From the NCBI GenBank assembly GCA_007753915.1, contig CP036352.1:2294001-2358000 (forward strand): a stretch of 64,000 nucleotides of DNA. Reading direction: 5' to 3'. This document shows positions 1-64,000 of the stretch, piece after piece. Both the position numbers and the translations under genes were made by a program. Positions within the stretch are counted from its first letter, which is position 1, and every line of letters starts with the position of its first letter. Below the pieces are notes generated by a model, which did not search any database, had not been told where the DNA came from, and saw only the letters and a list, made by a program, of their open reading frames with translations. The DNA comes from Phycisphaerae bacterium RAS2. GTDB lineage: Bacteria; Planctomycetota; Phycisphaerae; UBA1845; UTPLA1.

Positions 1-22
1 ACGATTGAAGTGCTCAAGCAGG

Positions 23-304
23 ATGGCTAAGTGTGGGTCTTTTATCCTTCTGGCAACTCCAATGTTCGGGGCAGGTTGCCAAACCACAATTCAGCAACGT
101 GTACAGAACCTGGAAACCAGGAATCAACAGCTTGAGCAGAGAGTTGCTGAATTGGAACACGACGCAGAGAAGGCGAGAGAGTGGCGCTCTCGTCTTTCAT
201 TTGAAGTCGCCGGCGCAGAACTGAATATCACGCAGACACACGGTGCGGCGTCCAAGACCACAAACACCATAGGCACGACAACGTCCCGCCCCGCAGACGA
301 TTAG
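23..304 (+). CDS. Small coiled-coil lipoprotein
   Basis: About 93 residues. A short hydrophobic N-terminus ends in a lipobox-like FGAGC, so the mature protein is probably lipid-anchored through that Cys. It is followed by a heptad-rich helix (VQNLETRNQQLEQRVAELE, about residues 26-45) that should form a coiled coil, then a low-complexity Thr/Ser-rich tail. An in-frame TTG at position 5 would add six residues; the ATG at 23 is preferred, although its Shine-Dalgarno is poor. Function is unknown. It sits close to the window edge, so upstream partners cannot be seen. Confidence 0.55.
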   Translation: MAKCGSFILLATPMFGAGCQTTIQQRVQNLETRNQQLEQRVAELEHDAEKAREWRSRLSFEVAGAELNITQTHGAASKTTNTIGTTTSRPADD

Positions 305-467
305 TGGTTTCCTTTGGTTCCATCCCGGCGCGCAAGGAATCCATCTGTTGCTACCTTTCGAGGCCCCTTCGGGGCTGATTGGTGCAAGAGGACTGGAATC
401 ACTCTATCACAACTGGTAAAATGTTTTACTAGCCAATATTGGCGATCATTTTGGAAAGGGTTTGACA

Positions 468-3392
468 ATGCCCCGGCCAATTCGCTGCATTTTCAATTGG
501 TGTAAATACGCGAGTCTCTTGGTCGTACTGGCTACTACGACCCGTTTGCACGCCGTCGAGCCGATTCACGTCGGTTTCCTCTGGCACATGCACCAGCCGA
601 TCTATTACCCCTACGAGTCCATCCTTCAAACCCAGGCCGCCAATCGCTTCTCCTTCAACGTCATCGACGTTCACAACCAGCGCTTCGGGCCGTACACCAG
701 TTGGCCGCGCGACGCGATCACGATCGGCGGCGCCCTGCCGCACCTTGGCGCGCAGATCAGCTTCAGCGGCTCGCTCATCGAGAACCTCAATGCCCTGCGC
801 GATGCCGGCGTCAACGGAGGCATGTGGAACAACTGGAACGCGAACTACCAGGCCGGCGTCGCCACGCTCACGACCCTCGGCAACCCGCGGCTGGACATGG
901 TCGCCTTCGGCTACCACCACCCGCTGATGCCCCTGCTGGACTATGAAGACATCCGTATGCAAATCCGCCTGCACAAGCAGGTCTTCAGCAACACCTGGTC
1001 CACCGGCGGTTACACGCGCGGCATGTTCCCCGCCGAGACCGCCTTCAGCCGGCGGATGATCCCCGCGCTTATCGATGAGGGAATCGACTGGGTGCTCGTG
1101 GACAACATCCACTTCGACCGCGCCTGCAAGGGTTACCCCCACACCAATGCCTCCAACCTCTTCACGCCAAACAAGGCCGACCAGGTCAACCCCGATCCGG
1201 CACTGTCCGGCGGTGCGTGGGTGCAATTGAGCAATCTCTGGGCTCCGAGCCGCGTCAGCGCCCCCTTCGGATATCAACCGCACCACGTGCAACACATCGA
1301 TCCGCAGACCGGCGCGGTCTCGCGCGTCGTCGCCGTACCCGCGGCGCGCTACGAAGGCAACGAGGACGGTCGCGGCGGCTACGGCGCGTTCCTCTACGAC
1401 GTGGTGATGGATCAATATCTGCAATACAACACTGACCCGGCGCACCCGATGTTTGTCGTGCTTCATCACGACGGCGACAACTTCGGCGGCGGCACGCACG
1501 GGTACTACCATCACAACTTTCAACAGATGGTCAACTGGGTCAGCGGCGATGCGGATTACGACGTATCCACCGTGCAGGATTACCTCGAACGGTTCCCGCC
1601 TGCCGCCAACGATGTCATCCACGTTGAGGACGGCTCGTGGGCAGGGGCGGACAACGGCGATGCCGAGTTCAAGAAATGGCTCGGCGATCCGAACGGCAGC
1701 GGCTGGAGCCCCGACTGGAACAGTTGGGCCGTGCTGACTGCGGCGAAGAACCGCGTCTTCATGGCTGAGGCGATCGCGCCGGTCGCATCCATGCAGAACG
1801 TCCTCACGGGCGGACCGGCCGCCAGCAACACCGAGAAGGCCTGGCACTTCCTACTGTGCGCCGAGGCGAGCGATTACTGGTACTGGGACGGCACCGAGAT
1901 CTGGGACAGCAACGTGACACGCGGCTGCAATCAGGCCGTCACGTTCGCCAATGCCGTCATCGCCGGTCAGCCGGACGCGACGCCGCCGACGGTCTTCGTG
2001 CCGCAGCGTGAGCCGTACAACCCCGGCGGCATGGAATGGGGCACGCAGCCGCAGCCGTCGGATTTCACCGTGTGGACCTTCGCCTACGACGTGAGCGGGC
2101 TGACGGCAGTGACGCTCAAATGGCGGGTCGATGGCGATGGCGAGAACCCGCTCGCATCCATTCAGAACGAGACATTCAATGGCGGGCCGGAAGTCGGCTC
2201 GTGGAACAGCGAGACGATGACCGTCGCGCCGATGCCCGCGCCGCCCGGCAACATCCTGCCTGCTACCTATCGCGCCAATCGCTACGTCGCAACCATCGCG
2301 GGTCAGCAGAATGTGCTCATCGACTATTACATTGAGGCGGTGGACGGCCAGGGCAACCTCAAGCGGACCGACATTCAGCATGTTTGGGTCGGTTCCGGAA
2401 GCGGAGGCGGCGGCGGGAATATCGTGACGGTGACACCTAATCCCGCGCAGGCCGGTCAGCCAGTCACGATCACCTACGCGAACGGCGCGCCGCCGCTGGC
2501 CGGGGCATCGCAGATCAACCTCCACTACGGCTTCAACACCTGGAACCCCGTCATCTCGCCCGATCCGGCCATGACGTGGAGCGCGGCAAACAATCGCTGG
2601 GAGATCACCGTCAACGTGCCGCCAAGCGCTACGCAGCTGGACTTCGTCTTCAACAACGGCGCGGGCACGTGGGACAACAACAGTGGAGCCGACTGGCACT
2701 ACCCGGTTCAGGGCGGCGCACCGACCGGCCCGGCATGGACGATGAACGGCGTGCTCGACGTGGATGCCACGATTGCGGCACAGAACGGAAGCATGACGCT
2801 CTGGTACGGCGTGCGCAACGGCCTGCTATATGTCGCCGCGCCCGATGCCGGCGAGGGCAACGATCACTTCATATTCGTCGCCGACGCCCCCGGCGCGCTC
2901 CGCGCGGCTCCCTGGGCCAAGGCCGGACAGGTCGCCGATTGGGATGCGTTCCTCGCCGACGAGAACAACAACGATTACGAGAGTTGGTTCGACGCGGCCG
3001 GAGCGACGCTGGCCATGACCGGCCCGAACGGCGGTGTGCTGGAGGGCACGCTCGATCTCGCAGGGGAATTTGGCGCTGTCCCCGAACAGGTGTGCCTCGC
3101 CTTCGGCGCGTATCAGACGAATGACGGCGGCGCGCTCGTGCCCGCGCTTCAGGTACCCGCGAGCGTCAATGGCAACGGGAACATCGAGGGGGCAGAATAC
3201 GTTTGCGTGCCGACACGACGCAAGGGCGATGTCAACGCCGACTGGCGCATCGATCTCGACGATGTGCCGCTATTCGTGAATGTCCTGCTCGGCGTCGACA
3301 CGACGCCGGCCCGCGTCTGGGCGGCCGACATGACCAACAACGGCAGCGCCGACGGCGGTGACATTGCGCTGTTTCTGCAGGCGGTCATGTAG
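468..3392 (+). CDS. Secreted GH57-family glycoside hydrolase with CBM25-like and dockerin-like domains
   Basis: 974 residues, with the start set by GGAAAGGG upstream of ATG 468. A signal peptide (LLVVLATTTRLHA) is followed by the GH57 opening motif VGFLWHMHQPIYYP (about 35-48). FPAETAF near residue 189 fits the family nucleophile Glu region and HHDGDNFGGG near residue 335 fits the acid Asp region. This family acts on alpha-glucans (amylase, amylopullulanase, glucanotransferase). A CBM25-like starch-binding module starts near residue 651. The last 55 residues carry two Asp-rich loops like dockerin type I repeats (GDVNADWRIDLDD and ADMTNNGSADGGD). The substrate is inferred; secretion and family are well supported. 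The protein should act outside the cell or in the periplasm. Confidence 0.88.
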   Translation: MPRPIRCIFNWCKYASLLVVLATTTRLHAVEPIHVGFLWHMHQPIYYPYESILQTQAANRFSFNVIDVHNQRFGPYTSWPRDAITIGGALPHLGAQISFSGSLIENLNALRDAGVNGGMWNNWNANYQAGVATLTTLGNPRLDMVAFGYHHPLMPLLDYEDIRMQIRLHKQVFSNTWSTGGYTRGMFPAETAFSRRMIPALIDEGIDWVLVDNIHFDRACKGYPHTNASNLFTPNKADQVNPDPALSGGAWVQLSNLWAPSRVSAPFGYQPHHVQHIDPQTGAVSRVVAVPAARYEGNEDGRGGYGAFLYDVVMDQYLQYNTDPAHPMFVVLHHDGDNFGGGTHGYYHHNFQQMVNWVSGDADYDVSTVQDYLERFPPAANDVIHVEDGSWAGADNGDAEFKKWLGDPNGSGWSPDWNSWAVLTAAKNRVFMAEAIAPVASMQNVLTGGPAASNTEKAWHFLLCAEASDYWYWDGTEIWDSNVTRGCNQAVTFANAVIAGQPDATPPTVFVPQREPYNPGGMEWGTQPQPSDFTVWTFAYDVSGLTAVTLKWRVDGDGENPLASIQNETFNGGPEVGSWNSETMTVAPMPAPPGNILPATYRANRYVATIAGQQNVLIDYYIEAVDGQGNLKRTDIQHVWVGSGSGGGGGNIVTVTPNPAQAGQPVTITYANGAPPLAGASQINLHYGFNTWNPVISPDPAMTWSAANNRWEITVNVPPSATQLDFVFNNGAGTWDNNSGADWHYPVQGGAPTGPAWTMNGVLDVDATIAAQNGSMTLWYGVRNGLLYVAAPDAGEGNDHFIFVADAPGALRAAPWAKAGQVADWDAFLADENNNDYESWFDAAGATLAMTGPNGGVLEGTLDLAGEFGAVPEQVCLAFGAYQTNDGGALVPALQVPASVNGNGNIEGAEYVCVPTRRKGDVNADWRIDLDDVPLFVNVLLGVDTTPARVWAADMTNNGSADGGDIALFLQAVM

Positions 3393-3563
3393 GCCCGTCG
3401 AAACGTGGGTACCCAATCCTTTGCGAAACAAAGGGTGGAATCGCGAAGACAGCAGTTCACTCTACGCCAAGCGCCACACGACAAATTATCCACAACGCGG
3501 CGATCCCTTACGGTCGCGGCTCGGATCGGCGAGGCACGGCCAGACTTCAATGCCGCTCTCACG

Positions 3564-5699
3564 TCATTCCACCGTCAGCTGTAGCAGAAACTCCTCCAGC
3601 GCCGTCTGCAACTTCGACTCCTGCTCGCGCAGGCCCGTGATCTTCTCGCGCAGTTTCTCCAATTCTGTCTCTTGCGCATCCAGTTTTGTCAGGTATCGCC
3701 GGAAGATGTCGCTTTCCTTCGGCATGGCTTTCATGTTCTCGCGGATGCGGGATTGCTCGCTTTCGATCGCGCGGATGCCGTGCTCGGCCTCTTCTCGCTC
3801 GCGCGCCACGGCGCGTATGGCTGTCTGCCGCGCGATGACCTCTTCCATCGCCCTGCGAACCGCATCGGACAGCTTGTATTGCTTGATGAATATCGCAATC
3901 TGATCCGAGTCGCTCCCCATCAACGTCACCGTCTCATCGGTCACGCGCTCGATCACCACCGGCAACGTCTGCGTCTTGCCCGCGACGGCGGTCACCTTCA
4001 GCCGCACGACGCCGGGGGCCTTTTCGTGCGGCTCGGCCGGCTCGACCAGCGTCCAGCCCTCGGGCAGCGGGTGCTCCACGAGAACGGTCTTGTCCTCGCT
4101 GTCCTTGTTCTTGACGAGGTATTCCACCCGGTCGACGAACTTCTGCTTCCGCCAGATCACACCGCGGGCGATGCGCACATTCAGCACGTCGCCGATCCGG
4201 GGCTGCGATTTTTGCTCCACCTCCACGCCCAAATCCAGCGCGTACGAAAGCAGTCGCTTCTCGCCGGGCCGCAGATCGGGCAGCTTCGCATCGCCGGCGT
4301 AGGTATTGCCGTCGAAGATCGTGATCGGCCCCTGCATCAGGTTCACATCGGTTGTGTTTTCCAGTTCGATTCCGTTGAAGGGATGGCGCGGGTGCGTGGC
4401 CGCGCTGAAGATCGACAGCTTCTTGGCCGCGAGCTTCGCCGTGACGATCGGCAGCATCGCCGAATGCTGGCGCTTCAGGGAGACCGGCGATTGAATCTCG
4501 TACTTGAACAGTTCCCCGGCCCGCTCGCCCGAGGCCATGGCCGCCGCGCCGCTCTCGGAGAGGCCCATGCGGTTTGATGCAACATACTCAAGAGCATACG
4601 CTTCATTGTTACCGCCGCCACCGAATAAATTGCCGGCCTCGCCGGGCACCAGCATGGCATCGGCTCTCTCCCTCCCAGCTGCTCGCCCTGCAGCCGCGCG
4701 CGGCAAGCCAATCCCCCGTCCCTTGAAGGTCGGAACGTTGACCGTCCGTTTATCCTCTCCGGCATCGTCCATCGCCCCTTCATACCGCGTCGCACGCAGG
4801 CCCGCATACAGCTCGAGCGCCTCCTGCGGCCGTTGCAGGTAGATTGGTGAGTACAAGTCCATCGTGAACGAAACCGGCCGGCCTGATACCAGCGAGAGCT
4901 GCACATTTTCCCAGTCCTGCTCGGTTGTGTTCTCCACGTTGGCCCAGCCCTGAAGGAAAAACGGGTGCTCCTTGTCGCCCAGCACGAGGCGATAGCTCGT
5001 CTTCCAGATCGGGGCTTCGAGGATGTAGCTCGCTCGGACGCGGCGCGTGCCGTCGCCGCTGAATCGCAGCGTGACGGTTTTCTTGTCCGCATCGTGCGCC
5101 GAGGCCAGTGTCAGCAGCGCCTTCTTTAATTCCGCTTCGAGCTTTGGATCGAGAATCTTCACGCCGCCCACTTCGTGCAGCGGCACCGTCCGCAGCCCCG
5201 CGTCGGTCATGATCGACAGCAGTTGCGATTCGACGACTTTGCCGTCCTGCATGTCCTTTTTCGTCTCGACACCGAAGACCAGACCCCGGATTGAGTGCGG
5301 CTGGGGTATCTCCACCTCCACGCCGCGCAGGCTGGAGAACAAGTCAGCCATCGACGTCTTACCGGAGATGTCCACGGCGAAGCTCTTGAGCGTCTTGCTA
5401 ATCGGATCGCGCGCGGGGTATTGCACGGCCTCGATCCTGCCGCCGTCGAAATCCTGGAGTATGAGCGATTTGAGGATGTCGTTGATCTGCTCGGTGCGAA
5501 AATGCAGCTCGACGGTGTCGATGCCGCTCACCGTGTTGTCGCACTGGTAATAGCCCACGCCGGAGGAGAAGAGCGAGACTTTTGTCAGCTTCAGTTCCGC
5601 GGCGCCTGCGGGCGTGGCGATCAACCCCGCAGCGATCATCGTCGCGAACAGCATGGAGCGTTTCAGGGTCGGGCGGCTGGGATTCGAAAGTGGCTTCAT
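3564..5699 (-). CDS. DUF4139 domain protein with signal peptide and C-terminal coiled coil
   Basis: 711 residues. The frame is open for 130 codons upstream, but ATG 5699 is preceded by AAAAGGAG at good spacing and begins a clean signal peptide (MLFATMIAAGLIATPAGAA). The first part (VELHFRTEQINDILKSLILQD) and the central beta-rich part (YILEAPIWKTSYRLVL, ENTTEQDWENVQLSLVSGRP) match the DUF4139 family of secreted, mucoidy-inhibitor-A-like proteins. A long charged helix, about residues 620-705, should form a coiled coil. Biochemical function is unknown; the location is outside the cytoplasm. It appears monocistronic. Confidence 0.8.
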   Translation of the reverse strand: MKPLSNPSRPTLKRSMLFATMIAAGLIATPAGAAELKLTKVSLFSSGVGYYQCDNTVSGIDTVELHFRTEQINDILKSLILQDFDGGRIEAVQYPARDPISKTLKSFAVDISGKTSMADLFSSLRGVEVEIPQPHSIRGLVFGVETKKDMQDGKVVESQLLSIMTDAGLRTVPLHEVGGVKILDPKLEAELKKALLTLASAHDADKKTVTLRFSGDGTRRVRASYILEAPIWKTSYRLVLGDKEHPFFLQGWANVENTTEQDWENVQLSLVSGRPVSFTMDLYSPIYLQRPQEALELYAGLRATRYEGAMDDAGEDKRTVNVPTFKGRGIGLPRAAAGRAAGRERADAMLVPGEAGNLFGGGGNNEAYALEYVASNRMGLSESGAAAMASGERAGELFKYEIQSPVSLKRQHSAMLPIVTAKLAAKKLSIFSAATHPRHPFNGIELENTTDVNLMQGPITIFDGNTYAGDAKLPDLRPGEKRLLSYALDLGVEVEQKSQPRIGDVLNVRIARGVIWRKQKFVDRVEYLVKNKDSEDKTVLVEHPLPEGWTLVEPAEPHEKAPGVVRLKVTAVAGKTQTLPVVIERVTDETVTLMGSDSDQIAIFIKQYKLSDAVRRAMEEVIARQTAIRAVAREREEAEHGIRAIESEQSRIRENMKAMPKESDIFRRYLTKLDAQETELEKLREKITGLREQESKLQTALEEFLLQLTVE

Positions 5700-6027
5700 G
5701 GAGTTTCTCCTTTTCGGAAGCGAGTGAACGAGGAAGCAAACGGTTGCGAGTCGGGCCGGCGGGGCGCGCACCGCGCGGCCCACAGCGATTTGTACCAGTG
5801 GGCGTGCGGTCGGATGCCCGGATGCCTGATGATTTAGACGACCCGGGGCATGGCGTGGTTCCAGGGAATTGTTCCCCTGGCTCGGAAAAGAATCAACCAG
5901 ATTTTCCCGAATGCCCCACCCGGCGGTAGCACCCGAAGAGAACCGGGGTTGGCCCAGCAGCCCGCTCAAAATGACATGTGACAGCCGAACGGGCCAAAAC
6001 TGACAACGAGCCACCGATCGCCGGCCA
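5700..6027. other. Intergenic region between the DUF4139 and STAS genes
   Basis: This 328-base stretch has no convincing gene. It must carry the promoter of the minus-strand DUF4139 gene (its Shine-Dalgarno lies at 5706-5715) and the end of the STAS transcript. A short inverted repeat at 5861-5880 (CCAGGG and CCCTGG arms) has no adjacent T-run, so it is at most a weak terminator or operator. Nothing else was recognised. Confidence 0.5.
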
Positions 6028-6366
6028 CTACTTACCGATCCGCCCCACCGCCTCATCCACCGAAGGCGATACATCGAAGAAACGATCAAGCTTCGTGGTC
6101 TTCAGCACGCCGTCGACAAACGGCGACAGCGCAGCAAGAATGACCTTCCCCCCCATTGAATTGGCCTGCGTCACGACGCGCACCAGATCGCCGATGCCCA
6201 GCGAACCGATGAAAGCCACGTGCGACAAATCGAGCACCAGCCGCGTCTTGCCCTGATCGAGCAGCTTCACGACTTCGTCCACGAGCAGCGTGTTGTTGCC
6301 GCCGGTCAGGTCGCCGAACGCCCGAACGACGGGAATCGCACCATGATGTTGCACGTCGATCTGCAT
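6028..6366 (-). CDS. STAS-domain protein (anti-anti-sigma factor-like)
   Basis: 112 residues. The whole protein is one STAS domain: an N-terminal beta strand, then TRLVLDLSHVAFIGSLGIGD, where the Ser in IGSLG corresponds to the phosphorylated Ser of SpoIIAA/RsbV proteins, then a GGKVILAAL strand and a terminal helix. Family members bind and are phosphorylated by anti-sigma kinases, which releases a sigma factor. No kinase or phosphatase partner is encoded nearby, so the pathway is not identified. It is the last gene of a three-gene minus-strand set with the lipoprotein and the CII-like gene. Confidence 0.85.
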   Translation of the reverse strand: MQIDVQHHGAIPVVRAFGDLTGGNNTLLVDEVVKLLDQGKTRLVLDLSHVAFIGSLGIGDLVRVVTQANSMGGKVILAALSPFVDGVLKTTKLDRFFDVSPSVDEAVGRIGK

Positions 6367-6389
6367 GATCGCACGAATTCCTTTGCTCG

Positions 6390-6824
6390 TTACCCGCCGC
6401 TGCCGGATTTCGGCTCGCTCGTCTCCACTGTCGGCGGCGTGGGCTTCAGGCCGGCGGTCGTGTCCTTGGGTCGCGACTCGCGCCGCACGGCTTCGCGGTC
6501 CTGCTGCGAACGATACCGCGCGATGTTGCGCCCGTCTTTCCAGCCCTGATCGTACCCCGTTTTGTACTCCGGGTCCATCATCCACAGCCAGAGCCATCCG
6601 CCGCTGTCGTCGAAGATCGCGTTCTCGGCGTCGCGCTTGCCGTCCTTATGACCCTTCGCGTATTCGCCCGACGAGCGGCGCATGGTGCGATTCGTGTCGC
6701 GCTCACCGGGATCGCGAAGATCGTTCTCGCTGCACGCTCCGCCGCACCACACGGCAAGCGAAAGCCACGCGATGCGCGACCAGCTCCATCGCGCGGGGCG
6801 ACGGCTGATGATTCGACTTTGCAT
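6390..6824 (-). CDS. Small Gly/Asp-rich lipoprotein of unknown function
   Basis: 144 residues from ATG 6824, which lies one base past the stop of the upstream CII-like gene, with AAGGGA as ribosome-binding site inside that gene; translation is probably coupled. A basic N-terminus, a short hydrophobic run (IAWLSLAVWCGGAC) and Cys suggest a lipoprotein. The rest has two similar motifs, EYAKGHKDGKRDAEN and GYDQGWKDGRNIARY, which read as a short repeat of the type G-x-x-x-G-x-x-D-G-x-x-x-A, followed by a Pro/Thr-rich tail. No function can be assigned. Confidence 0.65.
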   Translation of the reverse strand: MQSRIISRRPARWSWSRIAWLSLAVWCGGACSENDLRDPGERDTNRTMRRSSGEYAKGHKDGKRDAENAIFDDSGGWLWLWMMDPEYKTGYDQGWKDGRNIARYRSQQDREAVRRESRPKDTTAGLKPTPPTVETSEPKSGSGG

Positions 6825-6825
6825 T

Positions 6826-7302
6826 CTACTTTCCCTTTCGCGGTGCATACCGACCCGCTTCGCACGCCACGACAAAACTCTCCGCCATCGTCTTGAGCTG
6901 CTCCCATTCGGTGCGAATCCGCTTGGATTCCTTGTCCGAGATCGCGCCATCGTCGGCCACCGCCCGGCTCACTTCGTTCAACAATTCGCTGAAGCCCTGC
7001 ACCAGCTGCTGCGTCGACTGGAGCAGGTCGGCGTCGATGTCCTTGAAGCCCGCGGCCGGATTGAACACGAAGAACCCGCCGGCCTGCTGACACAGCCATG
7101 TAATCACTGGAATGTGCCCGGTCACGCGGACAATCTCACGCACCCGGTCGAGCGGATTCTTCGCGCCGCTCGCGTCGGGGTCGTTCGGATCGGTTTCCTC
7201 GCACCACTTGTAGACCAGCGCGGTGCTCAATTTCAGCTCCGCGGCGAGCGCCTTCACGCCCACCGTGTCCGCCGCTTCACGCAGGACTTCATACGATTCC
7301 AT
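6826..7302 (-). CDS. Phage CII/CP76-like helix-turn-helix protein
   Basis: 158 residues from ATG 7302, preceded by GGGAG. The N-terminal half reads as a helix-turn-helix (VKALAAELKLSTALVYKWCE, about 15-34) followed by a segment on region and season-like control (NPLDRVREIVRVTGHIPVI, about 49-67) typical of the Phage_CP76/CII-like regulators found on many chromosomes. The C-terminal half (QLVQGFSELLNEVSRAVADD) is helical. It is probably a DNA-binding regulator or a domesticated phage regulator. It heads the minus-strand set with the lipoprotein and STAS genes and is divergent from rsmA. Confidence 0.65.
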   Translation of the reverse strand: MESYEVLREAADTVGVKALAAELKLSTALVYKWCEETDPNDPDASGAKNPLDRVREIVRVTGHIPVITWLCQQAGGFFVFNPAAGFKDIDADLLQSTQQLVQGFSELLNEVSRAVADDGAISDKESKRIRTEWEQLKTMAESFVVACEAGRYAPRKGK

Positions 7303-7436
7303 CGAGCAGACTCCCTTCGATGTAGGTCGGGGCGGATCGACGCCACGCAGCGCCCCTCGACGCGGGCGAGTATAATCGCCGCGCGGGTTGCCGGTCGAAT
7401 CGCCGCCGGATCGCCGCGCGAGAATTCGTGCCACCC

Positions 7437-8348
7437 ATGATGTCTAAACAGATCGATCCCTTTCAAACCAGAACCATGTTGCGGGAGACGCTTGCCGCCG
7501 CCGGCCTGACGCCGCGTAAACTCTACGGCCAGCATTTCATGATCGACCGCAATTTGCTGGAAAAGCTCGTCGACTCCGCCGAGCTGACGCGCGACGACGT
7601 CGTGCTGGAGGTCGGCGCGGGCACCGGAAGCCTGACCGGGCACCTCGCGCAGCGCGCCGGCCGGGTCATCGCTGTCGAGATCGACCAGAGGCTGGCTCCG
7701 ATCGCGGCGGACAAACTCTCGGGATATGACAACGTGCAGTTGATCGTCGGCGACGCGCTCGCGCGCAAGTCGCAGATCGCGCCCGATGTGCTGACGGCGC
7801 TTCGCGCAGCACAGGCTGCCACCGGCGGGCCGATCAAACTTGTTGCGAATCTGCCATACGACATTGCGACGTCGCTTGTGATCGACCTGCTCATTGGCGA
7901 GCCGCAAATGGCGAGGCTCTGTTTCACGGTTCAGGACGAGGTCGCCCGGCGGTTTCTCGGCAAACCCGATTCCGATGATTACGGCCCGGTGAGCATTCTG
8001 ACGGACATATTGGCGAAGGGGCGGCGCGTCGCCAAGGCCCCACCGCAGGCCTTCTGGCCCGAGCCAAAGGTGGACAGCGCGCTGGTGCGATTGGACGTGC
8101 TAGGAGCCGCCGACTCGAAGTTCACCATGGCGCAGCCGGAGCGAATCGGCTTCGCCGGGCTCGTACGGCACTGCTTTCAGTACCGCCGCAAGACCCTGGG
8201 CAGCATTGCACGGAAATCACCCTGGGCGGATCGATTGCCGGACGCGTTAACGGAATTAAAGATTGATCTGAAGGCCCGACCGGAGACGCTCGCACCGCAA
8301 CAATGGCGCGACCTGTTTCGATGTGTATCGAGTGGTGCCGGCGGCTGA
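7437..8348 (+). CDS. rsmA: 16S rRNA (adenine-N6,N6)-dimethyltransferase RsmA/KsgA
   Basis: 303 residues. It dimethylates the two adjacent adenines of helix 45 near the 3' end of 16S rRNA during small-subunit assembly. YGQHFMIDRNLLEKLV opens the Rossmann domain, LEVGAGTGSLT is the SAM-binding motif I, and VANLPYDIA is the NLPY catalytic motif of this family. FWPEPKVDSALVRL and the C-terminal helical domain complete it at normal length. Two adjacent ATGs (7437, 7440) are possible starts, and a GTG at 7428 is less likely. Confidence 0.95.
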   Translation: MMSKQIDPFQTRTMLRETLAAAGLTPRKLYGQHFMIDRNLLEKLVDSAELTRDDVVLEVGAGTGSLTGHLAQRAGRVIAVEIDQRLAPIAADKLSGYDNVQLIVGDALARKSQIAPDVLTALRAAQAATGGPIKLVANLPYDIATSLVIDLLIGEPQMARLCFTVQDEVARRFLGKPDSDDYGPVSILTDILAKGRRVAKAPPQAFWPEPKVDSALVRLDVLGAADSKFTMAQPERIGFAGLVRHCFQYRRKTLGSIARKSPWADRLPDALTELKIDLKARPETLAPQQWRDLFRCVSSGAGG

Positions 8349-8401
8349 CATGGCCGCTGAAGGCCGCGTCGACACCGCCTCGCAATTCGCGCTCGCGCGG
8401 A

Positions 8402-10147
8402 CTACTGATCGAACTGTCGAAGCGCGATCGGGCCGCTCTCAAGCCCCACGAAGTTCAGGAACCGCTCCAACGGCAGCCGCGGGATCGACAGCTTCTCCGC
8501 TCGGCGAACGGCTTCGTCGTACAGCTCGCGCTCACTCATCGCTTTGCGCGTGCGCACGTCCTTTGTGACATCGACTTCGGGCGATTTGGCGATGGTCGGC
8601 ACCGCTGACGGCGCGGGGGTTGGCGACGGTGCAGGTTTGTCTTCCGTCGCTTCATCGGCTCCCGATGCTTCGTCATCGGTGACGTCGTCCTCGGCGCTCG
8701 ATTCCTCGGAATCGGCCGACTCCTCGTTCGATTCATCCGCATCCGCGGAGTCATCATCTGATTCTTCCGCTGAATCGGCTGAATCGCCCGATCCCTCGTC
8801 GCTGCTGTCCGAGGCGGCGGATTCTTCCGCTTCGCCGCTTTCGGTTTCTTCGGAAGCCGCGCTGGCCAGTAGTGTGTCTTCCGGCGGCGACGGCTCGGTG
8901 CCCAGCACGACGTAGTCCGTCGAGGCATCAACGCGATCGACGATCTCGCCGCCGAAGCGTCTAATCAGCGCCTTGATCGAATCGGCTCCGCGCAGATCGG
9001 GCGTGCCGTCGAAATCAATGTCAAACTTGCCGATCACGACAAACCGCTGCTTCTTGCTGCGGTCGCGGCTCAAGACGATGTTGCCGACCTTGTCGCCTTC
9101 GAGAATCGGATCATCCGGTGACGGCACGCTGATGACGCGGCACTCGCTCGTCCGCTCGCCGACGCTCACAACTTCGACGAGTCCCTTGCCACGCCCGTCG
9201 CTCGGCACGCGCGCCACACCCGAGTACACCGCGAAGGTCAACCCGAGCACCACGCGATCGCGCCGACCTAGATCGATGTGAACGAGTGAATCCCCCGGCA
9301 GCGCCCGCAGGATCGACCCCACGGGGTTTCGCGCGACCGCCAGCTCCTGCGCCCCTTCGGCGCCCGGACCGCGCAACGACGCGAGCGCCGCCTTCTGCTC
9401 ATCCAGCAGCGCCTCGCGGTGCGACAATTCTTCAATCAGCCTGCGCCGCATCGATGCCGTGTCACGCCGCATCGTGTCCAGTTCGTCGCGCTTCTCGCCG
9501 ATCTGCGCCGCCAGTTTCTCCACTTCGCCGGACTTGGTCTTCTCGTATTCGCTCTTGGCGTTCTGAAGCTCGTCCACCTTCGCGTTGATCGCCGCGAGTT
9601 GATCGCGAAGTTCCTTGTCGATCTCTTCGTTGCGGTCGATCGCGCCCTTCAGATCGGCCAGCGCCTTTTCCTGCGCGGCTTCGGCCTTCTGCCGCGCGTC
9701 TTTCTCGCCGGCGTACATTTCGTGCAGGTTCTCAATGATTCCCACGGCGCCCAGCGCCGGGCTGATCTTGTCGGGCGAATCGATCTTGCCTGCTTCGATG
9801 ATCTTCTTCAACGCGCCGTCGAGCTTGGTGAGCGCCACCGAAGGCGGATCGTTTTGATTTCCCGACAACCGGCCGCTCGCCATCTGCAACGCGCGATTCA
9901 ACTCGCCGACGACCGACTTCCCGGCGGCCCCCGCGTCGGGCACGAGCTGCCGCGCGACCGATTCATCGTTGCCTTTAGCAAGCTTGGTCTTCGCGGCCGT
10001 GGCTTCGGCAGTCGCAGTGCGGAGCGATTCTTGATTGGTGAACATGATTACGGCGACAACGGCCAAGGCTGCGGCCACGATAATGGACACAACCATGCCG
10101 ATCGTGGAAGCGTTGGACCCGCCACGCTGTGGGGCGACACCCGCCAT
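8402..10147 (-). CDS. Membrane-anchored coiled-coil protein with BRCT-like module and acidic repeat region
   Basis: 581 residues from ATG 10147, which has AGGAG seven bases upstream; an ATG five codons earlier would place that site inside the gene. One transmembrane helix (MVVSIIVAAALAVVAVIMF, about 18-36) is followed by long coiled coils (about 60-260), then a beta-rich domain (DSLVHIDLGRRDRVVLGLTF). A segment near residues 365-415 (FVVIGKFDIDFDG, IKALIRRFGGEIVDRVDAST, DYVVLG) resembles a BRCT fold. A Ser/Asp/Glu-rich stretch of about 100 residues follows, then a short C-terminal segment. The function is unknown; a cell-envelope or structural role is a guess. Confidence 0.75.
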   Translation of the reverse strand: MAGVAPQRGGSNASTIGMVVSIIVAAALAVVAVIMFTNQESLRTATAEATAAKTKLAKGNDESVARQLVPDAGAAGKSVVGELNRALQMASGRLSGNQNDPPSVALTKLDGALKKIIEAGKIDSPDKISPALGAVGIIENLHEMYAGEKDARQKAEAAQEKALADLKGAIDRNEEIDKELRDQLAAINAKVDELQNAKSEYEKTKSGEVEKLAAQIGEKRDELDTMRRDTASMRRRLIEELSHREALLDEQKAALASLRGPGAEGAQELAVARNPVGSILRALPGDSLVHIDLGRRDRVVLGLTFAVYSGVARVPSDGRGKGLVEVVSVGERTSECRVISVPSPDDPILEGDKVGNIVLSRDRSKKQRFVVIGKFDIDFDGTPDLRGADSIKALIRRFGGEIVDRVDASTDYVVLGTEPSPPEDTLLASAASEETESGEAEESAASDSSDEGSGDSADSAEESDDDSADADESNEESADSEESSAEDDVTDDEASGADEATEDKPAPSPTPAPSAVPTIAKSPEVDVTKDVRTRKAMSERELYDEAVRRAEKLSIPRLPLERFLNFVGLESGPIALRQFDQ

Positions 10148-10162
10148 GGGCAACTCCTGCAT

Positions 10163-10499
10163 TTGCGCCGTCGTGCGGCGTCTGAATCAGCCGGGCTTAA
10201 CCTGCACGGCCCCCCGTGGGATGGTAAGCAGCCTGTACGGTACTTCGCGTTCGGTGGGATTGCGTCCGGTATGTCCTTCCCGACATCACGCGGCACGAAG
10301 CACATCTAAGTATCTGCGAACCAAGGCCGAATGTCAACGTTCAACTCCCCAAACAACCGCCTTCCCCACCACCTCCGTTTGCGTCCCTAAACCCTCGCGG
10401 TTAAAGGGTAAATCCGCACGCCCTTATGGGCCATGCGCCGCGCGGCGCCGGCCCGGCCTGCAACAGACCCTGACCCGGTCCGAAAGACCCGGCCGTCCG
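10163..10499. other. Divergent intergenic region upstream of polA
   Basis: The polA reading frame stays open upstream through this region, but the translated stretch (Cys/Arg/Pro-rich, no family resemblance) is not like any polymerase N-terminus, so it is treated as non-coding. It should hold the promoters of polA and of the divergent coiled-coil gene. No clear -35/-10 pair or operator was found by eye. Confidence 0.5.
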
Positions 10500-13321
<2,822 letters not shown>

Positions 13322-13325
<4 letters not shown>

Positions 13326-13351
13326 GGTGGGTCAGCCTCATCGACCCACCA
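13322..13351 (+). repeat. REP element, left copy
   Basis: A 30-base element that begins in the last bases of polA and has an internal hairpin (GGTGGGTC and GACCCACC arms with a nine-base loop). Its exact reverse complement lies at 13965-13994, on the other side of the transposase gene. The hairpin just after the polA stop may also shape the polA transcript end. Confidence 0.85.
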
Positions 13352-13388
13352 CTCTTGAAAACCAACCAATCTCCGCCATGATGCTGCC

Positions 13389-13961
13389 ATGCCGGAATAC
13401 AAGCGGGCCTTCTCACCTGGCGGCACGTTTTTCTTTACCGTTGTTACCGCGCGTCGACGGCCTATCCTCATTTCGCCTCCTGCGTTGCAAGCACTTCGAT
13501 CCGCCATGCGCGAGACCATGGATCAACGCCCTTTCTCAATCGACGCTATCGTGATTCTCCCGGATCATTTGCATTGCATCTGGTCATTGCCGCCCGGCGA
13601 CGCCGACTTCGCTATTCGCTGGCGTTTCATCAAATCCCGATTCACGCGGAAGTTCCTTGCTGGGGGCGGCCGCGAGGCGGTTCGCAGCAAATCGCGCGTG
13701 GCGCACGGCGAACGCGGTGTCTGGCAACGCCGCTATTGGGAACACACGATTAGAGATGAGACAAGTTTCTTTGCCCTATGCGATTACATTCATTACAATC
13801 CGGTCAAACACGGTGTCGCCACATGCCCGCACAAATGGCCCCATTCGAGCTTTGCGCAGTTTGTCCGTGAACACCGATACACCAAAACATGGAATTGCGC
13901 GTGCGAATCCAATCGGCGGCCAGTGGATTTCGACGAGATCGAAGCGCTTGTCGGTGAATAG
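13389..13961 (+). CDS. REP-associated tyrosine transposase (RayT, IS200/Y1-like)
   Basis: 190 residues. The domain matches the single-strand Y1 transposases: an N-terminal FFFTVVTARR strand, the metal-binding HUH motif in ILPDHLHCIWSLP, and a C-terminal helix with the nucleophile Tyr in CDYIHYNPVKHGVA. PHKWPHSSF completes the family signature. RayT enzymes bind REP hairpins rather than classical IS ends, and the flanking inverted REP copies (13322-13351 and 13965-13994) fit this exactly. It is probably domesticated or a low-activity mobile unit (REPtron). Confidence 0.9.
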   Translation: MPEYKRAFSPGGTFFFTVVTARRRPILISPPALQALRSAMRETMDQRPFSIDAIVILPDHLHCIWSLPPGDADFAIRWRFIKSRFTRKFLAGGGREAVRSKSRVAHGERGVWQRRYWEHTIRDETSFFALCDYIHYNPVKHGVATCPHKWPHSSFAQFVREHRYTKTWNCACESNRRPVDFDEIEALVGE

Positions 13962-13964
13962 CAA

Positions 13965-13994
13965 TGGTGGGTCGATGAGGCTGACCCACCCTAC
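13965..13994 (-). repeat. REP element, right copy (inverted)
   Basis: This is the perfect 30-base reverse complement of the element at 13322-13351. It starts three bases after the transposase stop codon. The two copies bracket the gene as in other RayT-REP units. Confidence 0.85.
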
Positions 13995-14048
13995 GGAACT
14001 ATTGCGTAAGCAAATGCATTGGAGCTGGACAGCAACAAGGCGGCAGGA

Positions 14049-14639
14049 ATGAGTCTACACAGACATGCAATTCAATGCCTCAAGTCCGATGAACCCAATC
14101 AGTTCATCACGTTTTGCTGGGAATTGGGCTTGTATGCACTGAGCATATCGGAGGAGATAAACGACTCGCTTGTTTCGCAAATCAGCTTGGTTATGAAATC
14201 TCCACAGTTTCTTCAGCATGAGGCGTCGTCGGAATTAATCGCGCAGCTCAATGAATATTGGCACAATCTATCAGGGCAGCAAAAGAAGGAACTTCTAACT
14301 ACCGCAGCACATTGCGTCCCAAACCTTGCGTCCAAGCGCGCAGCATTTATGATCATCATTCTTCTAGGCCTCACAGATAGATCGACACATGCTTTTGAAT
14401 TAATTGAAACCCTTTCGCAAATCGAATCTCCCAATGCGTCGACTGTGATTAGTGGATTAGGATTCTTTTTGGGCCAAGCGGAGAATCACGACACGGCTGA
14501 CAGGGCCCTGGCAAGGCTTCAAAGCATCAGTCAAGAACACGAATCAAATTCGATCAGAGCATTGGCCACCGAGGTAATGGTCAATTGTCGAAATCGCACT
14601 GGCCTCTTTAGGCCGAACATAAACTGGCGTGACCTCTGA
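14049..14639 (+). CDS. Hypothetical helical protein with unusually low GC
   Basis: 196 residues from ATG 14049; a TTG at 14019 would add ten residues. The protein is predominantly helical by composition (FCWELGLYALSISEEINDSL, HAFELIETLSQIESPN) and might be a HEAT- or TPR-like helical repeat, but no family was recognised. Its base composition is clearly less GC-rich than all its chromosomal neighbours, and it lies directly after the REP/RayT unit, so it may have been acquired. Function is unknown. Confidence 0.6.
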   Translation: MSLHRHAIQCLKSDEPNQFITFCWELGLYALSISEEINDSLVSQISLVMKSPQFLQHEASSELIAQLNEYWHNLSGQQKKELLTTAAHCVPNLASKRAAFMIIILLGLTDRSTHAFELIETLSQIESPNASTVISGLGFFLGQAENHDTADRALARLQSISQEHESNSIRALATEVMVNCRNRTGLFRPNINWRDL

Positions 14640-14670
14640 ACGCACGGGATGCCTCGACTAGCACCCGACT

Positions 14671-15687
14671 TTACCGATGCGGTGAGTCCGGAGTCTCATT
14701 CCCCGCATCCCCCGCCGCCTCATCCATCTCCCCGTCCGCACTACCGGCCTCGTGCGTCGCTCCGTCATTCACGCCGCCGTCATCCCCATCTTCATCTTCC
14801 AATTCCGTCAGCGCGGCGGTCTTGATGCCGTTGGGCTTGCGCGTCGGCTTGCCTTCCTTGTCGATCTGAAAATTGGCGTCCGTCAGGCGCACGCTCGAAT
14901 CGATCTGCGTGTAGAGATACATCGCGTCGAGCGTGTCTTCGCTGCGCTCCTCACGGCCGGCTCGCCAGAGGTACGTCCCCACGGGCATCAGCGTTGCCGT
15001 GCTCAAGTAAAGGTCCTGCAGCGCCACTGTCACGCCCTTGCCCTTCGGATAGCGAATCTCGATGTGATAACACGGCTCCTTGGCCGGGCCGATCTCGGTC
15101 GGCTCGCGCACAGCGAGCTTGGCGCCGCCCAGTTCGACGGATTTCTCAATCCCGTCCAGCACGCGCTCCAGCATCCGCCTTGGGCCGAAGTCGGTGATCG
15201 GGTTGCGAGCCTTGCCGAATTCGACCGCGAGCTGCGGCGCGAACTTCTGCACCGCCGGCGGGAATCCCAGCAACCCCTTGCGCGGCAGCAGCACGACTTT
15301 GTCCTCATCCCACCCGCGAACATAGACGCATTGCTTGTATTCCGAGCCTTTGTCCAGCCACGTGAACCGCACGCTGAACGGCTCGTCGCGGTACTCTGCG
15401 AGGATCGTCTCCTGTGGCGCAAGCTCCTTGAACACGCCCAGCCGCTCCTGACGCAGGAACACGGCCGTGAACTCCTTCACCTTGCTCGCCTCGCCGTGGA
15501 CCTCGCGGATGAAGGCCACCGGGTCCTTCGTCACGCGCGCCTTCAACGCCTCCTGCGAAGCGACTTCGATCGTCGCTCCGGCCGGCAAATCAACCTTCGG
15601 CTGCGCGCATCCGGCGACGCCGATCACCGCGCCGAGCAAGAGCCACACGCATGATTTCAATCCCGATGCGATCTGAAAGTTCGTCAC
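14671..15687 (-). CDS. DUF1571 domain lipoprotein
   Basis: 338 residues from a GTG at 15687, which has AGAGGACG upstream and places a normal lipoprotein signal (SCVWLLLGAVIGVAGC) at the N-terminus. An ATG at 15747 is possible but would put an acidic segment before the signal. The body (FIREVHGEASKVKEFTAVFL, PFSVRFTWLDKGSEYKQCVY, TATLMPVGTYLW) matches DUF1571, a family common in planctomycetes and related in fold to LolA-like outer-membrane carriers; the lipid-carrier role is only inferred. The C-terminus is an Asp/Glu/Ala-rich tail. Confidence 0.8.
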   Translation of the reverse strand: MTNFQIASGLKSCVWLLLGAVIGVAGCAQPKVDLPAGATIEVASQEALKARVTKDPVAFIREVHGEASKVKEFTAVFLRQERLGVFKELAPQETILAEYRDEPFSVRFTWLDKGSEYKQCVYVRGWDEDKVVLLPRKGLLGFPPAVQKFAPQLAVEFGKARNPITDFGPRRMLERVLDGIEKSVELGGAKLAVREPTEIGPAKEPCYHIEIRYPKGKGVTVALQDLYLSTATLMPVGTYLWRAGREERSEDTLDAMYLYTQIDSSVRLTDANFQIDKEGKPTRKPNGIKTAALTELEDEDGDDGGVNDGATHEAGSADGEMDEAAGDAGNETPDSPHR

Positions 15688-15899
15688 AAACTCGTCCTCT
15701 TGAATCAACCCATCCACTTCAGCCGCGCATTCGTCGAATGCGCCCACGTCGCGTCATTCTAGCTCATGCGGCGGGCAAGCCCGCAGGCTAAGTGCGACCG
15801 CTCAAATAAACTCGTGTTCTCTCCGTCTCCCTCGCCCATTCCCTATTGCGACTTCCTATTCGCGTTCCCTTGTGCCTGCCCCCTGTTCCGTGTTGCCTC

Positions 15900-16847
15900 C
15901 TAATAATAAATCGTCCGTGTCCGATGGTGCGGAATAGTCACATCCGCCCCGTGCGACCGCTCCCAAAGCTGGCAGTCAATAACCCACGGCGATACCGGGC
16001 GCCCCGCCTTGCCCGTTTGCCGGCTCATGCGATCCACCGCCTCGATCGAGGCCGCCCGCAATTCGACCTCCTCATCGCATCCGGCCGCCAGCTCCATCCC
16101 CGCGTCAATCTTCGCCGCAAGCGAATCGGACACGCGAAGAATACCGAAATGCCGGAGAATCTGCGGCACACGATAATCCGCGAACGCCGTCAATTCTTCC
16201 AGACCCGCGACCATCGGCCCGCCGCGCGCCGCCCATGCCTGCGCCAGGTCCATCGCGCAAATCTGCGCCCGCTTCATGAAGAACACGGGGCTACCGCGGT
16301 ATCCCGCCACGTCGCGAAACGAATCGAAGTTCGTCATCAGCAACACCGCCAGCGACCACGCCCGATGGTTCACCGACTCCACCGCGTTGCTGAACTGACC
16401 ATCGAACCGATCGAGCAACACGGCTGCCGTCTCGCGGACGACTCGCAGCCGTTCCTCCATCAGCAGGAGTTCGCCCGAACCGGCCAGGACGAACTTCAGC
16501 TCCTGGGGCGTGACTTCGGCCCAGTACGCGGCGTCAAACCACCGGGCATCGCTTTTGGCCGAGAGCAGGATGGATACGAGCATGGCATTAAACCGCTCGT
16601 AGGTCTGCCCGCGCCATTGAATGCGAATAGGGTTGTCCGACCAGAAGCAGAAGTTCATCGCGCTAATCAGGAGTACGAGATTGGCGATCTGATTGTCATT
16701 CCCTGGAAAATGCTCGTGCAAGCCGCCCGGATGCGCGAGCAGATTCTCACGGGGCGTCTGCTGCACCCATCGCGCGATGGCCGCGTCGTCGACGGTCACA
16801 TGCTTCGCATTCCGAATGACGGGTTGGATGGAATCAAGGACAATCAT
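15900..16847 (-). CDS. Queuosine salvage protein (DUF2419/QNG1 family)
   Basis: 315 residues, full length for the family. MNFCFWSDN, VFFMKRAQICAMDLAQ, LTAFADYRVPQILRHFGIL and EEVELRAASIEAVDRM are the family signatures, including the DYRVPQ stretch with the conserved catalytic Asp. Eukaryotic members hydrolyse queuosine 5'-monophosphate to free queuine for reuse in tRNA modification at position 34; bacterial members are presumed to do the same or a related N-glycosidase reaction. No other queuosine gene is in this window. Confidence 0.88.
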   Translation of the reverse strand: MIVLDSIQPVIRNAKHVTVDDAAIARWVQQTPRENLLAHPGGLHEHFPGNDNQIANLVLLISAMNFCFWSDNPIRIQWRGQTYERFNAMLVSILLSAKSDARWFDAAYWAEVTPQELKFVLAGSGELLLMEERLRVVRETAAVLLDRFDGQFSNAVESVNHRAWSLAVLLMTNFDSFRDVAGYRGSPVFFMKRAQICAMDLAQAWAARGGPMVAGLEELTAFADYRVPQILRHFGILRVSDSLAAKIDAGMELAAGCDEEVELRAASIEAVDRMSRQTGKAGRPVSPWVIDCQLWERSHGADVTIPHHRTRTIYY

Positions 16848-16927
16848 TCAGGTGAATGCTATCGGCCCCGCCGCAGGGCTACAACGCCGTGGTGCATTCA
16901 ACATCGCACTGCCATAATACGCCGACC

Positions 16928-18238
16928 ATGCCGACGCCCTTGCTTTGCATCATCACGGGGATCGCCACCGCGCTTGGCGTCGCGGACCAACCCGCGCACG
17001 TGGAAATCGAGTTCGTGGTCACGGTACCCGCTGACACGCCAACCGACGCCGCGCCGTTTGTCGCGGGCAATCGACCGGAACTGGGCAACTGGCGTGCCGA
17101 TGGCCTGCCTTTGATTCACAACGAGGACGGACGCTTTCACGCGAGGTTAAATCTCCCGGACGGCGCGGAAGTCGAATACAAGATAACTCTGGGCGACTGG
17201 ACGCGCGTCGAGCGCGATGCATCCGGGCGGGATGTTTCAAATCGCCGTTTCACCGCCGCCTCGCGCCTCGTCGTCCGCGCGGAGGTTGCATCCTGGGGCG
17301 GCGCGCGAACGCAATCAGCCGCCAGCGCGCCGACTCCCGCTACGCAGCCCGGCGCTTCAACCCCATCGACCCGACGCCCCTCTCGTACCGGCGACATCCG
17401 ACTGCATGAGCATTTTCGCAGCCGCCTGTTGAGCAACGAACGGACACTCGCGATCTATCTGCCCCCCGATTACACGCGCCGCCCTTCTGCTCGTTACCCC
17501 GTGTTGTACATGCATGACGGCCAGAACCTCTTCGACGCGGCCACGTCATTCCTCGGCGTTGAATGGCAGGCCGATGAGCACGCCGAGCGCCTCATCCGCG
17601 CGGGTCGAATCGAACCGATCATCATCGTCGGAATCTACAACACCCCGGATCGCATGCACGAATACACGCCGCAGGCCGATGCCCAGCGCGATGCCGGCGG
17701 TCGTGGTCGGCAATACGCCCGATTCCTCGTGGAAGAAGTCAAACCGTTCATCGACAAGACGTACCGCACGATTCCCGATCGTGCGCACACGGCTGTCGCC
17801 GGCTCTTCGCTGGGAGGGCTGATTTCTTTGTATCTGGCGCGCGAGCATCGCGAAGTCTTCTCGCAATGCGGCGTGGTCTCGCCCGCCCTGATGTGGGCCG
17901 ACGCCGCCCTGTTGAAGGAGGTTGAGGGCAAGTCAAATTGGATGGCCGGCACGCGCTTCTGGCTCGACATGGGCACTGACGAAGGCCGCCAGATCGGCAC
18001 GTTCAACCGTGCCATTGAGTTGACGCGACGGCTGGAGCGCGCCTTTCTTGCCGCCGGCCTCATCACCGGCCGCGACTATTACTACGCCGAAATCCACGAG
18101 GGCCAACACAACGAGGCCGCATGGGCCGCGCGATTCGATCGCATGTTGTTGTTCTTCTACGGCCGCTCCGGCGCGGACTCAATTCCGCCGGCCGCAAGCC
18201 AGCGCGTCGGCGACGCCGCGCCGTCATCTGGTCGCTGA
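16928..18238 (+). CDS. Secreted esterase of the esterase-D/Fes family with an N-terminal CBM20-like domain
   Basis: 436 residues from ATG 16928, with a signal-like N-terminus (LLCIITGIATALGVA). Residues about 22-110 (VEIEFVVTVPADTP, VAGNRPELGNW, YKITLGDWTRVE) look like a starch-binding CBM20 or related domain that binds alpha-glucans or glycogen. An alpha/beta hydrolase follows, with PVLYMHDGQNLFD, the nucleophile elbow AGSSLGGLISLYL and a C-terminal HEGQHNEAAW bearing the catalytic His. This resembles putative esterase/enterochelin-esterase (COG2382) enzymes. The substrate is not known; acylated polysaccharide is plausible. Confidence 0.82.
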   Translation: MPTPLLCIITGIATALGVADQPAHVEIEFVVTVPADTPTDAAPFVAGNRPELGNWRADGLPLIHNEDGRFHARLNLPDGAEVEYKITLGDWTRVERDASGRDVSNRRFTAASRLVVRAEVASWGGARTQSAASAPTPATQPGASTPSTRRPSRTGDIRLHEHFRSRLLSNERTLAIYLPPDYTRRPSARYPVLYMHDGQNLFDAATSFLGVEWQADEHAERLIRAGRIEPIIIVGIYNTPDRMHEYTPQADAQRDAGGRGRQYARFLVEEVKPFIDKTYRTIPDRAHTAVAGSSLGGLISLYLAREHREVFSQCGVVSPALMWADAALLKEVEGKSNWMAGTRFWLDMGTDEGRQIGTFNRAIELTRRLERAFLAAGLITGRDYYYAEIHEGQHNEAAWAARFDRMLLFFYGRSGADSIPPAASQRVGDAAPSSGR

Positions 18239-18263
18239 TTGACCAATTGGAAAGGAACGCTTC

Positions 18264-18626
18264 ATGCCTACGCTGATTAAGTCTCCAACGGTGATTCCCG
18301 CCGCCGGGAACAAGCCCAAGATCATTGAGGAGTTCATCGGCCGAGTCACATCGCGGACAAGCAGCATCAGCATCGCGCGGATGCAAAGCCCGACCGGCTG
18401 GAGCGAGCCGTTTCAGACGCCGGACTTTGATGAGTTTACGATTGTCTTGAAAGGTCTGCTGCGCGTTGAGTACGACGGCGGTGCGATGGATGTCCGCGCG
18501 GGGCAGGCGATCATCACGCACCAAGGCGAACGCGTTCGCTACAGCACGCCCGATCCGCAAGGCACCGAATACATCGCGGTCTGCCTCCCGGCCTTTTCGC
18601 CCGACACCGTCCACCGCGACGAATAA
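18264..18626 (+). CDS. Small single-domain cupin protein
   Basis: 120 residues. DFDEFTIVLKGLLRVEYDGG and VRAGQAIITHQGERVRYS cover the two cupin motifs, although the usual His pair of motif 1 is partly replaced. It follows the esterase by 25 bases on the same strand with AAAGGA upstream, so the two genes may be co-transcribed. Cupins of this size bind a metal and a small ligand; no substrate can be given. Confidence 0.8.
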   Translation: MPTLIKSPTVIPAAGNKPKIIEEFIGRVTSRTSSISIARMQSPTGWSEPFQTPDFDEFTIVLKGLLRVEYDGGAMDVRAGQAIITHQGERVRYSTPDPQGTEYIAVCLPAFSPDTVHRDE

Positions 18627-18634
18627 CGGCGACC

Positions 18635-19171
18635 CTACGCGCCGCGAACGGCTGCGATGTATCGCGTGATCTGATCGATGTGCGACAGGTCGTGCCCGGC
18701 TTCCATTTTCAGCATCAGCCCCAGCGATTCCTCGCCGCGCTCGTTGTGCCGCCCCACCCGCGCCAGTTCTGCCGGCCCCATGCTGCGCCACACTTGCAGG
18801 TTCGCTTCTCGAAGCAGTGCGTATTGCTCCGCCAGCTCGCGCGGCTCGCGCTCGTTGTACCCCTGACCTGCGACCCACAGGTCCTGATCCATTCCGAGAA
18901 TCGTCGGCCGCTCTTCGCACAGGATCAAGCGAATCCGATAGCCGTAAACCCATTCAGTGTCCACGAGATGCCCGATGATCTCAAGCGGCGTCCATTTCCC
19001 CGGAAACGGCCGCGTGCGTAGCGCCGCCGCGTCGGTCTCGGAGACGACGTGTCGAATGAATACCGGCGTCTTGGACATCACATCGATCGGATCGCGATCC
19101 CCCAGCAATCCTAGCAGCTTGTTCTGATAGGCCGGGGAGTCCCCCGCCTCGACGGTCGCCGCATGAGCCAT
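18635..19171 (-). CDS. DinB-family metal-dependent hydrolase-like protein
   Basis: 178 residues from ATG 19171, with GGAGG nine bases upstream; an open frame continues upstream without support. The four-helix DinB fold is shown by PFPGKWTPLEIIGHLVDTEW, the RIRLILCEERP loop and HDLSHIDQITRYIAAV, whose His residues match the metal-binding triad. The family includes bacillithiol and mycothiol transferases and damage-inducible proteins. The substrate is unknown. It converges with the cupin gene. Confidence 0.85.
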   Translation of the reverse strand: MAHAATVEAGDSPAYQNKLLGLLGDRDPIDVMSKTPVFIRHVVSETDAAALRTRPFPGKWTPLEIIGHLVDTEWVYGYRIRLILCEERPTILGMDQDLWVAGQGYNEREPRELAEQYALLREANLQVWRSMGPAELARVGRHNERGEESLGLMLKMEAGHDLSHIDQITRYIAAVRGA

Positions 19172-19353
19172 GTGCAAACCTCCGGTAAAATCGGCCCGCC
19201 GCGCTCGCTGCGCGCTGGCGGCAGACTGGTTGATGTAAAACCTCGTACGCGAATCACGCCGACCTCGGCCGCGCATTGAATCGACGGTGAGCGGCGGCGT
19301 AGAATAACACGAGTTCATCCGCTTGTACGCCTTGATGTCTCCGGGGGGAGGCT

Positions 19354-19833
19354 GTGGAGAAGCGTCACGTCATCACAATTTGCGTCACCGCCCTGCTTGT
19401 CGCAGGCTGCGGCGGCTCGCTTCTTCCCATTCCCGCGCCCCTGCCGGTAGTCGTCACGCTGCCCGTCAACCCGCTGGTCGCGTCGTTCGTCAACATGGAT
19501 GGCCAATGGGTTCTCGCCGACGAGACCGGGAAACGGTCCTGTCTCGTGATTCAGGAAGGCCGCGTGTCCATTTTCGACCGCACCTGCAGCCCCGACGGCC
19601 GCGGATTTGTCCCGCGAATTCTCATGGCGCCGAAGATCGCCAGCGCCGGCGACACCATCACCCTGACGCTTATCTACAACCCCGAGAGCTTCAGCGAGGT
19701 TCGAATGCGGACGACTTTTGTCGGAGAGGTTCAAATCGACGGACAATTCCAGGGGTTTCGCACCGACGAACGATTAGACCAGCCGGATGAGCTAGCGGCC
19801 GACCCTGTCTTTGCAACGCTTTCACGGCAGTAG
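19354..19833 (+). CDS. Small secreted lipoprotein of unknown function
   Basis: 159 residues, starting at GTG 19354 with GGGGGAGG close upstream. A signal (VITICVTALLVAGC) ends in a lipobox Cys. The mature part has a single predicted beta-barrel-like stretch (GQWVLADETGKRSCLVIQE, DTITLTLIYNP) reminiscent of small planctomycete surface lipoproteins. No family was recognised. Confidence 0.6.
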   Translation: MEKRHVITICVTALLVAGCGGSLLPIPAPLPVVVTLPVNPLVASFVNMDGQWVLADETGKRSCLVIQEGRVSIFDRTCSPDGRGFVPRILMAPKIASAGDTITLTLIYNPESFSEVRMRTTFVGEVQIDGQFQGFRTDERLDQPDELAADPVFATLSRQ

Positions 19834-20111
19834 GGATATTGCCACTCGCCGCTGGCTTCTTATGTGCCAGTCCCCGCCAGACCAATCCGGACGTGGAATC
19901 TGTGCAATAAGACACGCCATTTCCTTCTTGCGGCCCAAAAAGAGATGCAATGGCTCGCAGGGTAATGGAGCCAATCCGGTATAATCCGTGTAGGGTGCAA
20001 TAACGGTGGAGTGGTTCACGTTGAGCCAGCCGTAGCCGACAAGCAATGCAGGCGCTCGTGCCGCGCGCCGGGGTCGGCTGGCATCCATTAGAGGGAGAGG
20101 GAGTGTCCCCC

Positions 20112-22331
20112 ATGATCTTGAGCCGCGTTTTTTTTGTCTGCGCAATCGGTCTGACCATCGGTTTTTCGGCCGCGTCTCGCGCCGACTTGATCCTGCCGGA
20201 TTTGCCGCCGGAGTCAAACGCCCTGCACCTGCGCACCGGGAAGGTCGTCCTCGAACCGGCGCAATCGCTGCACCGCCTGGACCCGGCCGCGCCCGGCGCG
20301 ACGATCGCGGAGAAGGGCCACTTTGTCATTCAGCTTGACGGCCCGCTGACGTCCGCCCGCGAGGCGGCGCTGGTACAGACCGGCGTCACCCTCGGACAAT
20401 ATCTACCCATGTATGCATACATTGTCGAACTGCCGGCGGGTTTCAATACCCCGGCGCAGCTCACCGGCCTGGACTTCGTTCGCTGGGTCGGCGCGTACGA
20501 GGCGAGCTGGAAGCTCGACCCGGAGATCGGCATGATAGCGCACTCCGCGCCGGATCGCGTAGCGCTCGCCGAGCAGGATCGACTTCGGCTTGTGGTCTCG
20601 CTGTTCGAGGGGGCCGACATGAATGCAGCCCTAGACCAGATCAACGCCCTGCCCGCGGTCGTCATCAACACCGCCGACGACCATGCATTCGGCGGCGCGA
20701 TCGAGCTGGACATGCCGGCATTCGCCTATCAGGCGTTGGCCGACGTCAAAGAAGTTCACTACGTCGCCGAGGTGGGAGACTTTCTCTTCCGCAACGACAC
20801 CAACAAGTGGATCTGCCAGACGAACATAAACGGTTCCACGACCATTTGGGATAATGGCATTCGCGGAGAAGGCCAGATCGGCGGCCTCATCGACGGCGCC
20901 GTCCGCCAGGATCACTGCTCGTTCGCCGATCCAGGCGGCAACCCAATCGGTCCCGCGCACCGCAAGTTTGAGGCGTACGTCGGTGCGGCCGGCAGCAACG
21001 GTCACGGCACTCATGTGGCCGGCACCTTTGTCGGAAACGAACAGCCGATCAGCGGCGGAACGACCTATCGCGGCATGGCCTACATGGCCAAGCTCGTCGC
21101 CAACCGCACGAGCGTCTCTACTTCCAACGTCAACACGCTGCTCACCCAGGATCACAACCTCGGGGCGCGCGTGCATAGCAACAGTTGGGGCTGGGACGGC
21201 TCGCAGACGTACATCCAGGCTAGCCGCGACATCGACCTCTTCAGCCGAACCAACGAAGAAAGTCTTGTCCTGGTCGCCGTAACAAACCAGAACGCGGTCG
21301 TCTATCAGCCGGAGAACGCCAAGAACTGCATCGGCGTCGCCCTGCTGAACGACGCGCCCAGCGAATCACAGTGCTTTGCCGCGGGCCGCGCCACGACCAA
21401 CGACGGTCGCCGCAAGCCGGAACTTTTGGCGCCTGGATGCTCGACATGGTCCAGCAACTCCGGCACGACCTGCGGGTTCACCAATTCCGGCTACAGCGGC
21501 ACATCCATGGCCACGCCCGTCATTTCAGGCTGCGGTCTTCTCACGCGACAGTATTTCATGAACGGCTACTATCCGACCGGCGCTGCCGTCGGTGGAAATG
21601 CCTTCACGCCTTCCGCCGCCCTGGTCAAGGCCATCCTCATGAATTCCGGCCGCGACGTCACGGGGATCGCAGGCTTTCCGAGCAACAATGAGGGCTGGGG
21701 ACGCGTCACGCTGGATGACGCACTCTACTTCGCCGGCGATGCCCGCAAGCTCATCGTCCTCGACGACATCCGCAACAACGTCGGCCTTACAACCGGCCAG
21801 TCAAAGGCCTACAACGTCAACGTCACCGCCGGCATGAGCCTGAAGGTCTCGCTTGTCTGGACCGAGCCGGCTGCGGCCGTCAACGCCAACCCGGCCTACA
21901 TCAACGACCTGAACCTGACGGTCGCGGGCCCGGGCGGCACGTATCTGGGCAACAACTTCGCCAGCGGCCAATCCGCCACCGGCGGCTCGGCTGATTTCCG
22001 AAATAACGTCGAGCAGGTCTATCTGCTGACGCCCGCTGCGGGAACCTACACCATCACGGTGAACGCGCTGGCCGTGAATGCTGCCGGGTCGCCGCAGGGC
22101 TTCGCAGCCGTCGTCACCGGCAACGTCATCCCCACGCCGCAGCAGCCGGATTGCGACCAGAGCGGCGGGTTCGATCTCGCGCTGGACACCGCGTGCTTCG
22201 TGGATGTCCTGCTCGGCATCAACACCAACCCCGCGTCGCAAGCCGTCGTGGACATGGACGGCAACACGTTCAACAACGGGCAGGACATTCAGCAATGGAT
22301 TGACTGCGTGGTGAACAACAACTGCAATTGA
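20112..22331 (+). CDS. Secreted subtilisin-like serine protease (S8) with C-terminal dockerin-like repeats
   Basis: 739 residues from ATG 20112, followed by a signal peptide (VFFVCAIGLTIGFSAASRA). After a propeptide-like region the catalytic triad is visible: Asp in GGLIDGAVRQDH (about 260), His in SNGHGTHVAG (about 299) and Ser in SGTSMATPVISG (about 463). A P/Homo B-like beta domain follows (SLKVSLVWTEP, DLNLTVAGPGG). The C-terminus has Asp-rich loops DCDQSGGFDLALDTACF and VDMDGNTFNNGQDIQ like dockerin repeats, similar in position to those on the GH57 protein. It is probably an extracellular endopeptidase. Confidence 0.9.
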   Translation: MILSRVFFVCAIGLTIGFSAASRADLILPDLPPESNALHLRTGKVVLEPAQSLHRLDPAAPGATIAEKGHFVIQLDGPLTSAREAALVQTGVTLGQYLPMYAYIVELPAGFNTPAQLTGLDFVRWVGAYEASWKLDPEIGMIAHSAPDRVALAEQDRLRLVVSLFEGADMNAALDQINALPAVVINTADDHAFGGAIELDMPAFAYQALADVKEVHYVAEVGDFLFRNDTNKWICQTNINGSTTIWDNGIRGEGQIGGLIDGAVRQDHCSFADPGGNPIGPAHRKFEAYVGAAGSNGHGTHVAGTFVGNEQPISGGTTYRGMAYMAKLVANRTSVSTSNVNTLLTQDHNLGARVHSNSWGWDGSQTYIQASRDIDLFSRTNEESLVLVAVTNQNAVVYQPENAKNCIGVALLNDAPSESQCFAAGRATTNDGRRKPELLAPGCSTWSSNSGTTCGFTNSGYSGTSMATPVISGCGLLTRQYFMNGYYPTGAAVGGNAFTPSAALVKAILMNSGRDVTGIAGFPSNNEGWGRVTLDDALYFAGDARKLIVLDDIRNNVGLTTGQSKAYNVNVTAGMSLKVSLVWTEPAAAVNANPAYINDLNLTVAGPGGTYLGNNFASGQSATGGSADFRNNVEQVYLLTPAAGTYTITVNALAVNAAGSPQGFAAVVTGNVIPTPQQPDCDQSGGFDLALDTACFVDVLLGINTNPASQAVVDMDGNTFNNGQDIQQWIDCVVNNNCN

Positions 22332-22405
22332 CGGTTAGCTCGCACAAGCGCTGGCGCGATCGTTGATCCAATCGCTCCGCGCAGCAAGCAGGATACGCGT
22401 TTTCC

Positions 22406-22436
22406 AAAGCCCCAGGCACCTGCCTGGGGCTTTTTC
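22406..22436 (+). terminator. Rho-independent terminator after the subtilase gene
   Basis: AAAGCCCCAGGCA and TGCCTGGGGCTTTTTC form a stem of about ten GC-rich pairs with a two-base loop followed by a T-run. It lies 75 bases after the protease stop and between two convergent genes. The opposite strand has a short T-run as well, so it may partly work both ways. Confidence 0.88.
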
Positions 22437-22462
22437 TATGAGTGGCTACATAGCACAGGAAC

Positions 22463-23470
22463 TCACTGAGCGCCGGCAGCGGCGTGTTGCGATGCCGGGA
22501 TCGACGCATTGGGCGCCAGCAGCGCTCGCATGGTTGTAAACGAGAACGACTCCAGGAGCCGATGCAGGCGTTCTTCGATGCTCTCGCGACCTAGCGATTG
22601 CGTCATACGCCGCCAGGTGCCGATGCGTACGCCATGATCGGCGTGATACGTCAAACCATCCACGTCCAGCTCGTAGGGATGCACATACAGGATCGCCGGC
22701 TGACCCGCGTGATTCAGCCGCCTCACCGCGGCGCGAACAACGGCCCCCGGCAGCAGTCGAAAGTATCCCCCTCCCGCGATCGGCAGGTTGACGCCTGCCA
22801 CACGCACCGTCGCCGGCGGACATTCCATCAGCGGGCATTCATCCCAGCGATGGATTCCCCGCGGCGCCGACGCAATCCCATAGCGCCGATGCAAGATCGG
22901 AAACACGCTCGAGCTGTATTGAAACCCCAGACGAGAAAGGATCGGCCCAGCCCAGCGCGTCTCTCGCACCACGCTGAAAGCCGGCGCGCGATACCCCATC
23001 GGTCGCTCGCCGGTTAGTTCCTGCAACACGTCCACGCTGCGACGCACGTCCGCTTCAAACTCCGCCGGAGTTTGGCGCGTCAGCAACTGGTGGCCGTGAC
23101 CGTGCGACGCGATTTCATGCCCCGCCTCACGAACCTGCGCGATCAATTCGGGAAACGCTTCGGCCACGCGCGTCAGGACGAAAAATGTCGCATGCACGCC
23201 ATGCCAATGCAGGATGTTCAACAGCTTGAGTGTGTTCTCGACCACGCGACCCGTAATCGGCTCGCTCGGTCCCATGACCGCAACCGGCCAGTCTTCCAGG
23301 TCAACTGTGAATACGTTGGCGACCGGCGCGGCCGGTACCGACCGCTCGGGTTCTTCCAACCCGCGCAGGCGGCTCCCTTCGATGCGCGACCGGTCAAGCC
23401 GACTCTCGGCTGCATCCCGATCCCGACGCATGGACGGCACAGTCAATCCCCGCGCGCTCATGCCTCTCAT
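22463..23470 (-). CDS. Polysaccharide deacetylase (DUF3473, XrtA/PEP-CTERM-type)
   Basis: 335 residues. FTVDLEDWP (catalytic base and metal Asp), AGHEIASHGHGHQLL (metal His pair) and MGYRAPAFSVV are the NodB-family motifs, and the C-terminal LPIAGGGYFRLLP and LYVHPYELD match DUF3473. Close relatives occur in exopolysaccharide loci linked to the PEP-CTERM/exosortase system, which fits the PEP-CTERM proteins in this window. It removes acetyl groups from a sugar polymer. The start is uncertain because about 50 low-complexity residues precede the domain. Confidence 0.88.
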   Translation of the reverse strand: MRGMSARGLTVPSMRRDRDAAESRLDRSRIEGSRLRGLEEPERSVPAAPVANVFTVDLEDWPVAVMGPSEPITGRVVENTLKLLNILHWHGVHATFFVLTRVAEAFPELIAQVREAGHEIASHGHGHQLLTRQTPAEFEADVRRSVDVLQELTGERPMGYRAPAFSVVRETRWAGPILSRLGFQYSSSVFPILHRRYGIASAPRGIHRWDECPLMECPPATVRVAGVNLPIAGGGYFRLLPGAVVRAAVRRLNHAGQPAILYVHPYELDVDGLTYHADHGVRIGTWRRMTQSLGRESIEERLHRLLESFSFTTMRALLAPNASIPASQHAAAGAQ

Positions 23471-23553
23471 ATCGGCAAGGCACGAGCAATAGGAAAACGG
23501 CCGCCCTTAATCAACCATACCGCATGCAGTTGTGACGCCGGCCAATTTGGCGC

Positions 23554-25827
23554 TCACTCGAACGGACCTCGGTACGGCGGCCCTGTCAGGTACATATCCG
23601 TGCGAATCAGGCCGGAGGCGATCCAGCGGTCAAACTCGTTCTCCGCCCGCAGCCAGACGAGGTGTTCAAAGTCTCGCCGGTGTTGCCAAACTTCACGCAA
23701 GTTCTCGTCGCGGACCGCGAGCGCCCACCACGTCGCCACTTCACGCCAATCTGCTGCATCCGGACTCGGCTTGTCAAACACAAACTGGCATCGCGCCCCC
23801 AGGGCCGTCGAGACGCATTCCGCGACCGGGCGTAATGCGACTTGGGCTTCGCTTCGCATCGGATGCTTCTCGTCGGCGGCGATCTGCAATAACGGAATCG
23901 CAGCGGCAGCGTACCCCGCTTCGAGGTATGCGGCGGCCTGCTCAACTTCGGTCGAATCCATCAGCATCGGATTCGCTCGCAACCAGGGCGGCTCGGGTCG
24001 TTGAAGCGATGGCGAGGCAGCGGCGGCAAAACGGATCTTCGCCGCGCCGCACACACCGCTCGTGAAATAGAAACAGTACGACGGATCGGTCAGCGGCCGG
24101 GGAAAGGCGAACTTGAGCGCCCAGACGCCCCGCGCATCGTGCTCCACGATTGTCACGTCAAAGGCATCTGTGTGAATGGTGCGCCCCGGCTCAAACATCG
24201 CCCGATCACCGAATCCCTCCACGAGAAATCGCCCGAGCAGTCGAGAAAAGTACGCCTGCCCCTCGATGCGAACGACAAACGAGTGCGCGTCCACTTGTTC
24301 CAGCGTGCTGCGCCGGTCCATGCCCGTCGGGTGTGGCGCGAACGTCAGCGCATGCACGCGAACGGGCGAGAACGACGGCCCAAAACGCTTGTCCAGATCC
24401 GGCTTGAGGTACACATTCACGAAGGGCTGGTTGATAAAAAAGACATCTGTGACGGTCTTCGCGGGCGGCGAGATCTGCACCCAGCCCGGTACGATTCGTT
24501 CGGCGGCGGCTGTCCCCATCCACTGCAAGCGCGTTACCGGTGCCATGAAGGCCATGCCCAGAATCATCGCCAGCCCCACTGCCGGCCGCAGCATGGACGG
24601 GCTCGCTTCGCCTTTCGCCGCGGACATCGCAATCGCCATTCCGACCGCGACGCCCACGCCGCTCATGTAGCCCGAGTGCGGCGTCGCCACGACCGCCACG
24701 ACCGGCAGGATAGACAGCACGATCCACAGCGGCCAGATCCACCAACCCGCCGTTCGTCGCGCCGCGCGGAAATACATCCATCCCATCCCCGCAAGGATCA
24801 GCACCATCACTGTGCAGTCCCCGGGAACTTCAACCCAGGGGTTCATTCGACCGGTCGGCCCGGCCACCATCGGTGCGGGCCAGATCGAGACGCAGAGGTA
24901 ATGCAGCAGCTTCGCGGCCAGCCAGCCGGCATATCGAGCGAGCTGGCCGTCGGGCCGGTGACAGTAAACATCCGGCAGCGGATCAATGCCCAAGGCCGTC
25001 CGCCATGCCATGAATGCGACACCCACCGCACCGCAGGCAAAGAAGAACGCCCGCCGCGCCCACAGCCGCCTCCAACCGCCGGACGCCAGCTCAAACGATG
25101 CAAGGATCGCAGGGAACAGAATCGCATTCTCGCGCGTGAAAATCGCCAGCAACCACAACGTCCATGTCGCGGCCAGCGCCCCGTGCGCATACGACGGGCA
25201 CGCTTGCGACGAAATAGCATCGGCCGACATCACCTCCTCGCACGCCGCCGACGGAATCCGCGACGCTCGCAGGTACGCCAGCACGACCCCCAGAAGCAGC
25301 GTGTTTTGAATCACGACATTCTGCGAAGACGGCCACGCGACCGTCACCACGGAATGCGGATAGATCGCGAACACCAGCCCACCCAGCAGGCTCCACGTCC
25401 GATCGCCGGTCAGCCGAAGGCACAGCCGCCAGACCAGCAGGCTGGAAAGCCAATGCAGCCCGAGGCTCAATGCATGCAGGGCCGTCTCATCGCCGCGGCC
25501 GACCACGAGATACGCGAACTTCATGCAGACAATGAAGAATGGCCGGAAGTAATGCCAGACGACGGGTCGAGTTTGCCACCAACACTCGATGTAGTCCGCC
25601 GGCGCGATGATGAGCGTTCGCAACAGCTCAGGGAACGTCCACCCGTGTTCGCGCAACCCCTTCTGGTGCCAGTGGTCATCGAGGACGACGCCGTCCCAAA
25701 GGGCCAGGCCGTGAAGCAGCGCGACGATCAATGTGATCGCAAAGACCGGCCACCCTACCCGCACGAATCGGGAGCGGGGCGAGCCTTTGTTAATGGGAAT
25801 CGCAGGCGTGGAATCCGCGCGGGACAT
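23554..25827 (-). CDS. Large multi-pass membrane protein, GT-C (PMT/ArnT-like) glycosyltransferase candidate
   Basis: 757 residues. About ten hydrophobic segments fill the first 450 residues (WPVFAITLIVALLHGLALWD, TLLLGVVLAYLRAS, MLRPAVGLAMILGMAFMAPV). VVLDDHWHQKG after the first segment has the acidic pair expected in the first periplasmic loop of GT-C enzymes, which use lipid-linked sugars. The remaining 300 residues are soluble and lack a recognised family. It follows the deacetylase on the same strand with a gap of about 80 bases, so a polysaccharide or protein-glycosylation role is plausible but not shown. Confidence 0.65.
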   Translation of the reverse strand: MSRADSTPAIPINKGSPRSRFVRVGWPVFAITLIVALLHGLALWDGVVLDDHWHQKGLREHGWTFPELLRTLIIAPADYIECWWQTRPVVWHYFRPFFIVCMKFAYLVVGRGDETALHALSLGLHWLSSLLVWRLCLRLTGDRTWSLLGGLVFAIYPHSVVTVAWPSSQNVVIQNTLLLGVVLAYLRASRIPSAACEEVMSADAISSQACPSYAHGALAATWTLWLLAIFTRENAILFPAILASFELASGGWRRLWARRAFFFACGAVGVAFMAWRTALGIDPLPDVYCHRPDGQLARYAGWLAAKLLHYLCVSIWPAPMVAGPTGRMNPWVEVPGDCTVMVLILAGMGWMYFRAARRTAGWWIWPLWIVLSILPVVAVVATPHSGYMSGVGVAVGMAIAMSAAKGEASPSMLRPAVGLAMILGMAFMAPVTRLQWMGTAAAERIVPGWVQISPPAKTVTDVFFINQPFVNVYLKPDLDKRFGPSFSPVRVHALTFAPHPTGMDRRSTLEQVDAHSFVVRIEGQAYFSRLLGRFLVEGFGDRAMFEPGRTIHTDAFDVTIVEHDARGVWALKFAFPRPLTDPSYCFYFTSGVCGAAKIRFAAAASPSLQRPEPPWLRANPMLMDSTEVEQAAAYLEAGYAAAAIPLLQIAADEKHPMRSEAQVALRPVAECVSTALGARCQFVFDKPSPDAADWREVATWWALAVRDENLREVWQHRRDFEHLVWLRAENEFDRWIASGLIRTDMYLTGPPYRGPFE

Positions 25828-25860
25828 GGGACGGCGGACTATAAGGAATGGGAGCGCGGC

Positions 25861-26625
25861 CTACAATGCGCGACGGCGACGGGCGACGCCGGCGATGCCG
25901 ATAGCAAGGAGCATGGCCGTGGCAGGTTCTGGAACGTATTCGACCACGAGCGTCGGCTTGATTGCGAAGATGTTGGTCGTCTCGCGGGAAGCAAAACGCT
26001 TGGCGGAGCCGTCGAAACTTTCGTTGCCAAGCAAAGTCCATCCGAAATTCGCGCCCGGGTTATCGAGCCAGCTTTGAACATCCAGCGCCAACTGCGCACT
26101 GGTCCATTGATAAATCGCGCCGCCGCCGCCAACCAGCGTCGAGGCGCTGGCGGTCGCATCGAAGTCTCCACCGGGATTGGCCCACAATCCGCCCGGGCTG
26201 AACGTATGCAGCCATGTCGCATCGCCGGGCATCGCAAACGCGCCACCGCCACCGCCCCCCATGCCGTTGGAATTGGAAGTCGACTCGCCCCAGTTCTGAA
26301 GTGTCCGATGCAGGGTCATCGGCTGATCGCCCGAAACCGATTGGACGCAATACAGCCGAAGCGTGGCGCTGACGATCGTGCTGCCGGCCGGTACTGCGCC
26401 GGCGACATTGAACGCAAGCACCGCCCTTCGGAGAGAATCCTGAAACTGAAGCGTGCGTCCGGCATAGATCGAATCGCCTGCACCGTTGCTCAAGTTACCG
26501 GTCGGCGTTTCGAAGAGGGTGTTATCCTTCGAAGGGAAGACGTTGACGACATCGGCAGCAGCCGGCGCGACGAGCCACAACGCGAGCAACGGGAGGCAGA
26601 TTGTGTGTTGCAATCCCCGAGCCAT
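25861..26625 (-). CDS. PEP-CTERM protein with a DNRLRE-type domain
   Basis: 254 residues. A signal peptide (LPLLALWLVAPAAA) is followed by VFPSKDNTLFETPTGNLSNG and AVLAFNVAGAVPAGSTIVS, which match the DNRLRE beta-sandwich family, and by SAQLALDVQSWLDNPGANFG. The C-terminus VPEPATAMLLAIGIAGVARR is a PEP-CTERM tail: the exosortase recognition motif, a hydrophobic stretch and basic residues. It should be sorted to the cell surface by an exosortase, which is not encoded in this window. Confidence 0.88.
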   Translation of the reverse strand: MARGLQHTICLPLLALWLVAPAAADVVNVFPSKDNTLFETPTGNLSNGAGDSIYAGRTLQFQDSLRRAVLAFNVAGAVPAGSTIVSATLRLYCVQSVSGDQPMTLHRTLQNWGESTSNSNGMGGGGGGAFAMPGDATWLHTFSPGGLWANPGGDFDATASASTLVGGGGAIYQWTSAQLALDVQSWLDNPGANFGWTLLGNESFDGSAKRFASRETTNIFAIKPTLVVEYVPEPATAMLLAIGIAGVARRRRAL

Positions 26626-26742
26626 GGCTTCGATCCTTTCTCACCAATCACGGTCGCGGACAGACCGCGCGCCGCCATTTCAATGCGATCAATCATACCG
26701 GAAATGACGAGTCGATTCAACTCCGGGCGAGCGACGAACGCT

Positions 26743-27051
26743 TCAGAACTGATGTTTGGCGTCCGATTTGAGGTACTTCTTCCGCGCTTCGCCGTAGTCC
26801 GCGGCGCTATCGGGAAGTCCGCGAATCTCGGGAGACTGTGCCCCTTCTCCCGATTCGGCCTGCCCTTGTTGCTCCACGCACACCTGCTGATGGATTTTCT
26901 GCAGAATGGGAATGCACCAGCCGCAGCCGGTCCCCGCTCCGAGGCAATTTGACATTTGACTGGCGCGAACGAGCCGCTCGCGCCGGGCAAAATTCACGAG
27001 CTTCCGCATCGAGACGTGATAGCAGTAACAGATGTTGTCGTCGAGGTTCAT
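26743..27051 (-). CDS. BFD-like [2Fe-2S]-binding protein
   Basis: 102 residues. The first 60 match bacterioferritin-associated ferredoxin domains: DNICYCYHVS and, after a helix, GAGTGCGWCIPIL supply four Cys ligands in the C-x-C and C-x4-C arrangement. The remaining 40 residues are a charged tail. BFD proteins bind a 2Fe-2S cluster and, in some species, help release iron from bacterioferritin. No bacterioferritin is nearby, so the partner is unknown. Confidence 0.82.
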   Translation of the reverse strand: MNLDDNICYCYHVSMRKLVNFARRERLVRASQMSNCLGAGTGCGWCIPILQKIHQQVCVEQQGQAESGEGAQSPEIRGLPDSAADYGEARKKYLKSDAKHQF

Positions 27052-27133
27052 CTTGCGCAGCGATCCGGGGTTGCGGAATGTTAGCGCGCCAGATCAATCG
27101 AGTCTGGGCGAACAAGACCGATCGCACCAGCCC

Positions 27134-28312
27134 TCACGACGCGACCTGCCCCAGAATCCGGCACACATCGGTTGGAACGGAATTGCTCAAGACTTCGCTT
27201 CCGTCCGCCGTGATGGCGATGACATCCTCAATACGAATTCCGAATCGACCGGGCAGATAGACCCCCGGCTCGACCGTCATGCACATTCCGACCTCAAGCC
27301 GTCGTGCGTTGCCTCGAACCAGGTATGGCGGTTCATGCACATCCAGCCCGATTCCATGGCCGAGCCGGTGCGTAAAATACGCGCCCAACCCGGCGCTCTC
27401 GATGACCGAGCGCGCGGCGGCATCGACGGACTCGCAGGAGACGCCCGGCCGCGCGGCACGAATCGCCGCCTGTTGCGCAGCCCGCACGGTCTGATAGGCT
27501 CGCACGAAATCGTCCGACGCCCGGCCCAGTGCAAAGGTTCGAGTCATGTCGCCCAGATAGCCCTGCTTCCGGGCGACAAAGTCCACGATCACGGAATCGC
27601 CGTCACGAAAGCGCCTGGGCCCGGCGGGCTGGTGCGGAATCGCGGCGCTTTCGCCGCCCTGAATCAGATCGCCAAACGGCGTGACGCCCATCTTGACAAG
27701 TTGCTCGATCACCTCACGCGACAGTTCATGCTCGGAGATTCCCGGCTGCAATCGGCGTGATACCAGGTCGTAGATCAGACCCGTATCGTGGCATGCCGCA
27801 CGGATGGCTTCGATCTCCTCCGGCGATTTGACCTCGCGAATGGAATCCAGAATTCCCGGATCGGTTTGGAAGCTCGCATGAGGCATGGCCTCGTTCAATC
27901 GCCGCTGGGCATCAAGCCACATGTAACCGTCGAGGTAGATGCGCCCGCGGTCCACACCGAGCAGTCGCGCCGCCTCGGCCGCCGACGCATATGCGTCCTC
28001 GTGCTCTTGCCAAGTAACAAGAACGGAGCCCGACGGCAGCGCCCGCGCCATGTCCGCCTCGAAACCCGGCACGACCAGCGCGGTCTGACCGGCCCGATTA
28101 ATCCAGCCGCAGATCAAGCGATCTGACGGCGCGAGCGGCACACCGGTAAACCCGAGAATGTTCGAATCACGGAACAGAAGAATCGCGTCGGCGTCGTGCT
28201 TTGTGAGCAGCGCGGCAACGCGCTCGACATGCTTCCGCAGGATGCGCTCGCCAATCGCTTTCGGCCCACTCTCTGCAGGAACCGGGCGCGCTTCAACGAT
28301 GGTAAAACTCAT
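27134..28312 (-). CDS. M24-family aminopeptidase (Xaa-Pro dipeptidase-like)
   Basis: 392 residues from ATG 28312; 28 further open codons upstream are not supported. The creatinase-like N-terminal domain (ILLFRDSNILGFTGV) precedes the pita-bread fold. The metal ligands are visible as VIVDFVARKQGYLGDMTRTF (two Asp), GHGIGLDVHEPP (His), MTVEPGVYLP (Glu) and GIRIEDV (Glu). It should remove N-terminal residues preceding proline, with two metal ions, in the cytoplasm. Substrate specificity is inferred. Confidence 0.92.
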   Translation of the reverse strand: MSFTIVEARPVPAESGPKAIGERILRKHVERVAALLTKHDADAILLFRDSNILGFTGVPLAPSDRLICGWINRAGQTALVVPGFEADMARALPSGSVLVTWQEHEDAYASAAEAARLLGVDRGRIYLDGYMWLDAQRRLNEAMPHASFQTDPGILDSIREVKSPEEIEAIRAACHDTGLIYDLVSRRLQPGISEHELSREVIEQLVKMGVTPFGDLIQGGESAAIPHQPAGPRRFRDGDSVIVDFVARKQGYLGDMTRTFALGRASDDFVRAYQTVRAAQQAAIRAARPGVSCESVDAAARSVIESAGLGAYFTHRLGHGIGLDVHEPPYLVRGNARRLEVGMCMTVEPGVYLPGRFGIRIEDVIAITADGSEVLSNSVPTDVCRILGQVAS

Positions 28313-28460
28313 AAACTCCACCACGAATGCGAGCGGCGACTCGCAATCCTCCAACCACCACCAGTTAACGTTATCATAACCGGCCGGGCTTGGCAAGTCT
28401 TTTTTTCCCAGCTATTTGCACAGACTACTGTGACGAGCGCATGCTGCTTAGCCGGTGGAG

Positions 28461-29762
28461 TCAAACGATTGACGTGCTGCTTTCGTCGCCGCCGAGAATG
28501 TAAAACCGATTCTTGCCGGCTTCCTTCGCCTTGAGCAACGCCCGGTCCGCCGCTTCGAGCAGATCGGTCACGTTTTTCGCCTGCATGGGAAAGTGTGCCA
28601 GCCCGCCGCTGATGGTCAGCGCCCCCTGCGAATCCTGGCCCAAGCGCGTGAAGCGGTGCTTCTTCAGCGCCGCGCGAAACCGCTGCAAGACCATCAACAC
28701 TCCGGCCGGATGGCGCGAGCCAGCCGCGCGCGGACCTTCCGGATCCCAGAAGACGACGACAAACTCGTCTCCGCCATAGCGCGCGACCATGTCGGTGCGC
28801 CGGGAACATTGCACAAACAACCGCCCGACTTCGCACAGGATCTCGTCGCCCGCGTCATGCCCGTAGCGATCGTTGTACCGTTTGAAATCGTCGATATCGA
28901 ACACGAGGGCGGTCACGATCTGCCCGGCGGCGCCGGCGGTCTGTAGCGTTGCACCGAGGAACTCCATCAGGTGTCGGCGGTTCGGAAGCCCGGTCAGTTC
29001 ATCCGCCAAGGCCAACTGCCGCCAGCGTTCGGACTGCGCCGCCGCTTCGGCCAACCGTCCCAGCACGCCTGCGTACCCGCGCAGCCGCTGAATATCGTCA
29101 ATCGTATATCCACCCGCGCGGCTCCGCCCCGCGCGAATGAAGCCGATCTTCTCGCCCTGCCGCGTGATCGTCTGCACCAGCAGTGCCTCGCGAACTTCCC
29201 GGTCTTCGCCCGCACGACCTACCTGCTGATCCATGCTCACCAGGACGCTCTCGGCGCCGATGGCTTCCCCGATCAACGCCGCGATTCGGTCAAGCATCCC
29301 CGGCCGATTTCCGAGCAGACCGGGAATCGCGTCGGCCAGTTCCTCAAGTGGATCAGGCCGCTGCGACGCCTGCGCCGGCTCACGCTCCCCCAGCACGTCG
29401 GTCGATGCGCCAAAAGCTCGAATCAAGTCCACCCGCTCCAGCGGCAGGATGACGTAGTCGTCGGCTCCCTGTGCGACCATCTCCTGGCCGACATCCTCCC
29501 GCGCAGGCAGGCAACAGAAGATCACCCGTGCCTCGCCCGCCGCCCGGCGCAGCGCCGCCATGGCCTCAACCGGCCTTCGGCAGGCTTCGTCATGACCCAC
29601 CAGCACGCCACGCGTCGCTTTGCGCGGTAACTCGGCGATGCCCTCCAGCATGGTCCGAACGCCTTCGATCCGGCTGGGCGCAAGCGCTTCCACCATCGGC
29701 GGCCCAAGTTGACCGAGGTCCCCGACGACAAGGTAGCGGCCATTTTCAGATGATCCGTTCAT
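28461..29762 (-). CDS. Diguanylate cyclase with receiver-like and GAF-like N-terminal domains
   Basis: 433 residues. The GGDEF domain holds the active-site motif RYGGDEFVVVFWD (about 327) and the RRTD inhibitory I-site five residues before it, so it should make cyclic di-GMP and be product-inhibited. The first 120 residues are receiver-like but lack a clear phospho-acceptor context (ARVIFCCLPAREDVG), and a GAF-like segment lies between (PGMLDRIAALIGEAIGAESV). It overlaps the preceding minus-strand gene by four bases, so the two genes are co-translated. Confidence 0.9.
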   Translation of the reverse strand: MNGSSENGRYLVVGDLGQLGPPMVEALAPSRIEGVRTMLEGIAELPRKATRGVLVGHDEACRRPVEAMAALRRAAGEARVIFCCLPAREDVGQEMVAQGADDYVILPLERVDLIRAFGASTDVLGEREPAQASQRPDPLEELADAIPGLLGNRPGMLDRIAALIGEAIGAESVLVSMDQQVGRAGEDREVREALLVQTITRQGEKIGFIRAGRSRAGGYTIDDIQRLRGYAGVLGRLAEAAAQSERWRQLALADELTGLPNRRHLMEFLGATLQTAGAAGQIVTALVFDIDDFKRYNDRYGHDAGDEILCEVGRLFVQCSRRTDMVARYGGDEFVVVFWDPEGPRAAGSRHPAGVLMVLQRFRAALKKHRFTRLGQDSQGALTISGGLAHFPMQAKNVTDLLEAADRALLKAKEAGKNRFYILGGDESSTSIV

Positions 29763-30652
29763 CCCCGCGCCCCCTCGTCGGATTCCGGCTCATCACGCCA
29801 TTCGTCGCCTTCCACCAATTCGTCCTCGTCATCGGCCGACCATTCATCTTCCGACAGGTCACCGGCGGGCAGCGCATCGTGAAACGGCGAGGAGATATCT
29901 TCGCTTTCGTCCGACGCATCCGACCCGGGCGGACGTCGGCGAACGACCCTGCCGCGGTCGCCGCTCATACGCCGCCGAACCGCATCGTGCAGCGACTCCT
30001 CATCCCTCGATTCGTCCGGCCCTCTGTCAGTCGATAGGGGTCGATCCGGAAGCACCGGCATCGACCGCGGCGCTTCCGCGATGCCCGCACTCGGCTCGAT
30101 CTCATTGTCCTGATCGTCCCCGTTGGACACGCCGAATCCATCTTGCGCCAGGGCATCCAGCTCGTCCTGCGTCAGCGGGACACCGAACTCCGTAGGCCCG
30201 CAGGACTCGTCGGCTTCATCAGCCGATGCATCGGTCGCGGCGGAATTCGACGGAGCAGCGGGCTCGCTCCATCGGTTCGATTGCGATCCGTCGAGCGCGG
30301 ACGCGCCCGGGAGCGAATCGGGCGAGGCCCGCCGGACGCCGGGCACATCGACTTTCATCCAATCGTTCGGCCCTTCCAGCGTCGGCACGATGATTTCGAC
30401 ATTTTGAAAATATCGCGGCGCCAGCATGAGAAAGGCGCACTCCGCCTCGTCCAGGTATCGCACATCCACGATCACCTGTGAGACGGCCGGCGATTCCGAC
30501 AGCCGCGCCATCGCGGCATACACGTCGCGAACGCGCTCGGTCGGCTGCCCGCCCGATTCCAGCGCAGTGCGGCACTGCTCAAGGACTGCGTCCTCGAAAC
30601 CGTCGACGAACAACACCGTTCCGGATGCGTTGCGATTCACGTGCGCTCTCAT
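29759..30652 (-). CDS. Acidic protein of unknown function with a receiver-like N-terminus, coupled to the diguanylate cyclase
   Basis: 297 residues from ATG 30652. The first 110 residues (VLFVDGFEDAVLEQCRTALE, QVIVDVRYLDEAECAFLMLA) look like a degenerate receiver fold, and the rest is strongly acidic and Ser/Asp-rich with low complexity. It overlaps the downstream GGDEF gene by four bases (ATGA), which suggests a regulatory partner. No enzymatic motif is visible. Confidence 0.6.
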   Translation of the reverse strand: MRAHVNRNASGTVLFVDGFEDAVLEQCRTALESGGQPTERVRDVYAAMARLSESPAVSQVIVDVRYLDEAECAFLMLAPRYFQNVEIIVPTLEGPNDWMKVDVPGVRRASPDSLPGASALDGSQSNRWSEPAAPSNSAATDASADEADESCGPTEFGVPLTQDELDALAQDGFGVSNGDDQDNEIEPSAGIAEAPRSMPVLPDRPLSTDRGPDESRDEESLHDAVRRRMSGDRGRVVRRRPPGSDASDESEDISSPFHDALPAGDLSEDEWSADDEDELVEGDEWRDEPESDEGARG

Positions 30653-30907
30653 CACGTTTTCCGCATTCGGTGCGCCGCCCCCTGTGCCAAGCGCACCCAA
30701 CCGGTTCCCCCGCCCCATCCTAACCGGTCGATTCCTTCAATACGCCGCCCTGTCGCTTGCGGCTCGATTCCCGTTCGAAGTTTCGACGCGCCGGATTGTC
30801 TTCGACACGAATCGCGCGAGCCTAACATGAGGCCACGTCCAAGTTTATGACCGCCAAACGGGTGAGTCAAAGTTGGCAATGCGGCCCGACTTGGATAGAA
30901 TCCCGCC

Positions 30908-32440
30908 ATGCGCACGGATGCCGCTTTCATACGGACGTTGAACTCACACCGCACACGACCTGTAATCTCACGCGCCACGCTCGTGGCGGCGGCGATTTTA
31001 TCGACATGTGTCGCCGTCGGTCGCGCCGAAGACCGGTTACCGGATTCCGAGCGATCCACCGCGCGAGACAATCTCACCGCCCTGCTCGATCGGGCATTGA
31101 CGGGACACGGGCAATCCAAGGCCCGCTTCGGCGGTCGCGTGGTAAGCCTGCCATCGGGCGACGTCGTTTACGACTCCGGCGGACGATCACCGCTCATCCC
31201 CGCCAGCAACATGAAACTCGTCGTCATGGCGACCGCAATTGACCATCTCGGGCCGAACTATGAGTTTCGAACGGTTTGCGCTGTCCGTGGCCAGGACCTG
31301 GTCGTCATTGGAGGCGGCGACCCCACACTCGGCGACGACCGCCTCGCCGCCGAGCGCAAGGAGCCGATCACCGCGGTCTTTCGCGACTGGGCCCAGCGGC
31401 TCAAATCGTCCGGCGTGAAACAGATTCCCGGCAACATTGTGATTGACGACTCGCTGTTTGACCGTCAATTCACGCATCCGAACTGGCCGCCTGAGCAGCA
31501 CGAGACGTGGTACGAAGCGCCGGTGGGCGCGCTGAACTTCGCCGACAACTGCGTGGAGATCAGCGTCAAACCCGGCAAATCCGGAAAGCCCGCGACGGTG
31601 GCGATGGTCCCCGGAAATACGGCGCTGAAGATCATCAACAAGACCTCAACAGGCTCCAAACAAACCGTGAGCGCACATCGACGGCGCGGCAGCGATGAGA
31701 TCGTCGTGACCGGCTCGGTGGCCCGCGCCGGCACACTCGGACCGATTTCGGTGAACGACCCCGGACTTTATTTCGGCGGCGTGTTGCGGACCGTTCTGGC
31801 CGCGCAGGGCATCCGTGTCGGCGGCTCGGTCGTGCGGCAAGCCGTTCCGCGCGATGCAAACGGCAACCCGACCGGCGCGCACGTGATTGCCGTGGTGAAG
31901 ACACCGCTCCGAGACGCGCTGGCTCGCGCCGGCAAGCAGAGCCTCGGCATGATGGCGGAAGCCCTGATCAAACTGCTGGGCAGTCGGCAGTCGGGCATCG
32001 GCTCGTGGGAGAGCGGGCGTGCCGTGGTGATGTCATTCCTCCAAAAGGTGGGTGCCGACACGGCGGATTGCAAGGTGGACGACGGCAGCGGACTTTCCCG
32101 TCTTAATCGAATCAGCCCGCTGGCCATGACGCGCGTGCTGCAATACATGAACACCGCTTCGCCGGAGAAATTCGCTCTGCTGCGCGACTGTCTTGCCGTC
32201 GCGGGCGTCGACGGCACGCTCGAAAAGCGCATGCGCGACCCGGCGACAAAGGGCCGCGTCTTCGCCAAGACCGGCTACATCAACGGCGTCCGCACGCTCG
32301 CCGGCTACATCCGAACCGGCCCGGACAGTTGGCTGGCGTTTGCCTTCTTCTATAATCAAGCCGCCGCCACCCGGCCCCTCTCCGATGCACAGGATAAGGC
32401 GTGCAAATTGCTCGCCGGAGGCGGGTCACCTCGACCCTGA
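30908..32440 (+). CDS. dacB: D-alanyl-D-alanine carboxypeptidase/endopeptidase (PBP4 family)
   Basis: 510 residues with a signal peptide (TLVAAAILSTCVAVGRAE). The three penicillin-binding motifs are present: PASNMKLVV carries SxxK with the nucleophile Ser, DDGSGLSRLNRISP carries the SxN box, and AKTGYINGV carries KTG. A large insert between SxxK and SxN is typical of the S13/PBP4 class. It trims or cuts peptidoglycan peptides in the periplasm. It is divergent from the minus-strand pair upstream. Confidence 0.93.
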   Translation: MRTDAAFIRTLNSHRTRPVISRATLVAAAILSTCVAVGRAEDRLPDSERSTARDNLTALLDRALTGHGQSKARFGGRVVSLPSGDVVYDSGGRSPLIPASNMKLVVMATAIDHLGPNYEFRTVCAVRGQDLVVIGGGDPTLGDDRLAAERKEPITAVFRDWAQRLKSSGVKQIPGNIVIDDSLFDRQFTHPNWPPEQHETWYEAPVGALNFADNCVEISVKPGKSGKPATVAMVPGNTALKIINKTSTGSKQTVSAHRRRGSDEIVVTGSVARAGTLGPISVNDPGLYFGGVLRTVLAAQGIRVGGSVVRQAVPRDANGNPTGAHVIAVVKTPLRDALARAGKQSLGMMAEALIKLLGSRQSGIGSWESGRAVVMSFLQKVGADTADCKVDDGSGLSRLNRISPLAMTRVLQYMNTASPEKFALLRDCLAVAGVDGTLEKRMRDPATKGRVFAKTGYINGVRTLAGYIRTGPDSWLAFAFFYNQAAATRPLSDAQDKACKLLAGGGSPRP

Positions 32441-32506
32441 CCGCGGGATTACAATACCAGGTTGGGTCCGCGCGACCTTCGACGCCTCGCTGATTGCTGC
32501 GACACC

Positions 32507-33934
32507 ATGACGCTCTCCAAAGCCTGGCGACAGTTTCGAGTCGGCATGATCGTCACCGATGCCGTGACGGTGACGCTCACCTACATCCTCGCTGATTACC
32601 TGCGATGCCGGTTCTGGATGAACAATACGCCGTGGCCGGAATATCACCCCGGGGTCGGCAGTTCGGTTCGCATTCACATGCAGGTGCTGGTCTTCCTGCC
32701 CTTTGCGTGGCCGATCCTGCTTAACTGGCTTGGCTGGTATCAACAGAAATGGCGCAGCCCGCGCTGGTTGCTGCGGCACGCCGTCGCCGGGAGCGCCATT
32801 CTCGGTCTGCTCATGGCGGCCCTTGCGCTGCTTTTTTCTCGCGATCTGTATCCCCGTGCCCAGATCGGCTTCGCAGCCGCCCTGCTTCCTGCGACCACCC
32901 TCGCGGTCCGCGGTATAAACGCGTGGATGGGCCGGTGGATCAGCGCCCGTCACCGCGCCCACGTTCTCATCGTGGGCACCGGCCGGGACGCGGTCCTGCT
33001 GCGACGGCTGTTGCGCACCACCATGCTCGGTAAGTCGGCCGTCGTGGGCCATTTGCGCGGGCCCTGGGAAGCGGACGTCGATTCGCCGCACACCGGGGCC
33101 GTCCTCGGCGGTCTGGAACAACTGGCGCCGATCCTCGATCGGCAAGTCGTGGATGAGGTGATTTTTTGCGCGCCGCTCGACGCCATCGCAAGCCTGCTGC
33201 CCGCCATTCGCCAGTGCGAGGAGATCGGGGTCACGGCGCTGGTTCGTGCCGACGGCCTTGCGGCGCACACCGTCCCGGAGATGGTGGACTTCCACGGCGT
33301 GCCGCTGCTTTATTACGCTCCCGCGAGGCACTCACCCGAATTGCTGTCGATCAAACGCGGCCTGGACGTGCTTTTTGCAATTATCGGAATCATCCTGACC
33401 GCGCCGATAATGCTAGTATGCGCGGCGCTCATCAAGGCATCGTCACCGGGGCCGATCCTGTTTCACCAGCGGCGAAGCGGGCTGAACGGCCGCGAGTTCA
33501 TGATGTTCAAGTTCCGCACCATGACGCAGGATGCGGAGCGCCGGCGCGACGAGCTGGCGCACCTGAACGAATCGGACGGCCCGGTGTTCAAGGTCGCCGA
33601 CGACCCGCGCATCATTCGCGTTGGCAAGTTCTTACGGCGATGGAGCCTCGACGAGCTGCCGCAGCTTTTCAACGTGCTCAAGGGCGACATGTCCATTGTC
33701 GGGCCTCGGCCTCCGATTCCGGCGGAAGTTGCGCGATACGATCGCTGGCAGCGCCGGCGGTTGAGCATGCGTCCGGGGCTGACGTGCCTCTGGCAGGTCA
33801 AGGGGCGGCATCGAATCGGATTCGACGAGTGGATGGCGCTGGATTTGTTCTACATCGATCATTGGTCGCTCAAGCTCGATTTCCTTATCATCTTCCGAAC
33901 GGTGACCACGGTCTTCGCCGGGTCGGGGGCCTGA
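32507..33934 (+). CDS. Polyprenyl glycosylphosphotransferase (WcaJ/PglC-superfamily sugar transferase)
   Basis: 475 residues from ATG 32507. Four to five transmembrane helices occupy the first 145 residues, followed by a CoA-binding-like domain and a further re-entrant helix (LDVLFAIIGIILTAPIMLV). The catalytic domain has HQRRSGLNGREFMMFKFRTM, WSLDELPQLFNVLKGDMSIV, GPRPPIP and LTCLWQVKGRH. It starts lipid-linked exopolysaccharide synthesis by moving a sugar phosphate onto undecaprenyl phosphate at the inner membrane. It probably works with the deacetylase and GT-C genes, although they are 8 kb away. Confidence 0.93.
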   Translation: MTLSKAWRQFRVGMIVTDAVTVTLTYILADYLRCRFWMNNTPWPEYHPGVGSSVRIHMQVLVFLPFAWPILLNWLGWYQQKWRSPRWLLRHAVAGSAILGLLMAALALLFSRDLYPRAQIGFAAALLPATTLAVRGINAWMGRWISARHRAHVLIVGTGRDAVLLRRLLRTTMLGKSAVVGHLRGPWEADVDSPHTGAVLGGLEQLAPILDRQVVDEVIFCAPLDAIASLLPAIRQCEEIGVTALVRADGLAAHTVPEMVDFHGVPLLYYAPARHSPELLSIKRGLDVLFAIIGIILTAPIMLVCAALIKASSPGPILFHQRRSGLNGREFMMFKFRTMTQDAERRRDELAHLNESDGPVFKVADDPRIIRVGKFLRRWSLDELPQLFNVLKGDMSIVGPRPPIPAEVARYDRWQRRRLSMRPGLTCLWQVKGRHRIGFDEWMALDLFYIDHWSLKLDFLIIFRTVTTVFAGSGA

Positions 33935-33959
33935 TTCTCCTTCGTTGCTTGAGGGCGCG

Positions 33960-35018
33960 ATGACCAGCCTATTCACCTTGTTCGCTACGCTCGGCCTCGC
34001 GCTTGTCGGCCAGACGCTCCCGGCGGGCGACACCACGCCCGTTGACGACGCCCCGCTGCTTCCAGCGATTACTCCCGAATCGATCCTTCCGAACGCGATC
34101 CGTGCAGAGCTGCGCACGCCGCGCGTGATGGTGCCGGTCGGCAGCCCGGTCTTTGTCGAATTCACGATCATCAACATCAGCGACGTGCCGGTGAAGCTTT
34201 CCGTGCCCGGCGCGCTGGTCGGCCGCGAGCGGTACGACGGCGGCATCGGCCTTCCGCTGGAGCATGTCTTCTCGGCCGCACAGTTCCGCGGGCTGGACGT
34301 CGTCAGCGAGACGAATCCGGCGATGGGCGAGCGTGTGACGCGCAAGCCGGAGTATCCGATTCCGGCCATCACCCTCTCGCCGTATGCGACAATCGGCCTG
34401 CGGTTCGACGTAGCACGGTTCTACCCTGGGCTGCACCAGGCGGGCATCTATCAGTTGACGTGGCGGCCCTATGGCGGCGTGGTCACGAGCAACACGGTGC
34501 AAATCCACGTCGTGCAATACAAGCAAGTTGTGATGGAGACCGAGTTCGGCAACGTGACGCTTCAGTTGCTGTACGATAAGGCTCCGCACCACGTGGCGAA
34601 CTTTCTCGACCTCGTCGATCGCCGCTTCTACAACGGCAAGTCATTTCACCTCGCCTTTGAGAATCAGTTCCTGCTCGGCGGCTGTCCGAACAACGACGGC
34701 ACGGGGCGGCGACCCGACGGCCTGACGCTGCCGCCGGAGTTCAACGACACGCCCTTTCAGTTCGGCACGGTCGGCATGGCCCTGATCGAAGGCGATCAGC
34801 AATCGGGCAGCTCGCAATTCTTCATTTGTCTATCAAGGCAACCGAATTGGGACGGGCGCTACACCGCCTTTGCTCAGATCGCCGGGCCGCAGTCGCTGGC
34901 CGTGTTGCGCAAGATGGCCCAGGTCGAGGTCGACGCCGAGCGCCACCCCAAGAAGCCGCTGCTGATCAAGAACATGTCGATTCAGGATGCGGTGATCGTC
35001 CCGCGTGTGTCGCAATAG
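33960..35018 (+). CDS. Cyclophilin-type peptidylprolyl isomerase-like protein lacking the catalytic Arg
   Basis: 352 residues with a signal peptide (LFTLFATLGLALVGQTLPA). The N-terminal half is an unassigned beta-rich domain (PVFVEFTIINISDVPVKLSV). The C-terminal 165 residues are a cyclophilin domain (VVMETEFGNVTLQLLYDKAP, GTVGMALIEGD, SGSSQFFICLSRQPNWDGRY). The usual FHRV catalytic segment reads FHLAFENQF, so the key Arg is replaced, and activity may be weak or absent. It follows the sugar transferase by 25 bases. Confidence 0.88.
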   Translation: MTSLFTLFATLGLALVGQTLPAGDTTPVDDAPLLPAITPESILPNAIRAELRTPRVMVPVGSPVFVEFTIINISDVPVKLSVPGALVGRERYDGGIGLPLEHVFSAAQFRGLDVVSETNPAMGERVTRKPEYPIPAITLSPYATIGLRFDVARFYPGLHQAGIYQLTWRPYGGVVTSNTVQIHVVQYKQVVMETEFGNVTLQLLYDKAPHHVANFLDLVDRRFYNGKSFHLAFENQFLLGGCPNNDGTGRRPDGLTLPPEFNDTPFQFGTVGMALIEGDQQSGSSQFFICLSRQPNWDGRYTAFAQIAGPQSLAVLRKMAQVEVDAERHPKKPLLIKNMSIQDAVIVPRVSQ

Positions 35019-35071
35019 ACGCGTCGATGCTCGGGCGCGCCCTGCCCGCCCCCTGCCTAGTCAATCGCGGG

Positions 35072-35431
35072 CTACCAGTTCCCCTCATAGAAGAATCGCT
35101 CGCGCGTGATCTTGTCGCCCTGCACGGTGTACACCGCGACTTCCTGCAGCGACTTCCGGTCGCCGGTGTCCTTGCGCGTCACGTCAAACGTGATGTGCAC
35201 GGCAAACTCATTCGGTCCGTTGAAATACGGCCCGCGCACCGTCTCGCCGTGAATCGTGTTCGCCGCCGCCCAGCGCTCCGACTTGGCGATCACCGCCGCC
35301 TGCCCCGCCGTCTCGCTGCCGTTGCCCTCGACGGAGACGATGTCGGGGTGGTACAGGGTGCGCATCACGTCGAAGTTCTTGCGCTGGTTGCATAGATCGA
35401 CGAATTGTTTGGCGATGGTTTCGAGACTCAT
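35072..35431 (-). CDS. SnoaL/NTF2-like protein
   Basis: 119 residues from ATG 35431, with GAGGAA upstream. LETIAKQFVDLCNQRKNFDV, TLYHPDIVSVEGNGSETAG and YEGNW are typical of the single-domain NTF2-like cone fold found in SnoaL-type isomerases and small uncharacterised proteins. No catalytic residue can be named with confidence, so the role is unknown. Confidence 0.8.
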   Translation of the reverse strand: MSLETIAKQFVDLCNQRKNFDVMRTLYHPDIVSVEGNGSETAGQAAVIAKSERWAAANTIHGETVRGPYFNGPNEFAVHITFDVTRKDTGDRKSLQEVAVYTVQGDKITRERFFYEGNW

Positions 35432-35612
35432 GGGCTTCCTCACAGTTGCCGGTTGTAATTACCCAGTTATGGCAGTCGCATCGCGCAGTCAGCGGATTGC
35501 GCACATGCAATGCAATCTCGCCCGTTCGTGATCCGCCCCCGACTGTTGTACCACTCGAACATGTCCCGTACCACTCATCGACACGCGGCATGTTAATGCG
35601 TACCATTGGGCC

Positions 35613-36095
35613 ATGCTCGAGATCAGCACTTTCCTGACGTTTAACAACCAGGCCGAGCAGGCGGCACGATTCTATACGTCGATCTTTCCCGACTCGAAGA
35701 TCACACGGATCACACATTACCCCGACCTCGGACCTCAGTCGCCTTTCATCACCGGCAGCGTGATGACCGTCGAATTCACACTGAACGGTCGCCCATTCAC
35801 GGCGCTCAACGGCGGTCCTCAATTCACATTCAGCCAAGGCATTTCAATCAGCGTGCTGTGCGACACGCAGCAACAAGTCGATGAGTATTGGGAAAAATTC
35901 GTCGACGCGGGCGGCACCCCGGTCGCCTGTGGTTGGATCACCGACCATTTCGGCGTGTCATGGCAGATTGACCCCAAACTGCTGATCGACCTCATCGCCG
36001 ACCCCGACCCAGCCAAAGCCGCGAAAGCCATGCAGGCAATGATGAGCATGGTCAAGATTGACAGCGAAGCGCTCAAACGCGCGATGGCCGATTGA
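35613..36095 (+). CDS. PhnB-type VOC-family protein
   Basis: 160 residues. LTFNNQAEQAARFYTSIFP opens the first beta-alpha-beta module, RPFTALNGGPQFTFSQGISI the second half, and WITDHFGVSWQIDPKLLIDL is the characteristic PhnB/3-demethylubiquinone methyltransferase-like signature, although this family is really vicinal-oxygen-chelate fold of unknown function. It overlaps the unsupported upstream extension of the following DJ-1 gene and is probably co-transcribed with it. Confidence 0.88.
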   Translation: MLEISTFLTFNNQAEQAARFYTSIFPDSKITRITHYPDLGPQSPFITGSVMTVEFTLNGRPFTALNGGPQFTFSQGISISVLCDTQQQVDEYWEKFVDAGGTPVACGWITDHFGVSWQIDPKLLIDLIADPDPAKAAKAMQAMMSMVKIDSEALKRAMAD

Positions 36096-36157
36096 CGGCG
36101 GTGGCAATGCCGCGCCGGGGGCCATTCAATGTCGCCGATCCGATCAAGGAAAAAGGG

Positions 36158-36832
36158 ATGTCGAAAAAAATACTGTTCATCGTGTCCAATGCGAATGCCA
36201 TTGGTCCAAACAACAGAAGGACCGGCAATTATCTGCCGGAAGTAGCTCATCCCTACGTTGAGTTCGAAAATGCCAAGTATCAGATCGACTTCACCAGCTT
36301 AACGGGTGAGTCGCCGTTCCTGGACGCCCTTCATCTGGCGGACGACCCGGCCAACCTGTCCTTTCTGGTGGGCAAGGGGTGGGCTTCCATGCAGGAAGGC
36401 GGCAAGCTCGCGGATGTTGATGTTCGCCGATACGACGCCATCTTCATCCCCGGCGGCCTCGCGCCGATGGTTGACATGCCCGAACATCCGCTGCTGAAGA
36501 CGGTCATCCGGGACACCTATGAGCGCGGCGCCGTCGTGGGCGCGGTGTGTCACGGTCCGGTTTCAATGCTGAACGTGAAATTGAGCAGCGGCGCCTACCT
36601 GATCGCCGGCAGGAAAATAAGCTCATTCACCAACGACGAAGAAAGTAACTACGCCAGGGCCGATGTACCCTTCGAATTGGAAACCGCCCTCACCCGCCAA
36701 GGCGCTCTCTTCCACAAGACTGACCCCTGGGCCGCGTTCAGCATCGCCGACGGCAAACTCGTCACCGGCCAGAATCCTGCATCGGCCAAGGGCGTGGCCG
36801 AGAAGATGATCGGCGAGCTCGAAGCGCAGTGA
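36158..36832 (+). CDS. DJ-1/PfpI-family protein (type 1 glutamine amidotransferase-like)
   Basis: 224 residues from ATG 36158, preceded by AAGGAAAAAGGG. The nucleophile elbow is GAVVGAVCHGPVSML, where Cys and the following His match the catalytic pair of this superfamily, and IFIPGGLAPMVDMPEHPLL marks the substrate-pocket region. KTDPWAAFSIADGKLVTGQN ends the fold. Family members include Hsp31/YajL-like glyoxalases and deglycases. The exact reaction is not known. Confidence 0.88.
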   Translation: MSKKILFIVSNANAIGPNNRRTGNYLPEVAHPYVEFENAKYQIDFTSLTGESPFLDALHLADDPANLSFLVGKGWASMQEGGKLADVDVRRYDAIFIPGGLAPMVDMPEHPLLKTVIRDTYERGAVVGAVCHGPVSMLNVKLSSGAYLIAGRKISSFTNDEESNYARADVPFELETALTRQGALFHKTDPWAAFSIADGKLVTGQNPASAKGVAEKMIGELEAQ

Positions 36833-36987
36833 GTCCTCGTGACGGACCTCGCAACGACTGCGGACAGACTCATGACGACTCAGCCGGGATCGCATGGCTG
36901 GGGTGTTTCAACCCCGGCTACAATCTGGGCAAGTCTGCCGCCGAAGGACCGCAATTATCGCTCTTTTCGCCGTGCCATCGGCCGCGC

Positions 36988-37015
36988 TTGCAGCCGCCCG
37001 GACGATGCATACAAT
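36988..37015 (+). promoter_or_regulatory. Promoter of the tRNA-Pro gene
   Basis: TTGCAG at 36988-36993 and TACAAT at 37010-37015 with a 16-base spacer resemble a sigma-70 promoter. The tRNA begins 12 bases after the -10 element, which fits a transcript with a very short leader. Confidence 0.6.
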
Positions 37016-37027
37016 GCTTCGTTCGCA

Positions 37028-37102
37028 CGGGGCGTAGCTCAGCCTGGTTAGAGCGCTTGGTTCGGGACCAAGAGGTCGGAAGTTCGAATCTTCTCGCCCC
37101 GA
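37028..37102 (+). tRNA. tRNA-Pro (anticodon CGG)
   Basis: 75 bases fold into a full cloverleaf: acceptor stem CGGGGCG pairing with CGCCCCG, D arm GCTC/GAGC, anticodon stem CTTGG/CCAAG around the loop TTCGGGA, and a T arm with loop TTCGAAT. The CCA end is not encoded. The 3' half is covered by the antisense 3' end of a serine recombinase gene, so this tRNA is the likely attachment site of the element to the right. Confidence 0.96.
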
Positions 37103-38577
37103 CTTTTCGAGAGATCAAGCCCTTCGACGAGCACGTCGAAGGGCTTTCTCGTTGTAAATACGGCACTTGCGCCATCCAGGGTGCAGTTCAAACAGACGAT
37201 TTCGAGGATTCGCCTCTTCGTGGCGTAATCGGCAGAAACCCACTGATTTTGCAGGGTTTGCGAGAGTTCAAACACCTTCGCCGCCAGTTCCGCCGTTTCG
37301 TCGTGCGAACGGTCCAGAACGTCCAGTTGCAGCTTGATTGACGCCAGCCGGTCCCGAAGCTCGGTGTGCTTCCGGGCGAAGGTGTCCTGATCCACATCAT
37401 CACCGAGCCGCAGGTTCAGGAGCCGGTCCTGCTGGGCGACCAGGAGCGACGCCTGCCGGGTCAGTTCTTCCCGCTGGGCGCGGGAGTCCTTCTGGGCGTC
37501 CCGCGTCTGTGAGGCCAGGACCAGGCGGAACCAGTCGCGGACCTCCGGGTCCTCCACCTTCATCCGGCCGAAGAGTTCGAGCACCTGCCGGTCCAGTTCG
37601 GCTTCCGGCACCCGCACCCGCGGATGCCCAGGCGCGGTGTAGCCGCTGCACCGGTAGTAGACGTACCGACGGTCGGGCGTGCTCTTGAACCGCTTGACGA
37701 CCTGTTCGCCGGTGATGGCACGGCCGCAGTGGCCGCAGGTCATGAACTCGCCGGCGAAGGTCATTTGATGCGCGTGGTAGACGTGCCCGCCCAGGAGCGC
37801 CTGCACACGGTCCCAGGTAGAGCGTTCGACGAGCGGAGTCTGCTTGCCCGGATACCAGTGCCCCTTGAACGGAATCTCTCCGATGTACGCCCGGTCGGTG
37901 AGCATGGCGTGCAGCTTGCTCCGCGTGAATCGCGGAGCATCGGACCGATACGTCATGCCGTCGGCGTGCAGCCGATCCCGAAGCCCATCGAGCGTGAGCG
38001 GTTCGTAGGCGTAGAGGTTGAAGATTCGCTTGACGTTCTCCGCTGCCACCGGCTCGACTTCGGTGACGCAGCGCCCGTCACGCCGCACGTTGCGGTAGCC
38101 GTAGGGCGCCTTGCCGACGAACCAGCCTTCCTGGACGCGACGGGCAAGCCCTTCCTTGACATCGAGCGCCTGCTGCTCGGTGTAGAACGCGGACATGTTC
38201 GCCAGCGTCCGCCGCATCATGCGGCCGGCCGGCGTGTTCTCCGTCGGCTGAGAGACGGAAATGAACGCGAGGCCGTACTCGCTTTCGAGGCGTTCGAGTT
38301 CAACGTAGTCGAAGAGATTGCGGGCGGCGCGATCGACCTTGTAGAAGAGCAGGCCGTCGAGTTCCTCCGCGTGCTTCTTGCCGTAGGCGATCAGCTCGCG
38401 GAACGTCTTCCGCTCATCGCTCTTGCTCGCAGTTTCTGCCACCTTGAACAGCCGGACAATCTCGCCGCCCGCGGCCAGGGCGTACCGCTTGAGTGCATCC
38501 TCCTGGACCGCGAGTGAGAAGCCCTCGCGTTCCTGTTCCCGACTGCTGACCCGTGCCAGGGCGACGAAGCGTTTCAT
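37048..38577 (-). CDS. Large serine recombinase (integrase of the element)
   Basis: 509 residues. The N-terminal catalytic domain contains ALARVSSREQEREG with the nucleophile Ser at about residue 11 and LLFYKVDRAARN. The recombinase domain (APYGYRNVRRDGRC, LHAMLTDRAYIGEIPFKGHW), a zinc ribbon (FMTCGHCGRAI) and a C-terminal coiled coil (about 355-440) follow. The reading frame runs into the tRNA-Pro gene in antisense, so the last residues (EKIRTSDLLVPNQAL) are encoded by the tRNA and the TAA stop lies in its D-loop. It should integrate and excise the element at this tRNA. Confidence 0.92.
   Translation of the reverse strand: MKRFVALARVSSREQEREGFSLAVQEDALKRYALAAGGEIVRLFKVAETASKSDERKTFRELIAYGKKHAEELDGLLFYKVDRAARNLFDYVELERLESEYGLAFISVSQPTENTPAGRMMRRTLANMSAFYTEQQALDVKEGLARRVQEGWFVGKAPYGYRNVRRDGRCVTEVEPVAAENVKRIFNLYAYEPLTLDGLRDRLHADGMTYRSDAPRFTRSKLHAMLTDRAYIGEIPFKGHWYPGKQTPLVERSTWDRVQALLGGHVYHAHQMTFAGEFMTCGHCGRAITGEQVVKRFKSTPDRRYVYYRCSGYTAPGHPRVRVPEAELDRQVLELFGRMKVEDPEVRDWFRLVLASQTRDAQKDSRAQREELTRQASLLVAQQDRLLNLRLGDDVDQDTFARKHTELRDRLASIKLQLDVLDRSHDETAELAAKVFELSQTLQNQWVSADYATKRRILEIVCLNCTLDGASAVFTTRKPFDVLVEGLDLSKSRGEKIRTSDLLVPNQAL
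37117..37146. repeat. Perfect 13-bp palindrome beside the tRNA
   Basis: Two perfect 13-base arms with a four-base loop lie 15 bases past the tRNA end and inside the recombinase gene. It could terminate the tRNA transcript on the plus strand (followed by TTTCTCGTT), or bind the recombinase as part of the attachment site. Both remain inferences. Confidence 0.55.
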
Positions 38578-38583
38578 GGTGCT

Positions 38584-38799
38584 TTACTCCCGCGACAGAA
38601 GCTCGAACAACCGTCCGGCATTCTGGACAATTGTAATCGCCTCTGCGGGAGAAAGCGGCCTTCCGTAGCGGGGTTCCCAGACTTTCTGCGTCGCTTCAAT
38701 CAGTTCAGGCGTGATCCACGCCGGCGTTCCGGCCGGAAGGGCGCCAGGCGCGCTCTCACGCCGCTCCGCCGCTTCGACCTGGACACGCTCCTGCCGCAT
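38584..38799 (-). CDS. Small protein of unknown function upstream of the recombinase
   Basis: 71 residues, ending six bases before the recombinase start, so translation is probably coupled. The N-terminus is Arg/Glu/Ala-rich, and the C-terminus (PAWITPELIEATQKVWEPRY, EAITIVQNAGRLFELL) is helical. It resembles small proteins commonly found beside such recombinases, but no function is known; a directionality role is only a guess. Confidence 0.6.
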   Translation of the reverse strand: MRQERVQVEAAERRESAPGALPAGTPAWITPELIEATQKVWEPRYGRPLSPAEAITIVQNAGRLFELLSRE

Positions 38800-38828
38800 C
38801 GCCGTGGTTCTCCGTTCACACGACCCTC

Positions 38829-39548
38829 TCAGGCGTGCTGGGGGTCCGCGAGTTGCTCCCGTAGCCGCCGGTACGCCGTCGAGGTTGCCTTGAAGCGCTG
38901 TACCGCCAGTTCGACAAGGTGCGGCTCCACGTTCTGCCCGGTCAGCCGGTCGGGGTGGTACTTGAGGCAGGCGTCGCGGTACGCGGCCTGCACCTGCTCC
39001 CAGGTTGCGCCCGGTTTGAGGCCGAGCGCCGCGTAGTCGGACTGGTCCGCCGAGGGCGAAGGCGCTTCACGAATCTGCCGCGCTTCGCGCTCGCGCTGCG
39101 CGCGCCTTGCGACTGTCTGCGTCAGTTCACCGACGATCACTCTGCACTCGGCAATGGCGAGATCGTGGAAGTACTGCTGCGCCGTCCTGAACAGTCGAAC
39201 CTCCGGGGTGATGTCGATGCGGGGGGTCACAAGGGTTCTACCGTTGACCACGGCCACGCAGATGCTCAGCATCGACGGGATGTCGCCGAACTCGACTCCG
39301 CCTGGATGCCGCACCCGAGTCACCCCCGGTTTGCCGCGGCGGTAGAAGTCGATGGTGTGGCCTCCCTCCAGGAAGGTTCGATCGCCGTTGCCGAATCGCT
39401 CGACTATGGCATCACGAACGGCAGACGCCGGACAGTCGATCCACGCTTCACGCATCCAGCCGACATGGTGCCGCCCGTGCCATCCGGCGAGGCGACACCA
39501 GATGTACCAGCCGATGATGACGAGACTCATGAACATGACGAATGGCAT
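38829..39548 (-). CDS. Membrane-anchored J-domain protein
   Basis: 239 residues. An N-terminal transmembrane helix (MFMSLVIIGWYIWCRLAG) precedes an unassigned domain (PASAVRDAIVERFGNGDRTF), and the C-terminal 65 residues are a J domain with YAALGLKPGATWEQVQAAYR and the HPD tripeptide in CLKYHPDRLTG. J domains recruit and stimulate Hsp70. Its place between integrase and transfer genes suggests assistance to assembly or stability of an element-encoded complex. This is inference. Confidence 0.8.
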   Translation of the reverse strand: MPFVMFMSLVIIGWYIWCRLAGWHGRHHVGWMREAWIDCPASAVRDAIVERFGNGDRTFLEGGHTIDFYRRGKPGVTRVRHPGGVEFGDIPSMLSICVAVVNGRTLVTPRIDITPEVRLFRTAQQYFHDLAIAECRVIVGELTQTVARRAQREREARQIREAPSPSADQSDYAALGLKPGATWEQVQAAYRDACLKYHPDRLTGQNVEPHLVELAVQRFKATSTAYRRLREQLADPQHA

Positions 39549-39587
39549 GATGCTGCTCTCCTTCGCGCGGCGCGTGCCGACTTCTGG

Positions 39588-39875
39588 TCAATCCCGTTCC
39601 TGTTGCGGCGGCTCCGGATCGCGCGATTCGCGTTCCTTCTCCGCCTGTTTCAGTCGCTCGTTCAGGATGGAGGGCTGCTCGTCCGGGTCGCGAGCCTCAC
39701 CCTGCTTCTCCTGCATGACTTCGCCGGGCGTCTTCGTGCCGGCGATGCCATAGACCGTCGGCTGCGCGACGTTCGACTCCGGATAGAGCGCTCCGCGCAG
39801 TTCGGCGAGGCCCTGCCGGAACATCGCCGAGGCGTGGCCGGCGCCGATCTTCTGTGTTGACTCTTCGTGTGCCAT
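39588..39875 (-). CDS. Small hydrophilic protein of unknown function
   Basis: 95 residues from ATG 39875, which has AGGAG upstream. It is Gln/Glu/Pro-rich and probably partly disordered (EKQGEARDPDEQPSILNERL). It lies between the J-domain gene and a transmembrane gene on the same strand. No family was recognised. Confidence 0.55.
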   Translation of the reverse strand: MAHEESTQKIGAGHASAMFRQGLAELRGALYPESNVAQPTVYGIAGTKTPGEVMQEKQGEARDPDEQPSILNERLKQAEKERESRDPEPPQQERD

Positions 39876-39903
39876 GAATCTGTTCTCCTGTGGAATGAGT
39901 GGA

Positions 39904-40503
39904 TCACCGACCGTCGCGCATGCGGCGGAACGCTTCCGCCGAGCCGCGCTGTTCAACAAAGGCGTCGTGCAGGTCCATCGTGCGGCGGTGCTGGAGCGCC
40001 CCACTCATGCCGGACGAGGCGGCGGCGCATATGCCGGCCAGCGCCATATACGCCGCAAGCGGCACGCTCATGATCGCTACGCACAGCGCCATGAAGACAA
40101 GGTAGAGCGGCTCGATGACCGTCTTGATCCGCTGCTCCGGGCTGCGCCGCCAGACCTTCTGAAGCGTTGGCGCGCCGTTGTAGAGCGTGTGCGGTTGCGG
40201 ACCGCCGCGTCTCACGCGCCACTTGGTGCGGAGGCGAGCGATGAGCAGCGCCAACCAGTAGAGCGCCAGGAAGACGAGCATCGGTCCTGGACTGTGGCCT
40301 TCCCAGAAAGCCGGCCAGATCAGGATCAACATGAATCCGGCCGCGGCTTGGAGGCCGAAGTAGCGCTCGCCGAACGAATCCGGGCGGCGCAGGAACACCT
40401 CGACCGTCACCGCGAACGCCCTGAAGACGAACGTCATGACGCCCAGGGCGTTGTTGATTCCCTTCTGTGATGCGACCGGTTCTGGTTCCTGTCGTTGCAG
40501 CAT
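39904..40503 (-). CDS. Transmembrane protein in the transfer gene cluster
   Basis: 199 residues from ATG 40503, preceded by GGGAG. Three to four hydrophobic helices are visible (NALGVMTFVFRAFAVTVEVF, AAAGFMLILIWPAFWEG, PMLVFLALYWLALLIARL, LYLVFMALCVAIMSVPLAAY). It might be a membrane partner of the coupling ATPase encoded just upstream (40583-42079) but no TraG or VirB family match is apparent. Confidence 0.65.
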   Translation of the reverse strand: MLQRQEPEPVASQKGINNALGVMTFVFRAFAVTVEVFLRRPDSFGERYFGLQAAAGFMLILIWPAFWEGHSPGPMLVFLALYWLALLIARLRTKWRVRRGGPQPHTLYNGAPTLQKVWRRSPEQRIKTVIEPLYLVFMALCVAIMSVPLAAYMALAGICAAASSGMSGALQHRRTMDLHDAFVEQRGSAEAFRRMRDGR

Positions 40504-40582
40504 GGTCGAATCTCCCTGATGCGCGCAATCACCGCGCCGGCGGCCTGCGCCGCCGATCCGATGCCTTCTTCTCTTGCTGGCT

Positions 40583-42079
40583 CTATGCCTTCTGGTTGAA
40601 CGGCACCGGGAGCCAGCTCCGGCCCGATGCCTTGAACACCCTTCCGTTCTGAAACACGATCCCGTCCACAATCCAGTCTGGAGGCCCGCCCGTGCGCAGC
40701 CGGGTGAACTCCCGCGGCTCCACTTCTGCCTCCATGACCTCCGAGAAACCGCCGCTTGTCGTGCCGTTCTCACGCGCCCAGTCGAGGCCGAGCATCGCGG
40801 TCATCTGGTCGTCAGAGGGGTGCGAGTGGTTGCCGCTCGCCCGGTACTGCAACGTGCGTCCGATGAGGCGCGAGGCCCACTCGTTCGTGACGGGGTCACT
40901 GTTGCCGTGGAAGACCTTCGTGTTGAGGTTGGCCAGCAGCGAGTCGGTCTCGACACGGCCTTTCTCATTGCCGCCGAGGGCGGCGACGAAGTTGCTGTAG
41001 TTCTGGCTGAGCAGCACGGTCGCTACCCATGCCGACCGGCAGGTGGCCTGGAACTGAAAGTCATAGCTGGTAAGGAAGTGCTGGGCTTCGTCGGCCCACA
41101 GGAACGCGGGCCTTGGATTCTGCTGCACATTCCGCCGCTCGATGGAGCGCTGGAAGGCGTACTTCCAGAGCACCTGTGCGAACTGGCCGATCTCGCCGAA
41201 CTCCTTGACCGGCAGGTCGATCAGGATGATCTTTCCGTCCTGCACCGCCTCCGGCGTGACGGTCGTGTCGCCGCAGAACAGCTCGCGCAGCATCCCGCGG
41301 TTCAGCACGTCCACCAGCGACGTGAACGTGGACACGATGACGCTGCGCGTCCTGTCGCTGAGGGCCGGGAACTCCCGCAGCCAGTAGTCGGCGACGATCT
41401 CGAAATCCGCGCGTTCGCGCGGCGTCTTGGGTCGCTTGTCGGCTTGGGTCAGCCAGCGAAAGCATTCCGAACCCTGCTTCCATCCGTCCGAACAGACCTG
41501 CTCAAGCGAAGTCGGCGCAGAGACGACCACCCGGTAGAGATCGGGAACAGAGACGCGACCGCGTGCCAGAGCCAGCAGGTCCACGACGTTGCGGCAGAGC
41601 TGGCGCAGCGCCCGCTTCCAGTATCCCTCATCGTCACGACCGCCCCCGCCGGTCGATTGCCGCTCCGCGATCTCCAGCACCGTGGAGAGCAGATTGACAA
41701 CGTTCTCGGTGAGTCCAGCGCCGCTGCCCTTGCGGCTCATTTCGTGGTCCAGGAAGTTGAAGCGCTGCGCTTCGGTCGGGCCGAAGACCAGGAGGTCGTC
41801 GAGGCGTCCCGTATCCCGGCAGTAGCCCTCCCACAAGGCTCGCTCGTCCGCCTTGGCGGTGAGCACCAGGCCGCCGAAGCCGCATGAGAGCATCGTCCGG
41901 GCCATGAGCCGACCGGAGCCGCTCGTCTTACCGGAGCCGGTCGTGCCGAGGATGAGCGTGCCCTCCACGGCGTCGCGCAACGTCCAGGCGTCCTCGCGGG
42001 ACCAGTGAAGCAGCGGCAGCGCAAGCAGGTCAGAGGGCTGGCGCACGAGCGGTTCGCGTTTCCTGAAGAGTCCGAGCAT
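40583..42079 (-). CDS. Type IV coupling ATPase (VirD4/TraG-like)
   Basis: 498 residues. Walker A is LILGTTGSGKT (about 43-52), Walker B is PAFLWADEAQHFL (about 321-333), and NGTTSGGFSEV with FQFQATCRSAWVATVLLSQN fits the TraD-C/TraM-recognition region. Coupling proteins link the relaxosome to a type IV secretion channel and pump DNA through it. The usual N-terminal transmembrane pair is missing here, so the protein may be soluble or use the neighbouring membrane protein as anchor. It points to conjugative mobilization together with the MobF relaxase. Confidence 0.88.
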   Translation of the reverse strand: MLGLFRKREPLVRQPSDLLALPLLHWSREDAWTLRDAVEGTLILGTTGSGKTSGSGRLMARTMLSCGFGGLVLTAKADERALWEGYCRDTGRLDDLLVFGPTEAQRFNFLDHEMSRKGSGAGLTENVVNLLSTVLEIAERQSTGGGGRDDEGYWKRALRQLCRNVVDLLALARGRVSVPDLYRVVVSAPTSLEQVCSDGWKQGSECFRWLTQADKRPKTPRERADFEIVADYWLREFPALSDRTRSVIVSTFTSLVDVLNRGMLRELFCGDTTVTPEAVQDGKIILIDLPVKEFGEIGQFAQVLWKYAFQRSIERRNVQQNPRPAFLWADEAQHFLTSYDFQFQATCRSAWVATVLLSQNYSNFVAALGGNEKGRVETDSLLANLNTKVFHGNSDPVTNEWASRLIGRTLQYRASGNHSHPSDDQMTAMLGLDWARENGTTSGGFSEVMEAEVEPREFTRLRTGGPPDWIVDGIVFQNGRVFKASGRSWLPVPFNQKA

Positions 42080-42094
42080 TTCAGACCTCCCGTG

Positions 42095-42184
42095 CTACTT
42101 GCGGCTCTGCTTTGCGTCCGCGTCCGCTTTCCAGAGTGTGGCGATGATGAAGAGGACTATGGTGGGAATGAGTTCCATTGACAT
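42095..42184 (-). CDS. Very small single-helix membrane protein
   Basis: 29 codons between the coupling ATPase and parB. A single hydrophobic helix (MELIPTIVLFIIATLW) followed by a basic tail (KADADAKQSRK). GGAG lies nine bases before the second ATG at 42178, which is the better start. Its size and position suggest a small membrane partner of the transfer apparatus, which is unproven. Confidence 0.45.
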   Translation of the reverse strand: MSMELIPTIVLFIIATLWKADADAKQSRK

Positions 42185-42189
42185 ATCTC

Positions 42190-43017
42190 CTACTTGGTCT
42201 TGGTCGAGATGCACTTGACTGCCTCCGCCAGCGGCCGACCGTCGGCGCCGGCGTGTTTGATCTGTTCGGCAAGGTCGATGAAGCAGGCGACGACCGACTC
42301 GACCGTGAGCGCCGGAGCGGAGACGGCGACCGACCGGCCTTCCCCAAGCCTGATGACGACGCGCTCGCGCGCGGCCCGCGGCCGTGTGTTCGCCCGCGAG
42401 ACGGGCCTGCCTGCCCTGACGGCCTTGGTCTCCGCCACGAGCCGGTCGCGCGTCAGCCGGCCGTCAAGCACCGCCTGAATGAGCCGCTCACGCTCCGTCG
42501 CGTCCGACACTGTGACTATCTGGTACGCGCTGCTCATCGGGATGCGCCCCGCGTCGATCAGGTCATGCACTTCGCGCGGCAGGACGAGCAGCGACAGCAA
42601 CTTGGAGATGGTGCCGGGCGACGGCCGGCCGAGCCGCAGCGAGACTTCTGCCGCCGACCAGCCCGTAGCTTGAATCAGTTCGTGCAGTGCGCGAGCGTGT
42701 TCCGTGACTTTCAAGCCCTGCCGCTGCGTATTGACCAGCAGTTGCAGCGTCACCCGCTCCGCCGGCGTCGGGGCCTTCGCGGCGATCAGCATCGGCACGG
42801 TGGCAAGACCGGCGCGCCGGGCGCCGTCGAGCCGGCGATGCCCGTCGTCCACGACGATCGAGTCCCCTTCGTAGTGGCCGAGCAGCGGCACGAGGATGCC
42901 GTTCTGCGCGATGCTCTGCGCGAGCGACACCTGCTCTTCCTCATCAAACCCGGCCCGCACGTTGCCGGGCGACACGGGCTTGCTGGTCGGCACTTGTTCA
43001 ACAGTGTGCGCCGGCAT
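42190..43017 (-). CDS. ParB/Spo0J-like partition protein
   Basis: 275 residues from ATG 43017, preceded by GGGAGGAA. The N-terminal ParB/Srx-fold domain includes DDGHRRLDGARRAGLATVPM, the nucleotide-binding box with GHRR-type arginines, and the central helix-turn-helix reads ATGWSAAEVSLRLGRPSPGT. The C-terminal half is unlike chromosomal ParB. Plasmid partition or transcriptional-silencing is the usual role. It has no ParA beside it; a ParA-like protein is encoded 9 kb away, so the pairing is unclear. Confidence 0.85.
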   Translation of the reverse strand: MPAHTVEQVPTSKPVSPGNVRAGFDEEEQVSLAQSIAQNGILVPLLGHYEGDSIVVDDGHRRLDGARRAGLATVPMLIAAKAPTPAERVTLQLLVNTQRQGLKVTEHARALHELIQATGWSAAEVSLRLGRPSPGTISKLLSLLVLPREVHDLIDAGRIPMSSAYQIVTVSDATERERLIQAVLDGRLTRDRLVAETKAVRAGRPVSRANTRPRAARERVVIRLGEGRSVAVSAPALTVESVVACFIDLAEQIKHAGADGRPLAEAVKCISTKTK

Positions 43018-43019
43018 GG

Positions 43020-43355
43020 TCAGTTCCTCCCTGCCAGGTCGCGAAGGTTCTGGAGTTCGATCTCGTCGTAGAGCAGCCGCTTCTTGCGCTCGCCCAGGCC
43101 GGACCGGACGGATGCGATGGCGGCGGCGAGATAGCCGATGTCGTCGAGCCAACCGATGCCGGGGACGACATCGGGCACGACATCGACGGGACTCGGGACC
43201 AGCAGGAAAAGTCCTGCCGCCAGCGCGTATTTGGTCAGCTCCAGGCCGACCGCGCGCAGCTTGCTCTGCGGCAGAGCCAGGAGGATCAGCATCGCCAGGA
43301 AGAGCAGCGTGCTGCACCCGACGAACAACTTGAGGAATGAGAAGAACTCGGCCAT
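43020..43355 (-). CDS. DUF1232 (YkvA-like) membrane protein
   Basis: 111 residues from ATG 43355, with TGGAG upstream. PVDVVPDVVPGIGWLDDIGY is the DUF1232 signature, and two hydrophobic stretches (STLLFLAMLILLAL, YALAAGLFLLVP) make it a small membrane protein. Only a short gap separates it from parB, so the two are co-transcribed. Function unknown. Confidence 0.85.
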   Translation of the reverse strand: MAEFFSFLKLFVGCSTLLFLAMLILLALPQSKLRAVGLELTKYALAAGLFLLVPSPVDVVPDVVPGIGWLDDIGYLAAAIASVRSGLGERKKRLLYDEIELQNLRDLAGRN

Positions 43356-43490
43356 GGCGATTCTCCAGTACGCGAACCGGAGCACGATTCAGAAGCGACC
43401 TTCCGAAGCAGCGTGCTCGATACTGGAGTATGCGTTGTGCAGGTTCGAAAGTCCGCCAGCACATGTATCCGAGTGCGCCAACAGGTCTGA

Positions 43491-43530
43491 CGAAACGCGC
43501 CGAAGTGCACCGAAGTGCGCCGAAATGCAC
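43491..43530. repeat. Four tandem 10-bp repeats upstream of the DUF1232-parB operon
   Basis: CGAAACGCGC, CGAAGTGCAC, CGAAGTGCGC and CGAAATGCAC follow each other without gaps, giving the consensus CGAARYGCRC. A further GAGTGCGC lies just upstream. They start about 135 bases upstream of the DUF1232-parB start, a natural place for a ParB-binding centromere (parS-like) or an operator. Binding is inference. Confidence 0.7.
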
Positions 43531-43532
43531 CA

Positions 43533-44096
43533 TCACCCTCCGAGGCGGTCAACGTATCGGGCGCCCTCGCGCGTCGCGCGATACTGGCGCCAACAGCCCT
43601 TCGCGCCGTGTTGGCGCACATCGATGAAGTGCGCCTGGATCAGTTCATCGATCAGGGCGAGAGCGTCCTTACGCTCAGGGCGCATGCCCGTCTTCGGGAA
43701 CCACTCGTTTCTGGAGAGCCAAGCGTGATCAGGTTCACTCCGCTCGATGGCGCGCCGATGTGATACCAGTGTTGAGAGGAGAGTTTCGGCGTTCAGCGAA
43801 ATCTCGCCTGCGGCGTTGAACTCGGTCGGAGCGACTGGCGTAGAGACTTCAGCAATGCCAGCGATCGGACGACCGCCGGCGTTCTCCAGCAGCGCGGCCA
43901 CGCAGCGCAACGCCGCCGCCACGTCGGCGATGCGAACAGAGGCATTTCCTGCAGCCGAGTCAGCCAACAGCCGGTCAATGACGCCGACAAGCGTCATTGC
44001 CACCTGCGGGGCATGTTCTGCGCGCGAAGCGGGCTCGGTGGCGTGGCCGTTCTGTGGAGCTTTGGAGGCGCGTACAGCACTGGTCGGGCGAGGCAT
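43533..44096 (-). CDS. Winged-helix-like protein of unknown function
   Basis: 187 residues. The first 100 are variable and partly disordered. The C-terminal 45 (KDALALIDELIQAHFIDVRQ, CWRQYRATREGARYVDRL) resemble a winged helix with a beta wing, as in MarR or plasmid-control proteins. It lies upstream of the DUF1232-parB-coupling ATPase genes on the same strand and may regulate them. No family assignment is secure. Confidence 0.6.
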   Translation of the reverse strand: MPRPTSAVRASKAPQNGHATEPASRAEHAPQVAMTLVGVIDRLLADSAAGNASVRIADVAAALRCVAALLENAGGRPIAGIAEVSTPVAPTEFNAAGEISLNAETLLSTLVSHRRAIERSEPDHAWLSRNEWFPKTGMRPERKDALALIDELIQAHFIDVRQHGAKGCWRQYRATREGARYVDRLGG

Positions 44097-44330
44097 CGGG
44101 CCTTGCCTTTCTGAGCCCCGGTCAAGGCATCCCTATTGCCTGTGTTCCGGGGTCCCTCGACCAGTCGGAGACGAATGTCTCCGCTATGTAAGGGGTAGTG
44201 GCGGCCAAGACCCGCGATGGGGTCGATGCGGAGCAGCAGTAACGGGGGGGCCGCCATCGCCGTGTACGGGTAGCACCGCTGGCCGGTCGCACCATGCCGC
44301 CCTATCGGTCCGCTCGCGGCAAATCACGCG

Positions 44331-44459
44331 AATCTGACCCAGTGCAAACGCATTATCCACTTCCCGACCTACTTCACAGGACTTTCTGCCCTCAGAACCC
44401 GGGTTTGGGATCGGAACTCGGCCTCCGATTCGGATAATGCGTTTGCCCTGAATCTGACC
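44331..44459. mobile_element. MITE of 111 bp with 19-bp terminal inverted repeats and 9-bp target duplication
   Basis: The element spans 44340-44450. Its ends, CAGTGCAAACGCATTATCC and the complement of CAGGGCAAACGCATTATCC, match at 18 of 19 positions. Directly outside each end stands the same nine bases, AATCTGACC (44331-44339 and 44451-44459), as expected for a target-site duplication. No transposase is inside, so it must have moved with one encoded elsewhere. It interrupts a reading frame at 44184-44585 in frame (insertion of 120 bases), which leaves that frame open but does not prove it is a gene. Confidence 0.85.
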
Positions 44460-44739
44460 ACGCGGAGGGCCCGCCAGAAGCAACGCAATACAGTCTACTG
44501 CTGGTTTCGCGGGACTAAACGCAGGCCACCCCGCCTGCGGTGAGGGTGGCTCGATGGGCACACGGATTTTCAGTCGCCGCGCCATGTGGCCTCCGAATCA
44601 TGCTACTTCGCAGTATACCGGCTCCAGGTTCCATCAAGCCGGGGCCGTGGCCACCGTGACCCAAACAAAACCCTTGCCTGCTCGGACCTCATCGTGCTAG
44701 CCATCACAGTGATCCTCGGAAACCAGATGAGCGAGCACG

Positions 44740-45039
44740 GTGTCGGACAGATATCTAGGCAATGTTGAAGTAGCCATATTGACCAGCCTCAACGAACTGG
44801 CGGTACGACACGGGCTCTCGCCGCTCGATTTCAGCGCGGCGTTCTACCCGCAAGGTGACAGATCCCATCTCACGTTTTACACGTTGCCTCACGAAGAAGT
44901 GCCCTTGAGCAAGTTTGAACGATTGCTGGCAGGTCTCGGTCTGACCGACCATGAGACGCTTCACATCGAGGGGTCCCCGCAGCAGATCTACGACACGATC
45001 CAGTGGGCGATTGAGAAGGCACCCCGGCGCGTCCGCTAG
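44740..45039 (+). CDS. Small protein of unknown function
   Basis: 99 residues from a GTG at 44740. It is mixed alpha/beta (LSPLDFSAAFYPQGDRSHLT, HETLHIEGSPQQIYDTIQWA) without recognised motif. It converges with the WGR gene, separated by only two bases. Position inside the element is the only clue. Confidence 0.5.
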   Translation: MSDRYLGNVEVAILTSLNELAVRHGLSPLDFSAAFYPQGDRSHLTFYTLPHEEVPLSKFERLLAGLGLTDHETLHIEGSPQQIYDTIQWAIEKAPRRVR

Positions 45040-45041
45040 AT

Positions 45042-45368
45042 TCAGACCAGGTCAGCCATCATTGTCGGCGATACCCACTCGGACAGCTGCATGCCGTTCG
45101 GTGTGTTGAGCTGGCGCAGCGTGTACCTGCATCCAATCCGCTTCGGCGCCGACAGCCGTCGTCGCAACCGATCCTGCACGACCGTCCGAGCCTCTTCCAG
45201 GTCTGGACTTACCAAGCGAAGCTCGCGGAGCGGAGTGCCGACCCGGCCGTAGTGGACCCATACGACCCAGTCGCCGAGCAGGTCCCGGCCGACCGAGACT
45301 TCGTACCGGCGGTGACGGTTCAGTTCCTCACTGTGCGCTTCCAGCGCGATCGTCAGGAGGTCGAACAT
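45042..45368 (-). CDS. WGR-domain protein
   Basis: 108 residues, almost all of them a WGR-like domain (NRHRRYEVSVGRDLLGDWVV, YGRVGTPLRELRL, APKRIGCRYTL). WGR domains bind nucleic acids and occur in PARP proteins and bacterial regulators. Its start overlaps the end of the resolvase gene by 16 bases, so they are translated together. A DNA-binding role in recombination or repression is plausible but unproven. Confidence 0.7.
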   Translation of the reverse strand: MFDLLTIALEAHSEELNRHRRYEVSVGRDLLGDWVVWVHYGRVGTPLRELRLVSPDLEEARTVVQDRLRRRLSAPKRIGCRYTLRQLNTPNGMQLSEWVSPTMMADLV

Positions 45369-45946
45369 GCGGCTTCCGTAGGTTTGGATTCGCGGAGATA
45401 CTGGTAGAGCGTTTGCCGGCTGATCGCGAACTCGCGGGCGAGCCAGGCTTTCTTCTCGCCGCCGGCGGCGCGGGCGCGAAGTTCCTGCACCCGATCTGAC
45501 GAGAGTGCCCGCTTTCGTCCCCGGTAGACGCCGCGCTGCTTAGCCAGAGCGATGCCCTCGCGCTGGCGTTCCCTGATGAGGTCTCGCTCGAATTGCGCCA
45601 CCGCGCCGAGCACGGTCAGCATCAGGTTCGCCATCGGCGAATCGTCGCCGGTGAAGAGCAGGTTCTCCTTGATGAACTGGACGCGCACGCCGCGCTTCGT
45701 CTGTTCATGCACGATGCGCCGCAGGTCGTCCACGTTGCGGGCCAGGCGGTCCATGCTGTGAACGATGATCGTGTCGCCTTCACGTGCATACAACACGAGC
45801 GCCATGAACTCCGGCCGCTCCGTGTCCTTTCCGGAGGCCCGGTCGGTGAAGACGCGGTCCAGGTCCACGCCTTCGAGTTGACGCTCCACGTTCTGGTCGT
45901 ACGAACTGACCCTGACGTACCCGATCCGCTGCCCCTTCGCCGACAC
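45353..45946 (-). CDS. Small serine recombinase (resolvase/invertase)
   Basis: 197 residues starting at GTG 45946. RIGYVRVSSYDQNVERQLEG carries the catalytic Ser, FTDRASGKDTERPEFMALV and IVHSMDRLARN complete the active-site region, and a helix-turn-helix closes it (AWLAREFAISRQTLYQYL). This is a Tn3-type resolvase or a plasmid multimer resolvase; no Tn3 transposase is present nearby. The region upstream contains repeated TGTC/GACA half-sites. Confidence 0.92.
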   Translation of the reverse strand: MSAKGQRIGYVRVSSYDQNVERQLEGVDLDRVFTDRASGKDTERPEFMALVLYAREGDTIIVHSMDRLARNVDDLRRIVHEQTKRGVRVQFIKENLLFTGDDSPMANLMLTVLGAVAQFERDLIRERQREGIALAKQRGVYRGRKRALSSDRVQELRARAAGGEKKAWLAREFAISRQTLYQYLRESKPTEAACSTS

Positions 45947-45954
45947 ATGCCCTC

Positions 45955-46115
45955 CATGACTGTCAGGTCAGGTCTATGACGTTGCCGCGCGACTGTCAAT
46001 GAATAAGTGAAGCGACTCCATCCTGACAGGAATGGCCGGAACTGTCTGACATCAGTCTGAGGTAGACCCCAACCTGACAGTCGGCAGCGGGTTTCACAAA
46101 ACTGTCACACTCCAT
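45955..46115. repeat. Candidate res site
   Basis: This 160-base intergenic stretch between the divergent resolvase and a small membrane protein gene contains at least six TGTCAG/CTGACA-like half-sites (ACTGTCAGG, GACTGTCAATG, CCTGACAGG, CTGTCTGACATCAG, CCTGACAGTC, ACTGTCACAC). Tn3-type resolvases bind paired half-sites of this kind. Spacing was not measured exactly, so the exact subsites are not defined. Confidence 0.6.
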
Positions 46116-46154
46116 TGCAGCAAGTCGTGATAGGGTCGGAGCAGAGATATCGCC

Positions 46155-46373
46155 ATGACCGGACCGAACCCGCTTCACATCGCCAACACCGCCCAACAGA
46201 TGGCCCGCAACGCGCCAGCCGCAGACGCGGTCGTGTTCAACAAAGTGGCGATGATCTCGATGGGGGTCATGGCCGCCGCGTCAGTGCTGCAACTGCTCCA
46301 GCCACTTCTGCGCGAACTCAACGGCAAGCACACAAAGCAGATGTACCGCGACGACCACGGCCGCGGACGCTGA
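46155..46373 (+). CDS. Small protein with one hydrophobic helix
   Basis: 72 residues. FNKVAMISMGVMAAASVLQL is a membrane or amphipathic helix. The start overlaps the right edge of the res-like region, so resolvase binding may influence it. No family recognised. Confidence 0.5.
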   Translation: MTGPNPLHIANTAQQMARNAPAADAVVFNKVAMISMGVMAAASVLQLLQPLLRELNGKHTKQMYRDDHGRGR

Positions 46374-46389
46374 TCGAACACCTCAGACA

Positions 46390-46806
46390 TCACGACCAGG
46401 AGATGCTGTCGATGACCGTCGCCCTGTCGTCATTGTCTCCGATGCCCGAGTCCGCCTCCTGCACCCATGGCACACGATGCCGAGCGAGTCCCTCGAACAG
46501 CCGTACCGTTGGACGCACTTCGGCGTTCAGGTTGCGGCCCTTGATCCGCACCTTCTGGCCGGAGACCGAGAGCGTGATGCCCTCCGACGGATCGAACTCG
46601 GCCTTTTCGATATAACCGTAGCTCACGGCAAGGATGTTCCCGTCACTCTTCCGAAGCTCCAAGCAGACGGCACGGTCCCGGATGCCTCGCAGCCAGCCGA
46701 ACGCGCCAAGATCATCCGCCGCCTCGGTGTCGGCCTGCGGGACGACCCCGGCCGCAGGATCGCCGTTGCGGGCAACGTACTTCTGAAGGATCGTTCTATC
46801 GGTCAT
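46390..46806 (-). CDS. Conserved-looking protein of unknown function, coupled to the relaxase
   Basis: 138 residues. Its start lies 11 bases inside the end of the relaxase gene, so it is translated with it. The middle (LELRKSDGNILAVSYGYIEK, GITLSVSGQKVRIKGRNLNA) is beta-rich and looks like a small OB- or Sm-like domain. A role as relaxase accessory is suggested by position only. Confidence 0.65.
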   Translation of the reverse strand: MTDRTILQKYVARNGDPAAGVVPQADTEAADDLGAFGWLRGIRDRAVCLELRKSDGNILAVSYGYIEKAEFDPSEGITLSVSGQKVRIKGRNLNAEVRPTVRLFEGLARHRVPWVQEADSGIGDNDDRATVIDSISWS

Positions 46807-49441
46807 GTTTCAGCCCTCGATCTTCCCGGTGCATGCCGGTAGCCTGCATTGCCGTCGCCAACTGCTCCTGTCTCTGCAAGGCGGCCCCGCGATGACGCAA
46901 GTCGCGTCCTGTCAGTAGTTCCGTCGCCGTGAGCCGCTCATCCGACCGGCTGACCGCCTCCAGCAGTGCTTCTTTGTCATCGGTGTATACGGTCGCCTGC
47001 TCGCGACCTCTGCTCACACTGACGTAGAACTGCTCGCGCGAGGACGCTGAGAACGAGTCTGAAGACTGGCCGATGAACACGCGGTCCACCGTCTTTCCCT
47101 GTGAGGCGTGCGAAGTCACGACGTAGCCATGAGCCAGGTGACCGTAATCGGACGCGACCGTCCAGCCGTTCGTGAGCCGGATGTCTCCATTGGGTGTGAA
47201 GCTCTTGACCGTGTAGAGCCCGCCGTTGTTGAGCCGATGCTCGCCATCGGCGGTCATGCCGTTGCGCGTGATCCGCAGCAGGTCGCCGGGCGCGACCGGC
47301 AGTACGCCCGGGCGGAACACCTGGAATCTGCCCGACTGGTCGAGCGGCAGCGGCACCTCGCCAACGACGAGGCGCTGTCCCTTCCGGTATCCCTTCGCAT
47401 TCTGGTGGAACACGATCACGTCGCCGATGCTGTAGTTCACCGCGTCGGAACGCTCCGCCTCCGTGAAGTTGGTGTTCTCCAGCGTGAAGAAGGTGCGTTC
47501 GCCGCTGCCGAGCTTTCCTGCCTGCTTGAGCCGAGCGCGGATTTCGTCGGTGATCCACTCTCCCTCCAAGTGCGTAGGCGACACCACCAGCGCCGACTTA
47601 CCTTCGGCGAGCGTGTCCACATAGTCCGCCGCCAGCGCCTTGTACCGATCCGTCTCCGGCACATCCCTGATCCAGCCCAGTTCGTCCAGCCGCCGGAACC
47701 CGTCTTCCGTCCGACCTTCGGATAACTCCCGCACGGCGTCCTTGTAGTCGCCGCGCTGCCGCTGAATCTCCCGGATCTCCGCCGACTTCAGCCCGGCCCG
47801 CTCTTCGAGCAGCCGCAACGCCGCCCCGCGTTCCACCGAACCGTGTTGCCGCCGGTCGCCGGAGAGAATGACGCGGGCGTCGAGTCTCTCCGCCAGGTCG
47901 AAGACTTGCGCCATCGTCCGCGTGCCAAGCAGGCCGGCTTCGTCAATCCAGATGACCTGCCCGCGGATATCGGCCTGCATCCGCTCATCCTTGAGCAGCC
48001 GTGCCACGGTGTCGGAATCGGCAAACCCTTCAGAACGGAGAACACCGCGGCTCGCATCGGCCGAGGGCGCGAACGTAAAGACGCGCCGGCCGTTCGCCTC
48101 GATTGTCTCGACGGCCTCCTGCATCATCGTTGTCTTGCCGGTGCCGGCGACTCCCCGGACCACAATGACGCGGTCCGGCGAGCCGAGCACATGCTCCACC
48201 GCCTGCTTCTGCCCCGCGTTGAGCCATTCGCGACTGAACGTGTGCGGCGTCTGTTCCAACCGCCTGCACGAGCCGCGGCCGGTCCGGGCGAAGTCGATCA
48301 TGCGGCGCTCTTCGCCGAGCACCGTATCCGTCGTGACGAGCCTGCGGCCGTCCCGCTCCCCGAAGACAAGCCCCTGCCCGCCGAGCGTCCGGCTCATGGT
48401 ATCCGGCGAGGCAGCGCCCACAGAGCGTTTAAGCGCCTCCGCCAGCACCTTGCGCTCCGGGACGACCGATGCACGCTCGAAGCAGTGACCCACCGCCCGC
48501 GACATCGCGTCGCCAGCAATCCGGTCATCCTCCGCGATGCCCTCTCCGCCGAGCCGTGACTTCACGCCGCTCAACGCGGCGAGTTCCTCCGGCGTGAGGC
48601 GCGAGGTCCACTGCTCACGCAGTTCGTCAAGCGTCAGGTCTTTCTGCTTGCGCTCGCGCGTCGTGGCGCCGAGCGCGCCCTTCGCATCCGGGTGTGTGAT
48701 CCCCCTCTCCCGCGCGGCATCCTCTATCAGCGCCGTGCGGCGCGAGAACTTCTGAATCGCCGACATCGGCACGCCGCGGAGTTCCCAACCGCGTTTCGTG
48801 CGTTCGACCGGCAGTCCGAGTTCCTCGAGTCGCCGGGCCAGGCGCGAGTGAAACACGGCCTCGAAGAAAGGTGCGTCGCGCTTGATCCCGGCGAACTGGC
48901 CCGCCTTCCAGCGGGATTCCTCCGCGTCCCAAGTCGTGTTGAACACGAAGCAGTGCGCGTGCAGGTGCGGGTCGGGTACACCGTTCACAGGCCGGGCCGT
49001 GAAGTGAACAAACTCGCCCCACGCCATGTTGCCGGTCGCGCGATCGGCGTTCTTGCCGCCGATGCGGACGCGGGTCTGCATTTCCGCTTCCATGTCCTGC
49101 ATCGTCGCGTCCACCGACTCGCGGAACGCCTCGAGAATGCGATCATCGCGCGTCAGGCCGTAGAGAATCGAGACGCTCTTGGGGACGTGGAAGTTGAAGT
49201 CGTATCCGACGCGGCGATCCGTCTTGCGCCGCGGCGTCAGCACATCGCCGGTGGCTGGATTGCGGTTGTCACAGAGCGCGTCCCAGTCCTCCTTGCGGAC
49301 ATCGCCGCTCAGGCCGAGCCGGGCAGCGCCCTCGCCGCGCCACAGGCCGACAAGCTCCTGCCCCTCCGTGTAGTAGTCGGAGGTCGTGTAGTAGCTCTTT
49401 GCCCCTTCGGGTGCGCTGTTCTGCGTGATGCGGAGCATCAC
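46796..49441 (-). CDS. MobF relaxase with RecD-like helicase
   Basis: 881 residues. The N-terminal relaxase domain has paired Tyr residues at 17-18 and 23-24 (SYYTTSDYYT) and the metal-binding triad HLHAH in PDPHLHAHCFVFN (His159, 161, 163). The helicase domain has Walker A GVAGTGKTTMM (about 430), Walker B VIWIDEAGLLG and C-terminal VTSHASQGKTVDRVFIG motifs of superfamily 1B. It nicks oriT, stays bound to the 5' end and unwinds the strand for conjugation. This is a MobF type, as in TrwC and TraI. Confidence 0.95.
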   Translation of the reverse strand: MMLRITQNSAPEGAKSYYTTSDYYTEGQELVGLWRGEGAARLGLSGDVRKEDWDALCDNRNPATGDVLTPRRKTDRRVGYDFNFHVPKSVSILYGLTRDDRILEAFRESVDATMQDMEAEMQTRVRIGGKNADRATGNMAWGEFVHFTARPVNGVPDPHLHAHCFVFNTTWDAEESRWKAGQFAGIKRDAPFFEAVFHSRLARRLEELGLPVERTKRGWELRGVPMSAIQKFSRRTALIEDAARERGITHPDAKGALGATTRERKQKDLTLDELREQWTSRLTPEELAALSGVKSRLGGEGIAEDDRIAGDAMSRAVGHCFERASVVPERKVLAEALKRSVGAASPDTMSRTLGGQGLVFGERDGRRLVTTDTVLGEERRMIDFARTGRGSCRRLEQTPHTFSREWLNAGQKQAVEHVLGSPDRVIVVRGVAGTGKTTMMQEAVETIEANGRRVFTFAPSADASRGVLRSEGFADSDTVARLLKDERMQADIRGQVIWIDEAGLLGTRTMAQVFDLAERLDARVILSGDRRQHGSVERGAALRLLEERAGLKSAEIREIQRQRGDYKDAVRELSEGRTEDGFRRLDELGWIRDVPETDRYKALAADYVDTLAEGKSALVVSPTHLEGEWITDEIRARLKQAGKLGSGERTFFTLENTNFTEAERSDAVNYSIGDVIVFHQNAKGYRKGQRLVVGEVPLPLDQSGRFQVFRPGVLPVAPGDLLRITRNGMTADGEHRLNNGGLYTVKSFTPNGDIRLTNGWTVASDYGHLAHGYVVTSHASQGKTVDRVFIGQSSDSFSASSREQFYVSVSRGREQATVYTDDKEALLEAVSRSDERLTATELLTGRDLRHRGAALQRQEQLATAMQATGMHREDRGLKHDR

Positions 49442-49994
49442 CCGACTCTACACCGCAATGGTTGAGAATTCGTTACCACATGCACGCATGGCGCGTTTCT
49501 TTCACGACGTTTCACGAACCACGTGACAGACACCGGATGTGTTGGACGCCCGCAAGGAACAACGCCCTGTGCTTTCGTCCCGCCGTGAATCCGTCTTCCC
49601 CGGCAACGCGCGCTTCGGAATCCGTCGCGTCACGATGAACGAGCGAGGCTGGCCCTTGCGCGTGCATCCAACGCGAGCGCGGGTCAGGACCAAAGCAATC
49701 GCTGGGCACCGTCGGCGCCGGCAGTTGCCCGGTCGCGGTTCGTGCGGGAGTCTCGTCCCCTCTTCTCTTGTCGTTTCCTGCGCTCACACGGCCTGATTGA
49801 CGGCATCGCTACAGCCGCCGCCGGTCCGGTCAAGCAGAAAACCGGTTCCTCCCAATCTTCACTGCGTTGCAGACCGGGTCCCTCCCGCTTTCCGCTGTGA
49901 CCCGTGCGCTGCGCCCCGGCTTGGTGCGGCTGGTTTCCGCGTGCCATCAGGCCGCGATGGGCGCGGCCGGAAACCAAGAAAAGGAGACTTCACC
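49442..49994. other. Intergenic region between divergent relaxase and small-protein genes, oriT candidate
   Basis: No convincing gene lies in these 553 bases. Near the relaxase there are two copies of TTTCACGA (49500-49507 and 49510-49517) and a TCACG/CGTGA inverted repeat, the usual kind of place for a MobF oriT. The right half is a pyrimidine-rich leader that ends in a perfect 9-bp inverted repeat, TGGTTTCCG (49931-49939) and CGGAAACCA (49968-49976), just before the AAGGAG of the next gene. No oriT of a known type was recognised. Confidence 0.45.
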
Positions 49995-50198
49995 ATGACC
50001 GACACGAACAACACCGCTTCCAAGGCTCCCACGCACGTCGCCTACCAGGTGCGTGACCGCGAAGGCCGCAAGAGCTTCTGGACCCGCATCGGCAGCGCAT
50101 GGCCGCACGCCGACGGCAAGGGCTTCAACATCCAGCTTGAAGTCGTGCCGCTGGACGGCCGCGTCACGCTCCGCGTTGCCACCGAGAAGAAGGACTGA
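49995..50198 (+). CDS. Small conserved plasmid protein
   Basis: 67 residues from ATG 49995, preceded by AAAGGAG. YQVRDREGRKSFWTRIGSAW and DGKGFNIQLEVVPLDGRVTL are typical of a small protein common on proteobacterial plasmids and integrative elements, usually near ardC. Its role is unknown. Its presence in a planctomycete-like genome supports transfer of the element between phyla. Confidence 0.75.
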   Translation: MTDTNNTASKAPTHVAYQVRDREGRKSFWTRIGSAWPHADGKGFNIQLEVVPLDGRVTLRVATEKKD

Positions 50199-50254
50199 TT
50201 CACCGAGCGGGCGGGCCGAAAGGTCCGCCCCGTTCATTTGAAAGGACTCACATT

Positions 50255-51016
50255 ATGACCACTCCACAAACCACAACCCGGACTCTCACGAATCCGTTCT
50301 ACGCGGCACGCTTTCACCGGTCACCGTCGGATGAACCGCAGGAGATCGTGTACGCCAGGCTGCCACGCATTCCCGTCAACGCGAGCCGGGTTCCTCATCT
50401 GACGAGCCTCTACCACAATCCGGACGCCGGTGACTACGGCCGACGCAACTACCCCGGCAACTGCGGCGGCAACCTGATCCGGGACCTGCTCCGGTACTTC
50501 CGGCCGTCCAATGTTCTCGATCCGATGACCGGCAGCGGCACATGCTTCGACGTGTGCCAGGAACTCGGAATCCAGTGCTGGTCGAGCGATCTACACCAGC
50601 AGGTCGATGCCTGCTCTCCTTCGGCGTTCCCTCGCGCCACGTTCGACTTCTGCTGGCTTCACCCGCCGTACTGGCGGCAGAAGCTCTACACGGACGATCC
50701 CCGCGACCTGTCGCGTACACCGACACTGGATGCCTTCCTGAACCGCTACCGCCAGCTCATCGGCAATTGTGCTGCGGCCCTCGTTCCCGGCGGCAGGCTG
50801 GCCATTCTGATGGGCGACTACAGCGACCGCGAAGATGGTTTCGTCCCCCTCGTCTACCACACGAAACGGCTTGCCTTCGAGGCGGGACTGCGGCAGTGTT
50901 GCACGGACATCATCCGGTTCAGCCACGGAGCGAGCAGCAGCCGCAAGGTCTACCGCAGCGCGTTCATTCCCGGCCTGCACGATGTATGCACGGTATTTGA
51001 GAGGAGGCCCTCATGA
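50255..51016 (+). CDS. Amino-methyltransferase (N4/N6 DNA methylase type) without visible restriction partner
   Basis: 253 residues. NVLDPMTGSGTCFDVCQE is SAM-binding motif I, and DFCWLHPPYWRQ is the catalytic D/N-P-P-Y motif in the form HPPYW, as in beta-class amino methyltransferases. The usual target-recognition domain is not visible, so the size resembles an orphan methylase. It may protect the element from host restriction. It overlaps the next small gene by four bases. Confidence 0.8.
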   Translation: MTTPQTTTRTLTNPFYAARFHRSPSDEPQEIVYARLPRIPVNASRVPHLTSLYHNPDAGDYGRRNYPGNCGGNLIRDLLRYFRPSNVLDPMTGSGTCFDVCQELGIQCWSSDLHQQVDACSPSAFPRATFDFCWLHPPYWRQKLYTDDPRDLSRTPTLDAFLNRYRQLIGNCAAALVPGGRLAILMGDYSDREDGFVPLVYHTKRLAFEAGLRQCCTDIIRFSHGASSSRKVYRSAFIPGLHDVCTVFERRPS

Positions 51017-51219
51017 GCGCGAGCACGAGCAACCTGCGGGAACTCACGGATGGTGCGCTGGACGCCTTCTGGGAAGTCGTCGTTCAGCGCTTCCCGGAAG
51101 CCACGACAGGCGACCTCTCCGTGCATCGGACGCACTGCCTCCAGGCTGCGGCCCAAGCAGCCATCGAAGAGTGGATATTCAACAACGTCCCCGACAACGT
51201 GAGCCTGCGGCGCTCGTGA
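51013..51219 (+). CDS. Small helical protein coupled to the methyltransferase
   Basis: 68 residues. It starts in the ATGA overlap at the end of the methyltransferase gene. A short helical protein (LDAFWEVVVQRFPEATTGDL, HCLQAAAQAAIEEWIFNN) without family match. Its GTGA overlap with the following gene makes a three-gene translation unit. Confidence 0.65.
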   Translation: MSASTSNLRELTDGALDAFWEVVVQRFPEATTGDLSVHRTHCLQAAAQAAIEEWIFNNVPDNVSLRRS

Positions 51220-51395
51220 CCGATTCTCAGCATCCCATCCTTGACGACCTGTTCCACGGGTGTGCTCTCGCGGCGTACGTCGAGCAGGCCCTCGCCCAGC
51301 GCGGCTGGCCCGACCCGGAGTCCACCCGCGTTCGAGCCTATCAGTACTACGAAGAGGCGCTCGCCGCCAGGAACAGCAAGCCGCGAGACCGATAG
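51216..51395 (+). CDS. Very small protein coupled to the two preceding genes
   Basis: 59 residues from GTG 51216, overlapping the previous stop as GTGA. Helical (LDDLFHGCALAAYVEQALAQ, AYQYYEEALAAR). No function can be given. Confidence 0.5.
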   Translation: MTDSQHPILDDLFHGCALAAYVEQALAQRGWPDPESTRVRAYQYYEEALAARNSKPRDR

Positions 51396-51926
51396 CACGG
51401 TCCGCGCCAGGCGGGGCATCGCCTGTCACGACCCGCGCGCGGGGTAACGTGAGATGGAACCCTCCGGCTCGGAACCTTACCGGCAGATGGGGTTAATTCG
51501 ACCAGGCCGATCGGCCGTTCGCGTCGGGTCCCGGCTCGTGCGAGAACCCGACGGCGACGGCCTTGTACGGCAGAAGTGACACACTCGGACGACTGACTGA
51601 GTGAGTGCCATTCCGATGCACTCGAAATGCGCTGCACAGAAAATGGTGGTCAGACGTCTCCCCTAAGCGGTGCTTAGGCCGTCTTTCACCGTGAAAGCCA
51701 GCATGACAGCATGACGGCAGGCCAGCCGTCCAGCAAGCTTGCTGTCCGGCATGATTGCGGGCATGCCGGACAGCACGATGGAGCGCATGACAGCTAGCCG
51801 GACAGGCAGATGGCAGGATGGCATGCTCGCTCGCCAGCTACTCGACACGCTGGCTTGCCGGCGTGCCATCAAGCCCGCAACAAATACTGCTTGCCAGCCA
51901 GCATGAAATCGTGCTAGCTGTCAGGC
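51396..51926. repeat. Repeat-rich region upstream of parA, centromere candidate
   Basis: About 530 bases without gene. Between 51,690 and 51,926 short words such as GCATGAC, GCATGAC(A/G)GC, CCGGACAG and GCCAGC recur on both strands. The clearest unit is a perfect 13-base inverted repeat, GCTGTCCGGCATG (51741-51753) and CATGCCGGACAGC (51762-51774). Such repeats before a parA gene are typical of operator/centromere sites for the partition system. The left half of the region has nothing recognisable. Confidence 0.6.
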
Positions 51927-52604
51927 ATGATTATCGCCGTAGCGAACTCCAAGGGCGGGGTCGGCAAATCGACGCTCGCCGTTCACCTGGCCGCTTGGCT
52001 CGACAAGCAGGGCCACCGGGTCACGCTCGCCGACTGCGACACGCAGCAGTCGTCGTCGCAGTGGATTCGCGAAGCCGCTCCACAGGTCAAGGCCCTCTGC
52101 CTCCGCGATCCGGACGACATCATCAACGAACTGCCGATGCTGGCCCAGGAGACCGATTACGTCGTGGCCGACGGCCCCGGCAGTCTGGCCGAGACGAGCA
52201 GGGCGCTCCTGCTGGTGGCCGATTCGGCCGTCGTGCCGTGCAAGGCGTCCATGCTGGAGATTCGCGCCCTCGACGCGGCGACCAAGGTGCTGCGCCAGGC
52301 GCAGAAGATCCGCTCCGGGATGCCCAAGGCCAAGATCGTTCTCAGCATGGTCGGAAAGAACTACCGGCTCACGCAGGACATGCGGGAAGCCGCTGCACTG
52401 CTCAAGCTGCCGATCACACCCACGTTCATGACGCTCCGCCAGATTTACGCTGATGCGCCGGGGCAGGCGGCCGTCGTGTGGAACATGGGGTCGCGCGCCC
52501 GCGAGGCGGCGATCGAAGTTGACACGCTCTTCCGCGAGCTGGTCCCGGAAGCGGTCCGCCAGCCGGCCAAGCCGGCAGCACAGCGCCGCCGGCCATCGGC
52601 GTAG
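51927..52604 (+). CDS. ParA-family partition ATPase
   Basis: 225 residues. IIAVANSKGGVGKSTLAVHL carries the deviant Walker A (KGGVGKS) of ParA/MinD proteins; ADCDTQQSSSQW is the Walker A' region and VVADGPGSLAETS the switch II. It lacks an N-terminal DNA-binding domain, so it is the small (type Ib) form that works with a small ribbon-helix-helix or similar partner, here probably the gene at 52618. It partitions the element when it exists as a plasmid. Confidence 0.92.
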   Translation: MIIAVANSKGGVGKSTLAVHLAAWLDKQGHRVTLADCDTQQSSSQWIREAAPQVKALCLRDPDDIINELPMLAQETDYVVADGPGSLAETSRALLLVADSAVVPCKASMLEIRALDAATKVLRQAQKIRSGMPKAKIVLSMVGKNYRLTQDMREAAALLKLPITPTFMTLRQIYADAPGQAAVVWNMGSRAREAAIEVDTLFRELVPEAVRQPAKPAAQRRRPSA

Positions 52605-52617
52605 GGGAAGGGGACAC

Positions 52618-52929
52618 ATGGCCGAGCGTCGCTCACTCACCGATGGACTCAAGGCGACGCCGGCCGTCGATCCGGCTGTCGCCAAGGAGTTCATTCACGG
52701 CGCGAAGGCAAGCAGTGACCGCGAGGCGGCAAAGCCGGCAGCCACCGAACCACCGGCGCCGGTGATGAACCGCGCGCCGATCAGCACGCGCATCCGCGCC
52801 GACTTCGCAACAGCATTGAAACGGGCATCGCTGGAGCGTCAGTTGAAGGGCGTCGAGCCGAACACGCTCCAGGACATCCTGGAGCAGGCCATCGAGCCGT
52901 GGCTCAAGACCAACGGATACCTGCCGTGA
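52618..52929 (+). CDS. Small DNA-binding partition partner (ParB-like, unconfirmed)
   Basis: 103 residues, starting 14 bases after parA with GGGGAAGGGGA upstream. The C-terminal part (STRIRADFATALKRASLERQ, NTLQDILEQAIEPWLKTNGY) resembles a ribbon-helix-helix domain, which fits the small centromere-binding protein of type Ib systems. The first 55 residues look disordered. Position next to parA is the strongest evidence. Confidence 0.7.
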   Translation: MAERRSLTDGLKATPAVDPAVAKEFIHGAKASSDREAAKPAATEPPAPVMNRAPISTRIRADFATALKRASLERQLKGVEPNTLQDILEQAIEPWLKTNGYLP

Positions 52930-52944
52930 CCGGCAGGGCAGGGG

Positions 52945-53568
52945 TCACGATTCCTGCTCTTGCGCTCCGGGCGGAGGCGACGGCAGCAGCGGCGTGTCGC
53001 CGAGCAGCAACTCCTGCTGCCTGCCCGCGCCTTTCAGGTGGTACGACCGCACGAAGGCCAGGCGGTCGCCGTTGAACATGAACCGGATGTTGACGAAGAA
53101 GACGCCGTCGCTCGGGCTGCGGTACAGAAACTCTTTCTCCAGCAGTTCACGCACGCCGCGCTGGTACGTCCGATCGTTGATCCCGTGATCCTTCGCGACG
53201 TACTGGTTCAGCTTGATCTCATCGGAGCCGGGGTTGGCCCGCATCTGCTGGTACACAAGCTCGAACACCTGCATCCCTGTCTTGGACAGGTCCGCGGCCT
53301 GCTTGATGCCGTCGAGGAAGAGCTTTACGAACCGGCTGGAGTCCACTTCCTCTTCCCACCAGAAGCCCATCCCGCCCAGGCCCTTGATCTCGCCGCTGCT
53401 GTTGTCCACGATGACCGAACCCTTGCCGCCCGGCACATGGAAGCGCTTCGTGCGCGTCGGCATCCCGTTCGTGGTCGGGACGCTCGGGTTCGTGCGGTAG
53501 ACGGGGAAGCCCCGTTTGGTGCTGACCTGGTTCGCGGGCATGGCCGCGCTCTGACGTTCTGCCGACAT
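52945..53568 (-). CDS. RepL-like plasmid replication initiator
   Basis: 207 residues. After a flexible N-terminus, DLSKTGMQVFELVYQQMRAN and NQYVAKDHGINDRTYQRGVR form a winged-helix region like the RepL/replication-maintenance family of small plasmids, followed by FLYRSPSDGVFFVNIRFMFN. It should bind the origin and start replication of the excised circle. It converges with the partition operon. The alternative, a regulator of the same fold, cannot be excluded. Confidence 0.72.
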   Translation of the reverse strand: MSAERQSAAMPANQVSTKRGFPVYRTNPSVPTTNGMPTRTKRFHVPGGKGSVIVDNSSGEIKGLGGMGFWWEEEVDSSRFVKLFLDGIKQAADLSKTGMQVFELVYQQMRANPGSDEIKLNQYVAKDHGINDRTYQRGVRELLEKEFLYRSPSDGVFFVNIRFMFNGDRLAFVRSYHLKGAGRQQELLLGDTPLLPSPPPGAQEQES

Positions 53569-54135
53569 ATTCTCCCTCCGGATCTGTCACTCCACAGTCA
53601 GCACATTGGCAGACAAGCGACAAACGCGCAAGGGGTTTCTGACGATCGTCCGACGGATTGTGGCGGCGACCCGACAGAATGTGACGGTGCCCCCTGAGCA
53701 AAATCAACGGGTTGCACCATTGCCCTTTCTTAGACCTAAATACACTGCCTTCAAGGAGCCGACGCCGGCGCGCGATCCCAACGCGCTGGCGCAGGCGGCG
53801 GCATCGCGAACTCATCGAGAGAGCGTCGCGACCATGTTCAGCAGCTTGCAGACCCCGTGCCCGCCGGGGCGACAAGGCGACACCGATATGAAAGGTGTTG
53901 CGCGGACGATCAGGAACGCTGTGGCTTCGAGCCGCGGTAAGACCGAAAGGGGCATTCAGGGGAAGTGGTCGCTTGTGGAGCGTTACCGGGCCGCAATAGA
54001 GGCCCGTAGAAACGTCAATCCCCTCCAGGGCAGGTTTACCGCCCAGAAGGGGACTTTGACGCTTCAGAGACGAGTTCTCGCAGACAGCCGGCTATTCAGC
54101 GGGCCACTGCGGATAGGACATCACGAGTCATTGGT
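53569..54135. other. Intergenic region upstream of the Rep gene, origin candidate
   Basis: 567 bases without a supported gene. Next to the rep start there are CTGT/ACAG arms (53589-53602) and the perfect palindrome GACGATCGTC (53641-53650), suitable operators or parts of an origin. The region further right has no resemblance to known sequence families; open frames there have unusual composition and no motif. Confidence 0.45.
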
Positions 54136-54777
54136 TCACACTCGCCGACGCCGCATCCCGGCAAGCCCAACGGAGGAGAGCAATGCCAGCGAGGCCGGTT
54201 CGGGTATCGCCGTGATGATGCGGATATTGTCATTCGCGGCGGCAAACTTCAGGGTGAAGTCCAGGCGCATCCGGTCCCCGGAAATCTCGAACGTATCCAG
54301 CGAGCTGGGCGGCAGTTCCAGCCGGCGCCCGGGATGCGTTCCGTACTGTGTGATGCCGGGGTGACCGAGGATGCCGTCCGTGCCGTTCATCGAAGCCGTG
54401 TGGATCAGCACGCCCAGGATCGGCGCATCGAAGACGACATAGCCGGACAGCAGGGCGTCGAAGTCGTCCACCGAGTCGGCGTGGAACAGGTAGCTCTGCA
54501 CCGCCGTCCCGGCGGACACGAATCCTGGCACGAGCAGCGATTCGTGATCGACAAGGCCGGTGTTGGCGTGATCCAGGGTCAGGTCTGAGAACAGAACCGC
54601 CTGGCGCTCGAAGAAGCCGCGTATCTCCGTGTCGCTCTCCCACTGGTTGAGCGCGATATTCGCCGGCGGCTCAGCGAGGACGGCTGCCCCGCCCGCTTCG
54701 ATGATGTCAGCCTGCGCCGCGATGGGGCAGAGGACAGGGACCAGTAGACCAGCGACAACGACGCGCGACCTGTGCAT
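54136..54777 (-). CDS. PEP-CTERM surface protein (cargo gene)
   Basis: 213 residues from ATG 54777, preceded by GGAGGG. A signal peptide (VVVAGLLVPVLCPIAAQA) and the C-terminal IPEPASLALLSSVGLAGMRR make it a PEP-CTERM protein to be sorted by an exosortase. The middle (LDHANTGLVDHESLLVPGFV, FDALLSGYVVFDAPILGVLI) is a beta-sandwich without assigned family. It sits between plasmid-type rep and XRE genes, so it is probably planctomycete-derived cargo on the element. Confidence 0.8.
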   Translation of the reverse strand: MHRSRVVVAGLLVPVLCPIAAQADIIEAGGAAVLAEPPANIALNQWESDTEIRGFFERQAVLFSDLTLDHANTGLVDHESLLVPGFVSAGTAVQSYLFHADSVDDFDALLSGYVVFDAPILGVLIHTASMNGTDGILGHPGITQYGTHPGRRLELPPSSLDTFEISGDRMRLDFTLKFAAANDNIRIITAIPEPASLALLSSVGLAGMRRRRV

Positions 54778-54839
54778 GGGAGAACCCTCCATCAGGGGAT
54801 GCGGAACCTGTTCGGGCCGATACGCAGGCCCTCAGGCGT

Positions 54840-54898
54840 CTGCTGCTAAACTAGCAGCAGCGTTGGGGGAGTTTACTTTGCTGCTCGAATGGCAGCAA
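54840..54898. promoter_or_regulatory. Two palindromic operator sites at the XRE gene
   Basis: CTGCTGCT and AGCAGCAG (54840-54847 and 54853-54860) form a perfect 8-base palindrome, and TTGCTGC with GCAGCAA (54878-54884 and 54892-54898) form a second that covers the start codon at 54889. The shared GCTGC/GCAGC core and the 38-base spacing fit binding by the XRE repressor to its own promoter. Confidence 0.7.
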
Positions 54899-55119
54899 GG
54901 CCCCAGCACAAGACTGCGTATCGAAAGATGTGCGACATGCTGCGCCGGATGCGAACAGACGCCGGACTGACACAGCGCGACTTGGCCGTGCGGCTCAAGA
55001 TGCACAACACGATGGTCCATCGTTCCGAGATCGGCGACCGGCGGATCGACCCGGTTGAGTTTGCCGCGTGGTGCCGGGCCTGTGGGATTGACCCCGGCGA
55101 TGCCGTCCGCGAACTCTGA
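54889..55119 (+). CDS. XRE-family transcription regulator
   Basis: 76 residues forming one helix-turn-helix domain (MLRRMRTDAGLTQRDLAVRL, HNTMVHRSEIGDRRIDPVEF). It is a compact Cro/C1-type repressor of a type often on plasmids. Two palindromes at its own start suggest autorepression, and the divergent PEP-CTERM gene lies just outside their reach. Confidence 0.85.
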   Translation: MAARPQHKTAYRKMCDMLRRMRTDAGLTQRDLAVRLKMHNTMVHRSEIGDRRIDPVEFAAWCRACGIDPGDAVREL

Positions 55120-55663
55120 GGCTGAAAGGCCGCTCCAGAGAGGGCAGGCCCGGTGGCGCCGGCCGTCCTGTCGTCACACCGACCACGAAGCGCAGAAGCC
55201 CCTGCCGCGCATCCTTCGCCAATCTCATCGGGCGAGGACGATGCACACGCCGTCGATCCGGTAGCGCGGCCGCATCCGGTGTCAGCCGGCGACCGGCATC
55301 GGGAAGGGCGCTCCAGAACACATCCCACTTCGCACGGTGAACCCGCCAGCAGTGGCACTGGTTGATGCCGGCATTGTCGTACTCCGCCGGGTTACGGGCA
55401 GCCGGCGATGGGCTTGCCCGGCTTTCAATCGCGCCGCTCCGGCCGTCACCGCTTCGCTTCCCGCCTCCAAGTCATGCATGACTCGCGCCGGACCCGCCGA
55501 AGCCGGCGCCTTCCAGGTCCGGTCCGTCATTCGTCCTGCTCCGCTTCGCGGGACTCTCCGGCGGGCTGCCGGCCTGCGCGCCGCTCGCTCCTTTGTCACC
55601 CCCGCCGTGGTCCCTGTCTCGGCGAAGGGACCGCACGTCGCGGGTCCCGACAAGGAGCAGAAC
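55120..55663. other. Non-coding region and long leader before ardC
   Basis: The 544 bases before ardC contain no supported gene. The last 230 bases are a pyrimidine-rich leader, and GGGACC (55627-55632) pairs with GGTCCC (55643-55648) close to the AAGGAG of ardC. A similar leader with inverted repeat precedes the plasmid gene at 49995. Confidence 0.45.
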
Positions 55664-56485
55664 ATGAAAGCCGAACAAGCCAGGAAGATCGCCGACCAGG
55701 CCCTCGAACAACTCGCGAATGCACTCGCCAACGGCCGGAGCGAAGCACTCACCCGTTACCTCTCCATGCTGGCGAGGTTCCACCGCTACAGCTTCGGCAA
55801 CGTCATGCTGATCCTGTCGCAGAAGCCCGACGCGACGCACGTCGCCGGCTTCAACACCTGGAGGCAGATGAGCCGCTTCGTCCGCAAGGGCGAGAAGGGC
55901 ATCGTCATTATCGCACCGATGGTCATCCGCAACCGCGATGACCAGGCGAAGGACGGCGAGCAGCAGGACAAGCCGATGCTCCGCTTCCGCGGCGTGTACG
56001 TTTTCGACGTGTCGCAGACCGACGGCGAGCCGCTGCCGGAGCCTGCCCGCGTCAACGGCGATCCGAGCGGCCATCTTCCGAGCCTCAAGGCGTTCGTAGT
56101 CGAGCGCGGCATCGCCCTGGACAACGACGACCTGCCCGGCATGGCGGATGGAGTCTCACGCGGCGGACGCATCAGCATCCGGCCGGGACTCTCTCCCGCC
56201 GAAGAGTTCGCCGTGATCGTCCACGAGCTGGCGCACGAACTGCTGCATCGCGGCGAGAACCGCCCGGCCAGCAAGACCGTCCGCGAGACCGAAGCCGAAG
56301 CCGTCGCGTTCGTCGTCAGCCAGTCCATCGGACTCAACGCCGGCGCCGCCGCCCGCGACTACATCCAGCTCTACGACGGCCAGACCGAGACGCTCGCCGC
56401 GTCGCTCGACCGCATCCAGAAGACCGCCGCCGAGATCATCGCGGCGCTTCACGACGCCCCCGACGAGCAGGCGAACGCCGCCTGA
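55664..56485 (+). CDS. ardC: ArdC-family antirestriction protein
   Basis: 273 residues from ATG 55664 with AAGGAG. The N-terminal ssDNA-binding-like part (YSFGNVMLILSQKPDATHVA, WRQMSRFVRKGEKGIVI) is followed by a metallopeptidase-like domain with HELAHELLH (HExxH). ArdC protects transferred single-stranded DNA from restriction in a new host. Here its cognate problem lies close by, because a type I restriction operon starts 280 bases downstream. Confidence 0.9.
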   Translation: MKAEQARKIADQALEQLANALANGRSEALTRYLSMLARFHRYSFGNVMLILSQKPDATHVAGFNTWRQMSRFVRKGEKGIVIIAPMVIRNRDDQAKDGEQQDKPMLRFRGVYVFDVSQTDGEPLPEPARVNGDPSGHLPSLKAFVVERGIALDNDDLPGMADGVSRGGRISIRPGLSPAEEFAVIVHELAHELLHRGENRPASKTVRETEAEAVAFVVSQSIGLNAGAAARDYIQLYDGQTETLAASLDRIQKTAAEIIAALHDAPDEQANAA

Positions 56486-56494
56486 CTCTTCACC

Positions 56495-56527
56495 GCACCC
56501 CGGCGGGTGACCGCCGGGGTGCTTTTC
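56495..56527 (+). terminator. Rho-independent terminator after ardC
   Basis: GCACCCCGGCGG and CCGCCGGGGTGC pair perfectly over 12 bases around a GTGA loop, followed by TTTTC. It separates ardC from the defence operon. Confidence 0.88.
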
Positions 56528-56680
56528 TGTCGGTTAGGCCGCGGGAGCGTCGGGGGCGATCTGAATGCCCCGGAGACAGCATCCGCGCGGTCTGCAATAA
56601 TGAACGCCCGACGGAAGGCTCTCATTGGGATGGGCCAAGTCAGTAGCTAGCGGTTGACCGTGCCCGTGATGAGGTCGCGC

Positions 56681-56709
56681 TTGACGAGAGTAGTCTGTTT
56701 GCGGTTTAG
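56681..56709 (+). promoter_or_regulatory. Possible promoter of the defence operon
   Basis: TTGACG at 56681-56686 fits a -35 box and TTTAGT at 56704-56709 is a weak -10 with a 17-base spacer. The helicase start follows at 56766. The -10 match is poor, so this is tentative. Confidence 0.3.
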
Positions 56710-56765
56710 TCGGGGTCAGAGCATGAGCCAAGTGAACGAACCCAAGCCTGTGAAAGTGATCTTCG

Positions 56766-58562
56766 ATGACTGACCGACCGTTCCAAGACCGGCAACCGAG
56801 CGTCAGCGCGAACCCCCGTATCCGTACACCGCAGCGAGAGACGTATGCCGCGCTGGCCGAGTTCGCCGCGAACCCCGGCGATGAGCGCGAGGTCGGGATC
56901 GTGCTCCCGGTTGGATGCGGAAAGTCCGGGTGCATCACGCTCGCGCCATTCGCGTTTCGCTCGAAGCGAACGCTCGTTGTCGCGCCGGGACTGAAAATCG
57001 CCGAACAGCTCTACAAAGACTTCGACCCGACGAAGCCCGACATGTTCTACATCAAGTGCGGCGTGTTGCAGGGGCAGCCGTACCCCGAGCCCGTCGAGAT
57101 CAGGGGCACGAACACCAATCGCAGCGACCTGGACGAGTCCCACGTCGTCATCACCAATATCCAGCAGCTACAGGGGCAGGAGAACCGCTGGATCGCCAAC
57201 CTTCCGAGGGACTACTTCGACCTGATCCTCTTTGACGAGGGGCACCACAGCGTCGCCGAGACCTACGAGGGCCTGAAGGCCAGTTTTCCAGCCGCACGCA
57301 TCATCAACTTCAGCGCGACTCCGCTCCGAGCCGACGGCCAGAAGATGGCGGGCAGGGTGCTCTATTCCTATCCCATCTTTCGCGCCATCCAAGAGGGCTA
57401 CGTCAAGCGCCTTAAGGCGCTCGTCCTCAATCCCCGAACGCTCAAGTACGTTCGTCGGGAGAACGGCCAGGAGATCGAAGTCTCCCTTGACGAGGTGCGC
57501 CGGCTCGGAGAGCAGGAAGCCGATTTCCGCCGGAGCATCGTGACCTCGAACGAGACGCTTACGACGATCGTCGATGCGTCCATCCGCGAGCTCGACCGCA
57601 TTCGCGCCGAGACGGGCGATCAGCGGCACAAGATCATCGCGTCGGCCCTCAACTTCGAGCATTGCCGCCAGGTCGTTGAGTGCTACAGGGCACGCGGACG
57701 CCGCGTGGATTACGTCCACAGCAGGGAAGACGGCGCGGCCAATGACGCGGTGATGAGAAAACTGGAAGCCCACGAGCTCGACGTGATTGTGCAGGTCCGC
57801 AAGCTCGGAGAGGGTTACGACCATCCGTACCTCTCCGTCGCAGCGGTGTTCAGCATCTTTGCGAACCTCTCGCCCTTCGTGCAGTTTGTCGGCCGCATCA
57901 TGCGGGTCATCAAGCAGAACAGCCCGAACGATCCGCTGAACCAAGGAACGGTCGTCTTTCACGCCGGGGCGAACATCGCCAGCCGGTGGGAGGACTTTCA
58001 GGAGTACAGCGAGGCCGACAAGCAGTTCTTCGATCAGCTTCTCCCGATGGAGGCGCTGGACTTCCGCGACGCCAACGAGCTCGCGGTTGCGCCCATGCCG
58101 CGACAGCCCAACACCGTGGAAGTTCGCGCCCAAAGCGGCCTGCTCCTGGAGGAGATCCCGCTCCTGGACAACGAAGCGGTCCAGCAGGCGATCAACACCC
58201 TCAAATCCTTCGGCTTGACGGGTGCCCAAGTCGCCCAGGCGATGGAGCACGAGCCCGTTCCCACGACGAAAGCGAACGAGCGCCAGGCCGCCCGCGCATC
58301 GCTCGACACGCGCATCAAGAACGAGGTCGGCCGCATTCTCGGCCAGAAGAGCTTGAACCACCAGGGCAAGGACCTGGACACGAAGCACCTGAACAAGACC
58401 AACTTCGTCATCGTGAAAGCCGCGATCGACAAGCAGGTGAACGCGGCCGTAGGAAAGGGAACCGGCGAACGCCACGAGTTCAACAAGACGGAGCTCGACA
58501 CGATCAACGGTAGTTTTGCGGAGCTTGTGAATGCCGCCGAGAGGGAGGTCTTCGGTGGCTAG
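56766..58562 (+). CDS. SF2 DExH helicase (first gene of the defence operon)
   Basis: 598 residues. Walker A is VGCGKSG (about 49-55), the Walker B/DExH box is FDEGHH (about 156-161), FSATPLRADG is motif III, and LGEGYDHPY plus QFVGRIMRVI fit motifs V and VI of superfamily 2. The last 150 residues lack a known domain. It overlaps the next gene by eight bases. It is not an HsdR subunit because the nuclease and the type I coupling region are absent; an accessory helicase for restriction or an independent defence protein are both possible. Confidence 0.85.
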   Translation: MTDRPFQDRQPSVSANPRIRTPQRETYAALAEFAANPGDEREVGIVLPVGCGKSGCITLAPFAFRSKRTLVVAPGLKIAEQLYKDFDPTKPDMFYIKCGVLQGQPYPEPVEIRGTNTNRSDLDESHVVITNIQQLQGQENRWIANLPRDYFDLILFDEGHHSVAETYEGLKASFPAARIINFSATPLRADGQKMAGRVLYSYPIFRAIQEGYVKRLKALVLNPRTLKYVRRENGQEIEVSLDEVRRLGEQEADFRRSIVTSNETLTTIVDASIRELDRIRAETGDQRHKIIASALNFEHCRQVVECYRARGRRVDYVHSREDGAANDAVMRKLEAHELDVIVQVRKLGEGYDHPYLSVAAVFSIFANLSPFVQFVGRIMRVIKQNSPNDPLNQGTVVFHAGANIASRWEDFQEYSEADKQFFDQLLPMEALDFRDANELAVAPMPRQPNTVEVRAQSGLLLEEIPLLDNEAVQQAINTLKSFGLTGAQVAQAMEHEPVPTTKANERQAARASLDTRIKNEVGRILGQKSLNHQGKDLDTKHLNKTNFVIVKAAIDKQVNAAVGKGTGERHEFNKTELDTINGSFAELVNAAEREVFGG

Positions 58563-58779
58563 AAAATCCCTTGTTCAACGATCCGAGATCGACGAGGCCC
58601 AGAAGTCACACAACTGCCAGGCAAGCGCGAAGCACCGCCTCAAGCCGGGCGATCGTCGTCTGAAGGTTTACGTCAATCGTGCGCACGATCACTACTGCGC
58701 CGAGTGCGGCATCAAGATCATCGAGGCCGACATCGCGAAGCTTCAGGAGCTCGCCGGTCAACTGAAAGGCGAGCAATGA
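58555..58779 (+). CDS. Small zinc-ribbon-like protein between helicase and hsdM
   Basis: 74 residues from GTG 58555, which has GGGAGG upstream and overlaps the helicase stop. VNRAHDHYCAECGIKIIEAD has CAEC and upstream His residues that may form a zinc site, together with SHNCQASAKHRLKPGD. It starts a chain of four-base overlaps. Possibly a structural or DNA-binding partner of the helicase or methylase. Confidence 0.65.
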   Translation: MARKSLVQRSEIDEAQKSHNCQASAKHRLKPGDRRLKVYVNRAHDHYCAECGIKIIEADIAKLQELAGQLKGEQ

Positions 58780-60800
58780 ACAACTTCAGCGACAAGGTGC
58801 AGTTCATTTGGAGCATCGCCGACTTGCTCCGCGGCCCGTACAAACCGCCGCAGTACGGCCGCGTCATTCTCCCCTTGACCGTGCTCCGCCGCCTGGATTG
58901 CGTGCTGGCGCCGACGAAGGACAAGGTGCTCTCCAAGGCCGCGACTCTGAAGGGGTCGAAGGTCGAGAACATCGAGCCGATCCTCAACCGGGCCGCGGGC
59001 CAGGCGTTCCACAACACCAGCCCGCTCGACTTCCAGAAGCTCAAGGGCGAGCCCGACAAGATCGCGGCGAACCTCACCCGCTACATCAAGAGCTTCTCGC
59101 CCCAGGCCAGGACCATCCTCGACTACTTCGGGTTTGAGACCGAAATCGCCAAGCTGGACGAGGCCAATCGCCTCTACATGGTCATCGACCGTTTCGCGGG
59201 CGTTGACCTTCATCCGGATCGTGTCCCGAACATCGAGATGGGCTACATCTTCGAGGAGCTCATTCGGCGGTTCAACGAAGCGGCCAACGAGACGGCGGGC
59301 GACCACTTCACGCCCCGCGAGGTGATCCGCCTGATGGTGAATCTCCTGTTCGAGCCCGACAACGACATCCTCACGAAGAAAGGCATTCTCAGGACGCTCC
59401 TGGACCCCGCGTGCGGCACCGGCGGCATGCTCTCGGTTGCCGACGAGTACCTCCGCGAGCTCAACCCCGATGCTCGCCTGGAGGCCTTCGGCCAGGACCA
59501 CAACCCCGAGTCTTACGCCGTGTGCGGCTCGGACATGCTCATCAAGGGCCAGAACATCGAGCACATCGTCTTCGGGAGCAGCTTTACGAAGGACGGCTTC
59601 GCCCGAGAGCGCTTCGACTACATGCTCGCAAACCCGCCCTTCGGCGTGGAGTGGAAGCCCGACGCCGACGAGATCGTTAGAGAGCACGAGACCAAGGGCA
59701 TGGACGGCCGCTTCGGGGCGGGCCTTCCCCGCATCAACGACGGTTCGCTCCTCTTCCTTCAGCACATGCTCTCAAAGATGAAGCCCGCCAAAGAGGGCGG
59801 CACCCGCATCGGGATCATCTTCAACGGATCGCCGCTCTTCACCGGAGACGCGGGATCAGGCGAGAGTGAAATCCGCCGATGGATTCTGGAGAACGACTGG
59901 CTCGATGCCATCGTGGCGCTTCCCGAGCAGCTCTTCTACAACACCGGCATCTTTACCTACCTCTGGATTCTCACCAACCGCAAGCGCCCCGAGCGACGCG
60001 GAAAGGTGCAGCTCATCAACGCGGTGAATCTCTACCGCAAGATGCGCAAGAGCCTCAACAACAAGCGGAACGAGATCGCGGCCGAGCACATCGACGAGAT
60101 CACGCGGCTCTACGGCGCGTTCGGCGATGGAACCGCGTCCAAGGTGTTCGACGTCGCCGACTTCGGCTACCGGAAAGTCACGATCGAGCGGCCCCTCCGC
60201 CTCAACTTCCAGGCATCGCCCGAGCGCATCGAGCGGCTCCGCGAGGCCAAGCCGTTCCAATCGCTCGCCACGTCGAAGAAGAAGGGCAAGGAAGCGGCGG
60301 CCGAGATCGCGGCGGGCAAAGCGCTTCAAGAAGCGATCATCGACGCGCTGAAGACGCTCGAAGCGGGCAAGGTCTACAAGAACCGAGACGCCTTCGGGAA
60401 AGACCTCGCCGCAGCGACCAACGACGTAAAGATATCCGCGCCCATCAAGAAAGCGATCCAGTCCGCGCTCTCCGAACGCGATGAGACGGCCGACATTTGC
60501 CGGGACAAAGACGGCAACCCGGAGCCGGACGCCGACCTCCGCGACTACGAGAGCGTTCCCCTCAAAGAAGACATCCGCGCCTACTTCGACCGTGAAGTGC
60601 GGCCGCACGTTCCCGATGCCTGGATCAACGAGAGCGTGACGGACGCGAAGGATGGTGAGATCGGGAAGGTCGGCTACGAGCTCCCGCTCACGCGGCATTT
60701 CTACGTCTATCAGCCGCCGCGTGAACTTGCTGCGATCGAGGCCGACATCACCGGCTTGGAGAAGGACATCGTGCGGATGCTGGCTGAGGTAACGCGATGA
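58776..60800 (+). CDS. hsdM: Type I restriction-modification methyltransferase subunit HsdM
   Basis: 674 residues from ATG 58776 (ATGA overlap). FTPREVIRLMVNLLF is the N-terminal family signature, LDPACGTGGML (about 209) is the SAM-binding motif I and LANPPFGVEW (about 284) the catalytic NPPF motif of N6-adenine methylases. HsdM with HsdS methylates the recognition site and is the base of the restriction complex. The C-terminal 120 residues are extra compared with the shortest relatives. Confidence 0.95.
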   Translation: MNNFSDKVQFIWSIADLLRGPYKPPQYGRVILPLTVLRRLDCVLAPTKDKVLSKAATLKGSKVENIEPILNRAAGQAFHNTSPLDFQKLKGEPDKIAANLTRYIKSFSPQARTILDYFGFETEIAKLDEANRLYMVIDRFAGVDLHPDRVPNIEMGYIFEELIRRFNEAANETAGDHFTPREVIRLMVNLLFEPDNDILTKKGILRTLLDPACGTGGMLSVADEYLRELNPDARLEAFGQDHNPESYAVCGSDMLIKGQNIEHIVFGSSFTKDGFARERFDYMLANPPFGVEWKPDADEIVREHETKGMDGRFGAGLPRINDGSLLFLQHMLSKMKPAKEGGTRIGIIFNGSPLFTGDAGSGESEIRRWILENDWLDAIVALPEQLFYNTGIFTYLWILTNRKRPERRGKVQLINAVNLYRKMRKSLNNKRNEIAAEHIDEITRLYGAFGDGTASKVFDVADFGYRKVTIERPLRLNFQASPERIERLREAKPFQSLATSKKKGKEAAAEIAAGKALQEAIIDALKTLEAGKVYKNRDAFGKDLAAATNDVKISAPIKKAIQSALSERDETADICRDKDGNPEPDADLRDYESVPLKEDIRAYFDREVRPHVPDAWINESVTDAKDGEIGKVGYELPLTRHFYVYQPPRELAAIEADITGLEKDIVRMLAEVTR

Positions 60801-62110
60801 GCACAGTGGTCGCAATGCCGCGAGGCCGCACCGAGGGACAGCGCCCCGGTCAGTACCCGGACTACAGGGCGACCGGGCTGGATTGGCTTCCTGTCATTCC
60901 ACAACACTGGTCGATGGAGAAACTGAAGTACATCGCCCAAGTGCAGTTCAGCAATGTGGACAAGAAATCGGAAGTAAGCGAAGTACCGGTGAGGCTCTGC
61001 AACTACGTGGACGTGTACTACCACGACCGAATCACCTCCGAGATCGAGTTCATGGAAGCCACGGCGGACCCGCGAGAGATCGCCAAGTTCCAGGTGCAGC
61101 CGGGCGATGTGCTGGCGACCAAGGATTCCGAAGACCCCAACGACATCTGTGTGCCCGCCGTTGTCGGAGAACCCCTCCCCGGCGTGCTTTGCGGGTATCA
61201 CCTCGCACAGGTTCGACCACTGCCCGGCATTTCATGCGGCGGCTACATCATGCGGGCTTTCGCTTCGTGCGGAGTGCGCGATCAGTTTCGTAAACGAGCC
61301 AACGGCATTACCCGCTTCGGCCTCTCGCAGGACGCGGTTTGCAGCGCTCTGATTCCTGTGCCGCCGCTCGAAGAGCAAGAGGCCATCGCGAAATGGCTTG
61401 ACGACCGCGCGAAGCGGATCGATGAGCTCGTGGCAGCCAAGCGGCGGCTCATGGACCTGCTGGCCGAGCAGCGAACAGCCCTCATCGCCAAAGCCGTCAC
61501 CAAGGGCCTCGACCCTGCCGCCCCCATGAAGCCCTCCGGCATCGACTGGCTGGGCAACGTGCCGAGGCATTGGGAGATTAGGCCTCTCAAGTACGCGGTG
61601 ACGTTTCAGCGAGGACACGACCTCCCGTCTGAAGAGCGAAGCGACGGTGAAGTACCGGTCGTCACCTCTGCCGGGCCTTCAGCGTGGCATGACCGTGCCG
61701 CAGCACAAGGCCCGGGGATCGTCACGGGGCGATACGGCACGATCGGTGTGTTTCACCTTGTCAACGGCCCGTACTGGCCGTTGAATACCACACTCTACAG
61801 CATCAACCTGCACGGCAACAATCCTGATTTCTTGAGGCATATGCTTCACACATTGAAGCCGGTGTTCTTGTTGAACGCTGCAAAGTCGGCAGTGCCGGGC
61901 GTGGATCGAAACGATCTTCATCCGATCCCCGTTGCAGTGCCGTCCCGGGCAGAACAGGATCAGATCGCTCATCACCTCGACATCGTGGAGAGGCGAACGA
62001 ACGAGTTGGCAACGGCCGCGGCGACGGCCATCGACAAGCTCCAGGAGTACCGCCAGGCTCTCATCACCGCCGCCGTCACAGGCAAGATCGACGTGCGGAG
62101 GAATGCATGA
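60797..62110 (+). CDS. hsdS: Type I restriction-modification specificity subunit HsdS
   Basis: 437 residues. Two target-recognition domains begin with similar motifs (TGLDWLPVIPQHWSMEKLKY and SGIDWLGNVPRHWEIRPLKY) and each is closed by a conserved helical region (PPLEEQEAIAKWLDDRAKRI and PSRAEQDQIAHHLDIVERRT). It chooses a bipartite DNA site. It overlaps hsdM and the following membrane gene by four bases each. Confidence 0.95.
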   Translation: MSTVVAMPRGRTEGQRPGQYPDYRATGLDWLPVIPQHWSMEKLKYIAQVQFSNVDKKSEVSEVPVRLCNYVDVYYHDRITSEIEFMEATADPREIAKFQVQPGDVLATKDSEDPNDICVPAVVGEPLPGVLCGYHLAQVRPLPGISCGGYIMRAFASCGVRDQFRKRANGITRFGLSQDAVCSALIPVPPLEEQEAIAKWLDDRAKRIDELVAAKRRLMDLLAEQRTALIAKAVTKGLDPAAPMKPSGIDWLGNVPRHWEIRPLKYAVTFQRGHDLPSEERSDGEVPVVTSAGPSAWHDRAAAQGPGIVTGRYGTIGVFHLVNGPYWPLNTTLYSINLHGNNPDFLRHMLHTLKPVFLLNAAKSAVPGVDRNDLHPIPVAVPSRAEQDQIAHHLDIVERRTNELATAAATAIDKLQEYRQALITAAVTGKIDVRRNA

Positions 62111-62682
62111 GCCAGAACTCCGCGACTAACTCCGAAGGCCTCCCGCTCGCCAGGCTATGTATGGTCTTGGCGAGTCTATCGCCGCTGTTCATCCTTTGGG
62201 CGATTCGTGGCATCAACTGCGTTCCGGACCGGTATCTTGTCCCGGCGTGCATCGCTCTCGTAGTCCTGCCGAACCTGGTGTTGTTCGGGCGACTGGCCTT
62301 GGCCAAGCGGGCGAATGATGTTCAGTCCAAGGTGATCGGTTCGGCGGACGATCATCGCGATCACCTGCTCGTGTATCTGTTTGCGGTGCTCCTGCCCTTG
62401 TGGGATGCCGGAGCCGACAGCGTGCGAAGTGGCGCCGGCATCATCGTGGCGTTGCTCTTTGTGGTGTTCTTGTTCTGGCACATGAACCTCCACTACATGA
62501 ACCTACTCTTCGCGCTGATCGGAAGGCGCGTTTACTCGGTTTACGACCAATCCAGTGAATCGATGGCGACAGACGCTGCGGGTTTTATCCTCATCACTTG
62601 GCGGACCGCCATACCGGTCGGAACTCGTGTCGATGCGTTCCGGCTCAGTAACCGGGTCTATTGGGAGAAGCGAAACGCATGA
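62107..62682 (+). CDS. kwaA: KwaA-like membrane protein (Kiwa defence system)
   Basis: 191 residues. Four transmembrane helices at about 15-34, 43-65, 86-104 and 109-126, and a soluble C-terminal 60 residues. Size, topology and position directly before a DUF4868-like gene match KwaA, the membrane component of the Kiwa system. Known Kiwa forms a membrane-bound complex that senses phage at infection. Sequence similarity to KwaA itself could not be measured, so the name rests on architecture and partner. It overlaps both neighbours by four bases. Confidence 0.7.
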   Translation: MSQNSATNSEGLPLARLCMVLASLSPLFILWAIRGINCVPDRYLVPACIALVVLPNLVLFGRLALAKRANDVQSKVIGSADDHRDHLLVYLFAVLLPLWDAGADSVRSGAGIIVALLFVVFLFWHMNLHYMNLLFALIGRRVYSVYDQSSESMATDAAGFILITWRTAIPVGTRVDAFRLSNRVYWEKRNA

Positions 62683-63605
62683 GCACCGTAGACCTTGCGA
62701 ATATTCGCACGACCGAGTTTGGCGTCTGCCTGTACGGAGATGGCAACGACAACAACGTCTTAGTGCCCGTCGATGCGGGAGTGCAAACCGCGCTTCGTGA
62801 GATGGCGCAGGCTACGGCCGACAAGATCGGATGCTTCGGCCGCAATGCCAACCTGCCGAGCTACGAGCCGGCGGAGAAGTACGCAGCGACAGAGGCTCTG
62901 AAATGCCCTATCGACGACGACCTTGAGGCGTCAGCTCCCGTTGCACTCTTTCGTGCGAACAACCTCCCGACATCTGTGGCAGCGATAGCGGAACCGTCCG
63001 CCATCGAGTTCTACTTTGCCCGACTGCGAGACAATCGGGGTCGGCAATTGATCGCCGTCAAGCGAGCGGCTCAGTTCAAGGGGATGCTCAAGGCCAAGGG
63101 CCGGTTGATCCGCTGGCTCGACGACACAATGCAGGTTGTTGAGGATGACGTGTTCAAGCTGGACCCGGACTTTGACTACCTTGTTACGGACGATGAGATC
63201 TACATCCTGCGCCCGAGTGCGTTCGAGTTCACCGTCGATCTTGACGAGACCATTCTCGCGAAAGCGAAGGAGAACGCGGAGAGTCTTCACAACACCGTGG
63301 CATTCATCGACTTCTCTGGGATCGCCGAGTATGTGGGCGGACACAAGCGAGCAGCCCGGCTCGTTGCCGCCCTCAAGAAGCGCAACGACTTGGCCTCCAC
63401 AGACCAGCGACTATTGAAGAAGGAGTGCCGAGAGACCGGTGTCGCGGTTGAGCGACGGAACGGGCGGATGTGTCCCGCAGCGGGGCACGAATACGAGTTC
63501 CTGATGCTCCTGGATCGCCGCCGTTACGCTCTCACACTCATCGCGGACACTCCTGAAACCTACGAGGCTCCGAGTCGACGAAGGGTCAACGGGGGTGCGG
63601 CATGA
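62679..63605 (+). CDS. kwaB: KwaB-like DUF4868 protein (Kiwa defence system)
   Basis: 308 residues from ATG 62679. Residues about 110-187 (YFARLRDNRGRQLIAVKRAA, DDVFKLDPDFDYLVTDDEIY, ILRPSAFEFTV) match the DUF4868 signature of KwaB, and the total length of about 310 agrees with it. In characterised Kiwa the KwaB subunit acts on DNA downstream of KwaA sensing. Start overlaps kwaA by four bases; a TTG start six codons earlier is less likely. Confidence 0.75.
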   Translation: MSTVDLANIRTTEFGVCLYGDGNDNNVLVPVDAGVQTALREMAQATADKIGCFGRNANLPSYEPAEKYAATEALKCPIDDDLEASAPVALFRANNLPTSVAAIAEPSAIEFYFARLRDNRGRQLIAVKRAAQFKGMLKAKGRLIRWLDDTMQVVEDDVFKLDPDFDYLVTDDEIYILRPSAFEFTVDLDETILAKAKENAESLHNTVAFIDFSGIAEYVGGHKRAARLVAALKKRNDLASTDQRLLKKECRETGVAVERRNGRMCPAAGHEYEFLMLLDRRRYALTLIADTPETYEAPSRRRVNGGAA

Positions 63606-64000
63606 CGGTCGATCACAGAGAGCGGGCCTTCGAGGCAGCGATCGAGGACACGCTCCTCACGAGCGGCGGATACGTCAAGACGGACCCAGCAGCCTTCGAC
63701 CGCGAACGGGCGATCGATCCGGCCGTGTTTATCGCCTTCGTGAAAGACACGCAGCCCGAGACCTGGAACGCCCTGGAGAAGCTCCACGGCACCGGCACCG
63801 AGAGCGTGCTCCTGGACGACCTGGTGAAGGCGTTGGATGGTGCGAGCACCGTGCTCGGCGTGCTCCGACACGGCTTCAAGTGCTTTGGGAAGCTCGTGCG
63901 GGCCGCGTACTTCGCGCCCGCCCACGGGATGAACCCCGACACGCTGAAGCTCTACCAGGCGAACCGGCTGACGCTCACGCGGCAACTGAAGTACAGCACC
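63602..64000 (+). CDS. hsdR: Type I restriction endonuclease subunit HsdR, N-terminal part (cut by window end)
   Basis: 133 codons are visible before the end of the window. ERAFEAAIEDTLLTSGGYVK, DPAAFDRERAIDPAVFIAFV, GVLRHGFKCFGKLVRAAYFA and NRLTLTRQLKYST match the N-terminus of HsdR proteins ahead of the nuclease domain. The motor and nuclease motifs lie outside the window. It overlaps kwaB by four bases, so the restriction subunit is translated after the Kiwa-like pair. Confidence 0.9.
   Translation, partial: MTVDHRERAFEAAIEDTLLTSGGYVKTDPAAFDRERAIDPAVFIAFVKDTQPETWNALEKLHGTGTESVLLDDLVKALDGASTVLGVLRHGFKCFGKLVRAAYFAPAHGMNPDTLKLYQANRLTLTRQLKYST

What the first reader, a model, noticed from the sequence alone, without database searches (positions are those of the whole stretch)
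60797..64000. Kiwa-like gene pair (KwaA/KwaB) inserted between hsdS and hsdR with four-base overlaps
A four-TM protein and a DUF4868-like protein, the two components of Kiwa, sit inside a type I restriction operon, and every junction (hsdS/kwaA, kwaA/kwaB, kwaB/hsdR) is an ATGA overlap. That means fixed, co-translated expression of a membrane-sensing defence module and restriction. The fused arrangement could place KwaB action on DNA that restriction has already cut or is scanning. I do not know whether this exact arrangement has been described.
Basis: partly seen in the sequence, partly recalled or inferred. Interest (0 to 1): 0.85.

Follow-up and report, generated by a model that had tools for sequence, protein, structure and literature searches.

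The report
Kiwa genes inside a restriction operon
Two genes of a known anti-phage membrane defence (Kiwa) sit, with overlapping start and stop codons, in the middle of a complete type I restriction operon, in a slot that related bacteria fill with other defence genes or leave empty, so this looks like one case of defence modules being carried inside other defence operons.

Summary
Window 58776-66634 (the end read from the host genome) is an intact type I restriction operon, hsdM-hsdS-kwaA-kwaB-hsdR, with ATGA overlaps at every junction. The pair is genuine but divergent Kiwa: PADLOC KwaA E=1.6e-66, KwaB E=2.1e-87; Pfam KwaB above its gathering score; the solved KwaA and KwaB structures are the top fold matches. 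Both fall far below NCBIfam's equivalog cut-offs.

Orthologous operons in the same order (HsdR 69-80% identical) show that the hsdS-hsdR junction is a cargo slot: nearly empty in one genome, elsewhere holding SLFN/AlbA_2 ATPases, a PDC-S11 gene or a UvrD-type helicase. More distant relatives hold DarTG or nothing. The same Kiwa subfamily (9 loci) lies inside restriction operons five times. Two host type I systems share only 22-28% identity while their KwaB proteins are 59% identical, so Kiwa moves as a module.

Best reading: Kiwa as co-expressed but functionally separate cargo. Embedding at hsdS-hsdR is published for DarTG2, and PrrC sits in a type IC locus; I found no account of Kiwa there, but the key preprint was not readable.

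The parts
58531..58779 (+). small ORF (82 aa) overlapping hsdM by ATGA; unknown, no family match; membership in the operon uncertain
58776..60800 (+). hsdM, type I methyltransferase (674 aa)
   Evidence: PADLOC MTase_I PDLC03029 1.7e-292; Pfam N6_Mtase and HsdM_N; DPACGTGG and NPPF motifs
60797..62110 (+). hsdS, type I specificity subunit (437 aa)
   Evidence: PADLOC Specificity_I PDLC03072 4e-95; Pfam Methylase_S, two stretches
62107..62682 (+). kwaA, membrane component of Kiwa (191 aa, four hydrophobic segments)
   Evidence: PADLOC PDLC00218 1.6e-66; profile match to PDB KwaA 6.8e-5; fold match to KwaA; hydropathy
62679..63605 (+). kwaB, DUF4868 component of Kiwa (308 aa)
   Evidence: PADLOC PDLC00228 2.1e-87; Pfam PF16162 1.3e-13; profile match to PDB KwaB 4.1e-5; fold match to KwaB
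63602..64000 (+). start of hsdR, cut by the window end; complete at window-equivalent 63602-66634 (1010 aa, L002:7602-10634)
   Evidence: NCBIfam hsdR TIGR00348 2.5e-58, below its curated cut-off; helicase and ExK motifs

Best explanation
A divergent Kiwa module (kwaA-kwaB) is carried as cargo in the hsdS-hsdR slot of a complete type I restriction-modification operon. Shown: the gene content, the intact reading frames, the ATGA junctions, the nearly empty or differently filled slot in relatives, and the repeated occurrence of this Kiwa subfamily in restriction operons. Inferred: one transcript, with translation coupled across the junctions, makes both systems together; KwaA works in the inner membrane as the sensor and KwaB as the DNA-binding effector, as in E. 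coli Kiwa; restriction independently cuts unmodified DNA. The two would act as complementary layers (an entry-site block that does not depend on methylation, plus methylation-dependent cutting) without direct contact. The benefit of the arrangement would be joint transfer and shared regulation, with the methylase genes read before both the cargo and the nuclease.
For: Family and fold matches to KwaA and KwaB. Slot comparison in orthologous operons: 19 bp in L035; SLFN/AlbA_2 in L034 and L037; PDC-S11 in L036; UvrD-like helicase in L038; DarTG in the more distant L042. Same Kiwa subfamily embedded in L003, L009, L055 and, in a type III-like operon, L060. KwaB 59% identical in L009 and L055 while HsdM is 28% and HsdR 22% identical. 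Two loci of the subfamily stand free of restriction operons (L008, L054), so the pair does not need one. DarTG2 at the same junction in EPEC (PMC12255303).
Against: No transcript or phage data. The subfamily's repeated association with restriction (seven of nine loci embedded or adjacent) could mean cooperation and not only shared transport. The sample is small and not random.
Confidence: 0.68

Rival explanations
1. Functional coupling: Kiwa and the type I enzyme cooperate. KwaB holds injected DNA at the membrane while the restriction complex scans it, or restriction fragments are KwaB's substrate.
For: Tight co-translation junctions; recurrence of this subfamily with restriction operons, five of nine embedded, against none of six loci of other KwaB families. 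Published Kiwa work places KwaB on entering DNA at the membrane (summarised in PMC12904381).
Against: The slot accepts unrelated cargo; Kiwa is found at two different junctions, in unrelated type I systems, in a type III-like operon, and free. KwaB is reported not to cleave DNA and to act on phage DNA without restriction.
Confidence: 0.15
2. Guardian or decoy: Kiwa is a back-up kept inside the restriction operon for phages that inhibit restriction, as PrrC guards EcoPrrI. DNA-mimic inhibitors that occupy the type I enzyme would leave Kiwa free to act, or the enzyme would soak up mimics that would otherwise block KwaB.
For: PrrC is embedded in a type IC locus and senses inhibition of restriction (PMC12707154). 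From my own knowledge, the 2025 Cell paper on Kiwa reports that the DNA-mimic Gam blocks KwaB and that RecBCD restores protection; that paper could not be read here.
Against: No evidence that KwaA or KwaB contacts Hsd proteins; Kiwa works without a restriction operon elsewhere; same positional arguments as above.
Confidence: 0.1
3. The pair is a Kiwa-like relic or has drifted to another function and no longer works as Kiwa.
For: Low identity to tested Kiwa and missed equivalog cut-offs, 47.1 of 100 bits and 25.9 of 200 bits; the N-terminal part of KwaB shows little detectable sequence similarity to tested KwaB.
Against: Both frames are intact, and many residues are invariant across members from several phyla that are down to about 28-40% identical to the window's proteins (39 in KwaA, 35 in KwaB), which indicates selection on the proteins. 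The predicted folds still match KwaA and KwaB first.
Confidence: 0.07

Closest known systems
Kiwa (KwaA/KwaB; PDB 9mrx, 9mrg, 9mtn)
   Same: Gene pair and order, four-segment membrane protein plus DUF4868 protein, family and fold matches
   Different: Divergent subfamily far below NCBIfam equivalog cut-offs, and located inside a restriction operon, which six loci of other KwaB families are not
DarTG2 embedded between hsdS and hsdR (RptR-RMS-DarTG-M48 island of EPEC, PMC12255303)
   Same: A complete second defence system at the same hsdS-hsdR junction of a type I operon; DarTG is also found in this slot in a relative of the present operon (L042)
   Different: The cargo is Kiwa, not a toxin-antitoxin pair. 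No homologue of the RptR repressor was searched for here
PrrC anticodon nuclease embedded in the type IC locus ecoprrI (PMC12707154)
   Same: An accessory defence gene inside a type I operon
   Different: PrrC is a guardian that senses inhibited restriction; no such link is known for Kiwa
Guilt-by-embedding defence candidates (Payne et al. 2024 preprint; PDC families in PADLOC)
   Same: The same principle: defence genes found inside other defence operons; PDC-S11 and PDC-S23 models hit slot genes here
   Different: I could not read the preprint, so whether it lists Kiwa inside type I operons is unknown

Membership tests
Kiwa | KwaA-type membrane protein | tested here: met
   PADLOC PDLC00218 1.6e-66; PDB KwaA by profile 6.8e-5 and as the seven best fold matches; four hydrophobic segments. 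NCBIfam equivalog cut-off missed, 47.1 of 100 bits: a divergent member
Kiwa | KwaB with the DUF4868 domain | tested here: met
   PADLOC PDLC00228 2.1e-87; Pfam PF16162 above its cut-off; PDB KwaB by profile 4.1e-5 and as the six best fold matches. NCBIfam equivalog cut-off missed, 25.9 of 200 bits
Kiwa | kwaA directly followed by kwaB on one strand | tested here: met
   ATGA overlap at 62679
Kiwa | KwaA tetramer and KwaA-KwaB membrane supercomplex; DNA binding by KwaB; anti-phage activity | not testable with these tools
   Only single-chain, low-confidence models; activity needs experiments
Type I restriction-modification | intact HsdM, HsdS and HsdR with their motifs | tested here: met
Type I restriction-modification | methylation and cutting activity, target sequence | not tested
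   No methylome data; needs experiment
Defence system embedded in a type I operon (hsdS-hsdR cargo slot) | cargo genes absent from the same slot in orthologous operons | tested here: met
   19 bp in L035, other cargo in L034, L036, L037, L038
Defence system embedded in a type I operon (hsdS-hsdR cargo slot) | same strand, overlapping or abutting genes, one transcript | tested here: inconclusive
   Strand and overlaps met; transcript not testable here; no internal sigma-70-like promoter found
PrrC-like restriction guardian | activation when the restriction enzyme is inhibited | not testable with these tools
   Needs phage and inhibitor assays
Functionally coupled Kiwa-restriction system | physical or regulatory dependence on the restriction enzyme | not testable with these tools
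   Position alone is uninformative because the slot holds unrelated cargo in relatives

The most novel reading that the evidence does not exclude
This Kiwa subfamily is specialised to live in and work with restriction systems: KwaAB holds entering DNA at the membrane, or takes over when DNA-mimic inhibitors disable the restriction enzyme, so the operon is a single two-stage defence and not two co-transcribed ones.
Probability: 0.15. Interest if true: 0.75.

Novelty: new variant of a known kind. Interest (0 to 1): 0.42.

Why it matters
It adds a membrane-acting defence to the modules known to be carried inside type I operons and shows that one Kiwa subfamily has entered unrelated restriction operons more than once, at different junctions. 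That gives natural replicates for asking whether embedding means cooperation or only shared transport and regulation. The orthologous slot with the same borders and many cargos, including a nearly empty one, is a clean comparative set for that question.

Tried and rejected
Viral contigs and phage records: no relatives of this KwaB. Considered and rejected: that the pair is an unrelated DUF protein with a chance membrane partner (family and fold results speak against it); that hsdR is missing or broken (complete in the host genome); that the arrangement is a unique accident (it recurs in L003, L009, L055 and, in another restriction system, L060). A tree of KwaA+KwaB that included the distant L020 was unresolved; without it three branches were well supported. 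Literature: searches for Kiwa with hsdS, hsdR or embedded found no paper describing this arrangement, but the 2025 Cell paper on Kiwa and the Payne 2024 preprint are not in the library, so a prior description cannot be excluded.

Full report
WHAT IS THERE. On the + strand, hsdM (58776-60800), hsdS (60797-62110), kwaA (62107-62682), kwaB (62679-63605) and hsdR (from 63602) are chained by ATGA overlaps. The window cuts hsdR, but the host genome has it whole, 1010 aa, ending at window-equivalent 66634. By base composition about 17% of long open frames in the window end in ATGA, so one overlap is weak evidence; five in a row joining identified genes are an operon signature.

IDENTITY OF THE PAIR. 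KwaA matches PADLOC PDLC00218 at 1.6e-66 and KwaB PDLC00228 at 2.1e-87; other KwaA and KwaB models match more weakly. Pfam KwaB (PF16162) is above its gathering score. With eight relatives as a profile, the only PDB sequences that match are solved KwaB (4.1e-05) and solved KwaA (6.8e-05). Predicted folds are of low confidence, yet the six best PDB matches of the KwaB model are KwaB entries and the seven best of the KwaA model are KwaA entries. Both proteins fall far below NCBIfam's equivalog cut-offs: this is a divergent Kiwa subfamily, not an ortholog of the tested pair.

IT IS AN INSERTION IN A CARGO SLOT. Searching 120 related genomes with HsdR gave 12 genomes with strong matches, the host included. 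Five further copies are 69-80% identical over nearly the full length, and in the four of these whose upstream genes are visible HsdM is 65-79% identical. Where they can be compared, HsdS C-termini (...AAVTGKIDV, then a variable tail) and HsdR N-termini (M(P/T)xDHxExAFE) mark a shared slot. It is 19 bp long in L035. In the others it holds an SLFN/AlbA_2 plus HATPase_c_4 protein (L034, L037), an ORF with a weak HTH match plus a PDC-S11/DUF4268 gene (L036), or a UvrD-like helicase (L038). In more distant HsdR relatives it holds a FokI-like nuclease plus a methylase/specificity-like protein (L040), DarT plus DarG (L042), an unidentified ORF (L044) or nothing (L041, L043). In this genome it holds Kiwa. 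Several relatives also carry a gene in the hsdM-hsdS slot; the one tested (L034) is RhuM, Pfam 2.4e-102; the others look alike by eye only.

THE KIWA SUBFAMILY AND ITS HOMES. Nine loci with a PDLC00228-type KwaB were collected. Inside a restriction operon: the window; L003 (hsdS-kwaA-kwaB-hsdR start, at the end of a short contig assigned to an archaeal metagenome-assembled genome, so its source is uncertain); L055 (hsdS-kwaA-kwaB-Abi_C-RhuM/Fic-hsdR); L009 (hsdM-kwaA-kwaB-hsdS-AlbA_2-hsdR, again with short overlaps); L060 (SNF2/HKD helicase-kwaA-kwaB-DUF4391-GmrSD, with a type III methylase further along the same strand). Next to a type I operon but separate: L007 and L019. Neither: L008 and L054 (L054 has a lone DNA methylase gene about 1 kb upstream). 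Six loci of other KwaB families (L020, L049-L053) are not embedded. The counts, five of nine against none of six, are small and not a random sample.

MOBILITY. L009 and L055 have KwaB 59% and KwaA 61% identical, but their HsdM are only 28% and HsdR 22% identical, and the pair sits at different junctions. In the tree the window pairs with L003 (support 98/99), while L009, L019, L055 and L054 form another group (97/95) that mixes embedded, adjacent and free loci. L060 came later and is not in the tree. Embedding has therefore most likely been gained or lost more than once.

SURROUNDINGS. A TrwC-type relaxase (46796-49441, minus strand), a resolvase (45353-45946, minus strand) and an ArdC-type anti-restriction gene (55661-56485) lie upstream. 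Beyond the window, downstream of hsdR, are a CBASS-type cyclase, a HORMA protein and a NucC nuclease. The congeneric genome searched has no strong HsdR match and no KwaB of this family. This fits a defence island on or next to a mobile element; its ends were not mapped.

HOW IT MOST LIKELY WORKS. Shown: gene order, intact frames, slot comparison, recurrence. Inferred from the published Kiwa mechanism (PMC12904381): KwaA senses infection at the membrane and KwaB binds entering DNA and blocks replication and late transcription without cutting. Inferred from type I biology: HsdMS methylates and HsdR cuts unmodified DNA. The simplest account is two complementary defences made from one transcript and moved together. 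A guardian or decoy link like that of PrrC remains open.

WHAT IS KNOWN. DarTG2 between hsdS and hsdR in EPEC, and another gene pair in the same place in four genomes, led the authors to call the site a potential recombination hotspot (PMC12255303). PrrC sits in a type IC locus (PMC12707154). 'Guilt-by-embedding' has been used systematically (cited in PMC12255303 and PMC12988326). No paper found in the searchable library puts Kiwa in this place, but two key texts were not available. I rate it a new variant of a known kind.

Noticed in passing
window 55661-56485 (+): An ArdC-type anti-restriction gene (Pfam ArdcN 1.5e-11, weak Peptidase_M78) lies about 2 kb upstream of the type I operon.
   Followed up: partly
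window 46796-49441 (-) and 45353-45946 (-): TrwC-type relaxase/helicase and a serine resolvase, suggesting that the defence genes lie on or beside a mobile element.
   Followed up: partly
L002:11958-15278 (window-equivalent 67958-71278, beyond the window): CBASS-type cyclase, HORMA protein and NucC-type nuclease just downstream of hsdR: the operon is part of a defence island.
   Followed up: partly
window 56766-58562 (+): A ResIII/DEAD-type helicase of 598 aa directly upstream of the operon; not found upstream of hsdM in the orthologous operons compared.
   Followed up: partly
L060:5256-18820: The same Kiwa subfamily between an SNF2/HKD helicase and a DUF4391 gene, followed by GmrSD and, further on, a type III methylase: Kiwa inside a different kind of restriction operon.
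   Followed up: partly
L040:5503-9245 (-): The hsdS-hsdR slot of a related operon holds a FokI-like nuclease gene and a 776-aa protein with methylase-like and specificity-like parts: possibly a restriction system inside a restriction system.
   Followed up: no
L003:4365-4613: The hsdR start after kwaB runs for about 60 residues and then continues as an unrelated HTH-like sequence to a stop near the contig end: a chimaeric assembly or a truncated hsdR.
   Followed up: no
L055:7148-8877 (-): An Abi_C protein and a RhuM/Fic protein (PDC-S23) share the hsdS-hsdR slot with Kiwa, so one slot can hold several cargo genes.
   Followed up: partly
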